From Echinarachnius parma (lineage: Eukaryota; Echinodermata; Echinoidea; Clypeasteroida; Echinarachniidae): a stretch of 64,000 nucleotides of DNA. Below, piece by piece: positions 1 through 64,000 of this stretch. Both the position numbers and the translations under genes were made by a program. The notes beneath the pieces were generated by a model that had not been told where the DNA came from, did not search any database, and saw nothing but the letters and a program-made list of their open reading frames with translations. Each line of letters starts with the position of its first letter. Position 1 is the stretch's first letter. The stretch spans positions 1 through 64,000 of the forward strand of contig JBAMJV010007206.1 of the NCBI GenBank assembly GCA_037951105.1. Reading direction: 5' to 3'.

Positions 1-873
1 CTACACAACTGAACCAGTGGTTTGGCTTCGGTCCCGTTAGTGTAAATTACGCCCCCCCCCCCCTTGAATATTTATGGTTACGGGCCTGGTACATTTATAC
101 CAATCGTATAAAAGGTAATTCTGTTGTATACATGACTTGGGAATGAGGAAATATTATGTTTTAAATATTCAAATGATAATACTCAGTAGTTACTTTCACT
201 CTCTAGCCTTCATATGTCACCTAGTGGGCGTATGAATGATTGAAAGTTTTAAACAGCCTGAACTGGATAAAGGTTGTTATTCCATTTTCAGTTTCGCTGT
301 CTTCAACAGTGGTGTTGCTAATGTGAGGTAGAAGGGGGGCACATTTGCCCCTGTCATTCGTCTGTGTTCATTACCGTTGTAATTATTGACGATGTCACTG
401 CCCCTCCGTATTAGTTGGTTATGTAATGCTGACAGGGGTAAAACAAACTAACAAACACCAAATCTGCTTCATTAAGGGGTTACTTTTCTGCTTTATCTTG
501 TTTTCATTTTTGTGTAATTATTTGGTTATGATATGGAATGCTATTGATGTATTTTGTTTGTGTAATATATGAAATTTAAATGGAATGGAATGGAATTATA
601 TTAGATAAATTAAATTGAACAAAAGAAATTAAATTAAACGAAATTAAAAGCGTGAATTTAATTTAAATTAACTGTTATGTATATTGAAATGGACGTCAAT
701 GTTTGCCTCTATTTGCCCCCCCCCCCCCTTAATCCATTGGTTGGGCCATTATACCGTGGATACGCCCCTAGTCATCCATCATGCTAACCTGCTTTGTCAC
801 AATGTGGGAGGAGAATGGCATGACACTTTTAGTGTCCTTTCACTTTCACGTCCTTCTTAATTATCATGGTGTC
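1..873. other. Non-coding, AT-rich, with two poly-C tracts
   Basis: No coding potential seen. Poly-C runs lie near 51-63 and 717-729, the second followed shortly by GGATACGCCCCTAG, which resembles a hAT-type terminus. Not resolved into a whole element. Confidence 0.4.
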
Positions 874-928
874 CAAAACAAAGCACTTCACAAACGCGCA
901 CGCACACACACTGCACGCAAACACACAT
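874..928. repeat. 55-bp repeat flanking the LINE (left copy)
   Basis: Identical to 2138-2192: AAAACAAAGCACTTCACAAA followed by an ACGC/CACA-rich stretch. A third, slightly changed unit follows the right copy. Either target duplication or tandem repeat. Confidence 0.8.
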
Positions 929-2137
929 GTTCAATGTTCAATGTTCAATGTTCAATGTTTTATTTCTCATGTCACCCTGTCGTAGGGTATTGAAGAAAAT
1001 CACATTTAGCACAATATAACAAATATATACGGATATATATACACATATTCAAAACAATATATCACAAAATATAAGAAAACTAACATGTAACATAAAACAA
1101 ACAGGAAGTAAGTTAATTGCAAATTTAAAATCGATCAAAAATATAAACTTTCGAAAATGTGAAGATCATTGAGATGATAAACTCGGTCTTGTCAAATTTA
1201 ATTTCCCTATACCTTTACTAAAAGGTGATATTACTTTAAGGGTGAAACCGCTATGCAATGATGACCAAATAAATGAACAGTGATACTGACAAGTTAGCAG
1301 GAAACTATTAATAATAATCTAAAGTAAGTTTGTAAAAATGAACTATTCCAGAATCAATATAGTAATATACTTAACTTTCATAATTATGGGGGCTAAATAA
1401 TCATTATAATATGGTGTGAAGACGATATTTAGCAAACAAAGACAAAGTAAATAAAACGCAATCGCAATATTTATAATAATAATAAAGAAGTACAAGAAAG
1501 AAAACAAGGTCAATCGCAAGCTATGAATTGACCAAGGAAATGTTACTATCAAGAGAATGCACAACGGCTATTGAAATATCAATGCAGTAGAGAAGAAAAG
1601 AAGAAAAAAACAAGAGCAAAAACTATTTACATACAACAAAGGTACTTGTTCAGATCATGCAGTAAACGTGTGCATCAACATATTATAAATGACTATAATA
1701 CTTTCCAAGTTACCACTATTCGTCAATTTGAAGGATAATCATACATACTACAAATCAGCGTTGTGGCTGCAGACTTTAACTATTTCTTATAGAGTGCCAT
1801 TATGATACAACACAATTTTGATACATTTGCTAATTCCCTATGATTTACACTATTAAATAACTGACTCATTTTCATTACATTCGGTCTCACTCTATAGTAT
1901 GACTTTATAAAGGTCTTTCTTTCATTATCTAGTACTGGACATTCAAATAGATAATGAAATTCATCCCCTAATTTATTATTGTTACAAAGCTCGCATATGC
2001 GATCCTTTCTTTCGATTCCATTATATCTTCCAGTTACTACAGGCAATCTGTGATTTCCACATCGGAGCTTTGCTAAAGCAATTCTCAATGAGGGCGGCAT
2101 TAATATCAAATATGGTTCCATAATTACCTTACATGGA
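929..2137 (-). mobile_element. 5'-truncated non-LTR retrotransposon (LINE) copy
   Basis: The minus strand carries the C-terminal end of a LINE ORF2 (1780 to about 2137), then about 820 bp of AT-rich 3' UTR, then an AATAAA-like stretch and a microsatellite tail of the 7-mer TTGAACA (929-957). The copy lies between two identical 55-bp sequences (874-928 and 2138-2192). These could be a long target duplication or two units of a pre-existing tandem repeat, since a third unit follows at about 2196-2250. Confidence 0.75.
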
Positions 2138-2145
2138 CAAAACAA
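1780..2145 (-). pseudogene. LINE ORF2 C-terminal domain (CCHC-type zinc-knuckle tail), fragment
   Basis: The open frame encodes LAKLRCGNHRLPVVTGRY, then CELC and GDEFHYLFECPVL. This is the cysteine/histidine box (CxxC...HxxxxC) found C-terminal to the reverse transcriptase of many animal non-LTR elements. The reverse transcriptase and endonuclease are absent, so the copy is 5' truncated and dead. The first few codons of the open frame come from the flanking repeat. Confidence 0.8.
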
Positions 2146-2253
2146 AGCACTTCACAAACGCGCACGCACACACACTGCACGCAAACACACATAGACTAAA
2201 CAAAGCACTTCACAAACGCGCACGCACACACACTGCACACAAACACACATAGA
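2138..2253. repeat. 55-bp repeat flanking the LINE (right copy plus a second tandem unit)
   Basis: The first unit (2138-2192) equals 874-928. The second (about 2196-2250) differs by a few bases. The units are linked by an ATAGAC-type spacer. Confidence 0.8.
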
Positions 2254-3732
2254 CAAAACAAACTCACATGCATACAAAATCACCAAACTTATGCTTTACA
2301 AATGCCCCCAATTGAATAAATGTACAGCTTTGAAAAAATATTATTAGACCAAGCTTTATTAATATTTTGTACTACGTTTTACGCTATTTTGTCCATTTTA
2401 CAATAGACAAATTTGGTAATGGCATACCAAAAGGGGTATAGTCAATGGTGTTGAGCTACTACGTAGCATGTCTACCTTCAATTTGAGTAAAAATATGAAC
2501 TTTATACAAATTGTATGGATTTTGTCCATTCTTTACAGTTACATGTATATTAAAGGCATGGGTTTTATATACATTATTATACAAAGTGCAAAGGTTGTTG
2601 ACCTTTACCCTGTAAGTTGTGATTATACCATTTAAAGGTAGTTCAGATTCGTCAAATGAGATGCGCGGCGCCATCTTGCATACGCGTTGCGCACGGTGCG
2701 TAATGCACGTTAGCTCAGTGTCATGCGGTGCGCGCAAACTAACCCAGTTCAAAATGGCGACCCGCTATGTAGCATCCCCACGCTTGATGCCCTTTAAGGT
2801 CTCCCCAGTTCCTAGTGTGACTTTTATTACCACTTTGATTCTTGGTGAAAGGTACGTGCCAAGTGGCATTAAACTCTGTTGGAAAAGCAAATAATATTTG
2901 GATGCTGACTGCCTGTGCTTTAGCAGTATATCAGGATAGATATCTTCACCTGGTCTTACCTCTTTGATAAGAGCAATTGACTCTCACTTGGCAACTCTAA
3001 TCAAGAATTCCTTTACTCATAAACAAGCCCCACAAAGAATAGAAACGAAAAAATGTATATGATATATAAGCACTACTTTCAGAAAGAAAATCATAAAATG
3101 TTCCACTCAGCATTGAAAACGTGTGTTTTAAACCCATACCTTTATGGTATAAATCCATGCAATTATTCATGAAATTCATGTTTTCTTCAAATTCAAGAAA
3201 TTAAATCTTGTTTTAGGCATTCCTAATTATATTTACCATACCCCCTTTGTTATCTTATGAACTTAACGTTATTTAAGATGTAATTAAAGTGACCATAGAG
3301 TATAACCCACCTCGAATTTTTAGCAAAAAGTGCTTGGTCTACTAATTTTTGTCCAAGGCTGTAAACATGTGTAGATGTATAATTGGTATACCTTGCATGG
3401 TTTAGACACAAACTCCTGAAATGTAATACTAATCCTTCATTGAAGTGTAATAATTACACAGTTCACTTTGCTACTTGATGAGGTAATCAATTGAGCTGCT
3501 GCAATGATATACTGGGATAAGGTGCTGGTGTGTCGTCAGGAGGTGCCATTGTTTATATATAATACAACTTTCATTTTGCATTTATAACATTTTTACAACC
3601 ATGATGTGAATTATTGCTTGACTTTATTCAAACTTCATGATCAGTTTGCACATAGTACTCCCTTACCTTAGATCAGGAGAGCTATCCTCTCTTTATGAGA
3701 GAACTCAACTCCCTGCCGGAAAGAACATACGC
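2254..3732. other. Non-coding stretch
   Basis: AT-rich intergenic DNA with repeat copy R5 at 2652-2750 and no recognisable gene. Short open frames here lack codon bias or family motifs. Confidence 0.4.
2652..2750 (+). repeat. GC-rich interspersed repeat (family R5), copy 1
   Basis: Contains AGATGCGCGGCGCCATCTTG, then CG-rich sequence with CACGGTGCGTAATGCAC and TTAGCTCAGTG. Related copies lie at 16815-16880 and 19020-19105 (opposite orientation) and 30400-30500 (same orientation). Confidence 0.65.
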
Positions 3733-3960
3733 ATCCACAGTGTGAACACACTGCGTTTCACACTGTGGACCACGATGTTAAATTCGCGTTACTCACACAG
3801 GAACACACTGTGAACACAGTGTCAGCGCACCGTTTTACACACTGTGAAAGCAGGCAATTTCAACACTGTAGCGATCGTGCTCTCACAGTGTGTTCACAGT
3901 GTGAATTCGTTTTCACACTGTGAACACGCTCGAATTTAACACTGTGATCACACTGTGGAT
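3733..3960. mobile_element. Fold-back MITE built of CACAGTGTG words
   Basis: The ends ATCCACAGTGTGA and TCACACTGTGGAT form inverted repeats. The 228-bp body repeats CACACTGTG/CACAGTGTG in both orientations many times. No open frame. No convincing target duplication was identified. Confidence 0.75.
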
Positions 3961-4225
3961 GAGTGTGTTTTTTACAGCAAGGCTGTTTCGCAGTATATTA
4001 GACGCATTGAAATAAATACACGAAACACGATCCTGAGTGATTCATCTCTTATCATTACACCTTCAATGTAAATATCAATTCAATTCAATAAAGTTCAAAT
4101 TGTATTCAACACTCTTCATAAATACTTTACAACGTACAATATACATCATTAAGTGAACTTACTTAATAAAGTGCAAACTCACAAATTACATGTGTTTGGG
4201 ATAGGCAGAAATTTTACAGAAAATA

Positions 4226-4818
4226 CCGAACACAAAAAGTAACTACCCCCCTAAACAACTGCTCATAATTTCATAACCCATAATTGTTTCAAGGTGTAAT
4301 CTCACCACAATATTGGTACAGTTGTTTTGTAAATTATGTGCGAAAATCAGAGATATTCATCACTTTATGGCCGAATGAGCACAGATTAAACATGTTAAAG
4401 ACAAAATTCAAAAGTCACAAGGCATTGCGCGTGCCTGTACATTGTTGTGAAACAGCACATGTGGCAGAATGCATTGATTATGGCTTATGCAACAATACTG
4501 CTTGATATTCCATTTTTTTAATTTTTGTTATGGCACATGTGGTGAAATGCATTAATTGCAAGTGTAAAACAGTGAATTTTTTAATTTTTCACTACTCAAT
4601 AAACTGTAATGATGATAATACTTTTGCGAATTTTGAAATATGACAATTTTCTTTTTGAAGGGTGCTCACACAACCATGGAGTAATTGTTACCTCTTATTT
4701 TTGCACATTGTTTTCCTTACTACCATAGGGATATTTTGGCAAGACGAAATCTTCACATGATTCTTGGTTATGAAATTATGGGCAATTGTTTAGGAGGGTA
4801 GTTACTTTTTGTGTTCGG
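4226..4818. mobile_element. MITE with terminal inverted repeats of about 52 bp
   Basis: Left end 4226-4280 starts CCGAACACAAAAAGTAACTA; the right end (about 4764-4818) is its reverse complement with about four mismatches. The interior (about 480 bp) is AT-rich with no coding. The flanks contain TA but no longer target duplication is clear. Confidence 0.8.
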
Positions 4819-5794
4819 TTATAGGAAGGCAAAGAATCAACAAAAACATACAAACAATAGAAAGCTAGGCTACAAGAAGATCAACGTTGTATTTATTAAT
4901 TACTATAGCTATTCAATACGACATTTTTATATGCATTTTTAGAGGATTGAATTTAAATTACACATAGTAATTATGCACGTACTTACTCTATTTTTAATGC
5001 AAACAGTCCGAATGATTTATGAGCACCATCATTATTCCTTCCTTATGTTGCCTGAAAATTGTTTATTATTTTTTCTAACAATATTTACAATTTAAAGTCA
5101 CAATAGCTACTTGTTGAGTACAAATATATTTCAACGCATATTCACGATCCAACTTTTGTTAAAAAAAAATAGAAACGTGTTGATATTTACATTTCAAAAG
5201 AGCCGCCTCGAAATTAAAGTCTGTGTACTTATACAAATTTCTCCGATAAAAGGAATTAGATGTCATCACTTTGTAAGTGGAATGTGCAAAACTTATTTTG
5301 ATATTATAAAGAACTGTCTTTGTTTAAACATCAGTAATGTTCTTCTCTTTGTATAAGGATGATAATTATTATTAAAAATGCGCATTTCTCTAGATATCGT
5401 TCCGTTCAGGTTTCACGTCATCAATGTTCAATCCGCATATCGGAGGGGCACAGGAGGAGATTGTGTTGTTTCATTATTAAAATAACCTCATTCAAAATAT
5501 GTATGTACTTTACTTAATTATTTTTAATCCAATATGTAGACAGGTTATGTTAACGTCCACAATATGCGAACACTTGATACAAATCTAGATATCTAAGATG
5601 TGTTGAGATTATTTGCTAAGTCTACTATTGTCTACCATTGTATATGGAGAGACCTATAGCATGACCTACACACATTTTACGAAACTAAGTGAAGATATAA
5701 ATCAAGCTCTATATTATACTTTGAAATAGTGGATTTCAGTGTGTAAGTCTGAGAAAGATGTATTTACATATGAAAAATAGACAAAGAAAATGGA

Positions 5795-5935
5795 GTTTTC
5801 CCGGGATTCGAACCCGAGACCTTCAGATTTAAATAAAGATATGTTTAGTGATGTGACACCTTATTCGTGGTATAAACTGCAACCACTTGACTCTACCATT
5901 CGAACATCTACAGAGGGCGTCGTCCCAATCATGAA
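5795..5935 (-). mobile_element. tRNA-derived SINE remnant
   Basis: On the minus strand, GGTTCGAATCCCGGG (B box) lies near 5806-5820 and an A-box-like TGGTAGAGTCAAGTGG lies about 80 bases upstream. The gap is longer than in a tRNA, so it is a SINE-type or interrupted tRNA pseudogene. A second head with the same AATCGAACCCGAGACCTTC word lies at 11609. Confidence 0.5.
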
Positions 5936-6157
5936 TCACAACACGAGTTAGCCCTTCTGCGCAATCGGTGCGCATGTTGGGTTCAACAGTCTTACTTCCG
6001 GTTTACAAACATAAAATGCAAATTGTTTGAGCATACATGCGTGATGTGACCAGGCATGGACCCTGTATAGTGTAGTGTACATGGTTCAAATAACAAGCAA
6101 GAATCAATGAAGTCGCTTGATGCTTTTAGTAGACACCAAAAGTTGCAATGCATTCAT

Positions 6158-6163
6158 TTTATT
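6158..6163 (-). promoter_or_regulatory. Candidate poly(A) signal AATAAA for the adaptor-like gene
   Basis: TTTATT on the plus strand reads AATAAA on the minus strand, about 510 bases past the stop codon at 6672. It is the candidate hexamer I noticed in the 3' flank. It is AT-rich sequence, so chance occurrence is possible. Confidence 0.35.
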
Positions 6164-6671
6164 TTGTTGTTTTGTTTACAATGATAAGGCACTATTATTC
6201 ACAGAAACAAAATTAATTACAAGTCTGTGCATTGATCAATGCATTTAATGGAGACATGTACACATAACGTCCGTGCTGCTGATGCAACAGTGCGTGGTTC
6301 CTCATTAGCATATGTACGACCTTTATGATGTTGATGGATTCTGAGTGGTGCCAGTCCGAAACATTTCAAATACATGAGTTTTTAAAAGCTATAAACAGAT
6401 ATCCCACATTTCAACATACTTGCTAACCTAGATGTTTCATTTTAACAATTATTGTCTACAAACATAAAAATAATTCTTTCCATATACATGTAGTTTATGC
6501 CACTATGCTGACGCGGAAATGGAAACACAACTGGATAATCAATGGTGCATTTCCCATACACGCCATAGTCAAACTGTTTATCTACGCGTCTGTCAATGAA
6601 CATGGCGAACTCTGCAATCATGCTCTACAATCATGCTGTATTCTGTTATTCTGATAAATAAAGATTTAGAG

Positions 6672-8366
6672 TTATAAAAAGGTATCACGAGTTTCCAATA
6701 CATCACAAAGCTGCTCTAAATTGTTGTACAATGTGTGAAGCGTCCCCCCATCGCGTTTGGTGTCGTCTCGCGACATGGCATGCGACGATGTGGTGGAGGA
6801 GGTCGACAAATTTCTCAGCCCCTTCCGTGGTTCTTCGTACGTCGATTTGCCAACAACGACCAGCGTGGGGTTGGCTGGATTGACGTGTTTGATCTCCGGG
6901 ACGAAAACTTCCTTTTCGTAAGACGGTCGTTGTAGGTGGTCATAGACTAGGGACATTCTCCCGACGTCGTCGTCCGCTGCATCCATAGCCGTTATTTCAG
7001 TGGTCGTTGTCATGGTTGCCATGGTCGCTGATGGAGCAACGCCGTAGGAGGATCTTGGAAAAGTGGCAGCGCTGTAGCAAAAGGAGCCGTCAAGAATGTT
7101 TGTGGCGGACTGATTCTGGTAGATGTTTTTAGGCATGTTAGGCCCGTAGTTACCGTAAATGCTCTCACCATCCATGTCACTCGTACGCACCAGGTCAACT
7201 TTGGTCATCGTACTCTCGTTGTCAAGCCTTTGATCATGTTTATTTTCTCGATGGGTTGCCTGTGGACTTTCAATGGTCAAGTTGCTATAAATGGAACAAG
7301 ATGAGGTTTCTCTGCGGTGTGTCTGTTGAAAGTTCTGACTAAGCATTTCATCCCTATTTTCCGAGATTGTGGAGCGATCCTCAGATTTGCCATGCCCGAC
7401 TTTCGGTGATTTGTCCATCTTTTGCATGGTTTGAGTAGAAACATCCCTGGCGTTATTAAAGACACGATTCATGGACTGGTTGCTGCCGGGCCGGTAGACA
7501 CTACCAGCATCCAACTCACTACCAAGGTGATGTCTTCCAGCAGATGCAGTGTGTGTCTCAGACACTGATGATGATGTTGAAGGTAACATGCTTCTGGAGG
7601 TGTTACTGAGTCTTCCGTACCTGGTATCAGCCATCGGCGGTACGTTTTCATCAGGCGTACTGTTGGTAGGAATATCGGAAACAAAGCAGTAAGTGTTTTC
7701 AGCATTGATCTTCTTACTTTCAACTTCTTTCCTCGTGCTTTCTTTCCTATTTCCGCCTGTCTTGCTTTTCGTGCTTTCTTTCTCTGCAAGATGAACTTTT
7801 ATACCGATCTGCTTTGTCTCTGCAGAGTCGAATGTCATCACTGAATACCTCTTCGCAGCTAGGTCGGCGCCGGGGTGAGTGCCCGATCGTGGCCGCGACT
7901 TCACAACTGCATCGGCTGACGAGTCTCGTTGTTTAAGGGACTCCAGGCTCGTCCTCGGAGGAAGGGCCGGTACGCTGAGGGTTGTCGGTTGGGATCGGAG
8001 AAGCGGATCCGTTGGTTGTTTTCTGTCTCGATGGTGACTGCTGAACGATTCTCTCGGACATGTCGGACTGTCACGGTGATTTGGTTCACACGTTGACTGT
8101 GGAGGTAAGATCGACATTTCGATGCCCTCCTCGTTCCCACAGCTAGCCGTACTCACGTTGTATCGCTCGTCATCATGTTGACCTTGTGATACCTCTTTCC
8201 GACGGGATCCCACCGATCTTCTATTTCTCTTCCGACAACACTTTCTCATGCATATGCAAAGAAAGCAGAAAACTAAAATAACCAGTGCTCCTAAAATGCC
8301 GAGCTGTATGAGGGAATCATATAGTTCGATTAGTTGGACAAATGTCGGAGCGGTAGCGGTAGTCAT
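6672..8366 (-). CDS. Single-pass transmembrane adaptor-like protein, 564 aa (LAT/PAG-type layout), novel
   Basis: A single uninterrupted frame. An in-frame TAA lies 30 bases upstream of the ATG (8397-8399) with no AG between them, so this ATG is the natural start; position -3 is A. Residues 1-22 are short and lack a signal peptide. Residues 23-40 form one hydrophobic helix with Cys34, 37 and 39, followed by Cys43-Cys44 and a basic RKRNRR stop-transfer stretch, which could be palmitoylated. The rest is polar, Ser/Thr-rich and probably disordered. Visible short motifs are PALPPR (133-138, a PxxPxR SH3 ligand), four YxN sites (Y360 YSNL, Y404 YGNY, Y416 YQNQ, Y547 YNNL), ITIM-like SIYSNL (358-363) and LVYDHL (473-478), Y510 in YEEP, and a C-terminal TFL that fits a class I PDZ ligand. 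Vertebrate LAT, LAX1 and PAG1 share this plan: a tiny ectodomain, cysteines at the membrane, many SH2-docking tyrosines and, in PAG1, a PDZ tail. No sequence homology to them is claimed. The role as a signalling scaffold at the plasma membrane is inferred. It may be intronless. Confidence 0.8.
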   Translation of the reverse strand: MTTATAPTFVQLIELYDSLIQLGILGALVILVFCFLCICMRKCCRKRNRRSVGSRRKEVSQGQHDDERYNVSTASCGNEEGIEMSILPPQSTCEPNHRDSPTCPRESFSSHHRDRKQPTDPLLRSQPTTLSVPALPPRTSLESLKQRDSSADAVVKSRPRSGTHPGADLAAKRYSVMTFDSAETKQIGIKVHLAEKESTKSKTGGNRKESTRKEVESKKINAENTYCFVSDIPTNSTPDENVPPMADTRYGRLSNTSRSMLPSTSSSVSETHTASAGRHHLGSELDAGSVYRPGSNQSMNRVFNNARDVSTQTMQKMDKSPKVGHGKSEDRSTISENRDEMLSQNFQQTHRRETSSCSIYSNLTIESPQATHRENKHDQRLDNESTMTKVDLVRTSDMDGESIYGNYGPNMPKNIYQNQSATNILDGSFCYSAATFPRSSYGVAPSATMATMTTTTEITAMDAADDDVGRMSLVYDHLQRPSYEKEVFVPEIKHVNPANPTLVVVGKSTYEEPRKGLRNLSTSSTTSSHAMSRDDTKRDGGTLHTLYNNLEQLCDVLETRDTFL

Positions 8367-8399
8367 AGTGGTGGGTATATTTATATAAGAATAAGGTTA

Positions 8400-10150
8400 A
8401 AAACTCTTCAGGTATGTAACAGTATCTCCTCAGTTGTACATAATTATCCACCATGTACATATGCAGTTTAATTAGTAGTTTCCGTAAGCCTGTTCAAAAT
8501 AACAATCGACGGACTCCTTTACTCCACTTTACTCAAACCCATGTTAATGGTGGCGACTAATGTTCTGTGCTGCCTTCACTGGTTCTCGCCTTGTCATATA
8601 AATGTTTTCCGCTGCGCTTGCAAAGCGATACCAAATAACACGAGGATCAAAACAGAACAATGGTTAGCAAATAAATATCTTTCTGATCAAGACATATTTT
8701 ATAGAATATTAATCAATTAGTTTTCAGTCAGTGGCGTAGCGAGTGTGACCCTAAATGTGACAACGCTATTGATATGGAGGTTGGAGGAGAGAAGGTGGGG
8801 CAACGTTACAAAGTAAATTATTAATATGTGTTTAATGTCCGTCCCTGATACATTTGTTGTCCTTTTTATTTGACCAAAAAGGGAACAATATCATCAAGGA
8901 GCAGGATTGTTTGCAGGGGCAGGTTTACCCCCTGCCCCTGCCCTAAATGTCCTGTTCATACGTTTTATGATTGAATTATATACCTACTTTCGGTTCTACA
9001 ATATAATGTCGACCTTTGTGTTCAGCCCACCATTTTTGAAGTGTCATGAAAAGTAAAAAGCACTCCATAGAACTTACTTTCAAAAGTATCATCAATTAAA
9101 TGTGTCGGTCTGTGGGTTTCACATCTTGCAAAGAAGAAATATTATCAAAGTATCAGAAGGCTGCATTGTTGGCATGAGCGCAACAGTCGTGATATTTACG
9201 ATTTTGTTAACGATTTCTCAGGCCCTGTTCCGAGTAATGTAAATTTGAACAAGAAGCATGTCAAACTGCAAGTGTTGATGGTTCGTATGGTTGGCATGGT
9301 GACCCCAAAAGGTACTTCTTGATGATTGTTAATTTGTAGGTAGGGATCAAGGAGCATCGCGATCATTGTTATGTATATTCAAACATTTCACACGTTGACA
9401 TGTCTTGTCCCTTCTTGGGGAATGCTTTGATCTGTCCCGATGTAGCATCAGCAGTTTCCTTGTGGCTTGTGGCGTCCTGCTGGCGTCAGGAACCACTTCC
9501 TGGTGATATTGTATCGATGGCCATTCGAATCATAGATCTAGGATATGTGTACGTGGGATTTGAGGCCCATACATAGCAACATGCCTGATCCATTTGTGGC
9601 AGTTTGCTCGTTAGAACAACGCCATCTTGCGTTGAGAACGGCAAGTCGAACATGGCAAAAGAAGTTTGAATCTCGCTTGTCTTTCGAATTTGTTCCTATT
9701 CTTTACTTCTTTTTGTTCTCCGTTTGTATCTCTTTCAAAAGTAATAAATCATGACAATTATTTGACTGCGTTTTTTGTAAACACTCTCTTCGGTGTGCAT
9801 TAAATTAACACTTCATGACTTTACGGACTTATTAGTTGTCGTGTGCATTGTGTCCTGTAGTTTTACTTTCGGTCAAGGAAAGAAAAAGTAGAGTTTCATC
9901 TTATCAAATCTGTCAATGGCGATATTAATTTATTCCCATTGAGATGTGGACATGACAAGAACGACTAAAAAAAATTACAGTACTAAAGAAACGTGTAGGC
10001 GTGCTCCAATGTTTCTTATCAGCGGTCGGTGACAGCTTTTAATACTTTGTTTTGTTTTTTGTTTAAGGAAACATATACAGTAATTATTTCAATATCAGTG
10101 TGACTGTGAGTCCAATGGGCATAATGGGATGTCTTATGGTTTGGCACTTC
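8400..10150. other. Non-coding stretch upstream of the adaptor-like gene
   Basis: Probably holds the 5' flank of the 6672-8366 gene. A hAT-like terminus CAGTGGCGTAGC is present at about 8731, but no partner end was found. No gene seen. Confidence 0.4.
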
Positions 10151-10536
10151 TTAAAGGGAGTTAGTAACATTGTCCAAATCCTCAAAATTAAATTGTTGTT
10201 CTAGCGGTTCCCTCATACCTTGTTGTATTCGTATTAACAATAAAATCATGGGACCGATTTCGGTTTTTCAAATTTCCCTTTCGTTACAAAGATATGTACG
10301 ATTGAAGTATTCAGATAAGAAAAACTCAGGTGGAGTTTTGAAACCGTGTACAAAGTGAGTGCAGTGAGTTAGTGAATATCACTCTGCATTTTCGCTCATT
10401 ACTTGGCCGTGCAATGTCCATTTCACTTGAAATGTTCACACAATACCCTGTGGACATATGAGATAACAACAATATACATTGCATCAACCCTTCATCACTT
10501 TTTGCACATGTCAACAAAGTGACTAGATCCCTTTAA
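10151..10536. mobile_element. TTAA-flanked MITE, family M2, full copy
   Basis: Begins TTAAAGGGAGTTAGTAACAT and ends GTGACTAGATCCCTTTAA, an inverted match. About 386 bp, no coding. Other copies: 38623-39518 (split by another MITE), 43047-43412 and an inverted fragment at about 41079-41335. Confidence 0.8.
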
Positions 10537-10549
10537 ATTGTTGTATGAG

Positions 10550-11101
10550 TTAAAGGGATAGTTGAGTTTTGGTAGAGAGGGCGCTAGACTACTTTTTTTT
10601 TTTGTGAGGTAATGAAAAACTGAGTGTAAAATTTGAAAGAGCATAATATTTAAATAATAAAATCATCTTTGTTTGATCAAAATCGGTTCAGAGACGGCTG
10701 AAATATCCATAAATAATAAACCCGGGGCCCCGGGTTTATTAGAGAATTTTGAACCAGCCGTTAAAAATTCAAGAAAAATGCTTCCTCTTTTCAAAAAGTT
10801 ACAAAATAGGTATTTAAATAGTTGTTGGTTATTTCTCTATCTAATCAGTATTTCAACAAAGCATCACATGCACAATATTTTATTCAAAATGGTTGAAACC
10901 GATGAGTGTTTAGAGAGCGCCCTCTTACGTTGTAACGGCTCTTTTTGAATGATAACATGATTTTGACTACGTCATTTGTAATTTTGTGTTCCTTTCTAGT
11001 TATAACTATTAGTTTGTAATGTAATGATGCAGGTTTTGGTTACTAAAATTAAGTTTCACCAAAACTGTACTCTCCTTACCAGAACTCAACTATCCCTTTA
11101 A
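10550..11101 (+). mobile_element. TTAA-flanked MITE, family M1, copy 1
   Basis: 552 bp with ends TTAAAGGGATAGTTGAGTTT and its reverse complement. The body has ATCGGTTCAGAGACGGCTGA, a central palindrome around GGGGCCCC and a TGTAACGGCTCTTTTTGA block. This is the A orientation, shared with copies 6 and 8. Small open frames inside are not conserved. Confidence 0.9.
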
Positions 11102-12010
11102 GCCCATTGGTTTTTATTAGCTTTGCAAATTTCTCAGGAGCAATTTATACCTCACCCCTACCTTTATCCTGACTGTACTCAACGTTTGTGATCAAATATA
11201 ACAAAGACAACATCTGCAGCATCTTTCTTTCCATTGAGATATAATGACGAATTAAACATAAGGTGTGATTTTGCATTAACTACTGGTATTAAAGCAAGCT
11301 GCATGTCAAGTCTGCTAGAGGTAATTATCAACGACTCCTTCCACCTTCCTGGCAGCGCAAATCGTCAGGATGTTTAGAAAAATGCAACTCTGATTATTTT
11401 ACATCCGTTCCTACAAAATTGTATCAAGTGATTGATGTAAAAGGATGGCTATTACCAACGCTTCTAAAATGGCGGTGAAATTACATCTAGCCCTTCCGGT
11501 GAGATGTCAGTGTAGCCTTTCGTGCAAGAAATTATCCTAGTTAATGTGTATCATATTCAACTCTATGGAAATAATATACCGTAAATGAGCAAAGAAAATT
11601 GGTCTTCGCCGGGAATCGAACCCGAGACCTTCGGATTGCTTGCCGGTGGTCTAAAAATTGAGCCTCAAGGTCCTATGATTAATGGCAATCCTTTACAGAA
11701 ACCATTTTCAATGCTCGATAGTCAGGAGCTATATAAACCTAACACAAACCAGAACGATGTGAAATAAATCAAGAATATGGCCCCTGTGGATCAATGGTAA
11801 GAGCATGGGAGGTTTGTTTTATATTTTGTATTTATTTATTTTCCGAAATCACAATTCAAAACATAACAGAGAGAGGGAACAATAAATGTACATAATTAAC
11901 TGTATAATAGATTAAATAGATTCGGAGAGATGGCCCATTCAGTGCCGTCTTTGTAGACATGGCTGGTCTTCCATGGGGTCCCATGACAACAAATCTCAGG
12001 ATCGATTCCC
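11102..12010. other. Non-coding stretch with tRNA-like SINE pieces
   Basis: At about 11609-11640 a minus-strand B-box-like CCGGGAATCGAACCCGAGAC occurs. At about 11778 a plus-strand A-box-like GTGGATCAATGGTAAGAGC follows, and at 11994-12010 another GATCGATTCCC. These look like broken tRNA-derived SINE heads. No gene. Confidence 0.4.
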
Positions 12011-12245
12011 GGGAGTGTATCACAAAGCAATATTTTGTTATCATGACAAACTTGTCATAATGACAGATTTTTATAGTGGCATTATAAGGACATTTTGGCC
12101 TAAAGTTTGCCAAATTTTAGCCAAATTCGTATAATTTGGCTAAATTTTGGCAAAAATTTCGCCAAATTTGGGGCAAAAGGTCCCCGTAATGCCACCATAA
12201 AAATGTGTCATTATGACAAAATATTGCTTTGTGAAACACCCTCCC
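12011..12245. mobile_element. MITE with GGGNGTGTNTCACAAAGC termini
   Basis: Left end GGGAGTGTATCACAAAGC and right end, reverse complemented, GGGAGGGTGTTTCACAAAGC. 235 bp, nearly palindromic: TTTTATAGTGGCATTA pairs with TAATGCCACCATAAAA. The interior repeats GCCAAATT. The termini resemble those at 31805, 32120 and 45590. Confidence 0.8.
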
Positions 12246-13611
12246 AGCGAAGAATCCTACAGCGTTAGCTCAGAAGCAAAGGCCTTACATTAGATTTAGC
12301 CCACTCTTTCAGGACCTCTGAAGGTTGCATTCTCCCACTGATATCGGTGTATCTACATGATCTAGACGTGATCCGACGTAATGCAGGCCCGGTCTATTGT
12401 AACTTCTGTAGCTGTTGTAGCTTCTGTGTGATTCACAGCGGAAGAATAACAAAACGTGATCTCGACCATCTCGAATCAATGTGAGATGCGAAAAAGATTA
12501 GAATTAAAAATCCCTCTAAAAAGGGACGATGAGTTAATATACTGACGTCAATGGTATGATAAAACTGATGGTCCAAGCATGACCTTGCTTTCAACTTTGA
12601 ATTTACTACGAGAATAGTAGTTCAGGTACTAGTATATCCTGTCGCGAAGTACGTTTGATTGGACCGCTGGGAATACTCGCGTGTAATTCCCAGGTCTTTA
12701 CCCCCCCCCCCCCCCCTCCCAACGTCACTACCCCCCTCACAATCCAATCTGTCCCCAAATCGCACAAGCGCACTTTTAAGTTTGTCTAGGCCTCTTCTTC
12801 CAATACTTACACCATCCATAAACATTCTCATGAGAATAAGGTGGAAAACGGAGTGTCTTTATCATGTGGAAATGTTTGTTTAAACATAACAACAATTAAA
12901 TTGTTCATTGCTATGTTCAGATTAAAGTAATACGTTGTGATTATTATTATGGCAAGTAATCAATTATAATTTCATTATGTATATATTATTGTATAAATTA
13001 ATTATAATGATTAAACAATGTTCTAAAAGGCATGTTTGCGTCAAAAACAACTTGCATGGCGCCCTTCCATCGGTATTCAGTTTCTTACACCTTTTACCTG
13101 TCTACCTGTCTACGTGTCCTATACGGTCATCAGGATATAAGATGGAAATAGGGTATTTCTGGATTATAGGAAGAAAGACGCTTAATAATATCAACCTCGT
13201 CAAATTGTCGTGAAATCAATATTTAATTCGACAGAGCAATGTTATCTTGACTTGAACGTGATCTGAACGTTTTCTATTTAAAGGATTAATTGTCAAATAA
13301 AAATATAATTTCTATGTCTCCTCGTACACATTGATACACGATGAACCATTGCTTTGAAAGGTACAGCACAACTCAATGTCTGTTTTTAGAGTCGAGAGAG
13401 AAAATTAAGGTTATAATGCTCGGAATAACCTCAAATCGGCAATTTAACACTATTTATTCTTTATCATGTTGGGGTCATTAGCATATTGAGATAAAACGAC
13501 ACACGTATGGTATCATTATCAGTATATACAATGACTCTTGGAATACAAAGTTATGTCAACGTCTATGAAAATCTACCTTGTGAAATTCAACAGTAAACGA
13601 TTTAACATTAT
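12246..13611. other. Non-coding stretch with poly-C tract
   Basis: AT-rich with a poly-C run at about 12701-12717 and CCCCCCTC variants. No gene or further repeat recognised. Confidence 0.4.
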
Positions 13612-14165
13612 TTAAAGTCATACCTGTAAAGTGTCCAAATCCACGAAAATTTCTTGGAGCTTCCTCGTTTCTCTTCTACCGTGTTGTTTAGCTTATGGTA
13701 AAAGAAGAATAAAATAGGGTTTGATTTTTTAAAATGTCCCTTTAGTATGAAGATAATTATCATTTAAATCTTTTATTTCACTCACGTTGATTAACGCTTT
13801 TGATAAAAAGTACACTTGTCCTAGATGAGAACGTCCGCATGCAGCACTCGTGAGAACATTCTGGAGATTGAACTTTGAGCCGAGCGAGTGCAAATTCCAT
13901 GAATTCTGTACAACGTGTGTAAACATACAAGGGTGCGAATATCTCAAACGGATCATTCATTACTGCGACAAAATGTATGGCAGACCATCAGTATTCGGTG
14001 ATAAAATATGAACTCAATATTCGTTTTTTCACTAGGTAAACAGTGTTCGTTTTCTTTCAAACTTTCACAAATCTTTCAATTGTATTTTACAATGATATTG
14101 ATATAGGATTGAAGTCTCAAATGTCATTTTGTGCAATATCTGACACTTTACAGGTATCACTTTAA
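13612..14165. mobile_element. TTAA-flanked MITE, family M3, copy 1
   Basis: 554 bp. Ends TTAAAGTCATACCTGTAAAG and GACACTTTACAGGTATCACTTTAA-type inverted match. Shares GTTGTTTAGCTTATGG-like and AGAATAAAATAGGGTTTGAT-like blocks with the shorter copy at 28476-28845, in partly rearranged orientation. Confidence 0.8.
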
Positions 14166-15892
14166 TGAATATCAAACAACCTTCATGTTACTACCATCAG
14201 CACTATTATACAATTACACTAATAGTTATTTGATTTATTTTGTAGAACGACTATCACTGGAAAGGAAAATCGACCTTGCAAAATAATGCACAAGCAAACA
14301 AACAACAAAACAACAAACAAGAAAGAGTTCAATGACAAGTGCTTGACCCTATGAGTGATTTGATATCATCCATTAATCACCAAGTAAAGTTCATGAGGAG
14401 AAAGGCAAACTGTTTAGTTTAATTTCTTGAAAAATCTTTGATGAGACAATAATTGATGACCTCATCTATTTCTGTATAAGAAGTCACGTTCCCTAAAATA
14501 AGTATTCACTGTCTTAAAATGACCCGATCCCGTCTAAATAGTGTACGCTATATATGATTTTTATATGGCCCACGATGATCCCATATGAATTGGGTTAAAT
14601 GTATTGTTAAAGCCATCTACTTCTCAACACGTATTAATCACCGATTGGCCCACAGATTACAGTGTCCTCCGTGGGTCAGAGTGGACTTTGCGCACGATAT
14701 TCCGGTTTCACTTGGTCTATATTCGTTGGGTTCTACATCTCCTTTGGACTTCTTCACGATATTCGAACATGAACGTCCAATCCTAAACATAACCCTAAAC
14801 CTAATATCATCCCTTACCCCAACCCGTATCCCTAATACTAATACCAAGCCTCTACAATCTGATTTCGCTAGTAGACCTAATGGGTGTCGACCATGTCCGC
14901 ACGTGCCTGCGTTGTACATTGGGAACTGGAGGATCCTTCGAATGTCAAATTCGAAACCATCATTATTCTTGTGTGCATGATGCAAATGTTCGCAGTCACG
15001 ATTATGGAGTTTCATTATGGAATGTTGTGTGATGATGGATTTTCAAATTATAATACAATTGTTCTAGAAACCTATTTTTCTAAACTTGTTGGTGGGACAG
15101 ACCAGGGATATGGGAGTTTCCCTGAACAGACTAACAAAACTGTTCTCTTTCATACAATAGGAAATCATTTGAGGGTGTTGGTTCCATGATGATTGTGTGC
15201 TGTATTGAAGTATGACCGTTTCTCAAATATTACCCCTATTGTAACTATCCAATGTGGATGTAGTCTTCTGTACCTATATGGTTCTGAAAGGGTTGATAGG
15301 TGGATGTTGGTGATTATTTCCACCTCGTGTCTCTCTCAACACCACTTACCGGTTGACCAACATGAGGCCTCGTTACAAACCTGGACTCCAGGGACTTGAC
15401 TGACACACGAATGGGAGGAAGTGCCATTGCAAAAAGGATTTCGTGATGGAAGATTATGATTGTATTATGTTTATTTTGAATTATCTTTTGTTAGAAAATC
15501 ACTAGAACATGATGTTTCACTTTCTGAAACTTCCATTTCCTCATCTTCCCCAAGTCTTGTTTCTACTCTCTAAGATTTACCTCCAAACTATTTTGACTAG
15601 ATAAACGGATCGTTATCATTTTGTTTCGTTCCCTGTTTGTGTGTACGATTGTATGTTTGTTTGTTAATAATTTTTTTCGTTTGTTTTCGTGTATTTGTTT
15701 GTTTGTGTGTGTCTGTTTGTATATATATAATTGTTTGTTCGTGGGTCTTTTTGCTTATTTAATTGATTGATTCATCATCCATGCAGTTGTTTATTTATTT
15801 ATTCATGTATTCAATCCATTCACTCACTCACTCATGCATTCATTCATTCATTATTTCATTAATTCATGCATCTATTTCATTCATTCATTCAT
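14166..15892. other. Non-coding stretch
   Basis: Holds a CCTAAC/CCTAA-rich patch at about 14780-14850 and T/G-rich simple sequence at 15640-15740. Open frames on both strands overlap here without family motifs and were not accepted as genes. Confidence 0.4.
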
Positions 15893-16023
15893 ACAGTCAG
15901 TCAGTCAGTCGGTCGGTCGGTCGGTCGGTCGGTCGGTCGGTCAGTCAGTCAGTCAGTCAGTCAGTCAGTCAGTCAGTCAGTCAGTCAGTCAGTCAGTCAG
16001 TCAGTCAGTCAGTCAGTCAGTCA
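15893..16023. repeat. Microsatellite (CAGT)n with an internal (CGGT)n block
   Basis: About 130 bp of CAGT tetramers, including about seven CGGT units near 15910-15940. Preceded by degenerate (CATT)n. The apparent Ser-Val-Ser-Gln peptides in all frames are an artefact. Confidence 0.95.
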
Positions 16024-16564
16024 TAACTGTATTTATTTTATGCATTCATTACTTTGATTTATCATGTTTTTCTTAATTTCGTGCACAATCTCTAAATCAT
16101 ATTCAGAAGAATGCCTGGGAAATTCTACTTGTTCCTGATTAGAAGTACTTTTCTGTTTGCTCGATGAATGTAACTTTGCCTCGACGGTTAATTAATAAAG
16201 GATCAAATCAAATACATCAACAACCGTGTGTATAGATCTAAAATTATATGCGTTTATTAATATCCATCTGTTCGTTACGTGTATTCTACCAGGAAGACTG
16301 TGGTTGAAACTCCTCACTACAGAAACCCATATGGCAGTCACTGGGGGAGGTGCAATAGGTAGGGCTGGGATGCAACTGTTTACCCTTCCTCTGACTCTGA
16401 CTGACATATTCGAGCCCTCGAAGTAGGACGAAGTCGCAAAACGAGAGTTCACCCGTCTAAAATCTCGTGCCAAAGATTGTTCTAATCTTGATGAGCTTCT
16501 ATCGAGATGTGTTTTGATGCTTGGTCGGTTTAGAACCTCAACATGTTAAACTGTTAAAGGTCAC

Positions 16565-16880
16565 CATACGAAGCGGTTAATAATAATAATAATATAATTA
16601 TATAGTTTCTTATATATATAGCGCTAAATGCATAAATGTTTCATAGCGCTTTACACTATTATTACCCAGGTCATAGGATACGATGCAAACCAGCACACCT
16701 TGTGTGCACCATCTCCACTCTGTGGGGAGCATTCATTCCAAGCGCTCATGGGCTCAAGAAGATCGCCATTATAACTAGGCTATCGGTCCGCACTATATAA
16801 CACTAAGCATATGTGTATTTCGCACCGCGCGCAAGGCGTTCGCACGATGGCACCGCGCATCTGATTAACAATCCGAACTT
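16565..16880. repeat. Interspersed repeat with TATATAGCGCTT motif and R5 copy 2
   Basis: (TAA)n then TATATATAGCGCTAAATGCA and AGCGCTTTACACTATTATTA, a form common at the 3' ends of invertebrate LINE/SINE families; a similar start lies at 62520-62600. Followed by R5 (GGCACCGCGCATCTGATTAA) at about 16815-16880. Confidence 0.5.
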
Positions 16881-18141
16881 CCTTCATCATGTTTATCTAG
16901 AAAGAAATTATTTAGAAATCGTCAGATTATCCTTCTCCTCTTGAATGTGTAGATTCATCATTTTCTTTCCTTTCTTCTATCAATTTGGTGGTGACTTTAA
17001 TAAGGTGAAGGACGCAGTACTCCAGAGAGAAAGTTCACGCGTCTGTAAACTCTGTAAACTCTTGCCAGTATTCGCCTAGGTATTGATGAGTGTCATCATT
17101 TTCATACCTTTCAGGAAAAAAGGATAATGATCAGAGTATGATCAGGTGTATTCATAAGTCCAGAGACTGTTGACAGCATCTGTCAACTCCCAATATACTT
17201 CCAATGTAGACGAATGGGTTTATCTATTATCATGATTTCAGGTGAAATGTTGATGAGGTGGGGTGTGGAATAAAAAATTCCAGGTCTGCACCTCTTTCCC
17301 AAAATTGGCCTGGTACTCCCAACGTGGATCTAAATTTATATAGTCTTCCAGGGACTTTATCCATCGGACCGCACTAGCTTCGTTCCGTATTTAGTGTATC
17401 AGACGCTATGGCAAAAACTGATTTTAAGCAATTACACATTTTCTTAGTCATTAACTATAGTTATATCTTAATTGTCAATTAGGTTAACCCTAGTTAGCAA
17501 CTATAATAATATATTGTTGCGTAGTAAATATACTAGTCAGAAACCGGCTCTACATTGGGTTTACTTTTATATCGTACTTCGTACTATCACCCCATTTCGA
17601 CAACCGACCGTCGAACGGAATATGGATTCTTATTTCGGTCTAGCTACATGCATCATTGCCCTATCATTTAAAATAAACTTAAATTGAACTTAGCTGGTTT
17701 TATGAATATGGGTCCAGGTATATTTGTTGTGTGGGTTTATGTCCCTTTTCCCTGATGATGTTTACCACTTTCGTTATGACTTGACTGCAAAACGACGATA
17801 ACTTTTGTTTGCGGTTTTCTCAGTCATTCGCAATGTCACGTCTCATTCTCGATTGTGATGATCTTCATAAAGGGAGCATAGATGGATTTATCCTCATCAA
17901 GATTAGCTAATCTGTGCCCATCTTCTTCATCTCGTGAGTGTTTGATCTATCGATATGTGTGTGTTTCTTTTTGTGTCCCTTTGTCTCATAGTGTGTTTAC
18001 TTTTCTTCATTTGAAGTTTCCTCAGGTGCACTTACAAAGCCGCCACCACCTGCAGACTTGGCGCTGTGTGTTTTCTATCTGTTAATCTTAATCTCCCGCT
18101 ATACGTTTCCCCCTCTCCATTTCATTTTCAGAACTCCACCA
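16881..18141. other. Non-coding stretch
   Basis: AT-rich. No gene, RNA or repeat recognised. Confidence 0.35.
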
Positions 18142-18215
18142 CCCCCCCCCCTCCCCCCCCCCCTCCCCCCCCCCCTCCCCCCCCCTCCCCCCCCCCCCTC
18201 CCCCCCCCCCCCACT
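18142..18215. repeat. Long poly-C tract with single-T interruptions
   Basis: About 74 bases of C broken by isolated T and A, the longest of about a dozen C/G homopolymer tracts in the window. Followed by about 400 bp of T/C-rich simple sequence. Confidence 0.95.
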
Positions 18216-18640
18216 CTTTATTTCCATCGTTATGCTTTTTCGCATTTCTTTAAATGTCTCTGGCACGGAAACATGACGTATTCATTTACCATCTCCGTCT
18301 ATCTATCTTTGCATTTCTTTACCTTAATCGTTTTTTCCCCATCTTTCTCTCTTTTCTTTATATTTATCTTTTTATGTTATCTCTCTCTTCTTCTCATCCC
18401 CCTGCCGATCACTTTCTCTCTATATATAATCATATCTCCCTCTCTTTGATCAATTCATATATATATATCTCACTCTCTCTCCCGCTCTCTCTATCACGTA
18501 CTTCCCATGCCCTCTTTAACCACCCAGGTCTATCTCTCTTTACATCTCTTTGGCTGTCATCCATTTCCTCCTTCCCTCTTCCTTGGTTGTCCATCCATCA
18601 GACCCTCTGAGAACAATGTGGTCAGCTACTGCTATTGGTT
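18216..18640. other. Pyrimidine-rich low-complexity stretch
   Basis: CTCTCT/TATCTC-rich sequence. Open frames of 118-127 codons on the plus strand are Leu/Ser/Phe repeats and not genes. Confidence 0.6.
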
Positions 18641-19781
18641 TGTCAATGGAGTTCCGGGCCCCGCTCACACCATGCACCCGCGAGCCTAATTGAGAATTGC
18701 CGAGTTGACCTCGAAGCTGCTTCGGCATATTTCGGAATAGCTCGGCATAACTCGGGGTAATCCTCGTTAGTTCCTAGTTGTCCCGACATTAATCTTGCAG
18801 GCTCATCGGGTGACCTTGGCGCTAGGTTTGACCTGGACAGCGCCAATGAGGTTGACCTAAACAGCTCGGACACAAGGCGCGTCTGAATGTCATAGACGAC
18901 TAGTGAAGGAATATAGGAGTAGCTAGCGCCTTTAGGATAAGCTACAGCTGCTCATTTAATAGATGATAGAGCGTGGGGATGCTATACCGCGGATCGGCAT
19001 TTTGAATGATGCTAGGTTTTGCGTAGACTCAGTGTGTATTACGCACCGTGCAAAGGACGTTCGCAAGGTGGCACCGCGCATCTGATGTACGAATCCGAAC
19101 CACCTTTAGTAGCAACCCTTCCAAGCCATTCCTACCTTTCGGCGCGAGGCCTCGTCGAAAGACTATGCCAAACTAGGCACCCAAGCTAGGCTCTGTGTGA
19201 TAGGGGTCGAAGAGGGGTTTCACCTAAGCTGTCAAAAGAGGACCAAACATAATGTAGAAACTCGGTCATGGAGGTGATCTCTAGTGAATTTGACAGTGTC
19301 GTGATGAGCTTGTCACTGAGCAAAATGATGATACGCTCATTCTTCCATATCGCCAAAATCACAATCACAACGATATATCACCAAATGTTCATGTTGCATG
19401 AAGATGGTGCGTGCAAAGATCGATACTGAACTGGGTCGTAAATGCTTCCTCGGATACATTTCCTTTGTCTTCCTCTCTTGTATATCCGTTGATGGATACC
19501 GGTTATAGACTGATAATGTGAGACATAAAATAATCCATTGTATTTCTATATTTTACTGTGATTTACACGTGGTTTGGGTTAGAGTCGTGACTTCCATTCA
19601 ATATCTGATCTACCTCAGGTAAAGTTGCATTTATATTAGAATCGGCAAACGACTCGGGAAGTGTCGGTATAGCTCGTAGCATTCCGGCTTGGATTTGGGC
19701 ACACATATTCATATTGACACGCGTCAAGATGTGACACATTGCCGACCGCCATTTTAAATTACGCAATTTTTTTCGCGCTGC
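18641..19781. repeat. Diverged repeat region with CTCGG words, left copy of a direct duplication
   Basis: Many CTCGG/TTCGG words (18680-18770). R5 copy 3 lies at 19020-19105. The block at about 19180-19480 is repeated at about 20310-20600 about 1.13 kb later. No gene. Confidence 0.6.
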
Positions 19782-20036
19782 ACACTAAGAAAAAATGGTT
19801 CACTTTTTCACCTTTTTTGCCACACTGACAGCACCTTTATAGGTGCACATTTGCACCTTTATATTCGGGTTAAAGGTGCATCGTTGCACCTTTTGGTGCA
19901 CCCAAACGGTGCAACGATGCACCTTTAACCTGAAGGTACAACTTCTCTATTGATATTAAAGGTGCAAATGTGCACCTATAAAGGTGTTGCCAGTGTGGCA
20001 AAAAAGGTGCAAAAGTGACCCATTTTGTCTTAGTGT
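19782..20036. mobile_element. Fold-back MITE built of AAGGTGCA words
   Basis: Ends ACACTAAGAAAAAATGG and CCATTTTGTCTTAGTGT pair. The 255-bp body is a near-perfect palindrome with TTAAAGGTGCATCGTTGCAC pairing with its complement around 19895. No open frame. Confidence 0.85.
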
Positions 20037-21223
20037 TTGCACACTGAGCTTGTGTGATTTTGCAACTCGGAACATCTCGGTATAATTCGTAATATTCCGA
20101 TATGAGTTCAAGTACATTGACAAATGAGCTCGGGTCAACTCGTAAGCGTTTTGAACTCGGCGAAGGACTCGGGATATTTCGATATAGCTCGTAGATTTTC
20201 GTCTTGAGTTGGGCACGATTATTAATACACGATCTGTTCCGACTTCCCTAGTGTTAAGAATTCCCGAGTTTGGTAAACGAACTATGTCGAATCAGCTCGA
20301 GGTTCATGTACCCTACTCATGCTCCGTGTGAAAGGGATAAAAGGATTTCACCTATAAAAGAGAGAACCAAACGAAACTTAAAAAGTCGGTCACCGGGGTG
20401 GTCTCCAGTGTATTTATCAGTGATGAGCATGCCCGATGAACAAGTGATAAAGTCATCATTCCATATCTCCGGGATCAACATGATAAAGAAACTATCTAAC
20501 CACCATATTGTCACGTTGCGTGAACGTAGTGCGTGCGAACATTGATACCAAACACTGACGTAAATGTTTCCGCTTATTTCCGTCTTCCTCTTCCTTAAAC
20601 AATCTCCTCCTTCATGATCGATGAATAGATACATCAAAACAAATCAAAATCTCTCCATCTCTTTTTGTAGATTTACACGCGCGTTGTTCGTCTTTAAGCA
20701 TTGCCTTCCCGTTGGTTGAGCTATCTTGCGGTCATCATCAGGCGAAGGGAAGTGCATGAGGTGGAGGTCGTATGAGTCACTGAGAAGCTTTCATCATCCT
20801 TGTCGTCAGAGGATATTTATAGGAGAGGAACTCGGACCTCAGTCGAAAGGACACGACGTTCTCGTTTGAGCGATCGAAATTAACTTCCTCCGCAATCCGT
20901 GATGAGCGCGATGAGAGGCGTATCGGGCGATCTCACCTTTGTCATGTTTGTAGCAGTCTCGGTACTGCACCTTGGATGTGTTATTTAACTGTGATGTACC
21001 ACTAGTACTAACAGTTTTAGGCAGGACTATATAGAGATATTCGTATGTTTTTAATGAAAGTGTCCATGAGAGTAAACGAACTTGAATTGAAATCATGGGT
21101 AGGCTACTTGGTATACAGCAGTGGTCTGGTGGTTTTAACGTGTCGTTAGGCCGTATCCGTATCGATGCATGGTCAATACCCTGGCATTTGCATGGAAATA
21201 ATGTACTATAATACATGTATGTA
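20037..21223. repeat. Right copy of the diverged direct duplication, then non-coding
   Basis: 20150-20220 resembles 19640-19710 (ATAGCTCGTAG and TTGGGCAC words), and 20310-20600 resembles 19180-19480 (TTTCACCTA, GAGGACCAAAC-like, ATTCTTCCATAT-like and GTGCGTGC words). From about 20620 onward nothing is recognised. Confidence 0.6.
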
Positions 21224-21741
21224 TTAAAGGGGTAGTTTAGTTTTGGTAAGGCTGAACTTTAGTAGCCAAAACCTGCACAGTAACATTATAAACTAATAGT
21301 TATAACTCCACCATGCTCGAAAGGTATACAAAATTACAAACGACTAAGTAAAAAGCCTGTTATAAGAGGCGCTTTTTAAAAAGGCATTGGTTTCAACCAT
21401 TTTTCATACAAAATTATGCATGTGATGTTTTATTGATATAATGATTAAATAGCGAGATCACCAAAAACTATTTTAAAAACGCTTTTGAAAATTTTTGAAA
21501 AAGTGCAAGCATTTTTTTATTTTTTTCTAAAAATCATCTAATTATTTGGGCCCCAAATAATTATAAGATCAGATATATTTATTGATATTTCAGCCGTTTC
21601 TGGGTCGATTTTGACCAAATAAAGTTTATTCTGCCATTAAAATTGCATGTTCTCTCAAATTCGACACTCAGTTTTTCATTACCTCACAACAAAATTGTGA
21701 TGTGCAGCGCCCTCTCTACCAAAACTAAACTACCCCTTTAA
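21224..21741 (-). mobile_element. TTAA-flanked MITE, family M1, copy 2
   Basis: 518 bp, ends TTAAAGGGGTAGTTTAGTTT and its complement, centre TTGGGCCCCAAATAATTA, and TTTCAGCCGTTTCTG block. This is the B orientation relative to copy 1. Confidence 0.9.
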
Positions 21742-21841
21742 TACTGAGAACCCGGTCTGATCAATAACCTGCACTTTTTTCGTTTGTTAATCTGTTCGCT
21801 GCTATGAATTGTGCGATTCCCATGGAGTTATTACAGTTCAC

Positions 21842-22976
21842 CAGGGGCGTCGATCCTGGGGGGGGGGAGGGGGGCCGTCGCCCCCCCTCCCCCCCCCAAT
21901 GAAAATATTGGGGGGCGAACATAGCATTTCGCGCCCCCAATAATTCCGAAAATGAGGAAGAACAAAATCGAGTGATATAATGCCAAAGAGGGGAAAGACA
22001 CATTTATCTATAATTAAGCTTCAAAATAGCCGTTTTTTAGTTAGTGAAAAGGACTGTAAATCTCTTTTTTGCCGCATACAGTTTCTCATATTACAAGTTT
22101 CATTTTGGTTGCGGGAACTCACCTTTCGAAATGTGTTGGGCAGTGTAATTTCTCAAACGCACTCTCAAACGAAGTTTATTAAACCCTCATCTATAGATAG
22201 CACACCGTCACAGAAAATAGAATAATCTGAAATATATCTTTCAGTCAATTCTGTCCATATGCGCTGAACGCAAATCAAATTGGAATATCATGTCCCCCCC
22301 CCCCCCCCCCCCCACATTTGAAAGTGGAGGAGTTTGTCACCCTCCCTTTGTCATTATGTATGTTTGGTTCCATACTTATATACTTCATATTACGTATAAT
22401 TTCTGTCACAGGTGTGCACCAAATCGCACAATTTCACGCCCAAAAATACAAAAGCTCCTTACTGTGGGAGGGGGACACCCCCTCCCACACCCTCCCCCGC
22501 TCGGTCGCTTCGCTTCCTCGCAATGTCTCTCCTCCACTTTTGAGAAGTTGTTGACGCCCTTGCTTAGTTTCATGGGAGCCCAATGCCCTAGACTATATCG
22601 ATGGCTCTATAGTATAGAGGATCACGTGGATCCATATCATGCAAGGCTCAATCTTTTCCTCGCTATGCCCTTTAAAAATACGTTACGAGTAGGTTCACTA
22701 TTTTATACAATTTTAACACCCATGATAGGAGTTGCACATGTCTTAAATCTAAAAGATTCCGGGGGCTCCGCCCCCTGGACCCCCATTATTGTCCCCAAAT
22801 GTGGGTGCCTCCCAAAGTCAGGTCTTCGAGCCATCAAGACACTTTCAATGAGCGCATAATAAAACTTCCGGGCATGCCAATGTGGGGCTTTTAGCTCTCT
22901 CAGTGGTCACTCTGGAAAATTTTCAAATTTCGCCCCCCCCCCTCCCCCCAATCGCAAAAATGGATCGACGCCCCTG
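21842..22976. mobile_element. Non-autonomous hAT-type DNA transposon
   Basis: Terminal inverted repeats CAGGGGCGTCGATCC and GGATCGACGCCCCTG, flanked by a perfect 8-bp target duplication CAGTTCAC at 21834-21841 and 22977-22984. The CAGGGG terminus and 8-bp duplication are hallmarks of the hAT superfamily. The 1135-bp body holds poly-C/poly-G near both ends and no transposase-like frame. The frame at 22290-22859 (189 codons) has no hAT motif, so the element is presumed dependent on transposase supplied elsewhere. Confidence 0.9.
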
Positions 22977-22984
22977 CAGTTCAC

Positions 22985-23679
22985 GCTAGGTTCCCGTAGG
23001 CAAAGGGGTAAAGGACGGGCGGATACATTCCTTAATTATTATGGTATTCATTATGATGCAAGTAATGTCAAGTTATAATATTGATTTCGACTATAATCCG
23101 TGATAATACTTTGCACATCTACCACTTTTATGAGCACCTGATTAGAAGGGATATGATGATTATACATGGTCATGTTCAAAATCTTTCATGAATCTCATAT
23201 CGTCTAATACTTGTAAACATAAAAGAGCATGATTTCAGATGTCTTGCATTATTGATATTGTCATGGACTTTGTAGAATTCAGTCATCACAGTCATGTGGT
23301 TTGCCGATGCCGAAAATTGTGTCTGTGGTTAAATAATGAAAGAATGTCGGATTAAAATGAAGCAGGATTCAATATCTAAAAATAAACCACATCTAATTGC
23401 GTGTAGATAAAGATTTCAGAAGTGTTAGCATTAATAACAGTATCCGCTTTATCAAAAAGAAATTCGTAGAATTCATTCATCACATATATAATATATGTAT
23501 CCATTTATATGGTTTTAACGATGGCATATATTGTGTTTGTGGTTAACACATTAACGTGCTTTTCTCCAATATTCCTCCAGCATGTCCGGTGGTAAGCACG
23601 ATATATTCCAAGAATCCCTCGAGTTCTAATATCATTCTCTGTTTGGCCATAACATAATATATGTAAATGACCTTTTTGT
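22985..23679. other. Non-coding stretch with a short direct duplication
   Basis: Blocks at about 23270-23350 and 23460-23550 resemble each other (GTAGAATTCA, TGTGTTTGTGGTTAA-like words). No gene. Confidence 0.4.
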
Positions 23680-24214
23680 TTAAAGGGGTAGTACAGTTTT
23701 GGTAAGGCTGAGCTTTAGTAACCAAAACCTGCACAATAACATTACAAACTAATTGTTATAACTCCATGTTCGAAAGGTATAGAAAATTACAAACGACTAA
23801 GTAAAAAGCCTGTTATCATTCAAAAAGAGCCATTAAAACACAAGAGGGCGCTCTTTAAAAAAAAATAGTTTTAACCATTTTCCATACCAAATTATACATT
23901 TGATGTTTTGTTATAATAATGATTAAATAGAGAGATCAACAACTATTTAAAAACTTCTTTTGAAAGTTTTTAAAAAGTGGAAGAATTTTTTTTATTTTTG
24001 AAAAAATCATCGAATTAATCTGGGTCCCAGATTTATTCCGATCGGATATATGTATTGATATTTCAGCCGTTCGTGAACCGATTTTGATCAAATAAAGTTT
24101 ATTCTGCCATTAAAATTGTATGCTTTTTCAAATTCTATAATCAGTTTTTCATTATCTCACCAAAAAAATATTTCGTGCAGCGCCCTCTATACCAAAACTG
24201 AACTACCCCTTTAA
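23680..24214 (-). mobile_element. TTAA-flanked MITE, family M1, copy 3
   Basis: 535 bp, ends TTAAAGGGGTAGTACAGTTT and ACTGAACTACCCCTTTAA, centre TGGGTCCCAGA. B orientation. Confidence 0.9.
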
Positions 24215-24729
24215 CGGAAATAGGCAATTACTGCTGCTTGGGCATGTTAGGGGTTTTGTATTTATGGATTTAATTACTCCATAAAAGGGTTCAACTGTAC
24301 TATATATTTATTTCTGAACGTAGTTAATAAATGATAATGAGTTGAAGCAAAAGTTGATCGCAAAATAGGTAATTATTTAGGCTTAATTACCGTTTCCCTT
24401 GAAATGCGTGAGAACAACAAATATGACAACACTTCACTCATCATCAAAACCGGTTTCAATTCAATACTTAGATTTAGTAATAAACTAAAGATTTACTTAT
24501 TTCGTATCATAAACATGTTGTAGACCTTAACTTAACTTTTGAAGTAAAACGATAGCTAAAAACAAAACACCTAAAGATTGTGTGGCGTAATAATGTTGGT
24601 AAAATGTGCAGTAAATTTACCGATGAATACAAATTTCGACTAAGTGATTTAATAAAGCAACGTTTAACAAAATTCCTTATGCTTTACTTTAAAATTGAAT
24701 TTAACACCGTCCCAGTTTTTCAATTAAGA
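24215..24729. other. Non-coding AT-rich stretch
   Basis: No feature recognised. Confidence 0.4.
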
Positions 24730-26071
24730 CATTGACAGATATAATTTCGTTAACGTCCCAAAAGGACTCGTTGTGAGTTGAAACAAAAGGCACCGCATCC
24801 CATGGGGGCAACTATGGAGGTTACTATGGATAATGAAAGGAAGGATGGTAGGATATGAGGCACGTACGAAGTGCAAGTCCGATACCTTACATAATATTCA
24901 ATTCAATTATGGCAAAAGTGAAGGGAATATTAATAGCACTTCCCCAATCAGGAGCGGGACACGAGGATATCATTTATTATGAAATAATTTATCTTATCTT
25001 CATTGATAAAGACATGACAAAACTGTCATTGTTTGCATTAGTTCAAAACGGTCTCGTTGCGAGTAATACAAGGATAGAGATGGGTAATCCTGGTTGCATG
25101 GTATTAATACTGAAAGGACAAGTGGTAGGAAGAGTGAGGCACATACGATGTGCAAACCACGAGATTGGTCCGATACCTCAGATAATAATTACAGAATATA
25201 TTGGAAAGTGACTTGTATATAATCACAAAACGGAGCGACATACGAGGGTATCATATTAATTAATTTTCCTTTATATGTATTAATAATAAAGGCATGAAAT
25301 GCATCCATTGTTTGCATCACTTCTGAAAGGTCTCTTTGGGAGTAATAAAAGGAAATAGATGGGTTATCGTGGTTGGTATTGACAATGCAAGGAAGAGTGG
25401 TAGGAAGGTCGAGGTACGTACGAAGTGCAATTATCGAGATACTCCGATACCTCAGTTAATTTTGTTTTAAATATATATTAGAAAGTAACACAAATATCGA
25501 TAGCACAATTGGGATGGAGCAACCAGATCATCATAATGAAGTCATTTCATGAATCTTCATACGTTAAACAATAAAGACATGACAAGATATTCATGGTATG
25601 CATTACTTCGAAAAAGTATCCATGTGAGTTATAAAAGGAAGTAGATGTGTTATCGTGGTCCCTATAGAGTGGTGAAGTGTGATGTCATCTATGACGTCAT
25701 AAACACCTTTCTTTAGAATTTTCAAATTTGAACTTCATTTTCATAAAGAGCATGACAAATAATGTCTAAATACCGAAAATCAATTAAATATGTTAAGTAT
25801 TGGCTGAGATATACCCATCCGAATGATTTGTTGTCCAATAGGCAATCAGTGTTATAGTGCACTGGTTCATAACTTTGTATGATTTGTATGACCTCATAGC
25901 TTCTGTACTCTATGGCATGTATGGACGATTGGACGAACAATGTTAGGTAGATCGACGCACGAACATACGATGTGCAAACCTCGAGATTGGCCGATAAGTC
26001 AGATAATACTTCGCTTAATTATCATAAAGTAACAAGAATATCGACATCAAAAATAATTAGCGAGAAACGAT

Positions 26072-26275
26072 CTAAAAACACCCGGGTCAGACTGACCCGG
26101 AAAAGAGTCCGTTGGGGCCACACTCCATTCCGGGTCAAAAAATGACTCGGAATGGGGTCAAATGTGACCCCATTCCGGGTCTTCATGACCCTATTACGGG
26201 TCATGTTTTGACCCTGAACGGAGTCTGGCCCCACCGGACTCTTTTCCGGGTCAATTCTGACCCGGGTGTTTTTAG
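26072..26275. mobile_element. Fold-back MITE built of GGGTC/GACCC words
   Basis: Ends CTAAAAACACCCGGGTCAG and its complement. The 204-bp palindrome repeats GGGTC and GACCC, with CCATTCCGGGTC motifs. Open frames on both strands (about 66-70 codons) come from the palindrome. Confidence 0.88.
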
Positions 26276-26671
26276 AGTGGAGGGTACTATCATATATTTA
26301 AGTTATTTCTAGTATCTTTATATGATTTTATCAATAAGAATAAAATAAAGCAATTACCAAGAATTCATGGTTGTTAAGTGATCTCGTTGAAAGTTAAACA
26401 AGGATCCTTCCTTTATAATTTATCGTGGTTGCTAAGGATGGTGAAAATAAGAATGGTAGAATCAATTCACGTACACGATGAGAAAACTTCGAGATTTGTT
26501 CGATACCCTTAGATATTTTGGTTACGCTATTATTGAAAGATTTACAGGAATATCAATATCACTTCCCCAATCAGTAGCGGGAAACGAGTATATCATATTA
26601 TAATGAAGTCATCTCTCTTATATGTTTATTTATAACCAATAAAGCCCTGACAATACATTCATGGTTAGCAG

Positions 26672-27246
26672 TTAAAGGGATAGTTGAGTTTTGGTAAAGA
26701 GAGTACAGTTTTGGTCAAACTGAATTTTAGTAACAAAAACCTGCACCATTACATTACAAACTAACAGTTATAACTCCACCACGCTCAAAAGGAATACAAA
26801 ATTACAAATGACTAAGTAAAAAGCCTGTTATCATTCAAAAAGAGCCGTTAGAACTCAAGAGGGCACTCTCCCAAAACTCATTGGTTTCATCCATTTTAAA
26901 TAAAATATTGTGCATGTGATGTTTTGTTGAAATAGTGATTCGATAGAGACATAATCAACAACTATTTAAAAACCTCTTTTTTGTAAATTTTTCAAAAGAG
27001 GAAGCATTTTAAAAACATTTTTAAAGGCTGGTTCAAAATTATCTAATAATTGTGGGGCCCCACATTTATTACAAATGGTTATGTTTATGGATATTTCAGC
27101 CATTTCTGAACCGATTTTGATCAAATAAAGTTTATTCTGTAATTAAAATGTTATGCTCTTTCAAATTTGACACTCAGTTTTTCATTATCTCACAACAAAT
27201 TATTTTGTGTAGCGCCCTCTATACCAAAACTCAACTATCCTTTTAA
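26672..27246 (-). mobile_element. TTAA-flanked MITE, family M1, copy 4 (inside satellite)
   Basis: 575 bp, ends TTAAAGGGATAGTTGAGTTT and ACTCAACTATCCTTTTAA, centre TGTGGGGCCCCACA. B orientation; it splits a satellite unit, so it arrived after the array formed. Confidence 0.9.
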
Positions 27247-28475
27247 GTGTGAAAGGTCTCGTTGCGAGTAATAAAAGGAAAGTGATGGGTTACCGCGGTT
27301 GCATGGTCTTAATACTGAAAGGAAAAGTTGTTGGAAGATCGAGGCACGTATACGATATGCAATCCACGAGATCGGTCCGATACCTCAGATAATATTTAAT
27401 TAAATTATCGACAAAGTGACAGGAATATAAAAAGCGCTTCCCCAATACCTGAATACGGGGTGGGAACGACGATATCATATTATAATGAAGTCATTTCGCT
27501 TATCTTTACATGTCTTTATATCATAATATAATCAATAAAGACAAGACAAAATAGGTTGCATTACTCCAATAATGTCGCCTCGGGAATTATTAACAGGAAT
27601 AGATGGGTGATCGTGGTCGGCATGGGTGGTGAAAGGAAGAGTGGTAGGAAGGTCGAGGCACGTACGAAGAGCAATCCTCGAGATCGGACCGTTACCTCAG
27701 ATAATAATGTATTACTTTTTTGGAAAAGTAACATGACTATCAATTTCACGTCCCCTATAAGGAGCGAGAAACGAGGGTAAAATATAATAAAGTAATTCAT
27801 CTCATCTTCATACATTAATCAATAAAGATATTAACGGATCATTGTCGCATCACTTCTGGAAGATCTCATTGATATTGTATTATTGTTTTTGAAAAAGTAA
27901 CATGACTATCACTTCCCCAATGAGGAGCGGCAAACGAGGGTTTAATATAATGAAGTAATTACTTTTATCTCGTTTTATTAACCAATAAAGACATACAAAG
28001 GGTATCATTGTTTGCATTACTTCTGAAAGGTCTCATTGAGAGTTCTAAAAGAAAAGAGATGGGTTACTATGGTTGGTATGGATGATGAAAGGAGGTGTGG
28101 CACGTACGATGTGTAAATCTCGAGATTGGTCCAATACCTCAGATAATATTTTCATGATTTTATTTAGTTTTTCTGAAAAAGTAACAGGAATATCAAACTC
28201 ACTCCCCCAAATAAGGAGCGAGACGAAACGACGGTATCATATTATAATGAAGTCATATATATTTTCTTCATATCATAATTAATAAACACATGATAAAACA
28301 TTCATGGTTTGCGATCGAGGGACGTACAAAGTGTAAACCTCGAGATTGGTCCGATACCTCAGATACCAATTATATATACAAAAAAATGATGAATTGGAAA
28401 GAATAACAGGCACATCTCTCGTACAATGAGCAGCGGGAAACGAGGTTATAGCAAAAATGAATCTTAATATTATAA

Positions 28476-28845
28476 TTAAAGGTGCACCTGTAAAGTGTCA
28501 GATAGTGCACAAGATGACATTTGAGACTTCGATCCTATACCAAAATCATTGTAAGATATGTCCAAATGATGTGTGAAATTTCATTGAAAAGGAACACTGC
28601 TTTCCTGGTTAAAAAAACGAAAATTTGCGTCAGCTTTTACAACTAATTACAGTATGACGTTTATGACCGTTTATAAACGCTCTTGAGCTGAATGATTATC
28701 AATGATAAATATCGTCATACTAAAGGGGCATTTGAAAAAATCTAACCCTATTTTATTCTTCTCTTTATAAGCCAAACAACACGGCAGAAGAGAATTGTGG
28801 AAGCTCAAATTATATTTTGTGGACACTTTACAGGTGCACCTTTAA
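28476..28845. mobile_element. TTAA-flanked MITE, family M3, copy 2 (inside satellite)
   Basis: 370 bp, ends TTAAAGGTGCACCTGTAAAG and CTTTACAGGTGCACCTTTAA. Shorter than copy 1 at 13612-14165. Confidence 0.85.
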
Positions 28846-28970
28846 TAGAGACATGACCAAACAGTATCGGTGGAAGGTATACAATGAAAGAGACGGGTTA
28901 TCGTGGTTCCTATTGAAGGTGATTTAAGGTAGAGTCAAGGCACGTACACGATATTATTCGGGAAGAAAAT

Positions 28971-29671
28971 AATTAACATCTCTCCATTTTTATTTAACAT
29001 GGCGTGCCCTTGGTTTCAACCCACAACTCGTCCTAGCTTTCCGGAGGTAAATCAATTCAGTTAATTAAATAATGTCAATGTCTTATGTTAATACCCGGTA
29101 GGAGTTTTACTTAAATTTTGATAAAGTAAATAGCTTTATCTTGCTGAACATTTTACCACCAAGCACGTAAATCTAAAGTAGTTTTCCTTGCAGATTTCTC
29201 GACCGTGTCGCTGCTAACTCTTATCATTTCCAGAGAGAGTATTCGTGCAAAGGATGGTGGAACTTTGCACCTCTGGCACTTTTGACTTAACATCCTTCCA
29301 TTCACCACGTCTACATGATTTAGAGATCGAACAAAGATTGATGAAATAAAACTAGTCTGAATTCAAAACCTGTTCTTGCGCAGTTCTTGCACCCCATTGC
29401 ATCAATGCGTTATTTTTTGTCAAAATAAATGTGAAATCGGTTTCGACAAATTGCATAAGGTGAAACAACATTTTGGTCCAATTTCCAACATGAAGTCGGC
29501 ATCAATCCCACGTGGCTGTGCTAATCTAAAAGTACAGTTGTATTTTCTCTTAATTGAATACAGAGCCTGTATTGAGCAAGCCCCCCCCCCCCACCCCCCC
29601 CCCCCCCCCCCCCCCATCCCTTCCTTCTTTCCACTGGCTACGCCAATCTGAAATTATAATTATAACAAAGG
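28971..29671. other. Non-coding stretch with poly-C
   Basis: Poly-C run at about 29581-29614, followed by CACTGGCTACGCC, a hAT-terminus-like word. A Pro/Gly-rich pair of small frames there is an artefact of the tract. Confidence 0.4.
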
Positions 29672-30036
29672 CGAATTCATTTTCGGATTAACGAACCCTA
29701 TTTCATTTTAGGAATAGCGAACCTTCGGAATAACGAACCCTCGGAATAACGGACCTTCGGAATAACGAACCTTCGGAATAACGAACCCGATTTTATTTTA
29801 GGACTAATGAACCTTCGGAATAACGAACCCGATTTCATTTTAGGAATAGTGAACCTTCGGAATAACGAACCTTCGGAATAACGATCCTTCGGAATTACGA
29901 ACCTTCGGAATAATGCAACAAATGTTCGGATTAACGAACCCTATTTCATTTTAGGATTAACGAACCCTCAGGTATACGAAATTTGCGTGTTCGGAATAAC
30001 GAACCTTCGGAATAACGAACCTTCGGAATAACGAAG
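29672..30036 (+). repeat. Minisatellite, unit about 16 bp (CTTCGGAATAACGAAC)
   Basis: More than a dozen units of CTTCGGAATAACGAAC, several separated by a CGATTTCATTTTAGGAATA-like spacer that itself recurs about four times, giving a higher-order repeat. Confidence 0.9.
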
Positions 30037-31804
30037 CGCACCCTTTTGTGAGACTGATGCGTTCTTAATTAACCCTCTGAATGTCTGAAACGACTGGAAA
30101 CTGAATAGTCGTGCGTAAGGACCTGCAGCCGTGGGTGTCGCTGCTCGTGGGATAGTCGCGTTTTACATTTGTTCCAAATACAAGGCCTAGGCAAATGTTT
30201 ACTTTCTAATAAGGAACCCATCTTGGTCCTATCATGGCTCTCTTTACTAATATGTTATAGCGTTTTGCTCATGTACTGATCCTACGTGTTTTACTGTACA
30301 AACAGGACCCCTTGCCAGAGCAGTGTTTAATACTGAGAGGGCTACCTTGTGAAAATAATTAAGAAATTAATAAATAAATTAAACTAAACATGTTAAAGAA
30401 AGCTCGGATTCGTAAATCATACGCACGGTGCCATCTTGCGAACGCCTTACGCACGGTACGAAATACAAACTAGCTCATCGCTGTTGGTGCACACAAACTA
30501 CTAGTTATACATTTTGAGACGTCCGCCCTCTATACATCAACACGCATGACAATCTTTAAATCATCTCCAGATTAATTAACTTACTTTCGGATTCAAAGAT
30601 GTGTGCAACGGACCCTTGATATGTCGATGACGTCACCGTCAATACTCTGAGGCTAATTTGACCTGACATGTTTAGGGGAGGCCCCTACTGTAGGCAATTC
30701 CTTCCGGTTCACAGAGTTCATGCTTATAGAGGATTACTACACAGAGATCGCTATCGATATCGAGCCATCGGAAATGAGAGATCGCTAAGGCTATCTAGAT
30801 ATATATTATTTATCTATTTGTTTGCTGCATAACAACAAAATACACTTAAAACATAACAGGACCTTGAAGATATTCTTTATCTATAATTATGTTGCTGCAT
30901 AAACGTGATAAAGACAAACAGAAGTCGTTAAATCACAAAAGGTTCTTGCGATCGCGATCGCAAACCGTCTGATCGAATCGCATAGATCTGGTTCAACTAG
31001 GTTTGTTCACCTTCGATATCTCCATGGCTTTAACTCGTGAAATGTTAGAGATGTAGTCTACTGCATCTCTGTCATGATAGTATGTGTATCATGGGGGAGA
31101 TTCACACAGTTGGAACTATAGGGCTTAATCTTGTCGCCCCACCTCGGCCCGTACGGTCCCAAGTGTGAAACTGTATCTCGCGCATAATTAGCAACATTCC
31201 TGAGTCTAGGTCCAAAAGCAAAACGACACTATACACAAGAAATCCACTCCTACGAGTCACATCAAGTTTAAATTTATTTCGATTTGTCCGCCATATTTTT
31301 GTCGCACCTGAGATACTCGATGGGAAATAGAGGCTATGATAGCAGGGGGGCCCTGCGGTGTTGACATTTATGGGGCCGTCTGCATGCAGAGTTCCGATCA
31401 ACACAAGAGTGCGAAATACTCACAAATACGCAAGTCTGATTGGCTTGGACGAGCGTATTGTCTGACTTACGATTGATCGCAACTCTTTATGCAATATGCC
31501 CCAGATCGCAGACTTTTGTGATGTACACAATTTGTTTTGGTCATGTTTCAATAAGGATGAATGTGAGTAGAATGTTGCTGTGTCATGCTATGTTTTATTT
31601 GATTCATTGATTCAAAGAGATGATAAACTAGAGCTCAGCCGAGGTCATGGGAATGTCGAGAATGAATACAGCTTCTTTGTGATTATGATACAAATAAATA
31701 GAATATTAGAATATTGGGTGTAGAGATGTAAAGCCGAAGATGCGTGTTTGCCCAACCCCCCCCCCCCCCCCCCCCTCGTGACTTCAAGTTATCTTATATG
31801 ACCA
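30037..31804. other. Non-coding stretch with R5 copy 4 and a poly-C tract
   Basis: R5 repeat (ACGCACGGTGCCATCTTGCG) at about 30400-30500. Poly-C at about 31757-31775. No gene seen. Confidence 0.45.
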
Positions 31805-32116
31805 GGGGGTGTTTCACAAAGATCCTAAGTTGAGATTAACTCTTAGTTGGACTTTTTAAAAGTATGGTAAGCCAGTTGTAGCCTTGGAATATACTCAAAA
31901 GCAAACATGCAAGTATTTTAGACTTTTTTTATAAATATTACATTTAGAACATGGAATCTTCTTGATAATAGAAAATATTAATGCTTTGAATCAACATTTT
32001 ATACCTTTGAAAAAGGGTGTTTTACAACAATTTCTCAAAGAAACTATTGGCTTTCCATAATTTTTAAGTCCAACTTAGAGTTAAGTTCAACTTAAGATCT
32101 TTGTGAAACACCCCCC
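31805..32116. mobile_element. MITE with GGGGGTGTTTCACAAAGATC termini
   Basis: Ends GGGGGTGTTTCACAAAGATC and the complement of the right end (GATCTTTGTGAAACACCCCCC). Subterminal CTAAGTTGA/TCAACTTAAG pairs. 312 bp, AT-rich interior, no coding. Confidence 0.85.
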
Positions 32117-32119
32117 AAA

Positions 32120-32281
32120 GCCCCGTTGCAGAAAGCGATACAATCGATTGTAAATTACAATTGATTTTAAATCAGAAAATTTGCGCGTTTCAACCAATCA
32201 TATTTGCACATTTAGAACACATGATTTGACTTACAATTAATTGTAACCTACAATCGATTGTATCTCTTTCTGCAACGGGGC
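32120..32281. mobile_element. Small palindromic MITE with GCCCCGTTGCAGAAAG termini
   Basis: Ends GCCCCGTTGCAGAAAGCGAT and ATCTCTTTCTGCAACGGGGC. The inner part ACAATCGATTGTAAATTACA is palindromic. 162 bp, placed only three bases after the 31805-32116 MITE. Confidence 0.85.
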
Positions 32282-32434
32282 CTAGTACTGTCTCAGGGGG
32301 TGATCCTTCCACTGTTTCTCGATTGCGGACTTCAACGTTTTGACTATTACTAAAACATAATACGCCTATATCTTCAGAGTTCCTCTTTTTAGACTCCTAA
32401 CGGTGGATGTATATGCTTATAACAACTTAAAATG

Positions 32435-32760
32435 GTTGGATCGAACATTTCATCTCAATAAACTTTTAGAAATCAACATCCTGTGGTGCTGTTAACTTTT
32501 CTTCCAGACCTTCAAATAAATGACTAATTTCATTCATTTTGTCGTAGATGTGCTACTGATTAGGAATTCTGGGAGACAGTTAATACTTTTAACTGGAAAC
32601 AACTTTTCTCGCCTATTTTATTTTTTCACACAGTAATTTTAATTTGAAATGATTGAACCAGACATTCAATTTCAATGAACTGTTGAAATTCAACATCGAG
32701 TAGCGATTGGTACGTTTCTTCCAGGCCTTCAGATAAATGATTAATTTCATTCATTTCATT
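32435..32760 (+). repeat. Tandem duplication, two units of about 110 bp homology
   Basis: Blocks at about 32435-32545 and 32650-32760 share TTCTTCCAG-CCTTCA-ATAAATGA and TAATTTCATTCATTT, about 215 bp apart. Diverged. Confidence 0.65.
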
Positions 32761-34657
32761 ATGAAAAAAAGTTTGACACTATCTTTGCGTAGGTAGATAG
32801 TGGAGAAACTGTCAAGCTAGACATTTGTTGATGCGTGGAAGATTGCAATGAGATAAGAAATTACAAATGACGATTATAATCTCTCATGGGTGATTATACC
32901 AATATGAAATGAGTCAAATAATTATCGTGGGATTCAGTGTGCCCTCCCGTTGACTTTCCATTCGATTTTGTTTACGATAATTTCGGTTAATTTTTAGATT
33001 AGCGGTAAAGGAAAACATATGATGTGTCATTTGGTTGTATTTTACTATGAACCTTACTGATTTTATGAACATATACTTTTATCGCTCCCGTCAATTTGGA
33101 ATTTAAGCCTTCATTACTGCTTCCATCTTGATTACAAGTGATGCATAAGCCCAGACATAACGATAAAAGAAAAATATGATTGCTTTTTTAGGTGACATGT
33201 TGCATATCACGGTTATTTATGTTAGGCACAACATCCACAATATAATTGTTAATATTTTATGATTGTAATATATGAGTAAAAAAATGTTCACTATCATCTA
33301 TACCCCTTTGATAGGATATAATGTGTTTGCTATTATGAGTTTGGCATAAAATATTATAAAGCTAATGTAAACCCAAACGGTTCGATAAGACCAACAATAG
33401 CTATTTATGAATGTTGTTTGTGTACTACATATATTATGTTTAGGAAGTTCGCACTCGATTATGTTTTCCAACGATTCCGGGTGGTTTTCTCATTTGTACT
33501 TAAAAACCGGATGCGTAGTTCGTTAACCTTTAAACGTTAAAATGAAAGTTGTAAATTTTAACTTTTTATTGAACTTTAATGTTAGCCAACTTGTCTTTCG
33601 AGGGCACTAAACTAGATCCTTGTAATGCGTTCAGTAATGCTATTTGTATGCAAGCCTATATATATGATTATTACGGTAGTAACAATTTATAGTACTACCT
33701 GTCCAATGGAAGCTTTCTGACACACCCAAAACGCAAATGTTTCGAACTATTTGTTTCGCTGGATGCGTAAAAGTGGGAGTGCATGTGCCTTCCGCCTACC
33801 ACCGCTCTACCCCCCCCCCCCCCCCCCCCCCCCCTGTAGCCACCGCCTCACTGCACTAGCGTATCAACATGGGGGCATGCGTGACACGTGCACTCCCAAT
33901 AATTTGACAAAGCAATAAGAACAAGAGCAACAATTCGAGAAAAGGTGAACCATTCATAGAGCGTGCTGCCCCACCCCGCCCCGCCCCCTCCCCCATCAAA
34001 ACTAAAATTAGCCGGAACTACGCTATGGTTATGGTTATGGTTATGCCGACATAAATTGTGAATTGAATTACTTGTTATCATTAATAAACTTGCTGTTACA
34101 GTACTTGTCTTTGCTATAATAAATGAAATCACATTTTATTCCTAAAAACTACATAAAGGTTTATTGTGAGGTTGCTTTCAGTGCCAAATTAAAGAAGGCA
34201 ATGAAATAATAAATCATGCCATTAAGTTTCCTTTTTTTATAAATGAAACTCGACAGTCGCGTGCTATGTATTTAGGTAAAATTCGATTATGGAATGTTTT
34301 AACCCATCTTTATCTCTATTCCATTTATCTCTCTCACGCCTTTTCCCTATCTTAAAGACTGTTTGGAAATCAAACAAAATCATATACATACATGTTTGTC
34401 ATACTCACAAATGTATGGGTGTCATAATATTAGTCCCTCCTCTCCTACCCTTTATCTTACCCCTCCATCAAAATCGTTCAACCCAGCCCACTGCGCTGGA
34501 CAATGCGTAATGCTTGGTGCTATATGGGGAAACACGTCAATCATGACTGCACGTGCCGTAACCGTTGATGGCCGTTACCGACGCATATTTGTGAATGACA
34601 ATCGTCAATAGCGCGGGAATATCTGACAGGGCTGAGTTTATCATATTTTGTCTCCGA
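32761..34657. other. Non-coding stretch upstream of the GPCR promoter
   Basis: AT-rich with a poly-C tract at about 33811-33833 and a (GGTTAT)n patch near 34026. No gene recognised. Confidence 0.4.
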
Positions 34658-34665
34658 TATAAAAG
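34658..34665 (+). promoter_or_regulatory. TATA box, probable core promoter of the GPCR gene
   Basis: TATAAAAG is a canonical TATA box. About 30 bases downstream lies an initiator-like TCATTC (34688-34693), the expected spacing for a start site near 34690. It sits about 950 bases before the GPCR start codon with no other gene between, so a long 5' leader (perhaps spliced) is implied. The leader contains several upstream ATGs. The link to the GPCR is inferred from position only. Confidence 0.5.
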
Positions 34666-35608
34666 TTGCCGGTGAAGAGAATAACCCATCATTCAGAAGA
34701 AGATACCGACGAATAGCAGTCGATATTTCTTTTTTCTCTGCTGAAAGTCTGCTTGAAATGTTGCTTTTATAATTTCATTTCATCGAAGAATTATTTCATG
34801 TGATTGCTATTCTGTTTTCTTCGAAAAGCTGAACTCCATCGTTACTCGTCTTTTGGATGCTATTCACCTCTTCAATTCTCACCGCAATCGTTTTCTCACT
34901 TAGGATTTCACTAGTGAGAAAAGAGATTGAACTCTTGCTCAAGCGAACGCGCCAAGTTTGTTTGTATATTCACATCGTCATTAGCGAGATGTTTTAGAAG
35001 ATGTCTTTGAAATAATAACCTGCTCTGTCGCAGAGCCAAAAAAACGCTAATATACTTGATTTAACTTTGAAACTGCCAGACGTGTGGAATGTTGGATACA
35101 GCGTTTCACAACCGGCTAGCTACTTCAAGTTAATCGAGGTAATGAGAAGCGGTTGCTACAAAATATCACCTTGATTTCTGAACATCGATCACTACATTTA
35201 GTCGGAAGTTAAACCATTTCTTCTCATTTACAACTTCGAATTTGGCAAACTATTTCGAATTTCACAATGTTTTCTGTCTGCAAAGGATGTTGTTTCCGAC
35301 GAAATGTCAATTAAGGTGATGCTAATTAGCCTGTATTGCTCCGCTTAATCCAATTTCTTCAAGTTAAAGGTCACAAATTGTAGATTTACTGAAAACCAAT
35401 TACTTGTTGAAAGCTGATACACGTAAAGATTGGCGTAATTTCTGTAATTCAAGTACTTTTTACGTCTCGCCAATTTGAACTTGAATCCACCATAACATAT
35501 CCCTCATGGGAAGAATCCTTTGGAGGACAAGTCTGGTGCGGACAGCCTTTTGATCTTCTGCCAAAGCTGAAATCTACGGAATAAGGGGAAGACATCGAAT
35601 ATATCACC

Positions 35609-36922
35609 ATGCAGCCGTACACTGGAGCCATTCGGGATGTTGGGACCACCACGGAGTGGATAACGCTCCTTGAGTTTGATTACGAGTACTCGAGTCCAAA
35701 ATTCGTAAGCACGATGTCGTCACAAAAGGACATCGAAGACACGATGTCGCCTCAACCAAACTACGGAGACACGATGTCGCCAAGACCGAGCTTCGAAGAC
35801 ATAATATTACCACGTTCAAACTTCGAGTTCACCGACTACAACCAGCGCATCGTCATCTCCGTCCTCATATGCATCATTTTCATCGTCGGTGTCATCGGGA
35901 ATACACTAGTCTTGATCGCAGTCGCTATGTCGAGGAAGCTTCAGACGTCGACAAACGCTTTTGTGGCGAGTCTTGCAATGACGGACTTACTGACTTGCCT
36001 TGTCCTGCCGTTTCAGATGACAGGTGTCCTGAGCACCAGTGGGTGGGTGCTACCTTTCTTTCTCTGCACCATCATCGGCGGCATCGCAATTTCGTCAGCT
36101 ATCGCGAGCGTTATCTCACTGGCATTGATCGCCATCAATCGATACGTCATCATAACGTTGGACCGCACACGCTACGCCCGTATCTTCTCTACACGCAACG
36201 TAGGGATGATGATCCTATTCGCGTGGTTCTTTCCTCTCATCACCATGGTCTTCCCGCAAGCGATCGGATACGGTCGATTGGGATACACCAAGAAGTACAA
36301 GCTGTGTCTGATGGATGGCGACCACTACTACGCGTTCCTCTACGAGTTCGGCGCCGCCGCCATTCAGCTGACGTGCTTTGTCGTCATCATCGTCTGCTAT
36401 GGGATGATCTACCGATTCCTCAGGAGGAAGATGTTCGTCTTCCAGCGCCCATCTGCGAAGGTTTATTATAACGACGGGAATTCAAATCGCGTCATTGGAC
36501 CGCTGATACCAACCAATGCACACGTGGTAGCGGTGGAGTGTAATTCCAGTGACAATTCCAGCGTTGACCATTCGCACGACGACGCCACGACGACACATTC
36601 GGCATTTTCCGGAACCACTCCGAAGAGGAAGCGAAAGATGCCGACGAGACGCGAAGTGCAGATTACCCGGAACCTGTTCTACGTGGTTTGTGCATTCTTC
36701 ATCTGTATCATCCCGTATGCCCTCACCATCCCGGTGCCCAACAGCGGGCCGGTTCTGGTCTACTTGGGCGTGCTTGTCACCGGGTCCAGCGTCATCAACC
36801 CCATCATCTATGGATTCAACCACCCGCATTTCAGGATCGTCTTCAGGGCGTTCCTGCGGTGGGACTTGGCTAAAATACCGCAACCGACCGCTCTGGTCCG
36901 GTTTATTCGAGGAAAGACATGA
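35609..36922 (+). CDS. Single-exon rhodopsin-class (class A) G-protein-coupled receptor, orphan, 437 aa
   Basis: Seven hydrophobic helices are visible at about 81-107, 115-138, 150-176, 197-217, 243-268, 355-375 and 383-402. Class A signatures: Asn98 in GN of TM1, SLAMTD with Asp126 in TM2, Cys153 and Cys233 positioned for the TM3-ECL2 disulfide, NRY (177-179) in place of DRY, Trp206 in TM4, Pro369 in TM6 and NPIIY (397-401) in TM7. The usual CWxP of TM6 is CIIP, so the toggle tryptophan is missing. NRY and the TM2/TM4 flavour recall the melatonin-receptor-like, GPR84-like and moody-like orphan group of invertebrates; the ligand cannot be read from sequence. Intracellular loop 3 is long (about 269-354), with a KRKRK basic patch and a Ser/His/Asp-rich stretch. 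The extracellular N-terminus (about 80 residues) has four 10-residue repeats and no NxS/T site. An in-frame TAA at 35582-35584 fixes the start, and -3 is A. The locally higher GC content and open frame support real coding. Confidence 0.93.
   Translation: MQPYTGAIRDVGTTTEWITLLEFDYEYSSPKFVSTMSSQKDIEDTMSPQPNYGDTMSPRPSFEDIILPRSNFEFTDYNQRIVISVLICIIFIVGVIGNTLVLIAVAMSRKLQTSTNAFVASLAMTDLLTCLVLPFQMTGVLSTSGWVLPFFLCTIIGGIAISSAIASVISLALIAINRYVIITLDRTRYARIFSTRNVGMMILFAWFFPLITMVFPQAIGYGRLGYTKKYKLCLMDGDHYYAFLYEFGAAAIQLTCFVVIIVCYGMIYRFLRRKMFVFQRPSAKVYYNDGNSNRVIGPLIPTNAHVVAVECNSSDNSSVDHSHDDATTTHSAFSGTTPKRKRKMPTRREVQITRNLFYVVCAFFICIIPYALTIPVPNSGPVLVYLGVLVTGSSVINPIIYGFNHPHFRIVFRAFLRWDLAKIPQPTALVRFIRGKT
35708..35827 (+). 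repeat. Coding 30-bp tandem repeat, four units, in the GPCR N-terminus
   Basis: Four successive 30-base units start at 35708, 35738, 35768 and 35798. They encode residues 34-73 as STMSSQKDIE, DTMSPQPNYG, DTMSPRPSFE and DIILPRSNFE. Units 2 and 3 are closest; units 1 and 4 are diverged. The frame is kept because the unit is a multiple of three. Confidence 0.9.
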
Positions 36923-38622
36923 ACGCGCTGAATATGCTTTCCTTACGTGACCAATACAAATGCGTTGAACATTTGACAATAATGTCTTTTAATGCATTTA
37001 AATTACATCCGAAATTTATAATTCATTGTATTGAAAGAGCTTCTGTGATGGGACTGTGATGGACAAAGTACAAGAATTTTAACCGCCATTTCTTGCTCGG
37101 TTCTTTCAATACCTGAACCATTTGCGAAATGTTAACCTTCAATATTATGATATAACTGATCTGGCGTATCTAGTGAATTACAACTTGCCTATCGCGTCTG
37201 CTTCAGTGTGTTCAATATGCTTCAAGTACGGAACTTTCATTCGTGTCAGCTAAAGAAAAACTATGGCTCTTGCGATGAAACATTGACATGATACAAGAGC
37301 CAACAACTCTTGCAATGCATATCCAGGGAAAGACCTGAGTACCTCAAATCAATTTAAATACTTTTGATCTGCAACTACTGGCTCTTGTCATGTTGTACAT
37401 GTTTAACATCACTACCCTGTGAAGTCATATAGACGCCATGTTGTTGTATGCATGTCATTGTGTAAAAAATATTGACGTCCTCTGAGATCTAAGTATTTAC
37501 ACTATGTTGATATATATTGTACTATGTGACTTTTGTGTCACGTGAGAGGGATATAGTAGTTGAAATTTACCATTACATATAGATTAAACATTTAAGAAGT
37601 TAAGATTTTTAAAATTTGTAAAGTTTCTATTTCTTTAGTCAATATATATTTTCAACTCTAAAAATAATGTGAAAAATATGATTGTCTATAATCGAGATCG
37701 TATACATTTTCGTGAATTAATCAATATATTGATGATACTGTTCAGTGGGGAGTTTCGACGCCTCTTCCAATCTACTCAATCTACTGATAATATTGTATAA
37801 GCTACTATAGGCATGTCAATTAAAGAAAGTCGGTTATGAAAGAAAAGTTCTTTCTTACATATCATTATAGTATACAATGTCCTTAATTATTTTCGCTGAT
37901 GGAAGCTAATTAGCACTATAAACCGAATTGAACAAATATACATTGCCAGGAGTGTTTGTTCGAAAAAATCTAGTTCCGAACTGTTATTGTTTAACGAGTT
38001 ATACTATTCAAACCCGACCTCTGTTCAAAATGCCGTCCATGTAGCAACAAATAATTGTTGTCGAAGCGTTATGATTGTATGACTACAATATGCTCAGTTT
38101 GCACATCAAACTACTATAAAGTTTGTCAAAAAGATCGATGTAGAGTTATTTTAAAAATCGCAGCTGATTTGATCATGTTTTAAGAGTTAAATGTTCAAAA
38201 GTATCGAAGATAATGCAAAAAAAAAACTGAGATAAGATCTGGAAATGTTTGATGCACTTTGGATGACATTACCGGTACATTATCAAAACTTGAATCTCTT
38301 CTCGCTACCGGTCTTACATTCTCAAATCAAATAGTTCCAAGGTAATGTTACAGCTCTATAGTCACGTTACCAAAGTCTCCAATTAAGAGGGCATCATACG
38401 CTAAAACTAAGCGTGGTATTATGCATATCTTTGTTTATCTAGAGGCCCACATATGAGAACAAGGGGCATGCGTTTCCATAGGGGCGGGAAACATGGTCCT
38501 CCCCACTCCTTCGGTAGCTACACATCCGAGTGCTTGATTTGTTTCTTACGTAAACACCAGTATGTAAGGTTGATTGAACCTTACACACATGTTCGGTAAG
38601 CCTTCAATTATTCAAATGTTCA
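36923..38622. other. GPCR 3' flank, probable 3' UTR, non-coding
   Basis: AT-rich. No clear AATAAA was found soon after the stop, so the transcript end is not placed. Nothing else recognised. Confidence 0.4.
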
Positions 38623-39518
38623 TTAAAGGGATCTAGTAATATTGTCAAAATCCACATACAAACATACCTTATTGGATTTCTATTACCAAAAGAAGCATCG
38701 AACATCATTTGGTTCTTAAAGGGATAGTTGAGTTCTGGTAAGGAGAGTACAAATTTGGTGAAACTGAATTTTAGTAACCAAAACCTGCATCATTACATTA
38801 CAAACTATTTAGTTATAACTAGAAAGGAACACAAAATTACAAATGACGTAGTAAAGATCATGTTATCATTCCAAAAGAGCCGTTAAAACGTAAGAGGGCG
38901 CTCTCTAAACACTCATCGGTTTCAACCATTTTGAATAAAATATTGGGCATGTGATGTTTTGTTTTAATAGTGATTAGATAGAGAAATAACCAACAACTAT
39001 TTAAATACCTAATTTGTAACTTTTTGAAAAGAGGAAACATTTTTTTTAATTTTTAACGGCTGGTTCAAAATTCTCTAATAAACCTGGGGCCCCAGTTTAT
39101 TACAAATTGTTATATGTATGGATATTTCAGCCGTCTCTGAACTGATTTTGATCAAACAAAGATGATTTTATTATTTAAATATTATACTCTTTCAAATTTT
39201 ACACTCAGCTTTTCATTACCTCACAAAAAAAACGTAGTCTAGCGCCCTCTCTACCAAAACTCAACTATCCCTTTAAAATGTCCCTTCCGTTATATAGATA
39301 TGTATGATTGAAGTGTTCAGATTTATACCTATCTACTGGATAGTAAAAGCTGTGTACAAAGTCGGTGCAGTGAGTTAGCGAATATCACTTTGCTTTTTCC
39401 ATTTGACGTGAAATGTCCACACATTACTTAGTGGACATAATAAGATCACAACAATACCCATTTTATCAACCATTCATCACTTTTTGCACTTGTCAACAAA
39501 GTTACCAGATCCCTTTAA
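38623..39518. mobile_element. TTAA-flanked MITE, family M2, copy split by an M1 insertion
   Basis: Starts TTAAAGGGATCTAGTAATAT and ends GTTACCAGATCCCTTTAA. Removing the M1 copy (38716-39276) restores colinearity with 10151-10536. Confidence 0.85.
38716..39276 (-). mobile_element. TTAA-flanked MITE, family M1, copy 5, nested in M2
   Basis: 561 bp, ends TTAAAGGGATAGTTGAGTTC and ACTCAACTATCCCTTTAA, centre CTGGGGCCCCAG. B orientation. Nested, hence younger than its M2 host. Confidence 0.92.
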
Positions 39519-41078
39519 ACGTGAGATATATTTGTAAACCATAACCGGTCTCTCTCTCTTTCTCTCCTGAGATACTCTCCTTTGAGATTATCGGAAATAT
39601 GTTATCTTGATATCTGTGAGGACGATTCCGAGACCAAAAAGCTCACTCGACGAAAATCAGAAGACATCTTATGAGCTAAAGTGTTTAAAGTTGATTGAAC
39701 CTTGCTGAAATGTTCGTTAGGTATACAGTAATCAATGCAATAATTGTAAGTTTGGTATGTTGGTATTTAACAGTTTCTCTCTCTCTCCTGAGGTATTCCC
39801 CTTTGAGATTATCGAAAATATTTTATCTTTATATTTGTAAGTTCGATCCTGAAACAAGGCATTTCCCCTGAAGAATACCAGTCATACGTGACTCTCATGC
39901 ATTATGATTATTATTAGTATTATTATTAGTATTATTATTAGTAGTAGTAGTATCGTTATTCTGTCATGATTCACATTTGAAGATGTTGAAGGGATGTTGA
40001 AACCGAGACATTCTACAGACCACCCAGGGTAGTAGGGTTTGAAGATATTGTTTTTTGTCTCCATTGGCCCTTATCTTCACCTTTCCTTTAAGCTAAATTT
40101 GACATGTTTTCTTCGCAAACTGTATGTTTGAAGAATGATTCCGCCAAGTGAGGTTATGATTATCATGCTTATAAGATGAGCAAGGGGTTGGTTAGGGTTG
40201 TATTTGTTTTGTTTTATTTCGTTTGCCGTAGTTGTCATTATGACTAAATTATACGTATAAGTTCCCCTTTAAACTAACAAATGCTTTTAAGACTTATAAT
40301 TTGTTAAGACTGATAATTTGTCAAACTTATGGTTCAACTAAATGTCACATTATTTCAATAAATGCTGTTTTCTGTTAACTGTGCGTATGCATCTAAAATA
40401 ATTAATTATTAACGAAAATATATTTGTAGTCATTTGTCCATTCGAGCTAGCCTTCCTTTCACACTCTGGCTAAATAAACAAACTCGTTTTCTTAATCTGA
40501 CGACAGCAAACAACGGATGACATTTTCATCTTCCTTTCTTATTATTTTGAAAAGTAGGACGGGTTATGTCTTGTTAACAGTTCTCTGGCAGGACGTAAGG
40601 TTTTTCAATTATCAACAGTTTCTTGGCAGTAATTAATGTTTCCATGCTCCAACAGCTATAGGATGTATCTTCTATTAATTTGTGCTTGGCAATAAGTGAT
40701 ATTTTCCCATTAGAGGAATTAAGTCGTATTGATCTTATCTTGGCAGTAAACAGCTTAGTTGAGGCATTGCTGAGAATTAAAGGTCAATCCCATCCCCTGC
40801 TTCGTCATGTTCATACTGTAGTTTAAGTTGTAAATCATTAATTTGAAAGAGCTGAATTTGTGTTTTTGTCATTAATCATTCACACGGTGGTATCGAACAT
40901 ATTAATCTAACGATTCGGAATGGAAGTGGAAATAATTATATTCAAAGTATTTTAGAATGATGAGTTAATTAACTTTTGATTAATATTTAAATTTAGTATT
41001 GGGTAATGTATTACTGATACAATTGATTGTGCTTTACTTCTATTCGACTTGACATGTCAAACATAATTTAGCAATTTG
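39519..41078. other. Non-coding stretch
   Basis: Contains two related CTCTCTCTCCTGAG / CCTTTGAGATTATCG blocks (about 39550-39600 and 39775-39825), a small direct duplication, and a (TTA)n patch near 39905-39955. No gene. Confidence 0.45.
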
Positions 41079-41335
41079 ATCTAGTAACTATGTTGACATG
41101 TGCAAAACGTGATGAATGGTTGGTTGTTCGTTCGTTCGTGTCTCCTTAATTAGATCAAGATTAATTTAAAGTTCCTAAATTAAGTTCTTCCATCGCTCGA
41201 TGGTTGACACAATGTGCATTGTTGTGATCAGATATGTCCACTGAGTTATGTGTGAATATTTCACGTTAAATGGATGTTATATGGCGAATATTAAAGTGAT
41301 ATTCGTTAACCTATTGCACTGGCTTTGTACTGATA
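41079..41335 (-). mobile_element. Family M2 MITE, inverted fragment
   Basis: Reads, on the minus strand, like the interior and one end of M2 (ACAAAGTTACTAGATC-type end, TCATCACGTTTTGCACATGT, ACGTGAAATATTCACA-like). The other end is missing. Confidence 0.65.
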
Positions 41336-41612
41336 CAACTAAGAAGGGAGAACATGAAGAGAGATAAATGGTGTAATAGAGAGTAATTTTTTTGCAGATT
41401 TATAAAGAATAATGTTATCTTGAATTCAACTAGTGTTAAAATGGGGTGTTATTTCTTACGATAGCATACAACCATCATGTCCAACACTATATACGGTATA
41501 GTATAGTTTCTGCTTGTGTATAAGTATGTACCATAGTAATCATGGTAATTGTACAGCCTTTGTATGACTTGTGTATATTGTATATAAACTTTTATACTTC
41601 GATTTTTATACA

Positions 41613-41618
41613 AATAAA
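41613..41618 (+). promoter_or_regulatory. Candidate poly(A) signal AATAAA
   Basis: AATAAA followed within 15-50 bases by T/GT-rich sequence, a typical 3' end context on the plus strand. It lies 4.7 kb after the GPCR stop codon, so it would need a very long 3' UTR or belong to an unrecognised transcript. Confidence 0.2.
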
Positions 41619-41794
41619 GTTGAACTCATTATAATGATTTGCTTCCATTATGTTGTTGCTTATTATTGATATAGCTGTCAGGAGTTGTATGTATTAGGTG
41701 AATTGCATTAGAGAGAACTTACAATGATGATGGGGAGTGGGTTCATAAGTATAAACGTTCATGTATTTTAGTGGTTCTCCTACTCTCTATTTAG

Positions 41795-41890
41795 GTATAT
41801 ATATATATATATATATATACGTGTCTATATGTTTATTTGTTGTTTGTTTGTTTGTTTGTTTGTTTGTTTGTTTGTGTGTTTGTTTGTTGT
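41795..41890. repeat. Microsatellites (TA)n and (TTTG)n
   Basis: (TA)n at about 41795-41818 and (GTTT)n at about 41840-41890. Confidence 0.9.
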
Positions 41891-42121
41891 TATTGTTTTT
41901 AACCCAACTCACGAGTGAAAACATAATTTCTACTACAAGGAAGGCATTTTAATTATTTTCATGAGACTGATTCGAAAGATTATTCACGATAATAAAGGTT
42001 ATTGGGTGGGGTAAAATCGTGACTTAAGCGATCAAATTGGGCAATCTGAGAATCCGAAATTTGCAAATTAATTTTAAAAAACAGTTAGTTCATTCAGCAC
42101 GTATTCACAAACAAACGCGCG

Positions 42122-42176
42122 CGCACAGACACACACACACACACACACACACATACACACACTCGCACACACACAT
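42122..42176. repeat. Microsatellite (CA)n
   Basis: About 50 bp of CA dinucleotides with a few interruptions. Confidence 0.95.
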
Positions 42177-43046
42177 TTATTGTATTATTTGTAATTAATT
42201 TATATTAGAAAACATGAAAAGGTTCATGGAGAGGGTTTAAAACTTCAAAATTTAACCAATTAAAATTCGAAGAATGATTCTTTATTTTAACCACTCGTAT
42301 TCCATGGTTGAGACTTTATTAAAAAGGAAACAACAACAATTTACATTTACCGCAATTAGAGACTGTAATCAAGTCCAATTCATCATGCTCATGGACAAAT
42401 TAAAAACAAAACAGATACTATTGCATCAAATATTGTAGCAACTCCAGTTCATATGAGACGTAACAATTATACATGTGTTAATTTTGGAAAAATATGCAGC
42501 AAAACATTCGATTGTGAAGAATTATTATAATAAAAAACAATATATAGCATGGTAGCCACGTAAATTAAACACACACTTATACAGATTATTTGGATTACGG
42601 AAATGTCATTCAATCAGGTCATTAAAATCGGAATATAGGAAACTAAATAACATTTTTTTTCATGGAAATTCATGAAAAGGCAAACATAGAAGAATCGATT
42701 AGCATGGCTATTAACAATGTATGATATTAATTAAAAACTTCAACTAAAACATTTTGTTACTCGTTATTTTTTTTATCTTGATAACAAGTAACCATTTAAA
42801 ATACATTTCCAGTGAATGCAACAAGCTTACAAAATAATTGCCCCGTATTGTCTCATTGTCTAGATTTAGCATCAACATCGAGGTCGACGAACATGCTTGT
42901 GAGCTACTTGTTGCGGGAAAATTATTATTCCGTTCTTCGACCAACTCGCTCAATAATGTTTCTCACTGCCATGACTGCGACATCAAGCCTCATTATCGAG
43001 ATCGGGCTTGGAATCCCGCTTCTTATAACATACATGAAGAGGTTCG
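42177..43046. other. Non-coding or unresolved stretch
   Basis: AT-rich. A less AT-rich patch of about 230 bp at 42815-43045 is open in several frames on both strands but shows no family motif or clear splice sites, so no gene is called. Confidence 0.35.
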
Positions 43047-43412
43047 TTAAAGGAATCTTATAATCATGGTCTTGATGGTAAATTGTCCAAATCCACAAAT
43101 ATTACTTGGAACTCGAGTGATTCTTCTATACCTTGTTGTATTCGTATCACCGAAATTCCATTTCGTTAAAAATCATATTTGTGAATGAAGTGTTCAGATT
43201 GTTAATTATCCACTGGAAAGTTATAACTGTGAACAAGGTCAGTGCAATGAGTAAGTGAATATCACTTTGCATTTTGCTCATATAACTCTGCCATACAACA
43301 TTTATTTAACGTGAAACTTTCACACATTACACAGTGGAAATATCATTTCATAAAAACACACGTTTCATCACTTTTAGGACATGTCCACAAAGCTACTACT
43401 AGATCCCTTTAA
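43047..43412. mobile_element. TTAA-flanked MITE, family M2, copy 3
   Basis: Starts TTAAAGGAATCTTATAATCA and ends CTACTAGATCCCTTTAA. Shares ATACCTTGTTGTATTCGTAT and AGTGAATATCACTTTGCATT with the 10151 copy. It lies about 200 bp from the STRA6-like stop codon. Confidence 0.85.
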
Positions 43413-43514
43413 AGACATTTGAGGCTTCGAATCTGATTGGGTATATCGCCCGATTAAGTTCATCTAAACGTTGGTTTGTAGTACTGTTCTGATCGCTTCT
43501 ATTTGTCCAATAAC

Positions 43515-43520
43515 TTTAAT
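43515..43520 (-). promoter_or_regulatory. Candidate poly(A) signal ATTAAA for the STRA6-like gene
   Basis: ATTAAA on the minus strand lies about 90 bases past the stop codon at 43607. It is the nearest recognisable hexamer, but in AT-rich DNA. Confidence 0.35.
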
Positions 43521-43606
43521 CTGTCACAACGTTTTTTAACAGACAAAATACAAACATTTCTATACATTTATAACAAGATTCAACTACAAAAGCACATAAA
43601 GAGTTT

Positions 43607-44421
43607 TCACTGTCCGACTACATCATGATCGTCCGAATGCTGCGGGACATCGAGGTGAATGACAACGTTCTCGTGATCGACGTGTTGTGGAGAAGCGTGG
43701 GTGCCGTGATCGTCAACGATCTCGCTCGAGTTCCGTTTCTCACTGCTTCCCCGAGGTTCTTTCGCGGAGTGCCGCTTCTCATACCGACGTTCGTTCGCGG
43801 CGGCTTGTGGCTGCGTGTTGGGTTGTGGTTGTCTCCTAGCGCTAACACGCTGGATCGGGCTCCTCTTCGCGTTGATTGGGACCGGCGTCTCCTTTTGATA
43901 CGCGTCGTTTTGGCTACCACGATTCGGTCCCTGGTCGTCGTTGACCTCGCCGTTGTCGTTCTCGTTTCGAAGATAGATCCCGAAGCTTCTAAGGTTGACG
44001 GGCTCATCAGATGCTAGCTTATCCTCATCCTTGATAATTACGTCATCATTCTTTACCAGTCCATCTTTTCCGCTTTCAACCTGACCACCGTCGTTGCCGG
44101 CAACGCCATGGTCATCGCGGTCTGACTCGTCGGCCATCAGCTCGCGGTTGAGCAGCTCGGCGGCCAGTCGGTCGTCGGCATCCGGGTAGAAGTTAGGCGC
44201 AGAGACAACTCTTCCCCCACCAGCGGCTGCTGCCGCCTTGGTCCGCTGCAACACCTGCTGGCGATGTGGCAGCAGGGTCGATACCTTGAGGATGCGCTTC
44301 TCCAGCTCTTGGAAGGTGATCTGGCGGGAACGCTTCCGGGTGTTGAGCAGGCTGGGGTTGAAGAGGAGGGTGTAGGCTAGCTGCCAGCGGAGCACGGCAC
44401 GGGAATGGGGCGAGATGCTCT
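43607..44421 (-). CDS. STRA6: STRA6-like gene, terminal exon with long hydrophilic tail
   Basis: The exon begins after CTCCCATGCAG and runs to a stop, encoding about 270 residues. The phase (Gly/Glu junction after phase 1) fits the previous exon. It opens with RAVLRWQLAYTLLFNPSLL; an AYTLL-x-NP-x-L box is characteristic of the cytoplasmic C-terminal part of STRA6, the plasma-membrane retinol channel (receptor for RBP4 in vertebrates, regulated with calmodulin). The remaining roughly 235 residues are unlike the short vertebrate tail: KR-rich, then a helix-prone TFQELEKRILKV, a poly-Ala stretch, then Asp/Asn/His/Gln-rich disorder. The seven exons in the window total about 506 residues, against about 667 for whole human STRA6. 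Translation upstream of 44421 in the same open frame (to 44644) is repeat-derived and not exon. The function in retinoid uptake is inferred from family. Confidence 0.88.
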
Positions 44422-44467
44422 CTGCATGGGAGATGAAATCAATAATAATCAACAAATTATGAGGGGT

Positions 44468-45370
44468 TGTTGCACCACAAATTGTCGTACCTGCACAAAT
44501 TGTCGTAGGCGACAATTTGTGCAAAATTTCACGCCACAAATTGTCGCCTCCTGCACAAATTGTCGTTTGCGACAATTTGTGTTGCTCTCGCCGTCCCCAT
44601 ACCCGGCGACAATTTGTGAAATCACGTAAAACCTCACACCACAAATTGTCGCATATTGCACGAATTGTCGTCAGTCGCTGTCTTCAAGCTCCAAAGATGA
44701 TGATGATGATAATAATAATAATCAGTGTTGGTGGGCTCGAGGCCGGCCTCGGCGTCGACACCAGTGGAATATTTTTTACGAAGGAGAGACCGAGATCCGT
44801 CAACAAATCTCGAGGCCGAGACCGAGACTATTTGGTTTTGGGGGCCGAGACCATTAAAGAACACTACAAATTGGCCTCGAGACAACTTAAAAAAAAAAAA
44901 ACAAGCCATGTGTGAGCATGTGTTAATATTCGTTTTTATGTGATTTTCGGTTGTATTTCTGCTTTTCATTCAGTTTCTAGCTAGGTACCTTTCATGGGTG
45001 TTTGTGAGCTGAGGGGGGGGGGGGGGGGGGGGGCAATGATTTGTCCCCTTTTTTTTTTTTTTTCTTGTCTTTTTTGTATTTTCGTTTGTGAATACATGGT
45101 TTATTTACCTATAATGTTGGTGCGTTGGTATATATCCGTATGTCAAGAATGATCATTTTAATCCAAAATATATGTCATTATGGCTTTGAACAGGACCGTA
45201 GGTGTGGCGACAATTTGTGGTGCCAGCTACCAGCACAAATTGTCGCCGTCGCCTCCACAAATTGTCGCAAACGACAATTTGTGCAGAAAGCGACAATTTG
45301 TGGTGTCAACATTTTGCACAAATTGTCGCCTACGACAATTTGTGCAGGTACGACAATTTGTGGTGCAACA
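44468..45370. mobile_element. Fold-back element built of the 12-mer CACAAATTGTCG
   Basis: Two arms (44468 to about 44668 and about 45200-45370) are reverse complements in overall order and flank an interior of about 530 bp. Together they hold 16 exact copies of CACAAATTGTCG in either orientation plus one degenerate copy. Termini TGTTGCACCAC and GTGGTGCAACA. The flanks are GGGGT on both sides (44463-44467 and 45371-45375), a probable 5-bp (perhaps 6-bp AGGGGT) target duplication. The interior has (GAT)n/(AAT)n, a CTCGAGGCCGAGACCGAGAC-like segment, poly-A and poly-G, but no transposase. Confidence 0.88.
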
Positions 45371-45494
45371 GGGGTGTAGCTACAGGTGGGGGCATGGGGG
45401 CACATGCCCCCCTCCTTTCATTTCACAAAAACAATAAGGGTACACATTCAACCAATTTATCAAATACGTCGGGTCGGACCACGCTACGCCACTG
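45369..45494. mobile_element. Possible small hAT-like remnant beside the fold-back element
   Basis: CAGGGGTGTAGC at the left and GCTACGCCACTG at the right are imperfect hAT-type termini in inverted order. No matching 8-bp flanks were seen, perhaps because the fold-back element joined or replaced the left flank. Confidence 0.4.
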
Positions 45495-45589
45495 AGCATG
45501 GAGAATGATCGAACTTTAAGTATTTTAAAATAACGATATATAATTTATAATCCACCAATAATAAAGTGAACTACCACCGTAACAGATTA

Positions 45590-45919
45590 GGGGGCGTTGC
45601 ATAAAACTCAAAACGCAAAGTTGCGTTTGATTTTCGACGCAAGTCACCAAAAATCAAACGCAACTTTTCGTTTAAACGCAACTCTGTTGCATAAAGACTT
45701 GAGTTTGAAATCAAACGCAACTTTGCGTTTGATATCAAACGCAACTTTGCGTCTGATCCATATCATAATTAAACTTGCGTTTGATATCAAACGCAAAGTT
45801 GCGTTTGATCCAGATGTTTATGCAACGGTCAATTGCGATCAAACGCAAAGTTGCGTTTGATTTTGCGTTCGATCAAACGCAAAATCAAACGCAACTTTGA
45901 GTCTTATGCAACGCCCCCC
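45590..45919. mobile_element. Fold-back MITE built of TTGCGTTTGA words
   Basis: Ends GGGGGCGTTGCATAA and TTATGCAACGCCCCCC. The roughly 330-bp body repeats ATCAAACGCAA and TTGCGTTTGAT in both orientations, including the 24-bp palindrome around 45715-45738. The terminus is of the same type as those at 12011, 31805 and 32120. Confidence 0.9.
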
Positions 45920-46369
45920 TGAATGTACAAATCAATTATAAAAGATGTGAGAGTAATGACAATGCCCAGGCAAGATGTTCGCAGTACACCGACTAACGAC
46001 TATGACTACGTCATGGACCATACATACGTATATGTGAACAAGACAATTCAACTGAACAAACCGCGTAGGGCACATCTTCAAAAGCATCTAGTTATTCTAT
46101 TTGGATTCATTGTGTCATTGTCTATACATATACTCATGCAAAGTGCACAAGCAACGCAGTTTGAGGTTGGTAACAAGTCATTCATGATGTATACTTTCTC
46201 CTTGAACATTATTATAATCACAGAATGAAGGGTCGGTATTTCTTGGTTTTACAAATATTTAACTTTTACAATTCATCAAGCTGGTCACAAGAGTTACAAT
46301 ACCTAGGATCTCATTGATTTTTTTCTTTTATATAATTTTAATCACTTATCATTCGAATTTCGGGGTGGG

Positions 46370-46730
46370 GTCATGCATTTTCGCCGGGAATCACGGAGAT
46401 ATGACTGTATGACGTCTATAAATAGAGAGTTTGTGGTAAAAATATGTTGGTATTTACCTCATAACTAAAGCATCTTAGGATAATTGATGTAAACCTCATC
46501 CGATGTGTGGTTATTAAGGGGTTCATGTATTTGTGTGGGCCCGAGGAATCATGGATACGGAGGCTATGAATAGAGAGTGGATGGTGAATTATGTTCCTAT
46601 TTCACTCATAACTAAAACTATGGAGGATTAATTAAGACCTCCTCCTGGTTTGTGGGAGGGGTGATGCATCTTTCTGTCGGGAACCACGGATGTATGACTG
46701 TATGACGTGATGCTGCACCATAACGGCTAT
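46370..46730 (+). repeat. Tandem repeat, three units of about 150 bp
   Basis: Units start near 46374, 46538 and 46660, each with a GGGAATCACGGA-like word, an ACTGTATGACGT or related segment, CTATGAATAGAGAGT-type word and CTCATAACTAAA. A short CATAAACGTCATAA repeat follows to about 46790. Confidence 0.7.
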
Positions 46731-47689
46731 GCATAGGGGGATGATGACAGCCATAAACCGTCATAAACGTCATAAGTCGTCATAACTTGAGAATTGGGAA
46801 GCAGGGATATGGCTTAAAGGGGACCACCAGGCAAAGGACAACACATTATTATATGTTTTGGTACCGTTTTGTGATATCAAATAGATACCCAACATTTTGC
46901 AAAGAGTTGTGTAATTCATAAACAAAGCAATTAATTTCTAACCCTAGACAATAGATTCCCGGGCGATTCGTTCGCTCTGCACACATTAGTCTTCGCAATT
47001 CAGACCGCATGAACGCATATTTTAGAATGGTGATGCGTTTTCCAATGATTTTTTTTCTGGAAACATATTTTTGTGAACTTGTTGATGGAATGGAATACTA
47101 AAGATGTTGCCTTTCTTTAATAAGAATATTATTTTTGGGTGGTGGTACCCTTCCCTTCCCAACCCACGCCCCCCCCCCCCCCCCCCCCACCACCACCACA
47201 CACATATAACTCGGGTAGATATGATCTCCATCCATCCAGGTTGCTATGGATACCATGTTTGTTAAATTAGAAACCTAAATCGTATTTGTTTCAAGCCCCA
47301 ACAATATAATTTCTGGGTGAAACCAAATATTATACAGGTATATAATATGATGACGTCATAATGAAGGTAAATTGAGCATTCCCATTGGTTGATTACCGAT
47401 GCTTAATCCGGTATAATCAATGGTAAAGTTATAATACATATGTATTATAACTTTTCAGTATGTACAAACTGACCATAGAGAGCCAAACGAGCTGCGCAGG
47501 GGATTTCCTTGGAGTGCGTAATGTGCTCTTGTGCGCTTGTTCTTGAATGGGGAAAATGCGCAGAGCGCGCAATTATTTCTAATACGCGCTGGCACTTAAC
47601 ACAGTACGCAGGGCCGACAATGGCTGGAGAGAACACTCACAATTTGAGCAAGGTCAATTTGGGTTTATCAACATGATAACCATATCAGT
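46731..47689. other. Intronic non-coding stretch
   Basis: Poly-C run near 47170-47189 followed by (CAC)n. No other feature recognised. Confidence 0.4.
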
Positions 47690-47911
47690 TCCTCAAAATA
47701 ATCATATTATATAACAAATAGTACATGCTTCTTGTCGTTAAATATTCCACAATAGACACCTCTATATTTTTAATTTCTCTCGTGCGATTATATTGCACTC
47801 GGCCTGCGGCCTCGATGCAATATAATCGCTCTCGAGAAATTAAAAATGTATCGTTGTCTATTCTGGTATATTCAACTCCAAACCATGCACTATTTGTATA
47901 ATAATGAATAA
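47690..47911. mobile_element. Palindromic MITE
   Basis: An imperfect palindrome of about 220 bp. The inner arms ATTTTTAATTTCTC and GAGAAATTAAAAAT with GCGATTATATTGCA pair around CGGCCTGCGGCC; the outer arms (ACAAATAGTACATG versus CATGCACTATTTGT) also pair. It abuts a SINE head. Confidence 0.75.
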
Positions 47912-48306
47912 GCACCGAGCATGGTGGCTTAGCGGTGTCCGCCTCATGCACGGGAGGTCCCGGGTTCGAACCAAGACCGGGTCATACCAAAGACTTTAAA
48001 AATGGCACCTTCTGCCTTCTAGCCAGGCGCTCGGCATTAACTCCTAACGTGCCAAGCTCGCATTTGTGCGAGTTACAATACACACAAATGCCATAGAGCA
48101 TTGAAATCCCTGGCACGTTAAGAGTTAATAGAATGGAGAAGGGAAGATAATTAAGCACACGAGTAACAGGAGGACTGGCCCCCTTCGGTAGCTTTCGCTA
48201 CATTTAGCAGATGTGTGGCCTAGGGCTAATGAATCGGAGATAAGCGCCGCCTCATGTGCCAACATCGGCACGGGAAGGACTTAAATTTTTTACTTGTAAT
48301 AATGCA
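47912..48306 (+). mobile_element. tRNA-derived SINE
   Basis: The tRNA-like head has A box TGGCTTAGCGG (47925-47935) and B box GGTTCGAACC (47963-47972) at normal spacing, but no acceptor-stem pairing, so it is not a working tRNA gene. The body continues CATACCAAAGACTTTAAAAA and GCCAGGCGCTCGGCATTAA, a form I know from invertebrate tRNA-SINE families, with an inserted hairpin (48038-48126). Confidence 0.82.
48038..48126. mobile_element. Tiny hairpin element inside the SINE
   Basis: AACTCCTAACGTGCCA and TGGCACGTTAAGAGTT are inverted arms, with inner GCATTTGTG/CACAAATGC pairing. About 89 bp. Confidence 0.65.
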
Positions 48307-48699
48307 TAAGCGCTTTCTTTTGGTTGTCATGTGCACACACCCCCACCAACCCATACTTAGTGTGCCTCTAAACTCAGAGTTGTTCCAGTGCCGATGCCCG
48401 CCCGTTTCGACCTATCAAAAAGTAAATGAGTAAATCTTGACCGGGAGACAGGGAGGGCAGCTATCCCCATTAAGAGAGGCAGCCTGGACCACAATGTCAA
48501 CAAGTTTCCCTCACAGAAGAGGCATTTAGTCTTCATAGTCAGATAGTAGCATTTTCTTGATTGTACGTCTGTACGACCATTATATAAAACTAGCTCTTTG
48601 CTGAAGCAGCAATTTCGTGTTTGTCAAACGTTTTAGCCTTTAGCTCCTTTAATTAATATCTTGGTCATTTTTGTGATCAAGTGTTATATATTATGGTTA

Positions 48700-51110
48700 C
48701 TATGTCAGTTTCTTCAGTTTCATCTGCTTAATGTGTTCCTGATTCAGACATTCATTACGCACTGTATAATAATTTATTGGAAACCGAAAGCTTGAAATCT
48801 AATCAGATTGTTAATGTACCGGATGTCTAATGGTGCTTATAACCTAACACATGACAAAAGAGGGTGCTTAGTGATAAAGGTATGCTCAATTGCACGAATA
48901 GGTGGGTGATGTCGTGGATGAAGTTCAAACTGCAAATCCACCTTTTCAATATTATTAAATATCAATTATGTTTTCAGAAGTAGCAGAAAGCGACTAAATA
49001 AAAATGGCAATTAAAAAATAAATCTGGTTAATTATCCAACGTCTTAAAGGTACCGTTGAGTATTGGTATTTCCCGAAGTGCCCCCCGATATTTGTTTGTG
49101 AGATAATGAAAAACTCACTGTCAAATTTGAAAGAACATACAATTTCAATGACAGAAAAAACTTTATTTGATCAAAATCGGTTCAGAAACAGCTGAACTAT
49201 CCATAAGTATATTTTTATTCAAAAGATTCTTCACCGGCAATCACCGGGGGATATTTAGACTTTTTAGAAAAAAAAGATAAAAATGCTTAAAGACTACTTG
49301 GAAAAAAATCTGAATAGGTTTTTAAAAAGTCGTTGATGATATCTCTATTGCATCATTATTTTAACAAAACATTAAATGCACAATTTTGTATGAAAAATGG
49401 CTAAAACCAGTGATTTTTTTAAATAGCGCCCTCTTGAGTTGTAACGGCTCTTTTTGAATGATAACAGGGGTTTTACTTAGTCGTTTGTAATTGTGTATAC
49501 TTTTCGAGCATGGTGAAATTATAACTATTACTTTGTACCGTAATAGTGCAGGTTTTGGTTACTAAAGTTAAGTTTGACCAATACTCAACTATCCCTTTAA
49601 TAGTGAAGTGTTTTAAAGTAAGCCGAACAATCACTTTACTACTTAATTTGCTACTGCGCATGATTCGTACATTCACCACAAAATATATGAATTACAATTT
49701 CTCAGAAACCAACGACTTTAAATCAAATTAGAATGTTAATTTACCGGGTTACCCAATAACGTAACACAGAGGAAGGTGCTTAGTGATACAGGCATTCTAA
49801 GGACACGAATGGGTGAGTGATGTCGTGGATGAATTTCAAGCTGCAAGTCCACCATTTCAGAAGTAGCATAGTACGACTACATATTATTTGTTATCTGGAT
49901 AATTATCCCACGTCTTGGAATTGAAGAATGTGTTTTATACCCACCATGTCGATGTTATTATTTTGTATAGTGTATTTTAATATTAGTACGTCACTCTTTA
50001 ATTAGGAAAATTATTAAACGTCTTGGACTTGTGATTAGCATGCCAATGGTTAGCGTGACAATCAGTGTCTGCTTAGATTTTGATTCATACATTCATCCCG
50101 CAGTCACGCACTATTATAATTTCTCAGAAACCTACAACTTGAAATCAAATTAGAGTTGTAAATGTACTGGGGCATCCAATGGTGCATGTATCTTTAACAA
50201 ATAAGGATGCCTCGTGATAAAGACGTGATAATGACACTAAAACCACCCATGGTAATATCGCTCGACCTTTAGTGTGTGCGTAACTATGTATGACATTTTC
50301 TGTTTATAATGTTTCATCTTAAAGCTAAACAGCAGGATTGGAAATATGTATCATGAAGCTGTTATGTGGATAATTTGGAATAACTCTCATAGTATCACAA
50401 GTATATGTCTTGGAGTAAGATTGACAATCATTATTTTCATTCTTCATTCCTACATTCACCACACACTGAGTAATAATTTCCCAGAAACCAAAAGCTTGAA
50501 TTCGAATTAGATCAGGGTACCCACTGGTGCTTATGATGTAACACATTATGATATGAATGAGAGTGCTAAGTGATACAGACGTGCTAATAACACGAATGGA
50601 TGGATAATGATGTTATGGATGATGTCAGTAAAACCACAAATGCGGCGAGAAATTCACCATAACTTGACCTTTAATAATTGGATTGTACATATAATTCAAC
50701 TTATGTAACTTCTTTTTTTTTAAGCATATGTTTTACTATTCGTGTACTAGTATTACTGCATGTATAACATAAAGCAATTCTTTGCATACTATATGTTTAA
50801 ATGTTATAAATGATTAAACGATTTTCAAGTGTATGACATACTGGATATTACTTATCCAGTTTCAATCAAGAGTATCAGTTGTGTTTGTAGTAAGTCGGTA
50901 ATTATGTGGCAAAGAATTTTCCTGCTTCTCATTTTCACCACGAACAAATTATTTCTAGGAAGCCGAAAACTTGAACTCAAATTAAACCATTAATATCCTG
51001 GGGACCAATGATGCGCGACTTTACAAATGAGAGCTGTTAGTGTTGGAGGCGAGCCAGTGAGAAGATGATGTCATGGATGATGTCACAGTGACGTCATAAA
51101 ATTATACAGA
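48700..51110. repeat. Diverged tandem array, unit about 360-490 bp, interrupted by a MITE
   Basis: Recurring blocks: an ACATTCATTACGCACT-like word, AAACCGAAAGCTTGAAATC-like word, TAATGGTGCTTATAACCTAA, GTGCTTAGTGATAAAG and GATGTCGTGGATGA. They occur near 48740, 49670, 50085, 50450 and 50940, with an M1 MITE at 49044-49600 between units 1 and 2. Confidence 0.8.
49044..49600 (+). mobile_element. TTAA-flanked MITE, family M1, copy 6 (diverged)
   Basis: 557 bp, starts TTAAAGGTACCGTTGAGTAT and ends ACTCAACTATCCCTTTAA. A orientation. The GGGGCCCC centre has decayed to TCACCGGGGG. Confidence 0.85.
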
Positions 51111-51425
51111 TACGACAGAAAGTGTTTTGCCCGTTCACCGACGATGGTTAAACCAAGGAGGAAGAAAGACTCCTTGTATTAAACACTAGGTACTCAGTGA
51201 ATGTTTGAGTCGTTGTCAAGATTGGAAACAACCTAAGTAATATAGTTATGTATTCACGCCATTTGTCTAGTAATTTGTCTAGAGGGAGAGAGTTCAATTT
51301 CCTTACGAGTTTCATGTTTTTGACAAAGACTAAGCTATGCACCAATTATCCAGTATCTAACCTACATCAGTGATGGGCTAAAATATCACTGTTAACAATT
51401 TATCAGAAAGAATGGTTTTAGTGTT

Positions 51426-51482
51426 TTACATTACATAACATAACATAACATAACATGACATGACATAACATAACATAACATT
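51426..51482. repeat. Microsatellite (ACATA)n
   Basis: About eleven ACATA/ACATG pentamers. Confidence 0.9.
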
Positions 51483-51679
51483 AATGTGGGCATTCTCTAT
51501 AAACTTAAACAGTTAGTAGCAGTTATGAAGGGGTTAATAATTTAAAATGACAGAAATAGATAGATTTTAAAAAAAGTGAAAGTTGTAAGTAACTTACTGC
51601 ACAGCGTACTAGTACTGTTATGCGTGCTCCCATAGCCCACTACTGTGTAAGGTTTCGTCTGGCTTTTGCCTGTTCCTAT

Positions 51680-52263
51680 ATACAAACATGATGAAGAAAG
51701 AGACGGGGGGAGGCAGATGGAGTTGGAGATGTATACACAATTATTGTAGTTCAAAAAGAAAGTAAAGTGATGACGAAAGAAACAAGAAACATTAGCAGAT
51801 TATGGGAGAAGTTACGCCATAAATAACGGAAATATGAAAGAAAAAAGAAAGGAGGAACGAAAGAAGGATATATTCAAACACACCAGCAGGAAGATGAAAG
51901 AAAGGTAAAGAAAAGGGAGATAATAGGGATCAAAGAGAAAAGGGAGAGGATAGGGTCGAAAGGGGGCGTATAAATAAACAAGGAGATAAGAAGAATGAAA
52001 GAAATGAGGATGGATTGAGGACAGTTTGGTGGACATACGAGAAGGAGAGATAACAAGATTATATGAGATATTATAGATAGTATATTATAATGACAATAGA
52101 AGATGTGGAATGGATAGATGAGAAAAATAGAATGAAAGAAAGATAAATTAAGCGAAATAAATAAACAGGTAAAGTAAAGCGAGGGGGGAAAGAAATACAC
52201 AAAGAGAACAAACAAATAAAGAGAATGATGGACAGGTAGACAGGTGAGTAGAACGAGAAAGAA

Positions 52264-52301
<38 letters not shown>

Positions 52302-52560
52302 GGACAGACAGACATATAGACAGACAGACGAACGGGTGGACAGACAGACATGTGTATACAGAAACAGACCGACAGACGGGTGGACAGACATATAGACAGT
52401 GGAAGGGGGAGGGGGTAAAATGAGAAAGAAAAGGGGGACAAGGTCAAAAAGAGAATCATAAGAATAACAGGAAGAGGCATGCGAGCGGGAATAGGCCTGG
52501 GCAGACTGGATTTAGAACTGGGCGGAAATAGCAATGGCACAGAAGGGATGAGTTACCTGG
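51680..52560. repeat. Purine-rich tract with a (GACA)n microsatellite
   Basis: GAAAGA/GGAGAA-rich plus strand, with (GACA)n at about 52265-52318. Minus-strand frames of 106-130 codons are Ser/Leu/Phe/Val artefacts of this composition. Confidence 0.85.
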
Positions 52561-52830
52561 TTATGGGCGGGACAATGGTTGCAAGGATTCTTATGTCCAA
52601 ATCGGGGGCAAAGATAAAAATGTAAGTCCAATTTTTTCTTTCATCAGCTTTTAAATTGTGACTATATGTTTCACGGGACAATGGCTGGAAAGGATTGGCC
52701 TGTCCAAAACGGGGCGAAGGAATAGAATGTTCAGTTTAAATTTTGGGGTTCAAAGGACAACTTATACAAAGATTTACCCTGTCCATATCGAGGGGAAAAG
52801 ACAAAGGTATTATAAAATAAATTTTGTTTT
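52561..52830 (+). repeat. Tandem repeat, about three units of 85-105 bp
   Basis: GGGACAATGG-TG-AAGGAT, TGTCCAAA-CGGGGC-AAG and TAAATTTT-type blocks recur near 52570, 52675 and 52760. Confidence 0.65.
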
Positions 52831-53640
52831 GAAAGAAATATAAACTATCAATTAAACATGATGGTTTATTTGATGAGTTCATATACAATAGTTATCATCA
52901 TCTTTATCGCTATTTCCATAGAATACATGTTGTATTTAGGCAATATGATTCATGGCAATACTGATGGACATGCAAAATGGTCATCAAGGAAAGCACTGTC
53001 CTGCATTGTCATACATATAATACTATAGTTCTGAATTAACTACACAGCACTCGTTTGTATTCCTCATTTGAAATGAACTTTTTAAAGCTAACGATAAAAT
53101 CAATAAAATGAATTATCATGTCATATTCACATTCAAGGCAGTAATTATATGATTATTAACTATACTGTCCTAAGATAAAGGTAGCATTCAAATATTTCTA
53201 ACCGTCAATAACAAAAACACTGGAGCATTGTGATGATGCATGCTCATCAAGATACTGATTCATAGCCTATATAGTGGTAGCCTTGGGCAGTTATATGGGT
53301 ATATAGGGTAACATGGGGTAGGGTATATCGGTCAAGTTTGCGGTAACGTGGCGTAGGACTAATATCCCCTTCTGGGTCTGTATTGGTCACGATCCATTCT
53401 TAGAAAAATACTTGTAACTGTTCTAAAAAAACATAAAGGGTACTCATATCAAACGCTTTCAATAAAACAATGAAACGTATTTATACAAATAAATTGAAGA
53501 TGGCTACTAGCTAAGCTATAGTCATTCCGTTACTGTTCTGTATTAAATCCAATAAAAATAATTACAGTATTGTACAGCTGCATGTCAATTTTCTTACGGT
53601 TTTCATGATTATTATGATGGGGATACTAGCAACCTTTCAT
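52831..53640. other. Intronic non-coding stretch
   Basis: AT-rich. Nothing recognised beyond a GGGTA-rich patch near 53300. Confidence 0.4.
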
Positions 53641-54183
53641 TTAAAGGGGTAGTACAGTTTTGGTAAGGCTGAACTTTAGTAACCAAACCTGGACAGTAAC
53701 ATTATAATCTAATAGTTATAACTCCACCATGCTAGAAAGGTATACAACATTACAAACGACTAAGTAAAAAGCTCATTATCATTCAAAAAGAGCCATTAAA
53801 GCACAAGAGGGCGCTCTCTAAAAAGGCATTGGTTTTAACCATTTTTCATACAAAATTATGCATGTGATGTTTTATTGAAATCATGATTAAATAGAGAGAT
53901 CATCAACAACTATTTAAAAAACGCTTTTGAAAATTTTTGAAAAAGTTTATGCATTTTTTTTATTTTTTGAAAAATTCATCTAATTATTTGGGCCCCAAAT
54001 AATTATAAGATCATATATATTTATTGATATTTCAGCCGTTTCTGGACCGATTTTAACCAAATAAAGTTTATTCTGCCATTAAAATTGCATGTTCTCTCAA
54101 ATTCGACACTCAGTTTTTCATTACCTCACAAAAAAATTGTGATGTGCAGCGCCCTCTCTACCAAAACTAAACTACCCCTTTAA
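53641..54183 (-). mobile_element. TTAA-flanked MITE, family M1, copy 7
   Basis: 543 bp, ends TTAAAGGGGTAGTACAGTTT and ACTAAACTACCCCTTTAA, centre TTGGGCCCCAAATAATTA. B orientation; visually closest to copy 2 at 21224. Confidence 0.92.
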
Positions 54184-54388
54184 ATAAGAAGATTTTTGAT
54201 GACGACATTTGTGATGTGTGCTTCGAGACATTGATAAAGGAATATAAAGAAGTCTGAAAAAGGTGTGTTTATCAGTCAGGTTTGTGGTTTATTAGGCCTA
54301 AACTTAATACCCAGGTGAGTATGTGTGACTCACTATGAACAATCCATTCTGTGTAGACTAAACAGCTAACAGTAACAGTTTAACGTCT

Positions 54389-54956
54389 TTAAAGGGATAG
54401 TTGAGTTTTGGTCTAGAGGGCACTACACAGAATATTTTTTGTGAGATAATGAAAAACTGAGTGTCAACTTTGAAAGAGCATTCAATTTTAATGACATAAT
54501 TAACCTTATTTGATCAAAATCGGTTCAGAAACGGCTGAAATATTCATAAACATAACCATTTGTAATTGTGGGGCCCCACAAATATTCGATAATTTTGAAC
54601 CAGCCGTTGCAATTTGTTTAAAATGCTTCCTTTTCAAAAATGTACAAAATAGGTTTTAAAATGGTTGTTAATTATCTCTCTATCTAATCACTATTTCAAC
54701 AAAACATCACATGCATAATATTTTTATTTTAAATGGTTGAAACCAATGAGTTTTTAGAGAGCACCCTCTCGAGTTTTAACGGCTCTTCTTTTAATGATAA
54801 CAGGCTTTTTACTTAGTCGTTTGTAATTTTATATTCCTTTCAAGCATGGTGGAGATATAACTATTAGTTTGTAATGTAATGGTGCAGGTTTTGGTTACTA
54901 AAATTCAGTTTGACCAAAACTGTACTCTCTTTACCAAAACTCAACTATCCCTTTAA
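54389..54956 (+). mobile_element. TTAA-flanked MITE, family M1, copy 8
   Basis: 568 bp, ends TTAAAGGGATAGTTGAGTTT and ACTCAACTATCCCTTTAA, centre GTGGGGCCCCAC. A orientation, only 205 bp from copy 7 and opposite to it. Confidence 0.92.
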
Positions 54957-55559
54957 CAACTGTTATAAATATAAACAATACATTAAAATCAATGTCTGGG
55001 AGATATCCAATCTGACCTTTTTCAACTTTTCAACTATATTTGTATTTACATTTTTAAGACAATATTCGATTATTTTGTTTATGACCAATGTATAGATGAT
55101 GTACAATTATTGACATAAACCAGCTTGCTCTGTCAATATTGAGCGAAATATTGATAAAATATTCATAGAATATTAGACCAAAAGTTCTGTTCACCGATTT
55201 CTTGACATTTTAAGCAAAAGCGAAGTATCAATAAATGGGTATTGAAATGTTTTCATTATTAGGATTCAAACGTATATGAAACTTGAATGACTACATTTAT
55301 TTTTGTAAATGTGTCCTCAATCATTGAATCGCAGGGCCCCCAAGGGCAAAATATGACAAGACAATGCAACCTCATGAGGCTGATATTCTTCAAACTAGTC
55401 CAACGGTCAAGAACACTAACTAGGGCATAAAGAAAAAGCACCATTAATCATTTTGTGGAGGATACACTCCCAAAATAAATGCCCACCCAAAATGAAAACC
55501 ATTAATGTGCACATCTCGCTGGAGGAACAATATATTATAAGAATACGATTAATCCACTA
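54957..55559. other. Intronic non-coding stretch
   Basis: AT-rich. No feature recognised. Confidence 0.4.
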
Positions 55560-57870
55560 AAGGAATAAAATACCTTCAACAGATTCAGAGGGTCAAAATT
55601 TGGCTATTTTTGGCTGTGATGTCCATCATAAATGACAAAGATAGAGTGTTTCATAACGACATCGTATACACGATCTCGGTATATTTTGGATCATACGTCA
55701 TGGGTCAATTTGAAATCGAATCCCACTCCCTCAAGCCGGAAAAAATAAGAAAAACACAATAGAACCCTAGGGCAATAGGTTTTTGATATGATAATCAATC
55801 TTATCATGCAAGCGTCAACAAATAATTACGGTTGATGTATGTATTATGTATCATTTATAAATGCTTTTATTAAGGAATATTGGTCACCGGTCATCTGTCA
55901 CACACTACCCTACCCAACGGAAAACGAGAAAATAAGAATGGATCCCTGGGGATCAGAATTATGATACTTGATTCCGAGGGTCAACAAAGTCTTAGAGAAG
56001 GGAAAGTACCTTTGCCGATCTTTATCATGTATGATCCGTTTATATGTGTTAAACGTTTTCATTTGGAACAGTGACCATCGGTCAGCATAATATCGATACT
56101 CAATCATTTTCCAATGAAGCCGTGGGGCAAAAGGATCTGGCCATAATTCTGATAGGTTCAATATTTCCGAGGGTTAAGAAATATGGACATTAGGGAAAAT
56201 AGCTTTGATGATCTATATCATGTATATAGGCTTAGAATCTATGTTTTAAAAGTTTTCATATGGAACATTTGTCATCGGTCATCACATCGATACCTAGTCC
56301 GAAAAACCAGCCAATGTTTCGAGGGTTCTTGGACGATTTTTTTTTCTCACCTGTTCTCTTATGGATGGGTGGGATAATATGACGTCATAATATTAAAGGA
56401 CCCCCCATAACAAGATGGATTTTTCTGTCTAATCGATCGATACCCACGCCTTCTCCGCAGGATATAAGTAAGACAATACAATGGCGCCTTTTTAGGCAAA
56501 TGGCTTTGAGCACAACTGTTGATATGTCCGATACGCCCGAGGGTCAAGAAATCTGGACATTAGGGAAACCACCCTTGAGTATCTAGATGACTTACAATTT
56601 ATGCATATTATGATAATAAATTAATTCAGGAATATTGCTCATCGATCATGTCGGTCATTATGATCATTCGAAAACCACTCCCTCTTCGCTGCCCGCAGCA
56701 AAATTAGAAAACACAATAGGCCCCTGGGGTAATATGCCATGAATATTACTCTGATATACCCAATGGTGAGAAATCTGGATCATAGGGGAAATTAACTTTA
56801 TGATACGATGACATAATGTACTTTTAATATTTCGTAAAATGTTTTACTAAAGAATATTGATTATAAGTCACTGTCAATCGAAACCCAATCCCTCCCCACA
56901 GGAAAATAATAGCAACACAATGCATGGAGCCCTGGGGCAAAAGGCTTCAAACATTCTTTAAAAAATGCCCAACGGTCAGGAAATCTGGACCACAGGGATA
57001 ATATGTCATAGGTATTTGCACCTTAAATATTTTGAAAAATGTTTTTATTTATAAATATTGATCACCGGTCATTGTCAACCGAAACCCACTCCCTCCCCGC
57101 AGGACAATATGACAATTACAATAGAGCACTGCGGCACAAACATGATTTAATCTATTTCATTCTGATTTGTATGAGGATCATGAGATCTGCACTTTAAGGA
57201 ACTAGTTGCCGTATTACTTATACAGTTTATACATACAGTATGTTATATTTTGGGGATGAGTGGGCAATCAGCAGGATCAGTGGTCAATCTAAACCCACTC
57301 CCTCCATGCTACACAAATACATATATAGGTAAAAGACTTCAAAGATAATTTCCGAAACGTCCAAAAGACAAGAAATCTAACCCATGGGGAAAGTACCTTA
57401 AAAGTGGTCAAATAGGCTCATGTAAATGTAAATATATTTATGTTTTAAATGTATATTGGTCATCAGTTATTGTCAATCGAAACCCACTCCCTCCCCTCCG
57501 GAAAAATAATACCAACACAATGGAGCCCTGGGATACAAGGCTTCGATCATTGCGATATGGTAACCATGGATATATCCGATCGAGGGTCAAGCAATTATAG
57601 ATAGATGGACAATAGGGAAAATACCCTTTAATTACCCAGGAGACTTAGTACATACGAGAGATCATATAATATTATATTTAAACTGATTTTTAATGTCGAT
57701 AACTGGTCATCAGTCAATGTCAATAAATCCCACTCCCTGAGATCTTGCCCATTGGCTAAAGATTATAATGAGTGTAGCCTTGGGGCAAATGGGTTTGGAC
57801 GCAATCTCGATAATGTCTCATGCAAGGTCAGGAATAGGCTATATGAAAAAGGGGAAAGTCCCTTGAATAT
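55560..57870. repeat. Diverged satellite, unit about 190-250 bp
   Basis: A landmark AACCCACTCCCTCCCCGCAG or variant recurs near 55725, 56440, 56680, 56885, 57087, 57293, 57483 and 57728. Between landmarks come CAATGGAGCCCTGGGGCAAA, a GGTCAAGAAATCTGGACATT-like word and ATTGGTCATCGGTCA-like words. It sits wholly in the last STRA6-like intron. Confidence 0.85.
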
Positions 57871-59273
57871 TCCCAAAACAACAAAAAGAAACAATTATTG
57901 CGGGGTCATGATTTGATGATTCATGATATACCTGTATCATGATGATCAGTGCATGCCTCATTCTGCATACTGCAGGTATCAACTGTATTTGAGGAAAACA
58001 TTCAATTCCCCTGCTCATAAAGCCCAGACTGTCACATACTCACGTAAAGTTGTATAGTTCGAGTATAACCAATGATATTTAACCTTTTCAAGACCAAGTC
58101 GAAATAAGCAATCGAGCTAGTTTATGTGCACACGCCTAATCGGGAATGGATGGGCTAATGTAAAAACTCAGCGTCAGGTGTGCGCAAGTAACACGAGAAA
58201 ACTCAGGTTATCTCACGAAATCTCAACTTTATCTCAAGAAATATCAGTCTGCCATATCGATTACGATTCTCATCTTCTGCATGATATCTCTTGAGGTTAG
58301 ACGCGGAAATGAGCAGCATTCCACAAATAGGACCAATAACGACCTGTCATCCTTTTGTTTCGCTTTAGTTCTGTTTCCGCGAGAGAATAACGTTACATAT
58401 TTCCATTATCATTACGATCAGGGCACTGTCCACCAGACTGGTCTAAGAAAGAGAAAACAAACGATTAAATTCGTCGTGCCCCCCCCCCCCCCCCCCCCCC
58501 CCAGCCCCCTAGACTTGTCATGCTCGTATTGTCGGGGTACAATTCCTGCAGCAATATTATTAACCTCTCATTACAAAACCATAAGTAATCCATTGAGTTT
58601 GAATGCTATTATAAACCTATATCGGCAAGAGACGGGTTAATACCTTCGCGTGGGGTAAGCCGTACGTGCAAGTCTCCCGAGAAATGTCAGGTTAATCGCA
58701 AGAAATCTCAGTCTGCAATATTGATTACGAATCTCATCCTCGGCTTTATATCTCTTGAGGTTTGCGTGGAAATGAGCAGCACAATTATAGGACCAATATC
58801 AGCCGGTCGTCTTTTCCTTTTCCACATGAGAATACGAATATATATCAAGTTATTCATAGTATTTTCTTTTCCGCGAGAGAGTAGAATTGCATTTTTGTAG
58901 TCCGCAAGAGAATAACATTACATATTTGCCGAGTAATTTCCGCCATACCCTCTTATTTGAACTCATAACCCAGGGATTCAGTGGTTCAATGGTCATGGTG
59001 ACATAAAGTCATGTAACAATATTCACTAAGTTAATGGATTTTGATATTTTTTGTACGGTGGAACTTCAACAAATAGGTACCTTGAAGATATCTATGAAAA
59101 GGCCCAGGTCCAGGTACCGAGTCTATTTTTTACAGGTAGATTTAAATAAATTGATAAAGAAAACTACTGAATATTATCTCAAATTAATTTCTTACCGCCA
59201 TAACAAGACGAAACACTTTTAACAAGTTTGAGGAAGAATATCGCGTGGGAAGGAAATAGAATCCATATATTAC
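57871..59273. other. Intronic stretch with a small direct duplication and poly-C
   Basis: Blocks at about 58200-58330 and 58690-58800 share CAAGAAAT-TCAGTCTGC-AT, ATATCTCTTGAGGTT and GAAATGAGCAGCA words. Poly-C at about 58481-58502. No exon found. Confidence 0.5.
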
Positions 59274-59453
59274 CTATATCGTGTTCAACGAAGGCGTAGG
59301 AAGTAGTGTCATCTATGTTGCTCTCCTTGCTCCTACCCAGCTTGGCTCTCTTCCGAACCATAATGCGGTTGACGAGGACCTGACAGAAGACCACGAGCAC
59401 GGGGTGACTGTGGGCATTGATCATATTCAGGTTCCCGATGTACGCCTGGTATG
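59274..59453 (-). CDS. STRA6: STRA6-like gene, exon with YQAYIGNLNMINAHSHPV motif
   Basis: A 180-base exon, acceptor CTTTTAG, donor GTAAT (weak), phase 1 in and 1 out. It encodes SYQAYIGNLNMINAHSHPVL, then VVFCQVLVNRIMV and a basic cytoplasmic stretch ending FVEHDI. In STRA6 the box D-x-x-Y-x-x-Y-x-G followed by H-x-(N/H)P-V-L-V-x-FC directly follows the RG(F/Y)E box, as here. The intron before it (1339 bp) is almost wholly low complexity, and a CU-rich tract of about 500 nt lies just upstream of its 3' splice site in the transcript. Confidence 0.87.
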
Positions 59454-59499
59454 CTAAAAGATAGAAATGAAAATGACAATGTTAATGAGAAGGGGTAGA

Positions 59500-59990
59500 A
59501 GGAGGAGCAGGAGGAGGAGTAAGAGGAGGAGGAGGAGGGTGGAAGAGGAGGAGGGGGAGGAGAATAGGGAGGCGGAGGAGGTGTGGATGGGGGAGGTGGT
59601 GGATGGGAGAGGAGGAGGGAGGAGGGGGAGGAGAATAGGGAGGCGGAGGAGGTGTGGATGGGAGAGGTGGTGGGTGGGGGAGGAGGAGGGAGGAGGGGGA
59701 GGAGAATAGGGAGGCGGAGGAGGTGTGGATGGGGGAGGTGGTGGATGGGGGAGGAGGAGGGAGGAGGGGGAGGAGAATAGGGAGGCGGAGGAGGTGTGGA
59801 TGGGGGAGGTGGTGGATGGGGGAGGAGGAGGGAGGAGGGGGAGGAGAATAGGGAGGCGGAGGAGGTGTGGATGGGGGAGGTGGTGGGTGGGGGAGGAGGA
59901 GGGAGAAGGGGAGGAGGGAGAAGGGGAGGAGGAGAGGGAGAAAGAGGTGGAGGAGGAAAAGGCTGGAAAAGGAAAAGAATAAGGGCAAAT
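59500..59990 (+). repeat. Purine-rich 71-bp minisatellite, about five units
   Basis: GGTGTGGATGGGGGAGGTGG landmarks occur 71 bp apart (about 59580, 59651, 59722, 59793, 59864). Almost no pyrimidine except isolated T/C. In the transcribed (minus) sense the tract is C/U-rich and lies just upstream of the 59453 splice acceptor. Long Gly/Arg/Glu frames are composition artefacts. Confidence 0.95.
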
Positions 59991-60083
59991 AAGAGGAATA
60001 TGTAGAGGATGATGACAATGATAAGGAGGATGGTATTGAAAATACAGTGATAAAGAATATGTCAGTTTAAATATCGAGTTCTG

Positions 60084-60108
60084 GTTTTCTTACACGGATC
60101 GAAGTTTT
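60084..60108 (-). pseudogene. Degenerate copy of the 3' end and donor of the 60793-60956 exon
   Basis: Plus-strand 60084-60108 matches 60783-60807 at about 22 of 25 positions, covering the last bases of the exon and the GTAAGAAAAC donor. It lies between the (GAT)n tract and the purine-rich minisatellite. It is too short to be certain, but the splice-donor context is preserved. Confidence 0.4.
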
Positions 60109-60137
60109 TGTAGACTCTTCTGTAGCTTCACATCGGA

Positions 60138-60165
60138 ACGATGATGGTGGTGATGGATGATAATA

Positions 60166-60253
<88 letters not shown>

Positions 60254-60436
60254 CGGCCGATGATGATAATGAAGATGATGATGATGTTGATGATGATGAT
60301 GATGATGCTGACGGACGATGATGATGATGATGATGATGATGATGACTGATGATGATGATGATGTTTATGTTGATAATTATGTTGATGTTGATGATGGCAA
60401 TGATGAAGATGATGATGGTGATGGTGATGGTGATGG

Positions 60437-60475
<39 letters not shown>

Positions 60476-60504
60476 CGGCCGATGATGATGATGAAGATGA
60501 TGAA

Positions 60505-60586
<82 letters not shown>

Positions 60587-60620
60587 TTGATGTTGATGAT
60601 GGTGGTGATGATGATGATAC
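60138..60620. repeat. (GAT)n microsatellite block
   Basis: Several long ATG/GAT trinucleotide runs interrupted by GACGGCCGATGATGAT and GATGTTGATG variants. Poly-Met, poly-Asp, poly-Ser and poly-Ile frames here are artefacts. Confidence 0.95.
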
Positions 60621-60792
60621 TTCCAAAGAAAATCCGGAATTTAGTAAAGCAGACGTTTCTTGAACTCTCTTATGTTATGGAAGTCTGGCATGAAGATGAT
60701 GATAAGTATAACAATTATTTCATTATTAAAAACTAACATTACAATTATAATGATGTTCCAAGATTCCAAGTCAAAGTTGATTGTTTTCTTAC

Positions 60793-60956
60793 ACTGATCG
60801 AGGTTCTCATATCCCCTCATGAGGATGGGCCGGTCGATGCGGCACAGGAGGAAGACACCGACCACGAGACCGATGCAGATACGGATCACGCACGCCATCA
60901 GCCCGACCAGGACGTTGAGGAACACCAGGAAGTACGAGAATATGTGGTAGAAATCC
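60793..60956 (-). CDS. STRA6: STRA6-like gene, core exon with the RIDRPILMRGYENLD motif
   Basis: A 164-base exon, acceptor TTTTCCCAG, donor GTAAG, phase 2 in and 1 out. It encodes a hydrophobic pair of segments (about DFYHIFSYFLVFLN and GLVVGVFLLC) and then the signature RIDRPILMRGYENLDQ. STRA6 proteins have the same arrangement, a membrane segment followed by an R-x-DR-x-x-x-x-RG(F/Y)E-x-x-D box before the cytoplasmic region. This exon gives the strongest family assignment in the locus. The preceding intron is 414 bp. Confidence 0.88.
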
Positions 60957-61370
60957 CTGGGAAAAGAAGGATTTATTCAGATCATTAACAGAATTGTCAA
61001 CATAGTCATTAATATTGTTATCATCAACATCACCATCGTCGTCGACGACGACGTATTCGTCGAAGCACAATAGAAAGAACCTCCAAACATGAGCAGAACG
61101 TTTGAAGACTGGAGAAGTTCGAAATGAGAAAGAAACAACTGGTTGTAACAAAAGTAAAGAATGGACTCTTAATCTGAAAAATTGTACTCGATTTCCTAGA
61201 CAATTTCTATCTTATTCATTAACATATTTTTCAAATTATCACAAAATATTATTCAATGATAAATATGATTCTAATTCGAAAGAAGACATGCAGATTTTGC
61301 GCCAATTTAATAAAACAAATTGAGGTGTAGGATTAAGTAATTTTGGGTTGAATGTGAACATAATTTCTAC

Positions 61371-61490
61371 CTGTGCTGAAGAGCTAGAGGTTTATCCTTG
61401 TCATTCTGGTCTAGCTTTGGCTGAAGGAAGACCTTCCTGGCTAGGATGGGCTGACTCCCGAACACCAGAAAGATCACCACGAATAAAGGT
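61371..61490 (-). CDS. STRA6: STRA6-like gene, membrane exon (intact copy of a triplicated exon start)
   Basis: A 120-base exon, acceptor TTGCAG, donor GTAGAA, phase 2 in and 2 out. It encodes PLFVVIFLVFGSQPILARKV followed by a charged loop (QNDKDK) and LALQHR. The first 47 bases and the acceptor are duplicated twice upstream in the transcript (61561-61607 and 61791-61836); only this copy has an open frame with a good donor. The preceding intron (663 bp) contains both degenerate copies. Confidence 0.82.
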
Positions 61491-61560
61491 CTGCAATGGA
61501 ATCGAACAACATGAAAGGTCATTATGAGATATAAACCTTATAAGGGTCTATAAACGTCGA

Positions 61561-61607
61561 TGATGTGCTGACTGCCGAACACCAGAAAGATCACCGTGAA
61601 TAAAGGT
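61561..61607 (-). pseudogene. Duplicated partial exon (copy 2) in a STRA6-like intron
   Basis: These 47 bases match the first 47 bases of the 61371-61490 exon at about 42/47 positions, with an intact CTCTGCAG acceptor. The frame stays open for about 22 codons and then meets TAA (around 61538). No homologous donor follows. It is either a dead exon copy or an alternative terminal exon. Confidence 0.7.
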
Positions 61608-61790
61608 CTGCAGAGGAAACACACAAGACGATATATAAACATGACAAAAATATGACAAACGTCGACGTTGTCAGAAATAAAAGTCCAATTATAAATTATA
61701 ATTGAAAAAGAAAAAGGAAGGAAGCAATATTTCCAATGAATTAGGGTTCGTTTAAGATAAATATCGGTTGGTTGAAGACCTCCTCGCCAT

Positions 61791-61836
61791 GATGGGCGGA
61801 CTGCTGAACACCAGGAAGACCTCTGCGAATAAAGGT
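61791..61836 (-). pseudogene. Duplicated partial exon (copy 3) in a STRA6-like intron
   Basis: About 46 bases align to the start of the same exon at about 38/46 positions, with the same CTCTGCAG acceptor. The intronic flank (AGGAAACACAC on the plus strand) is shared with copy 2 and not with the working exon, so copies 2 and 3 are sisters. No good donor was seen. Confidence 0.65.
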
Positions 61837-62153
61837 CTGCAGAGGAAACACACATTGTGAAATGAAAGCATCGTATTGGCATGATGGGTGTCATTTTTAA
61901 AAAGGTGGTGTAAATCGTCATCCTATATTTAAAAGGAATACCACCTTTTTTACAATACAATGTATATTTGGCAATTTAAGCAAAGATACTCTCCAACCTG
62001 TATGATATTGGTCTCCATTACGTCACTAATCCTAATATGCAAAGATATGATAATCTAGAGTGTTATTAATATCTAAGTGGTTTGTGTTAACGTGAATTAC
62101 AATGATAATGAAACACAGTAATGCTAGAAAGAAGAGGTTGCTATGTAGCTTAC

Positions 62154-62271
62154 AGAACGACGTTGAGTATAGCGAGGAAGACTTGGAGTGCGTCCTTGAT
62201 GAGTGGGATGACGAGGGCGCCACTGATCAGGTAAATGACGAAGAACACCATGAACGTCATGATCACGTAGC
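62154..62271 (-). CDS. STRA6: STRA6-like gene, membrane-helix exon
   Basis: A 118-base exon with an AAATGCAG acceptor and GTAAGC donor. It completes a Gly codon with the previous exon and encodes about 39 residues beginning GYVIMTFMVFFVIYLISGA and ending in ILNVVL, with one clear membrane helix followed by an amphipathic stretch. Phase (in 1, out 2) matches both neighbours. The preceding intron is 548 bp. Confidence 0.82.
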
Positions 62272-62519
62272 CTGCATTTTAAGAAATCAATATAAAAATA
62301 TACACATTTTGGGACCAACGCTATATATCATTTTCCTTATCCTCCCCTTCATAGTCCCCATCATCATCTTCAGCATCTTCATCTGCAGTATTATGTCTCC
62401 TCCTTTTAAAATTCATTTGTTGTTATGTTATTTAAATACATATAGGATAAGTAATTATATTTATTATTTCATTTAAGAAAATCTTAGCGTGAGAACCTTT
62501 TTTCTTAAATGTGGTAGCT

Positions 62520-62600
62520 TATAAAATAAATAATAATAACTTCATTTATATAGCGCTTTTTGCACAAAAAAAAAGATACAAAGCGCTTAAAAAAACAAAA
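62520..62600. repeat. TATATAGCGCTTTT repeat end
   Basis: (TAA)n, then TTCATTTATATAGCGCTTTT and AAAGCGCTTAAAAA. Related to 16600-16650. Confidence 0.5.
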
Positions 62601-62819
62601 ACAAAACAAAAATACAACAAACAAACAAAGAATAAACAGATACATAATTACAAATACAAACCTACAAATTGCACAAACAATAACTTAACACAATTCAATA
62701 GAGAGGGCAACCAAGTAAATATGTGTGTCTAAAAGGTTTTAAAGACATACTTCAATATTAACTTATTACTTAGGTGTGTTTGTATAGAATATGTAAGTAG
62801 TAGAGTACTCTAAACTCAC

Positions 62820-62868
62820 CTGAGAGATAGTAGGCGATTTGAAATCCACAATACTGCAAACTTCCAGT
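62820..62868 (-). CDS. STRA6: STRA6-like gene, internal exon
   Basis: A 49-base exon between a CTTTCTCACCAG acceptor and GTGAGT donor. It enters in phase 0, leaves in phase 1, and encodes TGSLQYCGFQIAYYLS. The hydrophobic segment continues into the following exon, as expected for a polytopic membrane transporter. The preceding intron is 451 bp. Confidence 0.78.
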
Positions 62869-63319
62869 CTGGTGAGAAAGTATAGATAAACATCAATCTC
62901 GATACGATATTGTTATATTTAAAATAGCATCAATAATGACATTGTTTTTTTGTTTTGTTTTTTTAAGGCAGATTTATTTCTGCATTTATTAACAAAATCA
63001 AAATGAAATATACAAAGAAAATTTTTCCATACATAAAAATAAAACAATGAAATGAGAATAGTTATATAATCATAATATAAATTAATGTGACAATAATTTA
63101 TGTATACTATTATAACAAATAAACAAATGCCGTAGACCAACCATCATAAGCAGGGAGCTTGAGTGGATGGTGGCCTTTTTACGACAATAATGAAATCAAT
63201 TTTTTTTTAAACCAAATTTGTCACGCTTCCATTATTCTGTAGTAGATTTTGAGTACGCTAATGACTGAATAGACTGTAAAGTATGAAGACAATTTTCAAA
63301 TAATGATTAGATATCTCAC

Positions 63320-63395
63320 CATGCTCTGTGCGGAAGGTTGTTGAACCTCGGGGAGGAAACGTCTATCACCTTTGTACAAACGCAGAACATGTTTT
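63320..63395 (-). CDS. STRA6: STRA6-like gene, internal exon (first one inside the window)
   Basis: In minus-strand sense, a pyrimidine-rich tract ends in CAG, followed by a 76-base exon and GTGAGA donor. After one leading base it encodes 25 residues, KHVLRLYKGD then RRFLPEVQQP and SAQSM, ending in phase 0. This hydrophilic loop continues correctly into the next exon. The upstream exons that encode the N-terminus are not found between here and the right edge and are presumed to lie beyond it. Confidence 0.75.
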
Positions 63396-64000
63396 CTGGA
63401 AAGATGAAAGATAGAATTGTGTCATATTATTATGTTTTAGTAGGGATGTAAGATTTGTGAAGAGTCCTTTAACTGTTGACCTCTAATGTACATTTAGTGG
63501 ATATTTTAAACATCACACAAAATGTGCATTATGAAAATAAAGTATAAATCCTTATTATTGTTAGAAAATAATGTGTTCAAAATAATGCATACAAAAGATT
63601 ATAAATAAGGCGTCCAAAATAATCACACTGATATCAGCTGATAGACTCAGGAATATGGACTTTATGGTGACTTGTCAAAAGAGGGCGTGCGACTAGATAC
63701 AATAAGTACTTGATTGAGAACATCGGTGTAAACTAATAGCTAAGCGATCATACTGCGAAACGGATATCTGCTGTAGATAAAATGAATATAATATTTAAGG
63801 ATTATAACTGTATAACTAATTTTATTACGGCACGTGGAATATCAAGACCGCACATTTAAATCAGGAACTATGAGCCAAGGGGCGTGCGTCGGAAAGAAAT
63901 TCCAACTTATAATAATGTATATTTGTATGATAGGCTGAATTTCGACACTCTCTTTCTTTATTTTGTTTTTAGGAGTTTGGGGGTAGCCAACTTTAATAGC
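63396..64000. other. Upstream intron of the STRA6-like gene
   Basis: AT-rich. No further exon with acceptable splice sites was found up to the right edge. Confidence 0.5.

Follow-up and report, generated by a model that had tools for sequence, protein, structure and literature searches.

It has been asked in print, and left open, how invertebrate deuterostomes that lack LAT recruit their SH2 adaptors to the membrane (PMC5431462). In amphioxus, SLP-76, GADS and Itk are present, and the available text of that paper reports that no LAT-like molecule was found and suggests, as one possibility, that an unknown membrane molecule replaces LAT. An open reading frame (ORF) in the window (the whole 64,000-nucleotide stretch of Echinarachnius parma DNA analysed here) raises the question of whether a gene of this kind exists in another deuterostome phylum, for which it is a candidate. 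On the evidence of its translation, we give a probability of roughly one half to the reading that the gene encodes a single-pass scaffold which works most like PAG, has LAT-like Grb2 valence and stands outside both families. Among the papers listed in searches of the open-licence PMC literature (subscription papers lie outside it), none had, judged by title, an echinoderm transmembrane adaptor as its subject.

The ORF occupies positions 6672-8366 of the minus strand. The preliminary description of this DNA had given exactly these borders without the strand, and the frame is real: the other five frames contain 19 to 42 stops each over the same interval. Two out-of-frame ATGs, at 8460 and 8454, lie upstream with frames that extend past the ORF start, and they add to the uncertainty about where the protein begins. 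The E. parma genome contigs (1.2 Gb in 14,790 contigs) were searched with the ORF, which was found once; the search for paralogues returned, besides the ORF itself, one chance-level match (E 9.7) and no paralogue. Because the ORF is single copy, an origin from a repeat or transposon was ruled out. The assembly contains no second haplotype copy of it, though several SH2 loci are represented by near-identical contig pairs. In four of these pairs (L003/L004, L013/L014, L018/L019 and L024/L025) the translated exons are identical or near-identical, and the assembly therefore retains parts of a second haplotype. No relative of the ORF was confirmed in viral contigs or in prokaryote genome contigs, neither of which are meant to hold animals; the pattern stretches recorded there (3 and 22, respectively) include none confirmed as a relative. 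The coordinates of the features discussed below are collected in Table 1.

Table 1. Features of the ORF and its 5' flank, in window coordinates.
Feature	Position	Strand	Remark
ORF, 564 aa, single open frame from ATG to TAA	6672..8366	minus	single copy in genome
In-frame TAA, 11 codons 5' of the ATG; A at -3 of the ATG	8397..8399	minus	
Candidate 3' splice site CAG/CTC, phase 0, directly before the helix (first base after)	8303	minus	
Stronger candidate 3' splice site, presumed 5' UTR (first base after)	8489	minus	top 2.6%
Residues 1-21, predicted short outside segment (intron instead if acceptor 8303 is used)	8304..8366	minus	
Membrane helix, residues 22-40	8247..8303	minus	hydropathy; predicted helix 7-59
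Cluster of Cys34/37/39/43/44 with CxxC at 34-37, putative palmitoylation sites	8235..8267	minus	acylation inferred
PxxPxR, residues 133-138 (PALPPR), possible SH3 ligand	7953..7970	minus	at chance level
[IL]YxN site 1, I359-Y360-S-N362	7281..7292	minus	
[IL]YxN site 2, I403-Y404-G-N406	7149..7160	minus	
[IL]YxN site 3, I415-Y416-Q-N418	7113..7124	minus	
ITIM-like LVYDHL, residues 473-478	6933..6950	minus	pattern count P=0.10
[IL]YxN site 4, L546-Y547-N-N549, within predicted low-confidence C-terminal helix 540-563	6720..6731	minus	
C-terminal TFL, putative class I PDZ ligand	6675..6683	minus	by pattern

The strongest point about this protein was overlooked by the preliminary description, which had claimed four YxN sites. 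All four are present, at Y360, Y404, Y416 and Y547, compared to 0.84 expected from shuffles (P=0.008, uncorrected, YxN being one of 15 patterns counted; YxxL likewise reached 0.008 in the same count). When local composition was kept, in block shuffles of 20, 30 and 60 residues, the P values were 0.018, 0.017 and 0.012. Taken alone, the YxN enrichment is a modest excess. The strongest point lies in the preceding residue: Ile or Leu stands at position -1 of all four YxN tyrosines (SIYSN, SIYGN, NIYQN and TLYNN) and of none of the 11 other cytosolic tyrosines (hypergeometric P=0.0007). Four occurrences of the joint motif [IL]YxN were observed against 0.07 expected. None of 200,000 whole-tail shuffles reached this count, nor did any of 50,000 block shuffles at each of four block sizes. 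The motif is also absent from four further frames of this genome, which are 193-527 aa long. It should be noted that [IL]YxN was spotted post hoc; the effect is so large that it stands even when this is fairly allowed for.

The kinases Lck and c-Src have a strong preference for Ile, Leu or Val at position -1, and ZAP-70 has one for acidic surroundings, according to the available text of PMC5889215. The phosphorylated form, pYxN, is a Grb2 SH2 motif, with an affinity that depends on the Asn at +2 (PMC11367651, available text). The net charge in 13-residue windows around the four [IL]YxN sites of the ORF protein ranges from -2 to +1. Since near-neutral flanks are combined here with the Ile or Leu preferred by the Src family at -1, the kinase predicted to write the sites belongs to the Src family, like that of PAG, and not to the Syk family, like that of LAT. 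The four sites thus look made for phosphorylation by Src-family kinases and for recognition by SH2 domains of the Grb2 type. The comparison with LAT drawn in the preliminary description is weaker than that with PAG, as the acidic flanks for ZAP-70 are lacking and a Src-family residue is found at -1 instead.

The membrane anchor was as previously described. Hydropathy analysis identified a single hydrophobic segment, preceded by 21 residues in the ORF as read, with a peak of 2.99 over the 19 residues from residue 22; from residue 61 onwards, no window exceeds 0.79. The five claimed membrane cysteines are all present within residues 34-44, and a density of five in 15 residues was reached by 0.1% of 5,000 shuffles. 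C34 and C37 form a juxtamembrane CxxC as in LAT (PF15234); such a motif is also found in PAG1/Cbp. A single-sequence AlphaFold model placed a helix at residues 7-59 (pLDDT 91-97 over residues 11-40) and a low-confidence C-terminal helix at 540-563; apart from these two terminal helices the model is no better than low-confidence coil, and pLDDT is below 50 for 481 of the 564 residues. The tail comprises about 520 Ser/Thr-rich residues with 15 of the 16 tyrosines of the protein, and no folded domain was recognised in it (no Pfam domain; low pLDDT). It is predicted to be disordered, single-sequence AlphaFold models being weak evidence of disorder.

The PxxPxR motif noted earlier is present, once, and is no rarer than chance, since 13% of shuffles contain at least one. 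Both ITIM-like sites also exist, as two occurrences of the pattern [SIVL]xYxx[IVL], one of which is at the YxN tyrosine Y360; their count is not rarer than chance either. The C-terminal TFL is present as well, and the protein ends in DTFL, which we take to fit the class I PDZ pattern.

Whether the protein begins at the ATG of the ORF decides between a short adaptor and the tail of a receptor. If the candidate acceptor at 8303 were used, the ORF would form the final exon of a type I receptor gene, with a signal peptide and ectodomain encoded by one or more upstream exons and the same Src-family/Grb2 logic in its tail. We consider this a serious possibility, if the less probable one. The acceptor is in phase 0, ranks among the best 6% of the AG sites on its strand (by a generic matrix), lies exactly at the helix and has a branch-like CTAAT upstream. 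In receptors, exon borders often coincide with membrane helices. Codons 1-21 have a codon-usage score of only 0.4 bits, a low value in line with the receptor reading and uninformative in itself, as 15% of non-coding open stretches equal or exceed it. The stronger acceptor at 8489 argues against the receptor tail, since its use would retain the in-frame stop at 8397-8399 and close the ORF upstream.

The receptor tail would also require exons further upstream, and 27 kb of the minus strand (8.4-35.5 kb) were therefore scanned for codon usage. The score was trained on 1,954 codons of the same genome, 520 of them from the tail of the ORF, so the score of the ORF itself is not independent. It was calibrated on 17 of the 30 SH2 loci fetched, leaving out the training loci L005, L011 and L032 and, as second copies, L004, L006, L009, L012, L014, L019, L023, L025, L028 and L031. 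A score of 20 bits was reached by 8 of these 17 real SH2 exon pieces, and by no open stretch in the 27 kb. From the 9 of 17 that fell short, the chance of missing all exons at 20 bits, if they are independent, is ∼2% for six exons and ∼28% for two. At lower thresholds, the counts on the minus strand were no higher than on the plus strand at 15 bits or more (3 compared to 4) and at 12 bits or more (8 on each), while weaker stretches were commoner on the minus strand (20 compared to 10 at 10 bits, and 34 compared to 24 at 8 bits), an excess in favour of the receptor. In a scan that ran to 43.6 kb, the top scores (up to 31.8 bits) lay antisense to a G protein-coupled receptor (GPCR) gene, at 36.0-36.9 kb, and were excluded from the comparison. 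Pfam searches of all three minus-strand frames over 8.0-38 kb detected no ectodomain and one below-cut-off match, to Leader_Erm; shorter pieces over 8.4-18.2 kb gave only below-cut-off matches to a disordered repeat, and the plus strand over 8-28 kb gave none. The control for these searches was mixed: the GPCR domain was recovered, and a 31-residue RBP_receptor piece, matched by the bare ORF that carries it, was missed, which means that short or unknown exons can escape detection. For this reason, and because of the excess of weak minus-strand stretches, the receptor tail is retained as an alternative. The preliminary description had named as a case against itself that the ORF is only the tail end of some receptor whose ectodomain is large; with no strong ectodomain exon found upstream, a large multi-exon ectodomain is unlikely, while a small one is possible.

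Two further readings concern the identity of the protein. That it is a true, if extremely diverged, orthologue of PAG1, LAT or some other named transmembrane adaptor of vertebrates is highly improbable in our judgement, even though the parts follow each other in the order found in PAG (outside segment, helix, cysteines, SH3 ligand, tyrosines, PDZ end; PMC4861716, available text). In a Pfam search of the protein up to E=10, whose filters drop most matches above E about 0.1, nothing came near a cut-off; TMEM154 (0.27) and one bacterial family (6.4) were reported. The former (PF15102) scored 11.5 bits against a cut-off of 30.3 and covered only residues 27-72. No PDB sequence match was obtained up to E=10. 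The preliminary description had proposed a profile check against LAT, LAX, PAG and NTAL, and none of these families was matched by the protein up to E=10. Genome-wide, the PAG (PF15347), LAT (PF15234) and LAX (PF15681) models had no match up to E=1, and the LAT2/NTAL model (PF15703) had one chance-level match elsewhere (E 0.59) and none at the ORF. Among 14 control genomes, none had a match to PAG or LAT2, and the only matches to LAT and LAX, all below cut-off, were in Corynebacterium glutamicum; in the absence of a true positive there, the genome-wide result is weak evidence. The amphioxus search mentioned above (PMC5431462) also speaks against an orthologue of LAT. Judged by its sequence, the ORF protein is no LAT or PAG. 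It is likewise improbable, though less so, that it serves at the membrane in some other capacity (at a junction, cilium or synapse, or in trafficking) and has its YxN sites by accident. Such a protein would fit the chance-level SH3 and ITIM patterns and the lack of immune context in the scanned neighbourhood, where the nearest recognised gene, a rhodopsin-type GPCR, is 27 kb away and Pfam coverage of 1-6.6 kb consisted of a single ORF, which had no match. Against it stands the joint count of [IL]YxN, which lies far outside the shuffles.

The previously proposed design, a membrane-tethered, predicted disordered, multi-tyrosine scaffold that is unrelated to LAT and PAG or very diverged from them, fits these results. 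The role given to it there, in immune or adhesion signalling, is conjectural. The grouping of LAT, LAX1 and PAG1 was too broad, because LAX lacks a palmitoylation motif according to the available text of PMC4861716. The same text describes transmembrane adaptors as proteins that expose only a few residues outside, cross the membrane with one helix and carry tyrosines along an extended tail, and among them the design of the ORF protein is closest to PAG. PAG1/Cbp shares with it a short outside segment (predicted here), one helix, palmitoylation (here candidate), a long tyrosine-rich tail, SH3-binding prolines and a PDZ C-terminus (both putative here); it is also a substrate of LYN, a kinase of the Src family (PMC4861716). 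It differs in having two proline-rich stretches, compared to one PxxPxR, and a VTRL C-terminus, compared to TFL (PMC4861716); moreover, the ORF protein has no sequence match to PAG1 and carries four [IL]YxN sites, with no Csk docking tyrosine assigned.

Other membrane proteins resemble it in part. The available texts of PMC10079008 and PMC3291652 describe LAT (and LAT2/NTAL) with a very short outside segment, several phosphotyrosine motifs, two palmitoylated cysteines at the helix and a Grb2 valence of up to three. The ORF protein has no sequence match to LAT. A PLC-gamma site of the YLVV type is found at 0 of its 16 tyrosines, and LAT is not known to have a PDZ C-terminal end. LAX1 is a transmembrane adaptor with multiple Grb2 motifs (PMC4861716), and differs in the palmitoylation motif and in the missing profile match. 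PRR7 combines SH2, SH3 and PDZ ligand motifs in a transmembrane adaptor (PMC5033326, available text); it is proline-rich with WW motifs, whereas the ORF protein has no Pfam match of such a kind. Amphioxus FrLRR is a Grb2-recruiting membrane receptor of an invertebrate deuterostome, described in the available text of PMC10199209 as having a folate-receptor and LRR ectodomain and a helix at its C-terminus, in which it differs from the ORF protein.

In the PAG-like scaffold that we favour, the protein would span the membrane once with its N-terminus outside, exposing a very short segment and holding a mostly disordered tail in the cytosol. The membrane cysteines would be acylated and keep it where Src-family kinases sit, and these kinases would phosphorylate Y360, Y404, Y416 and Y547 directly. 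Each pYxN may then bind the SH2 domain of a Grb2-type adaptor. According to models in the available text of PMC3291652, a Grb2-SOS superaggregate is possible for trivalent LAT and impossible for a bivalent one. As three Grb2 sites per molecule, and not two, allow Grb2-SOS cross-linking, the four [IL]YxN sites would suffice for a network, and a signalling cluster could be nucleated at the membrane. The C-terminal TFL might tie the protein to a PDZ protein and thereby to the cortex or to junctions. Its origin would be independent of the vertebrate adaptors, or its divergence beyond recognition. More tentatively, and with rather more doubt than belief, we propose that this is an echinoderm-own, separately evolved LAT/PAG-like scaffold, a four-valent Grb2 platform written by Src-family kinases, which would achieve in a single step what LAT achieves after ZAP-70. 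If true, a multivalent membrane scaffold would have evolved convergently in this case. With an actual echinoderm gene at hand, in which the Src-to-Grb2 motif is strong and repeated, the question of how SH2 adaptors reach the membrane becomes testable.

A search with an SH2 model gave 64 matches in the genome up to E=1e-4, a count that includes haplotype pairs as well as partial exons. The exon at L003 was identified as Csk (E 1.2e-31 to CSK), and its presence suggests that a Csk/Src-type system is likely to exist in this genome. Two other single-exon fragments were less clear: the exon at L024 matched SHP2 (1.1e-10) slightly better than GRB2 (2.7e-9), and for that at L022 the match to SHP2 (9.4e-14) was a little ahead of those to FRK (4e-12) and Lck (7.5e-11); neither is firmly named. 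No Grb2-like motif words were found in the 1.5-kb flanks of L024, and a Grb2 gene was not firmly identified.

Several other loci were recognised in the window. A repeat of ∼450 bp at about 10550-11000, upstream of the ORF gene, has 39 further near-full copies with 95-97% identity among the matches listed (40 of 5,080 candidates scored). The GPCR gene at 35585-36922 (plus strand) is of the rhodopsin type, has a single exon (7tm_1, E 6.2e-39) and is single in the genome; by sequence, the PDB entries closest to it are 5-HT1 receptors for serotonin. The frame of 358 codons at 43607-44683 (minus strand) matches the C-terminal 31 positions of RBP_receptor below the cut-off (E 3.3e-5) and is possibly the last exon of a gene. 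Long tandem arrays occupy 59500-60618; they comprise a G-rich unit of 71 bp and a run of GAT over some 480 bases. A 126-codon frame at 62096-62473 (plus strand) matches two viral models below cut-off (E 0.008 and 0.036), most likely by chance from composition.

The guess of the preliminary description that the DNA came from a deuterostome was borne out by the mitochondrial cox1 gene, found at L035 on a contig of 19.7 kb (C14600); the code and the neighbours of this gene point to an echinoderm, probably from the sea urchins or sea cucumbers. Within the gene there are one AAA at a conserved Asn, four AGA at Ser and 12 in-frame TGA codons, and the positions that we take to be conserved lysines are all AAG, a codon use which fits the echinoderm code. 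Mitochondrial genomes of this kind are typically shorter than 19.7 kb, and the ends of the contig perhaps overlap. Beside cox1 lie tRNA-Arg, nad4L-like and cox2-like frames (named by eye) and tRNA-Lys; the order cox1, tRNA-Arg, nad4L, cox2, tRNA-Lys is that of sea urchins and sea cucumbers.
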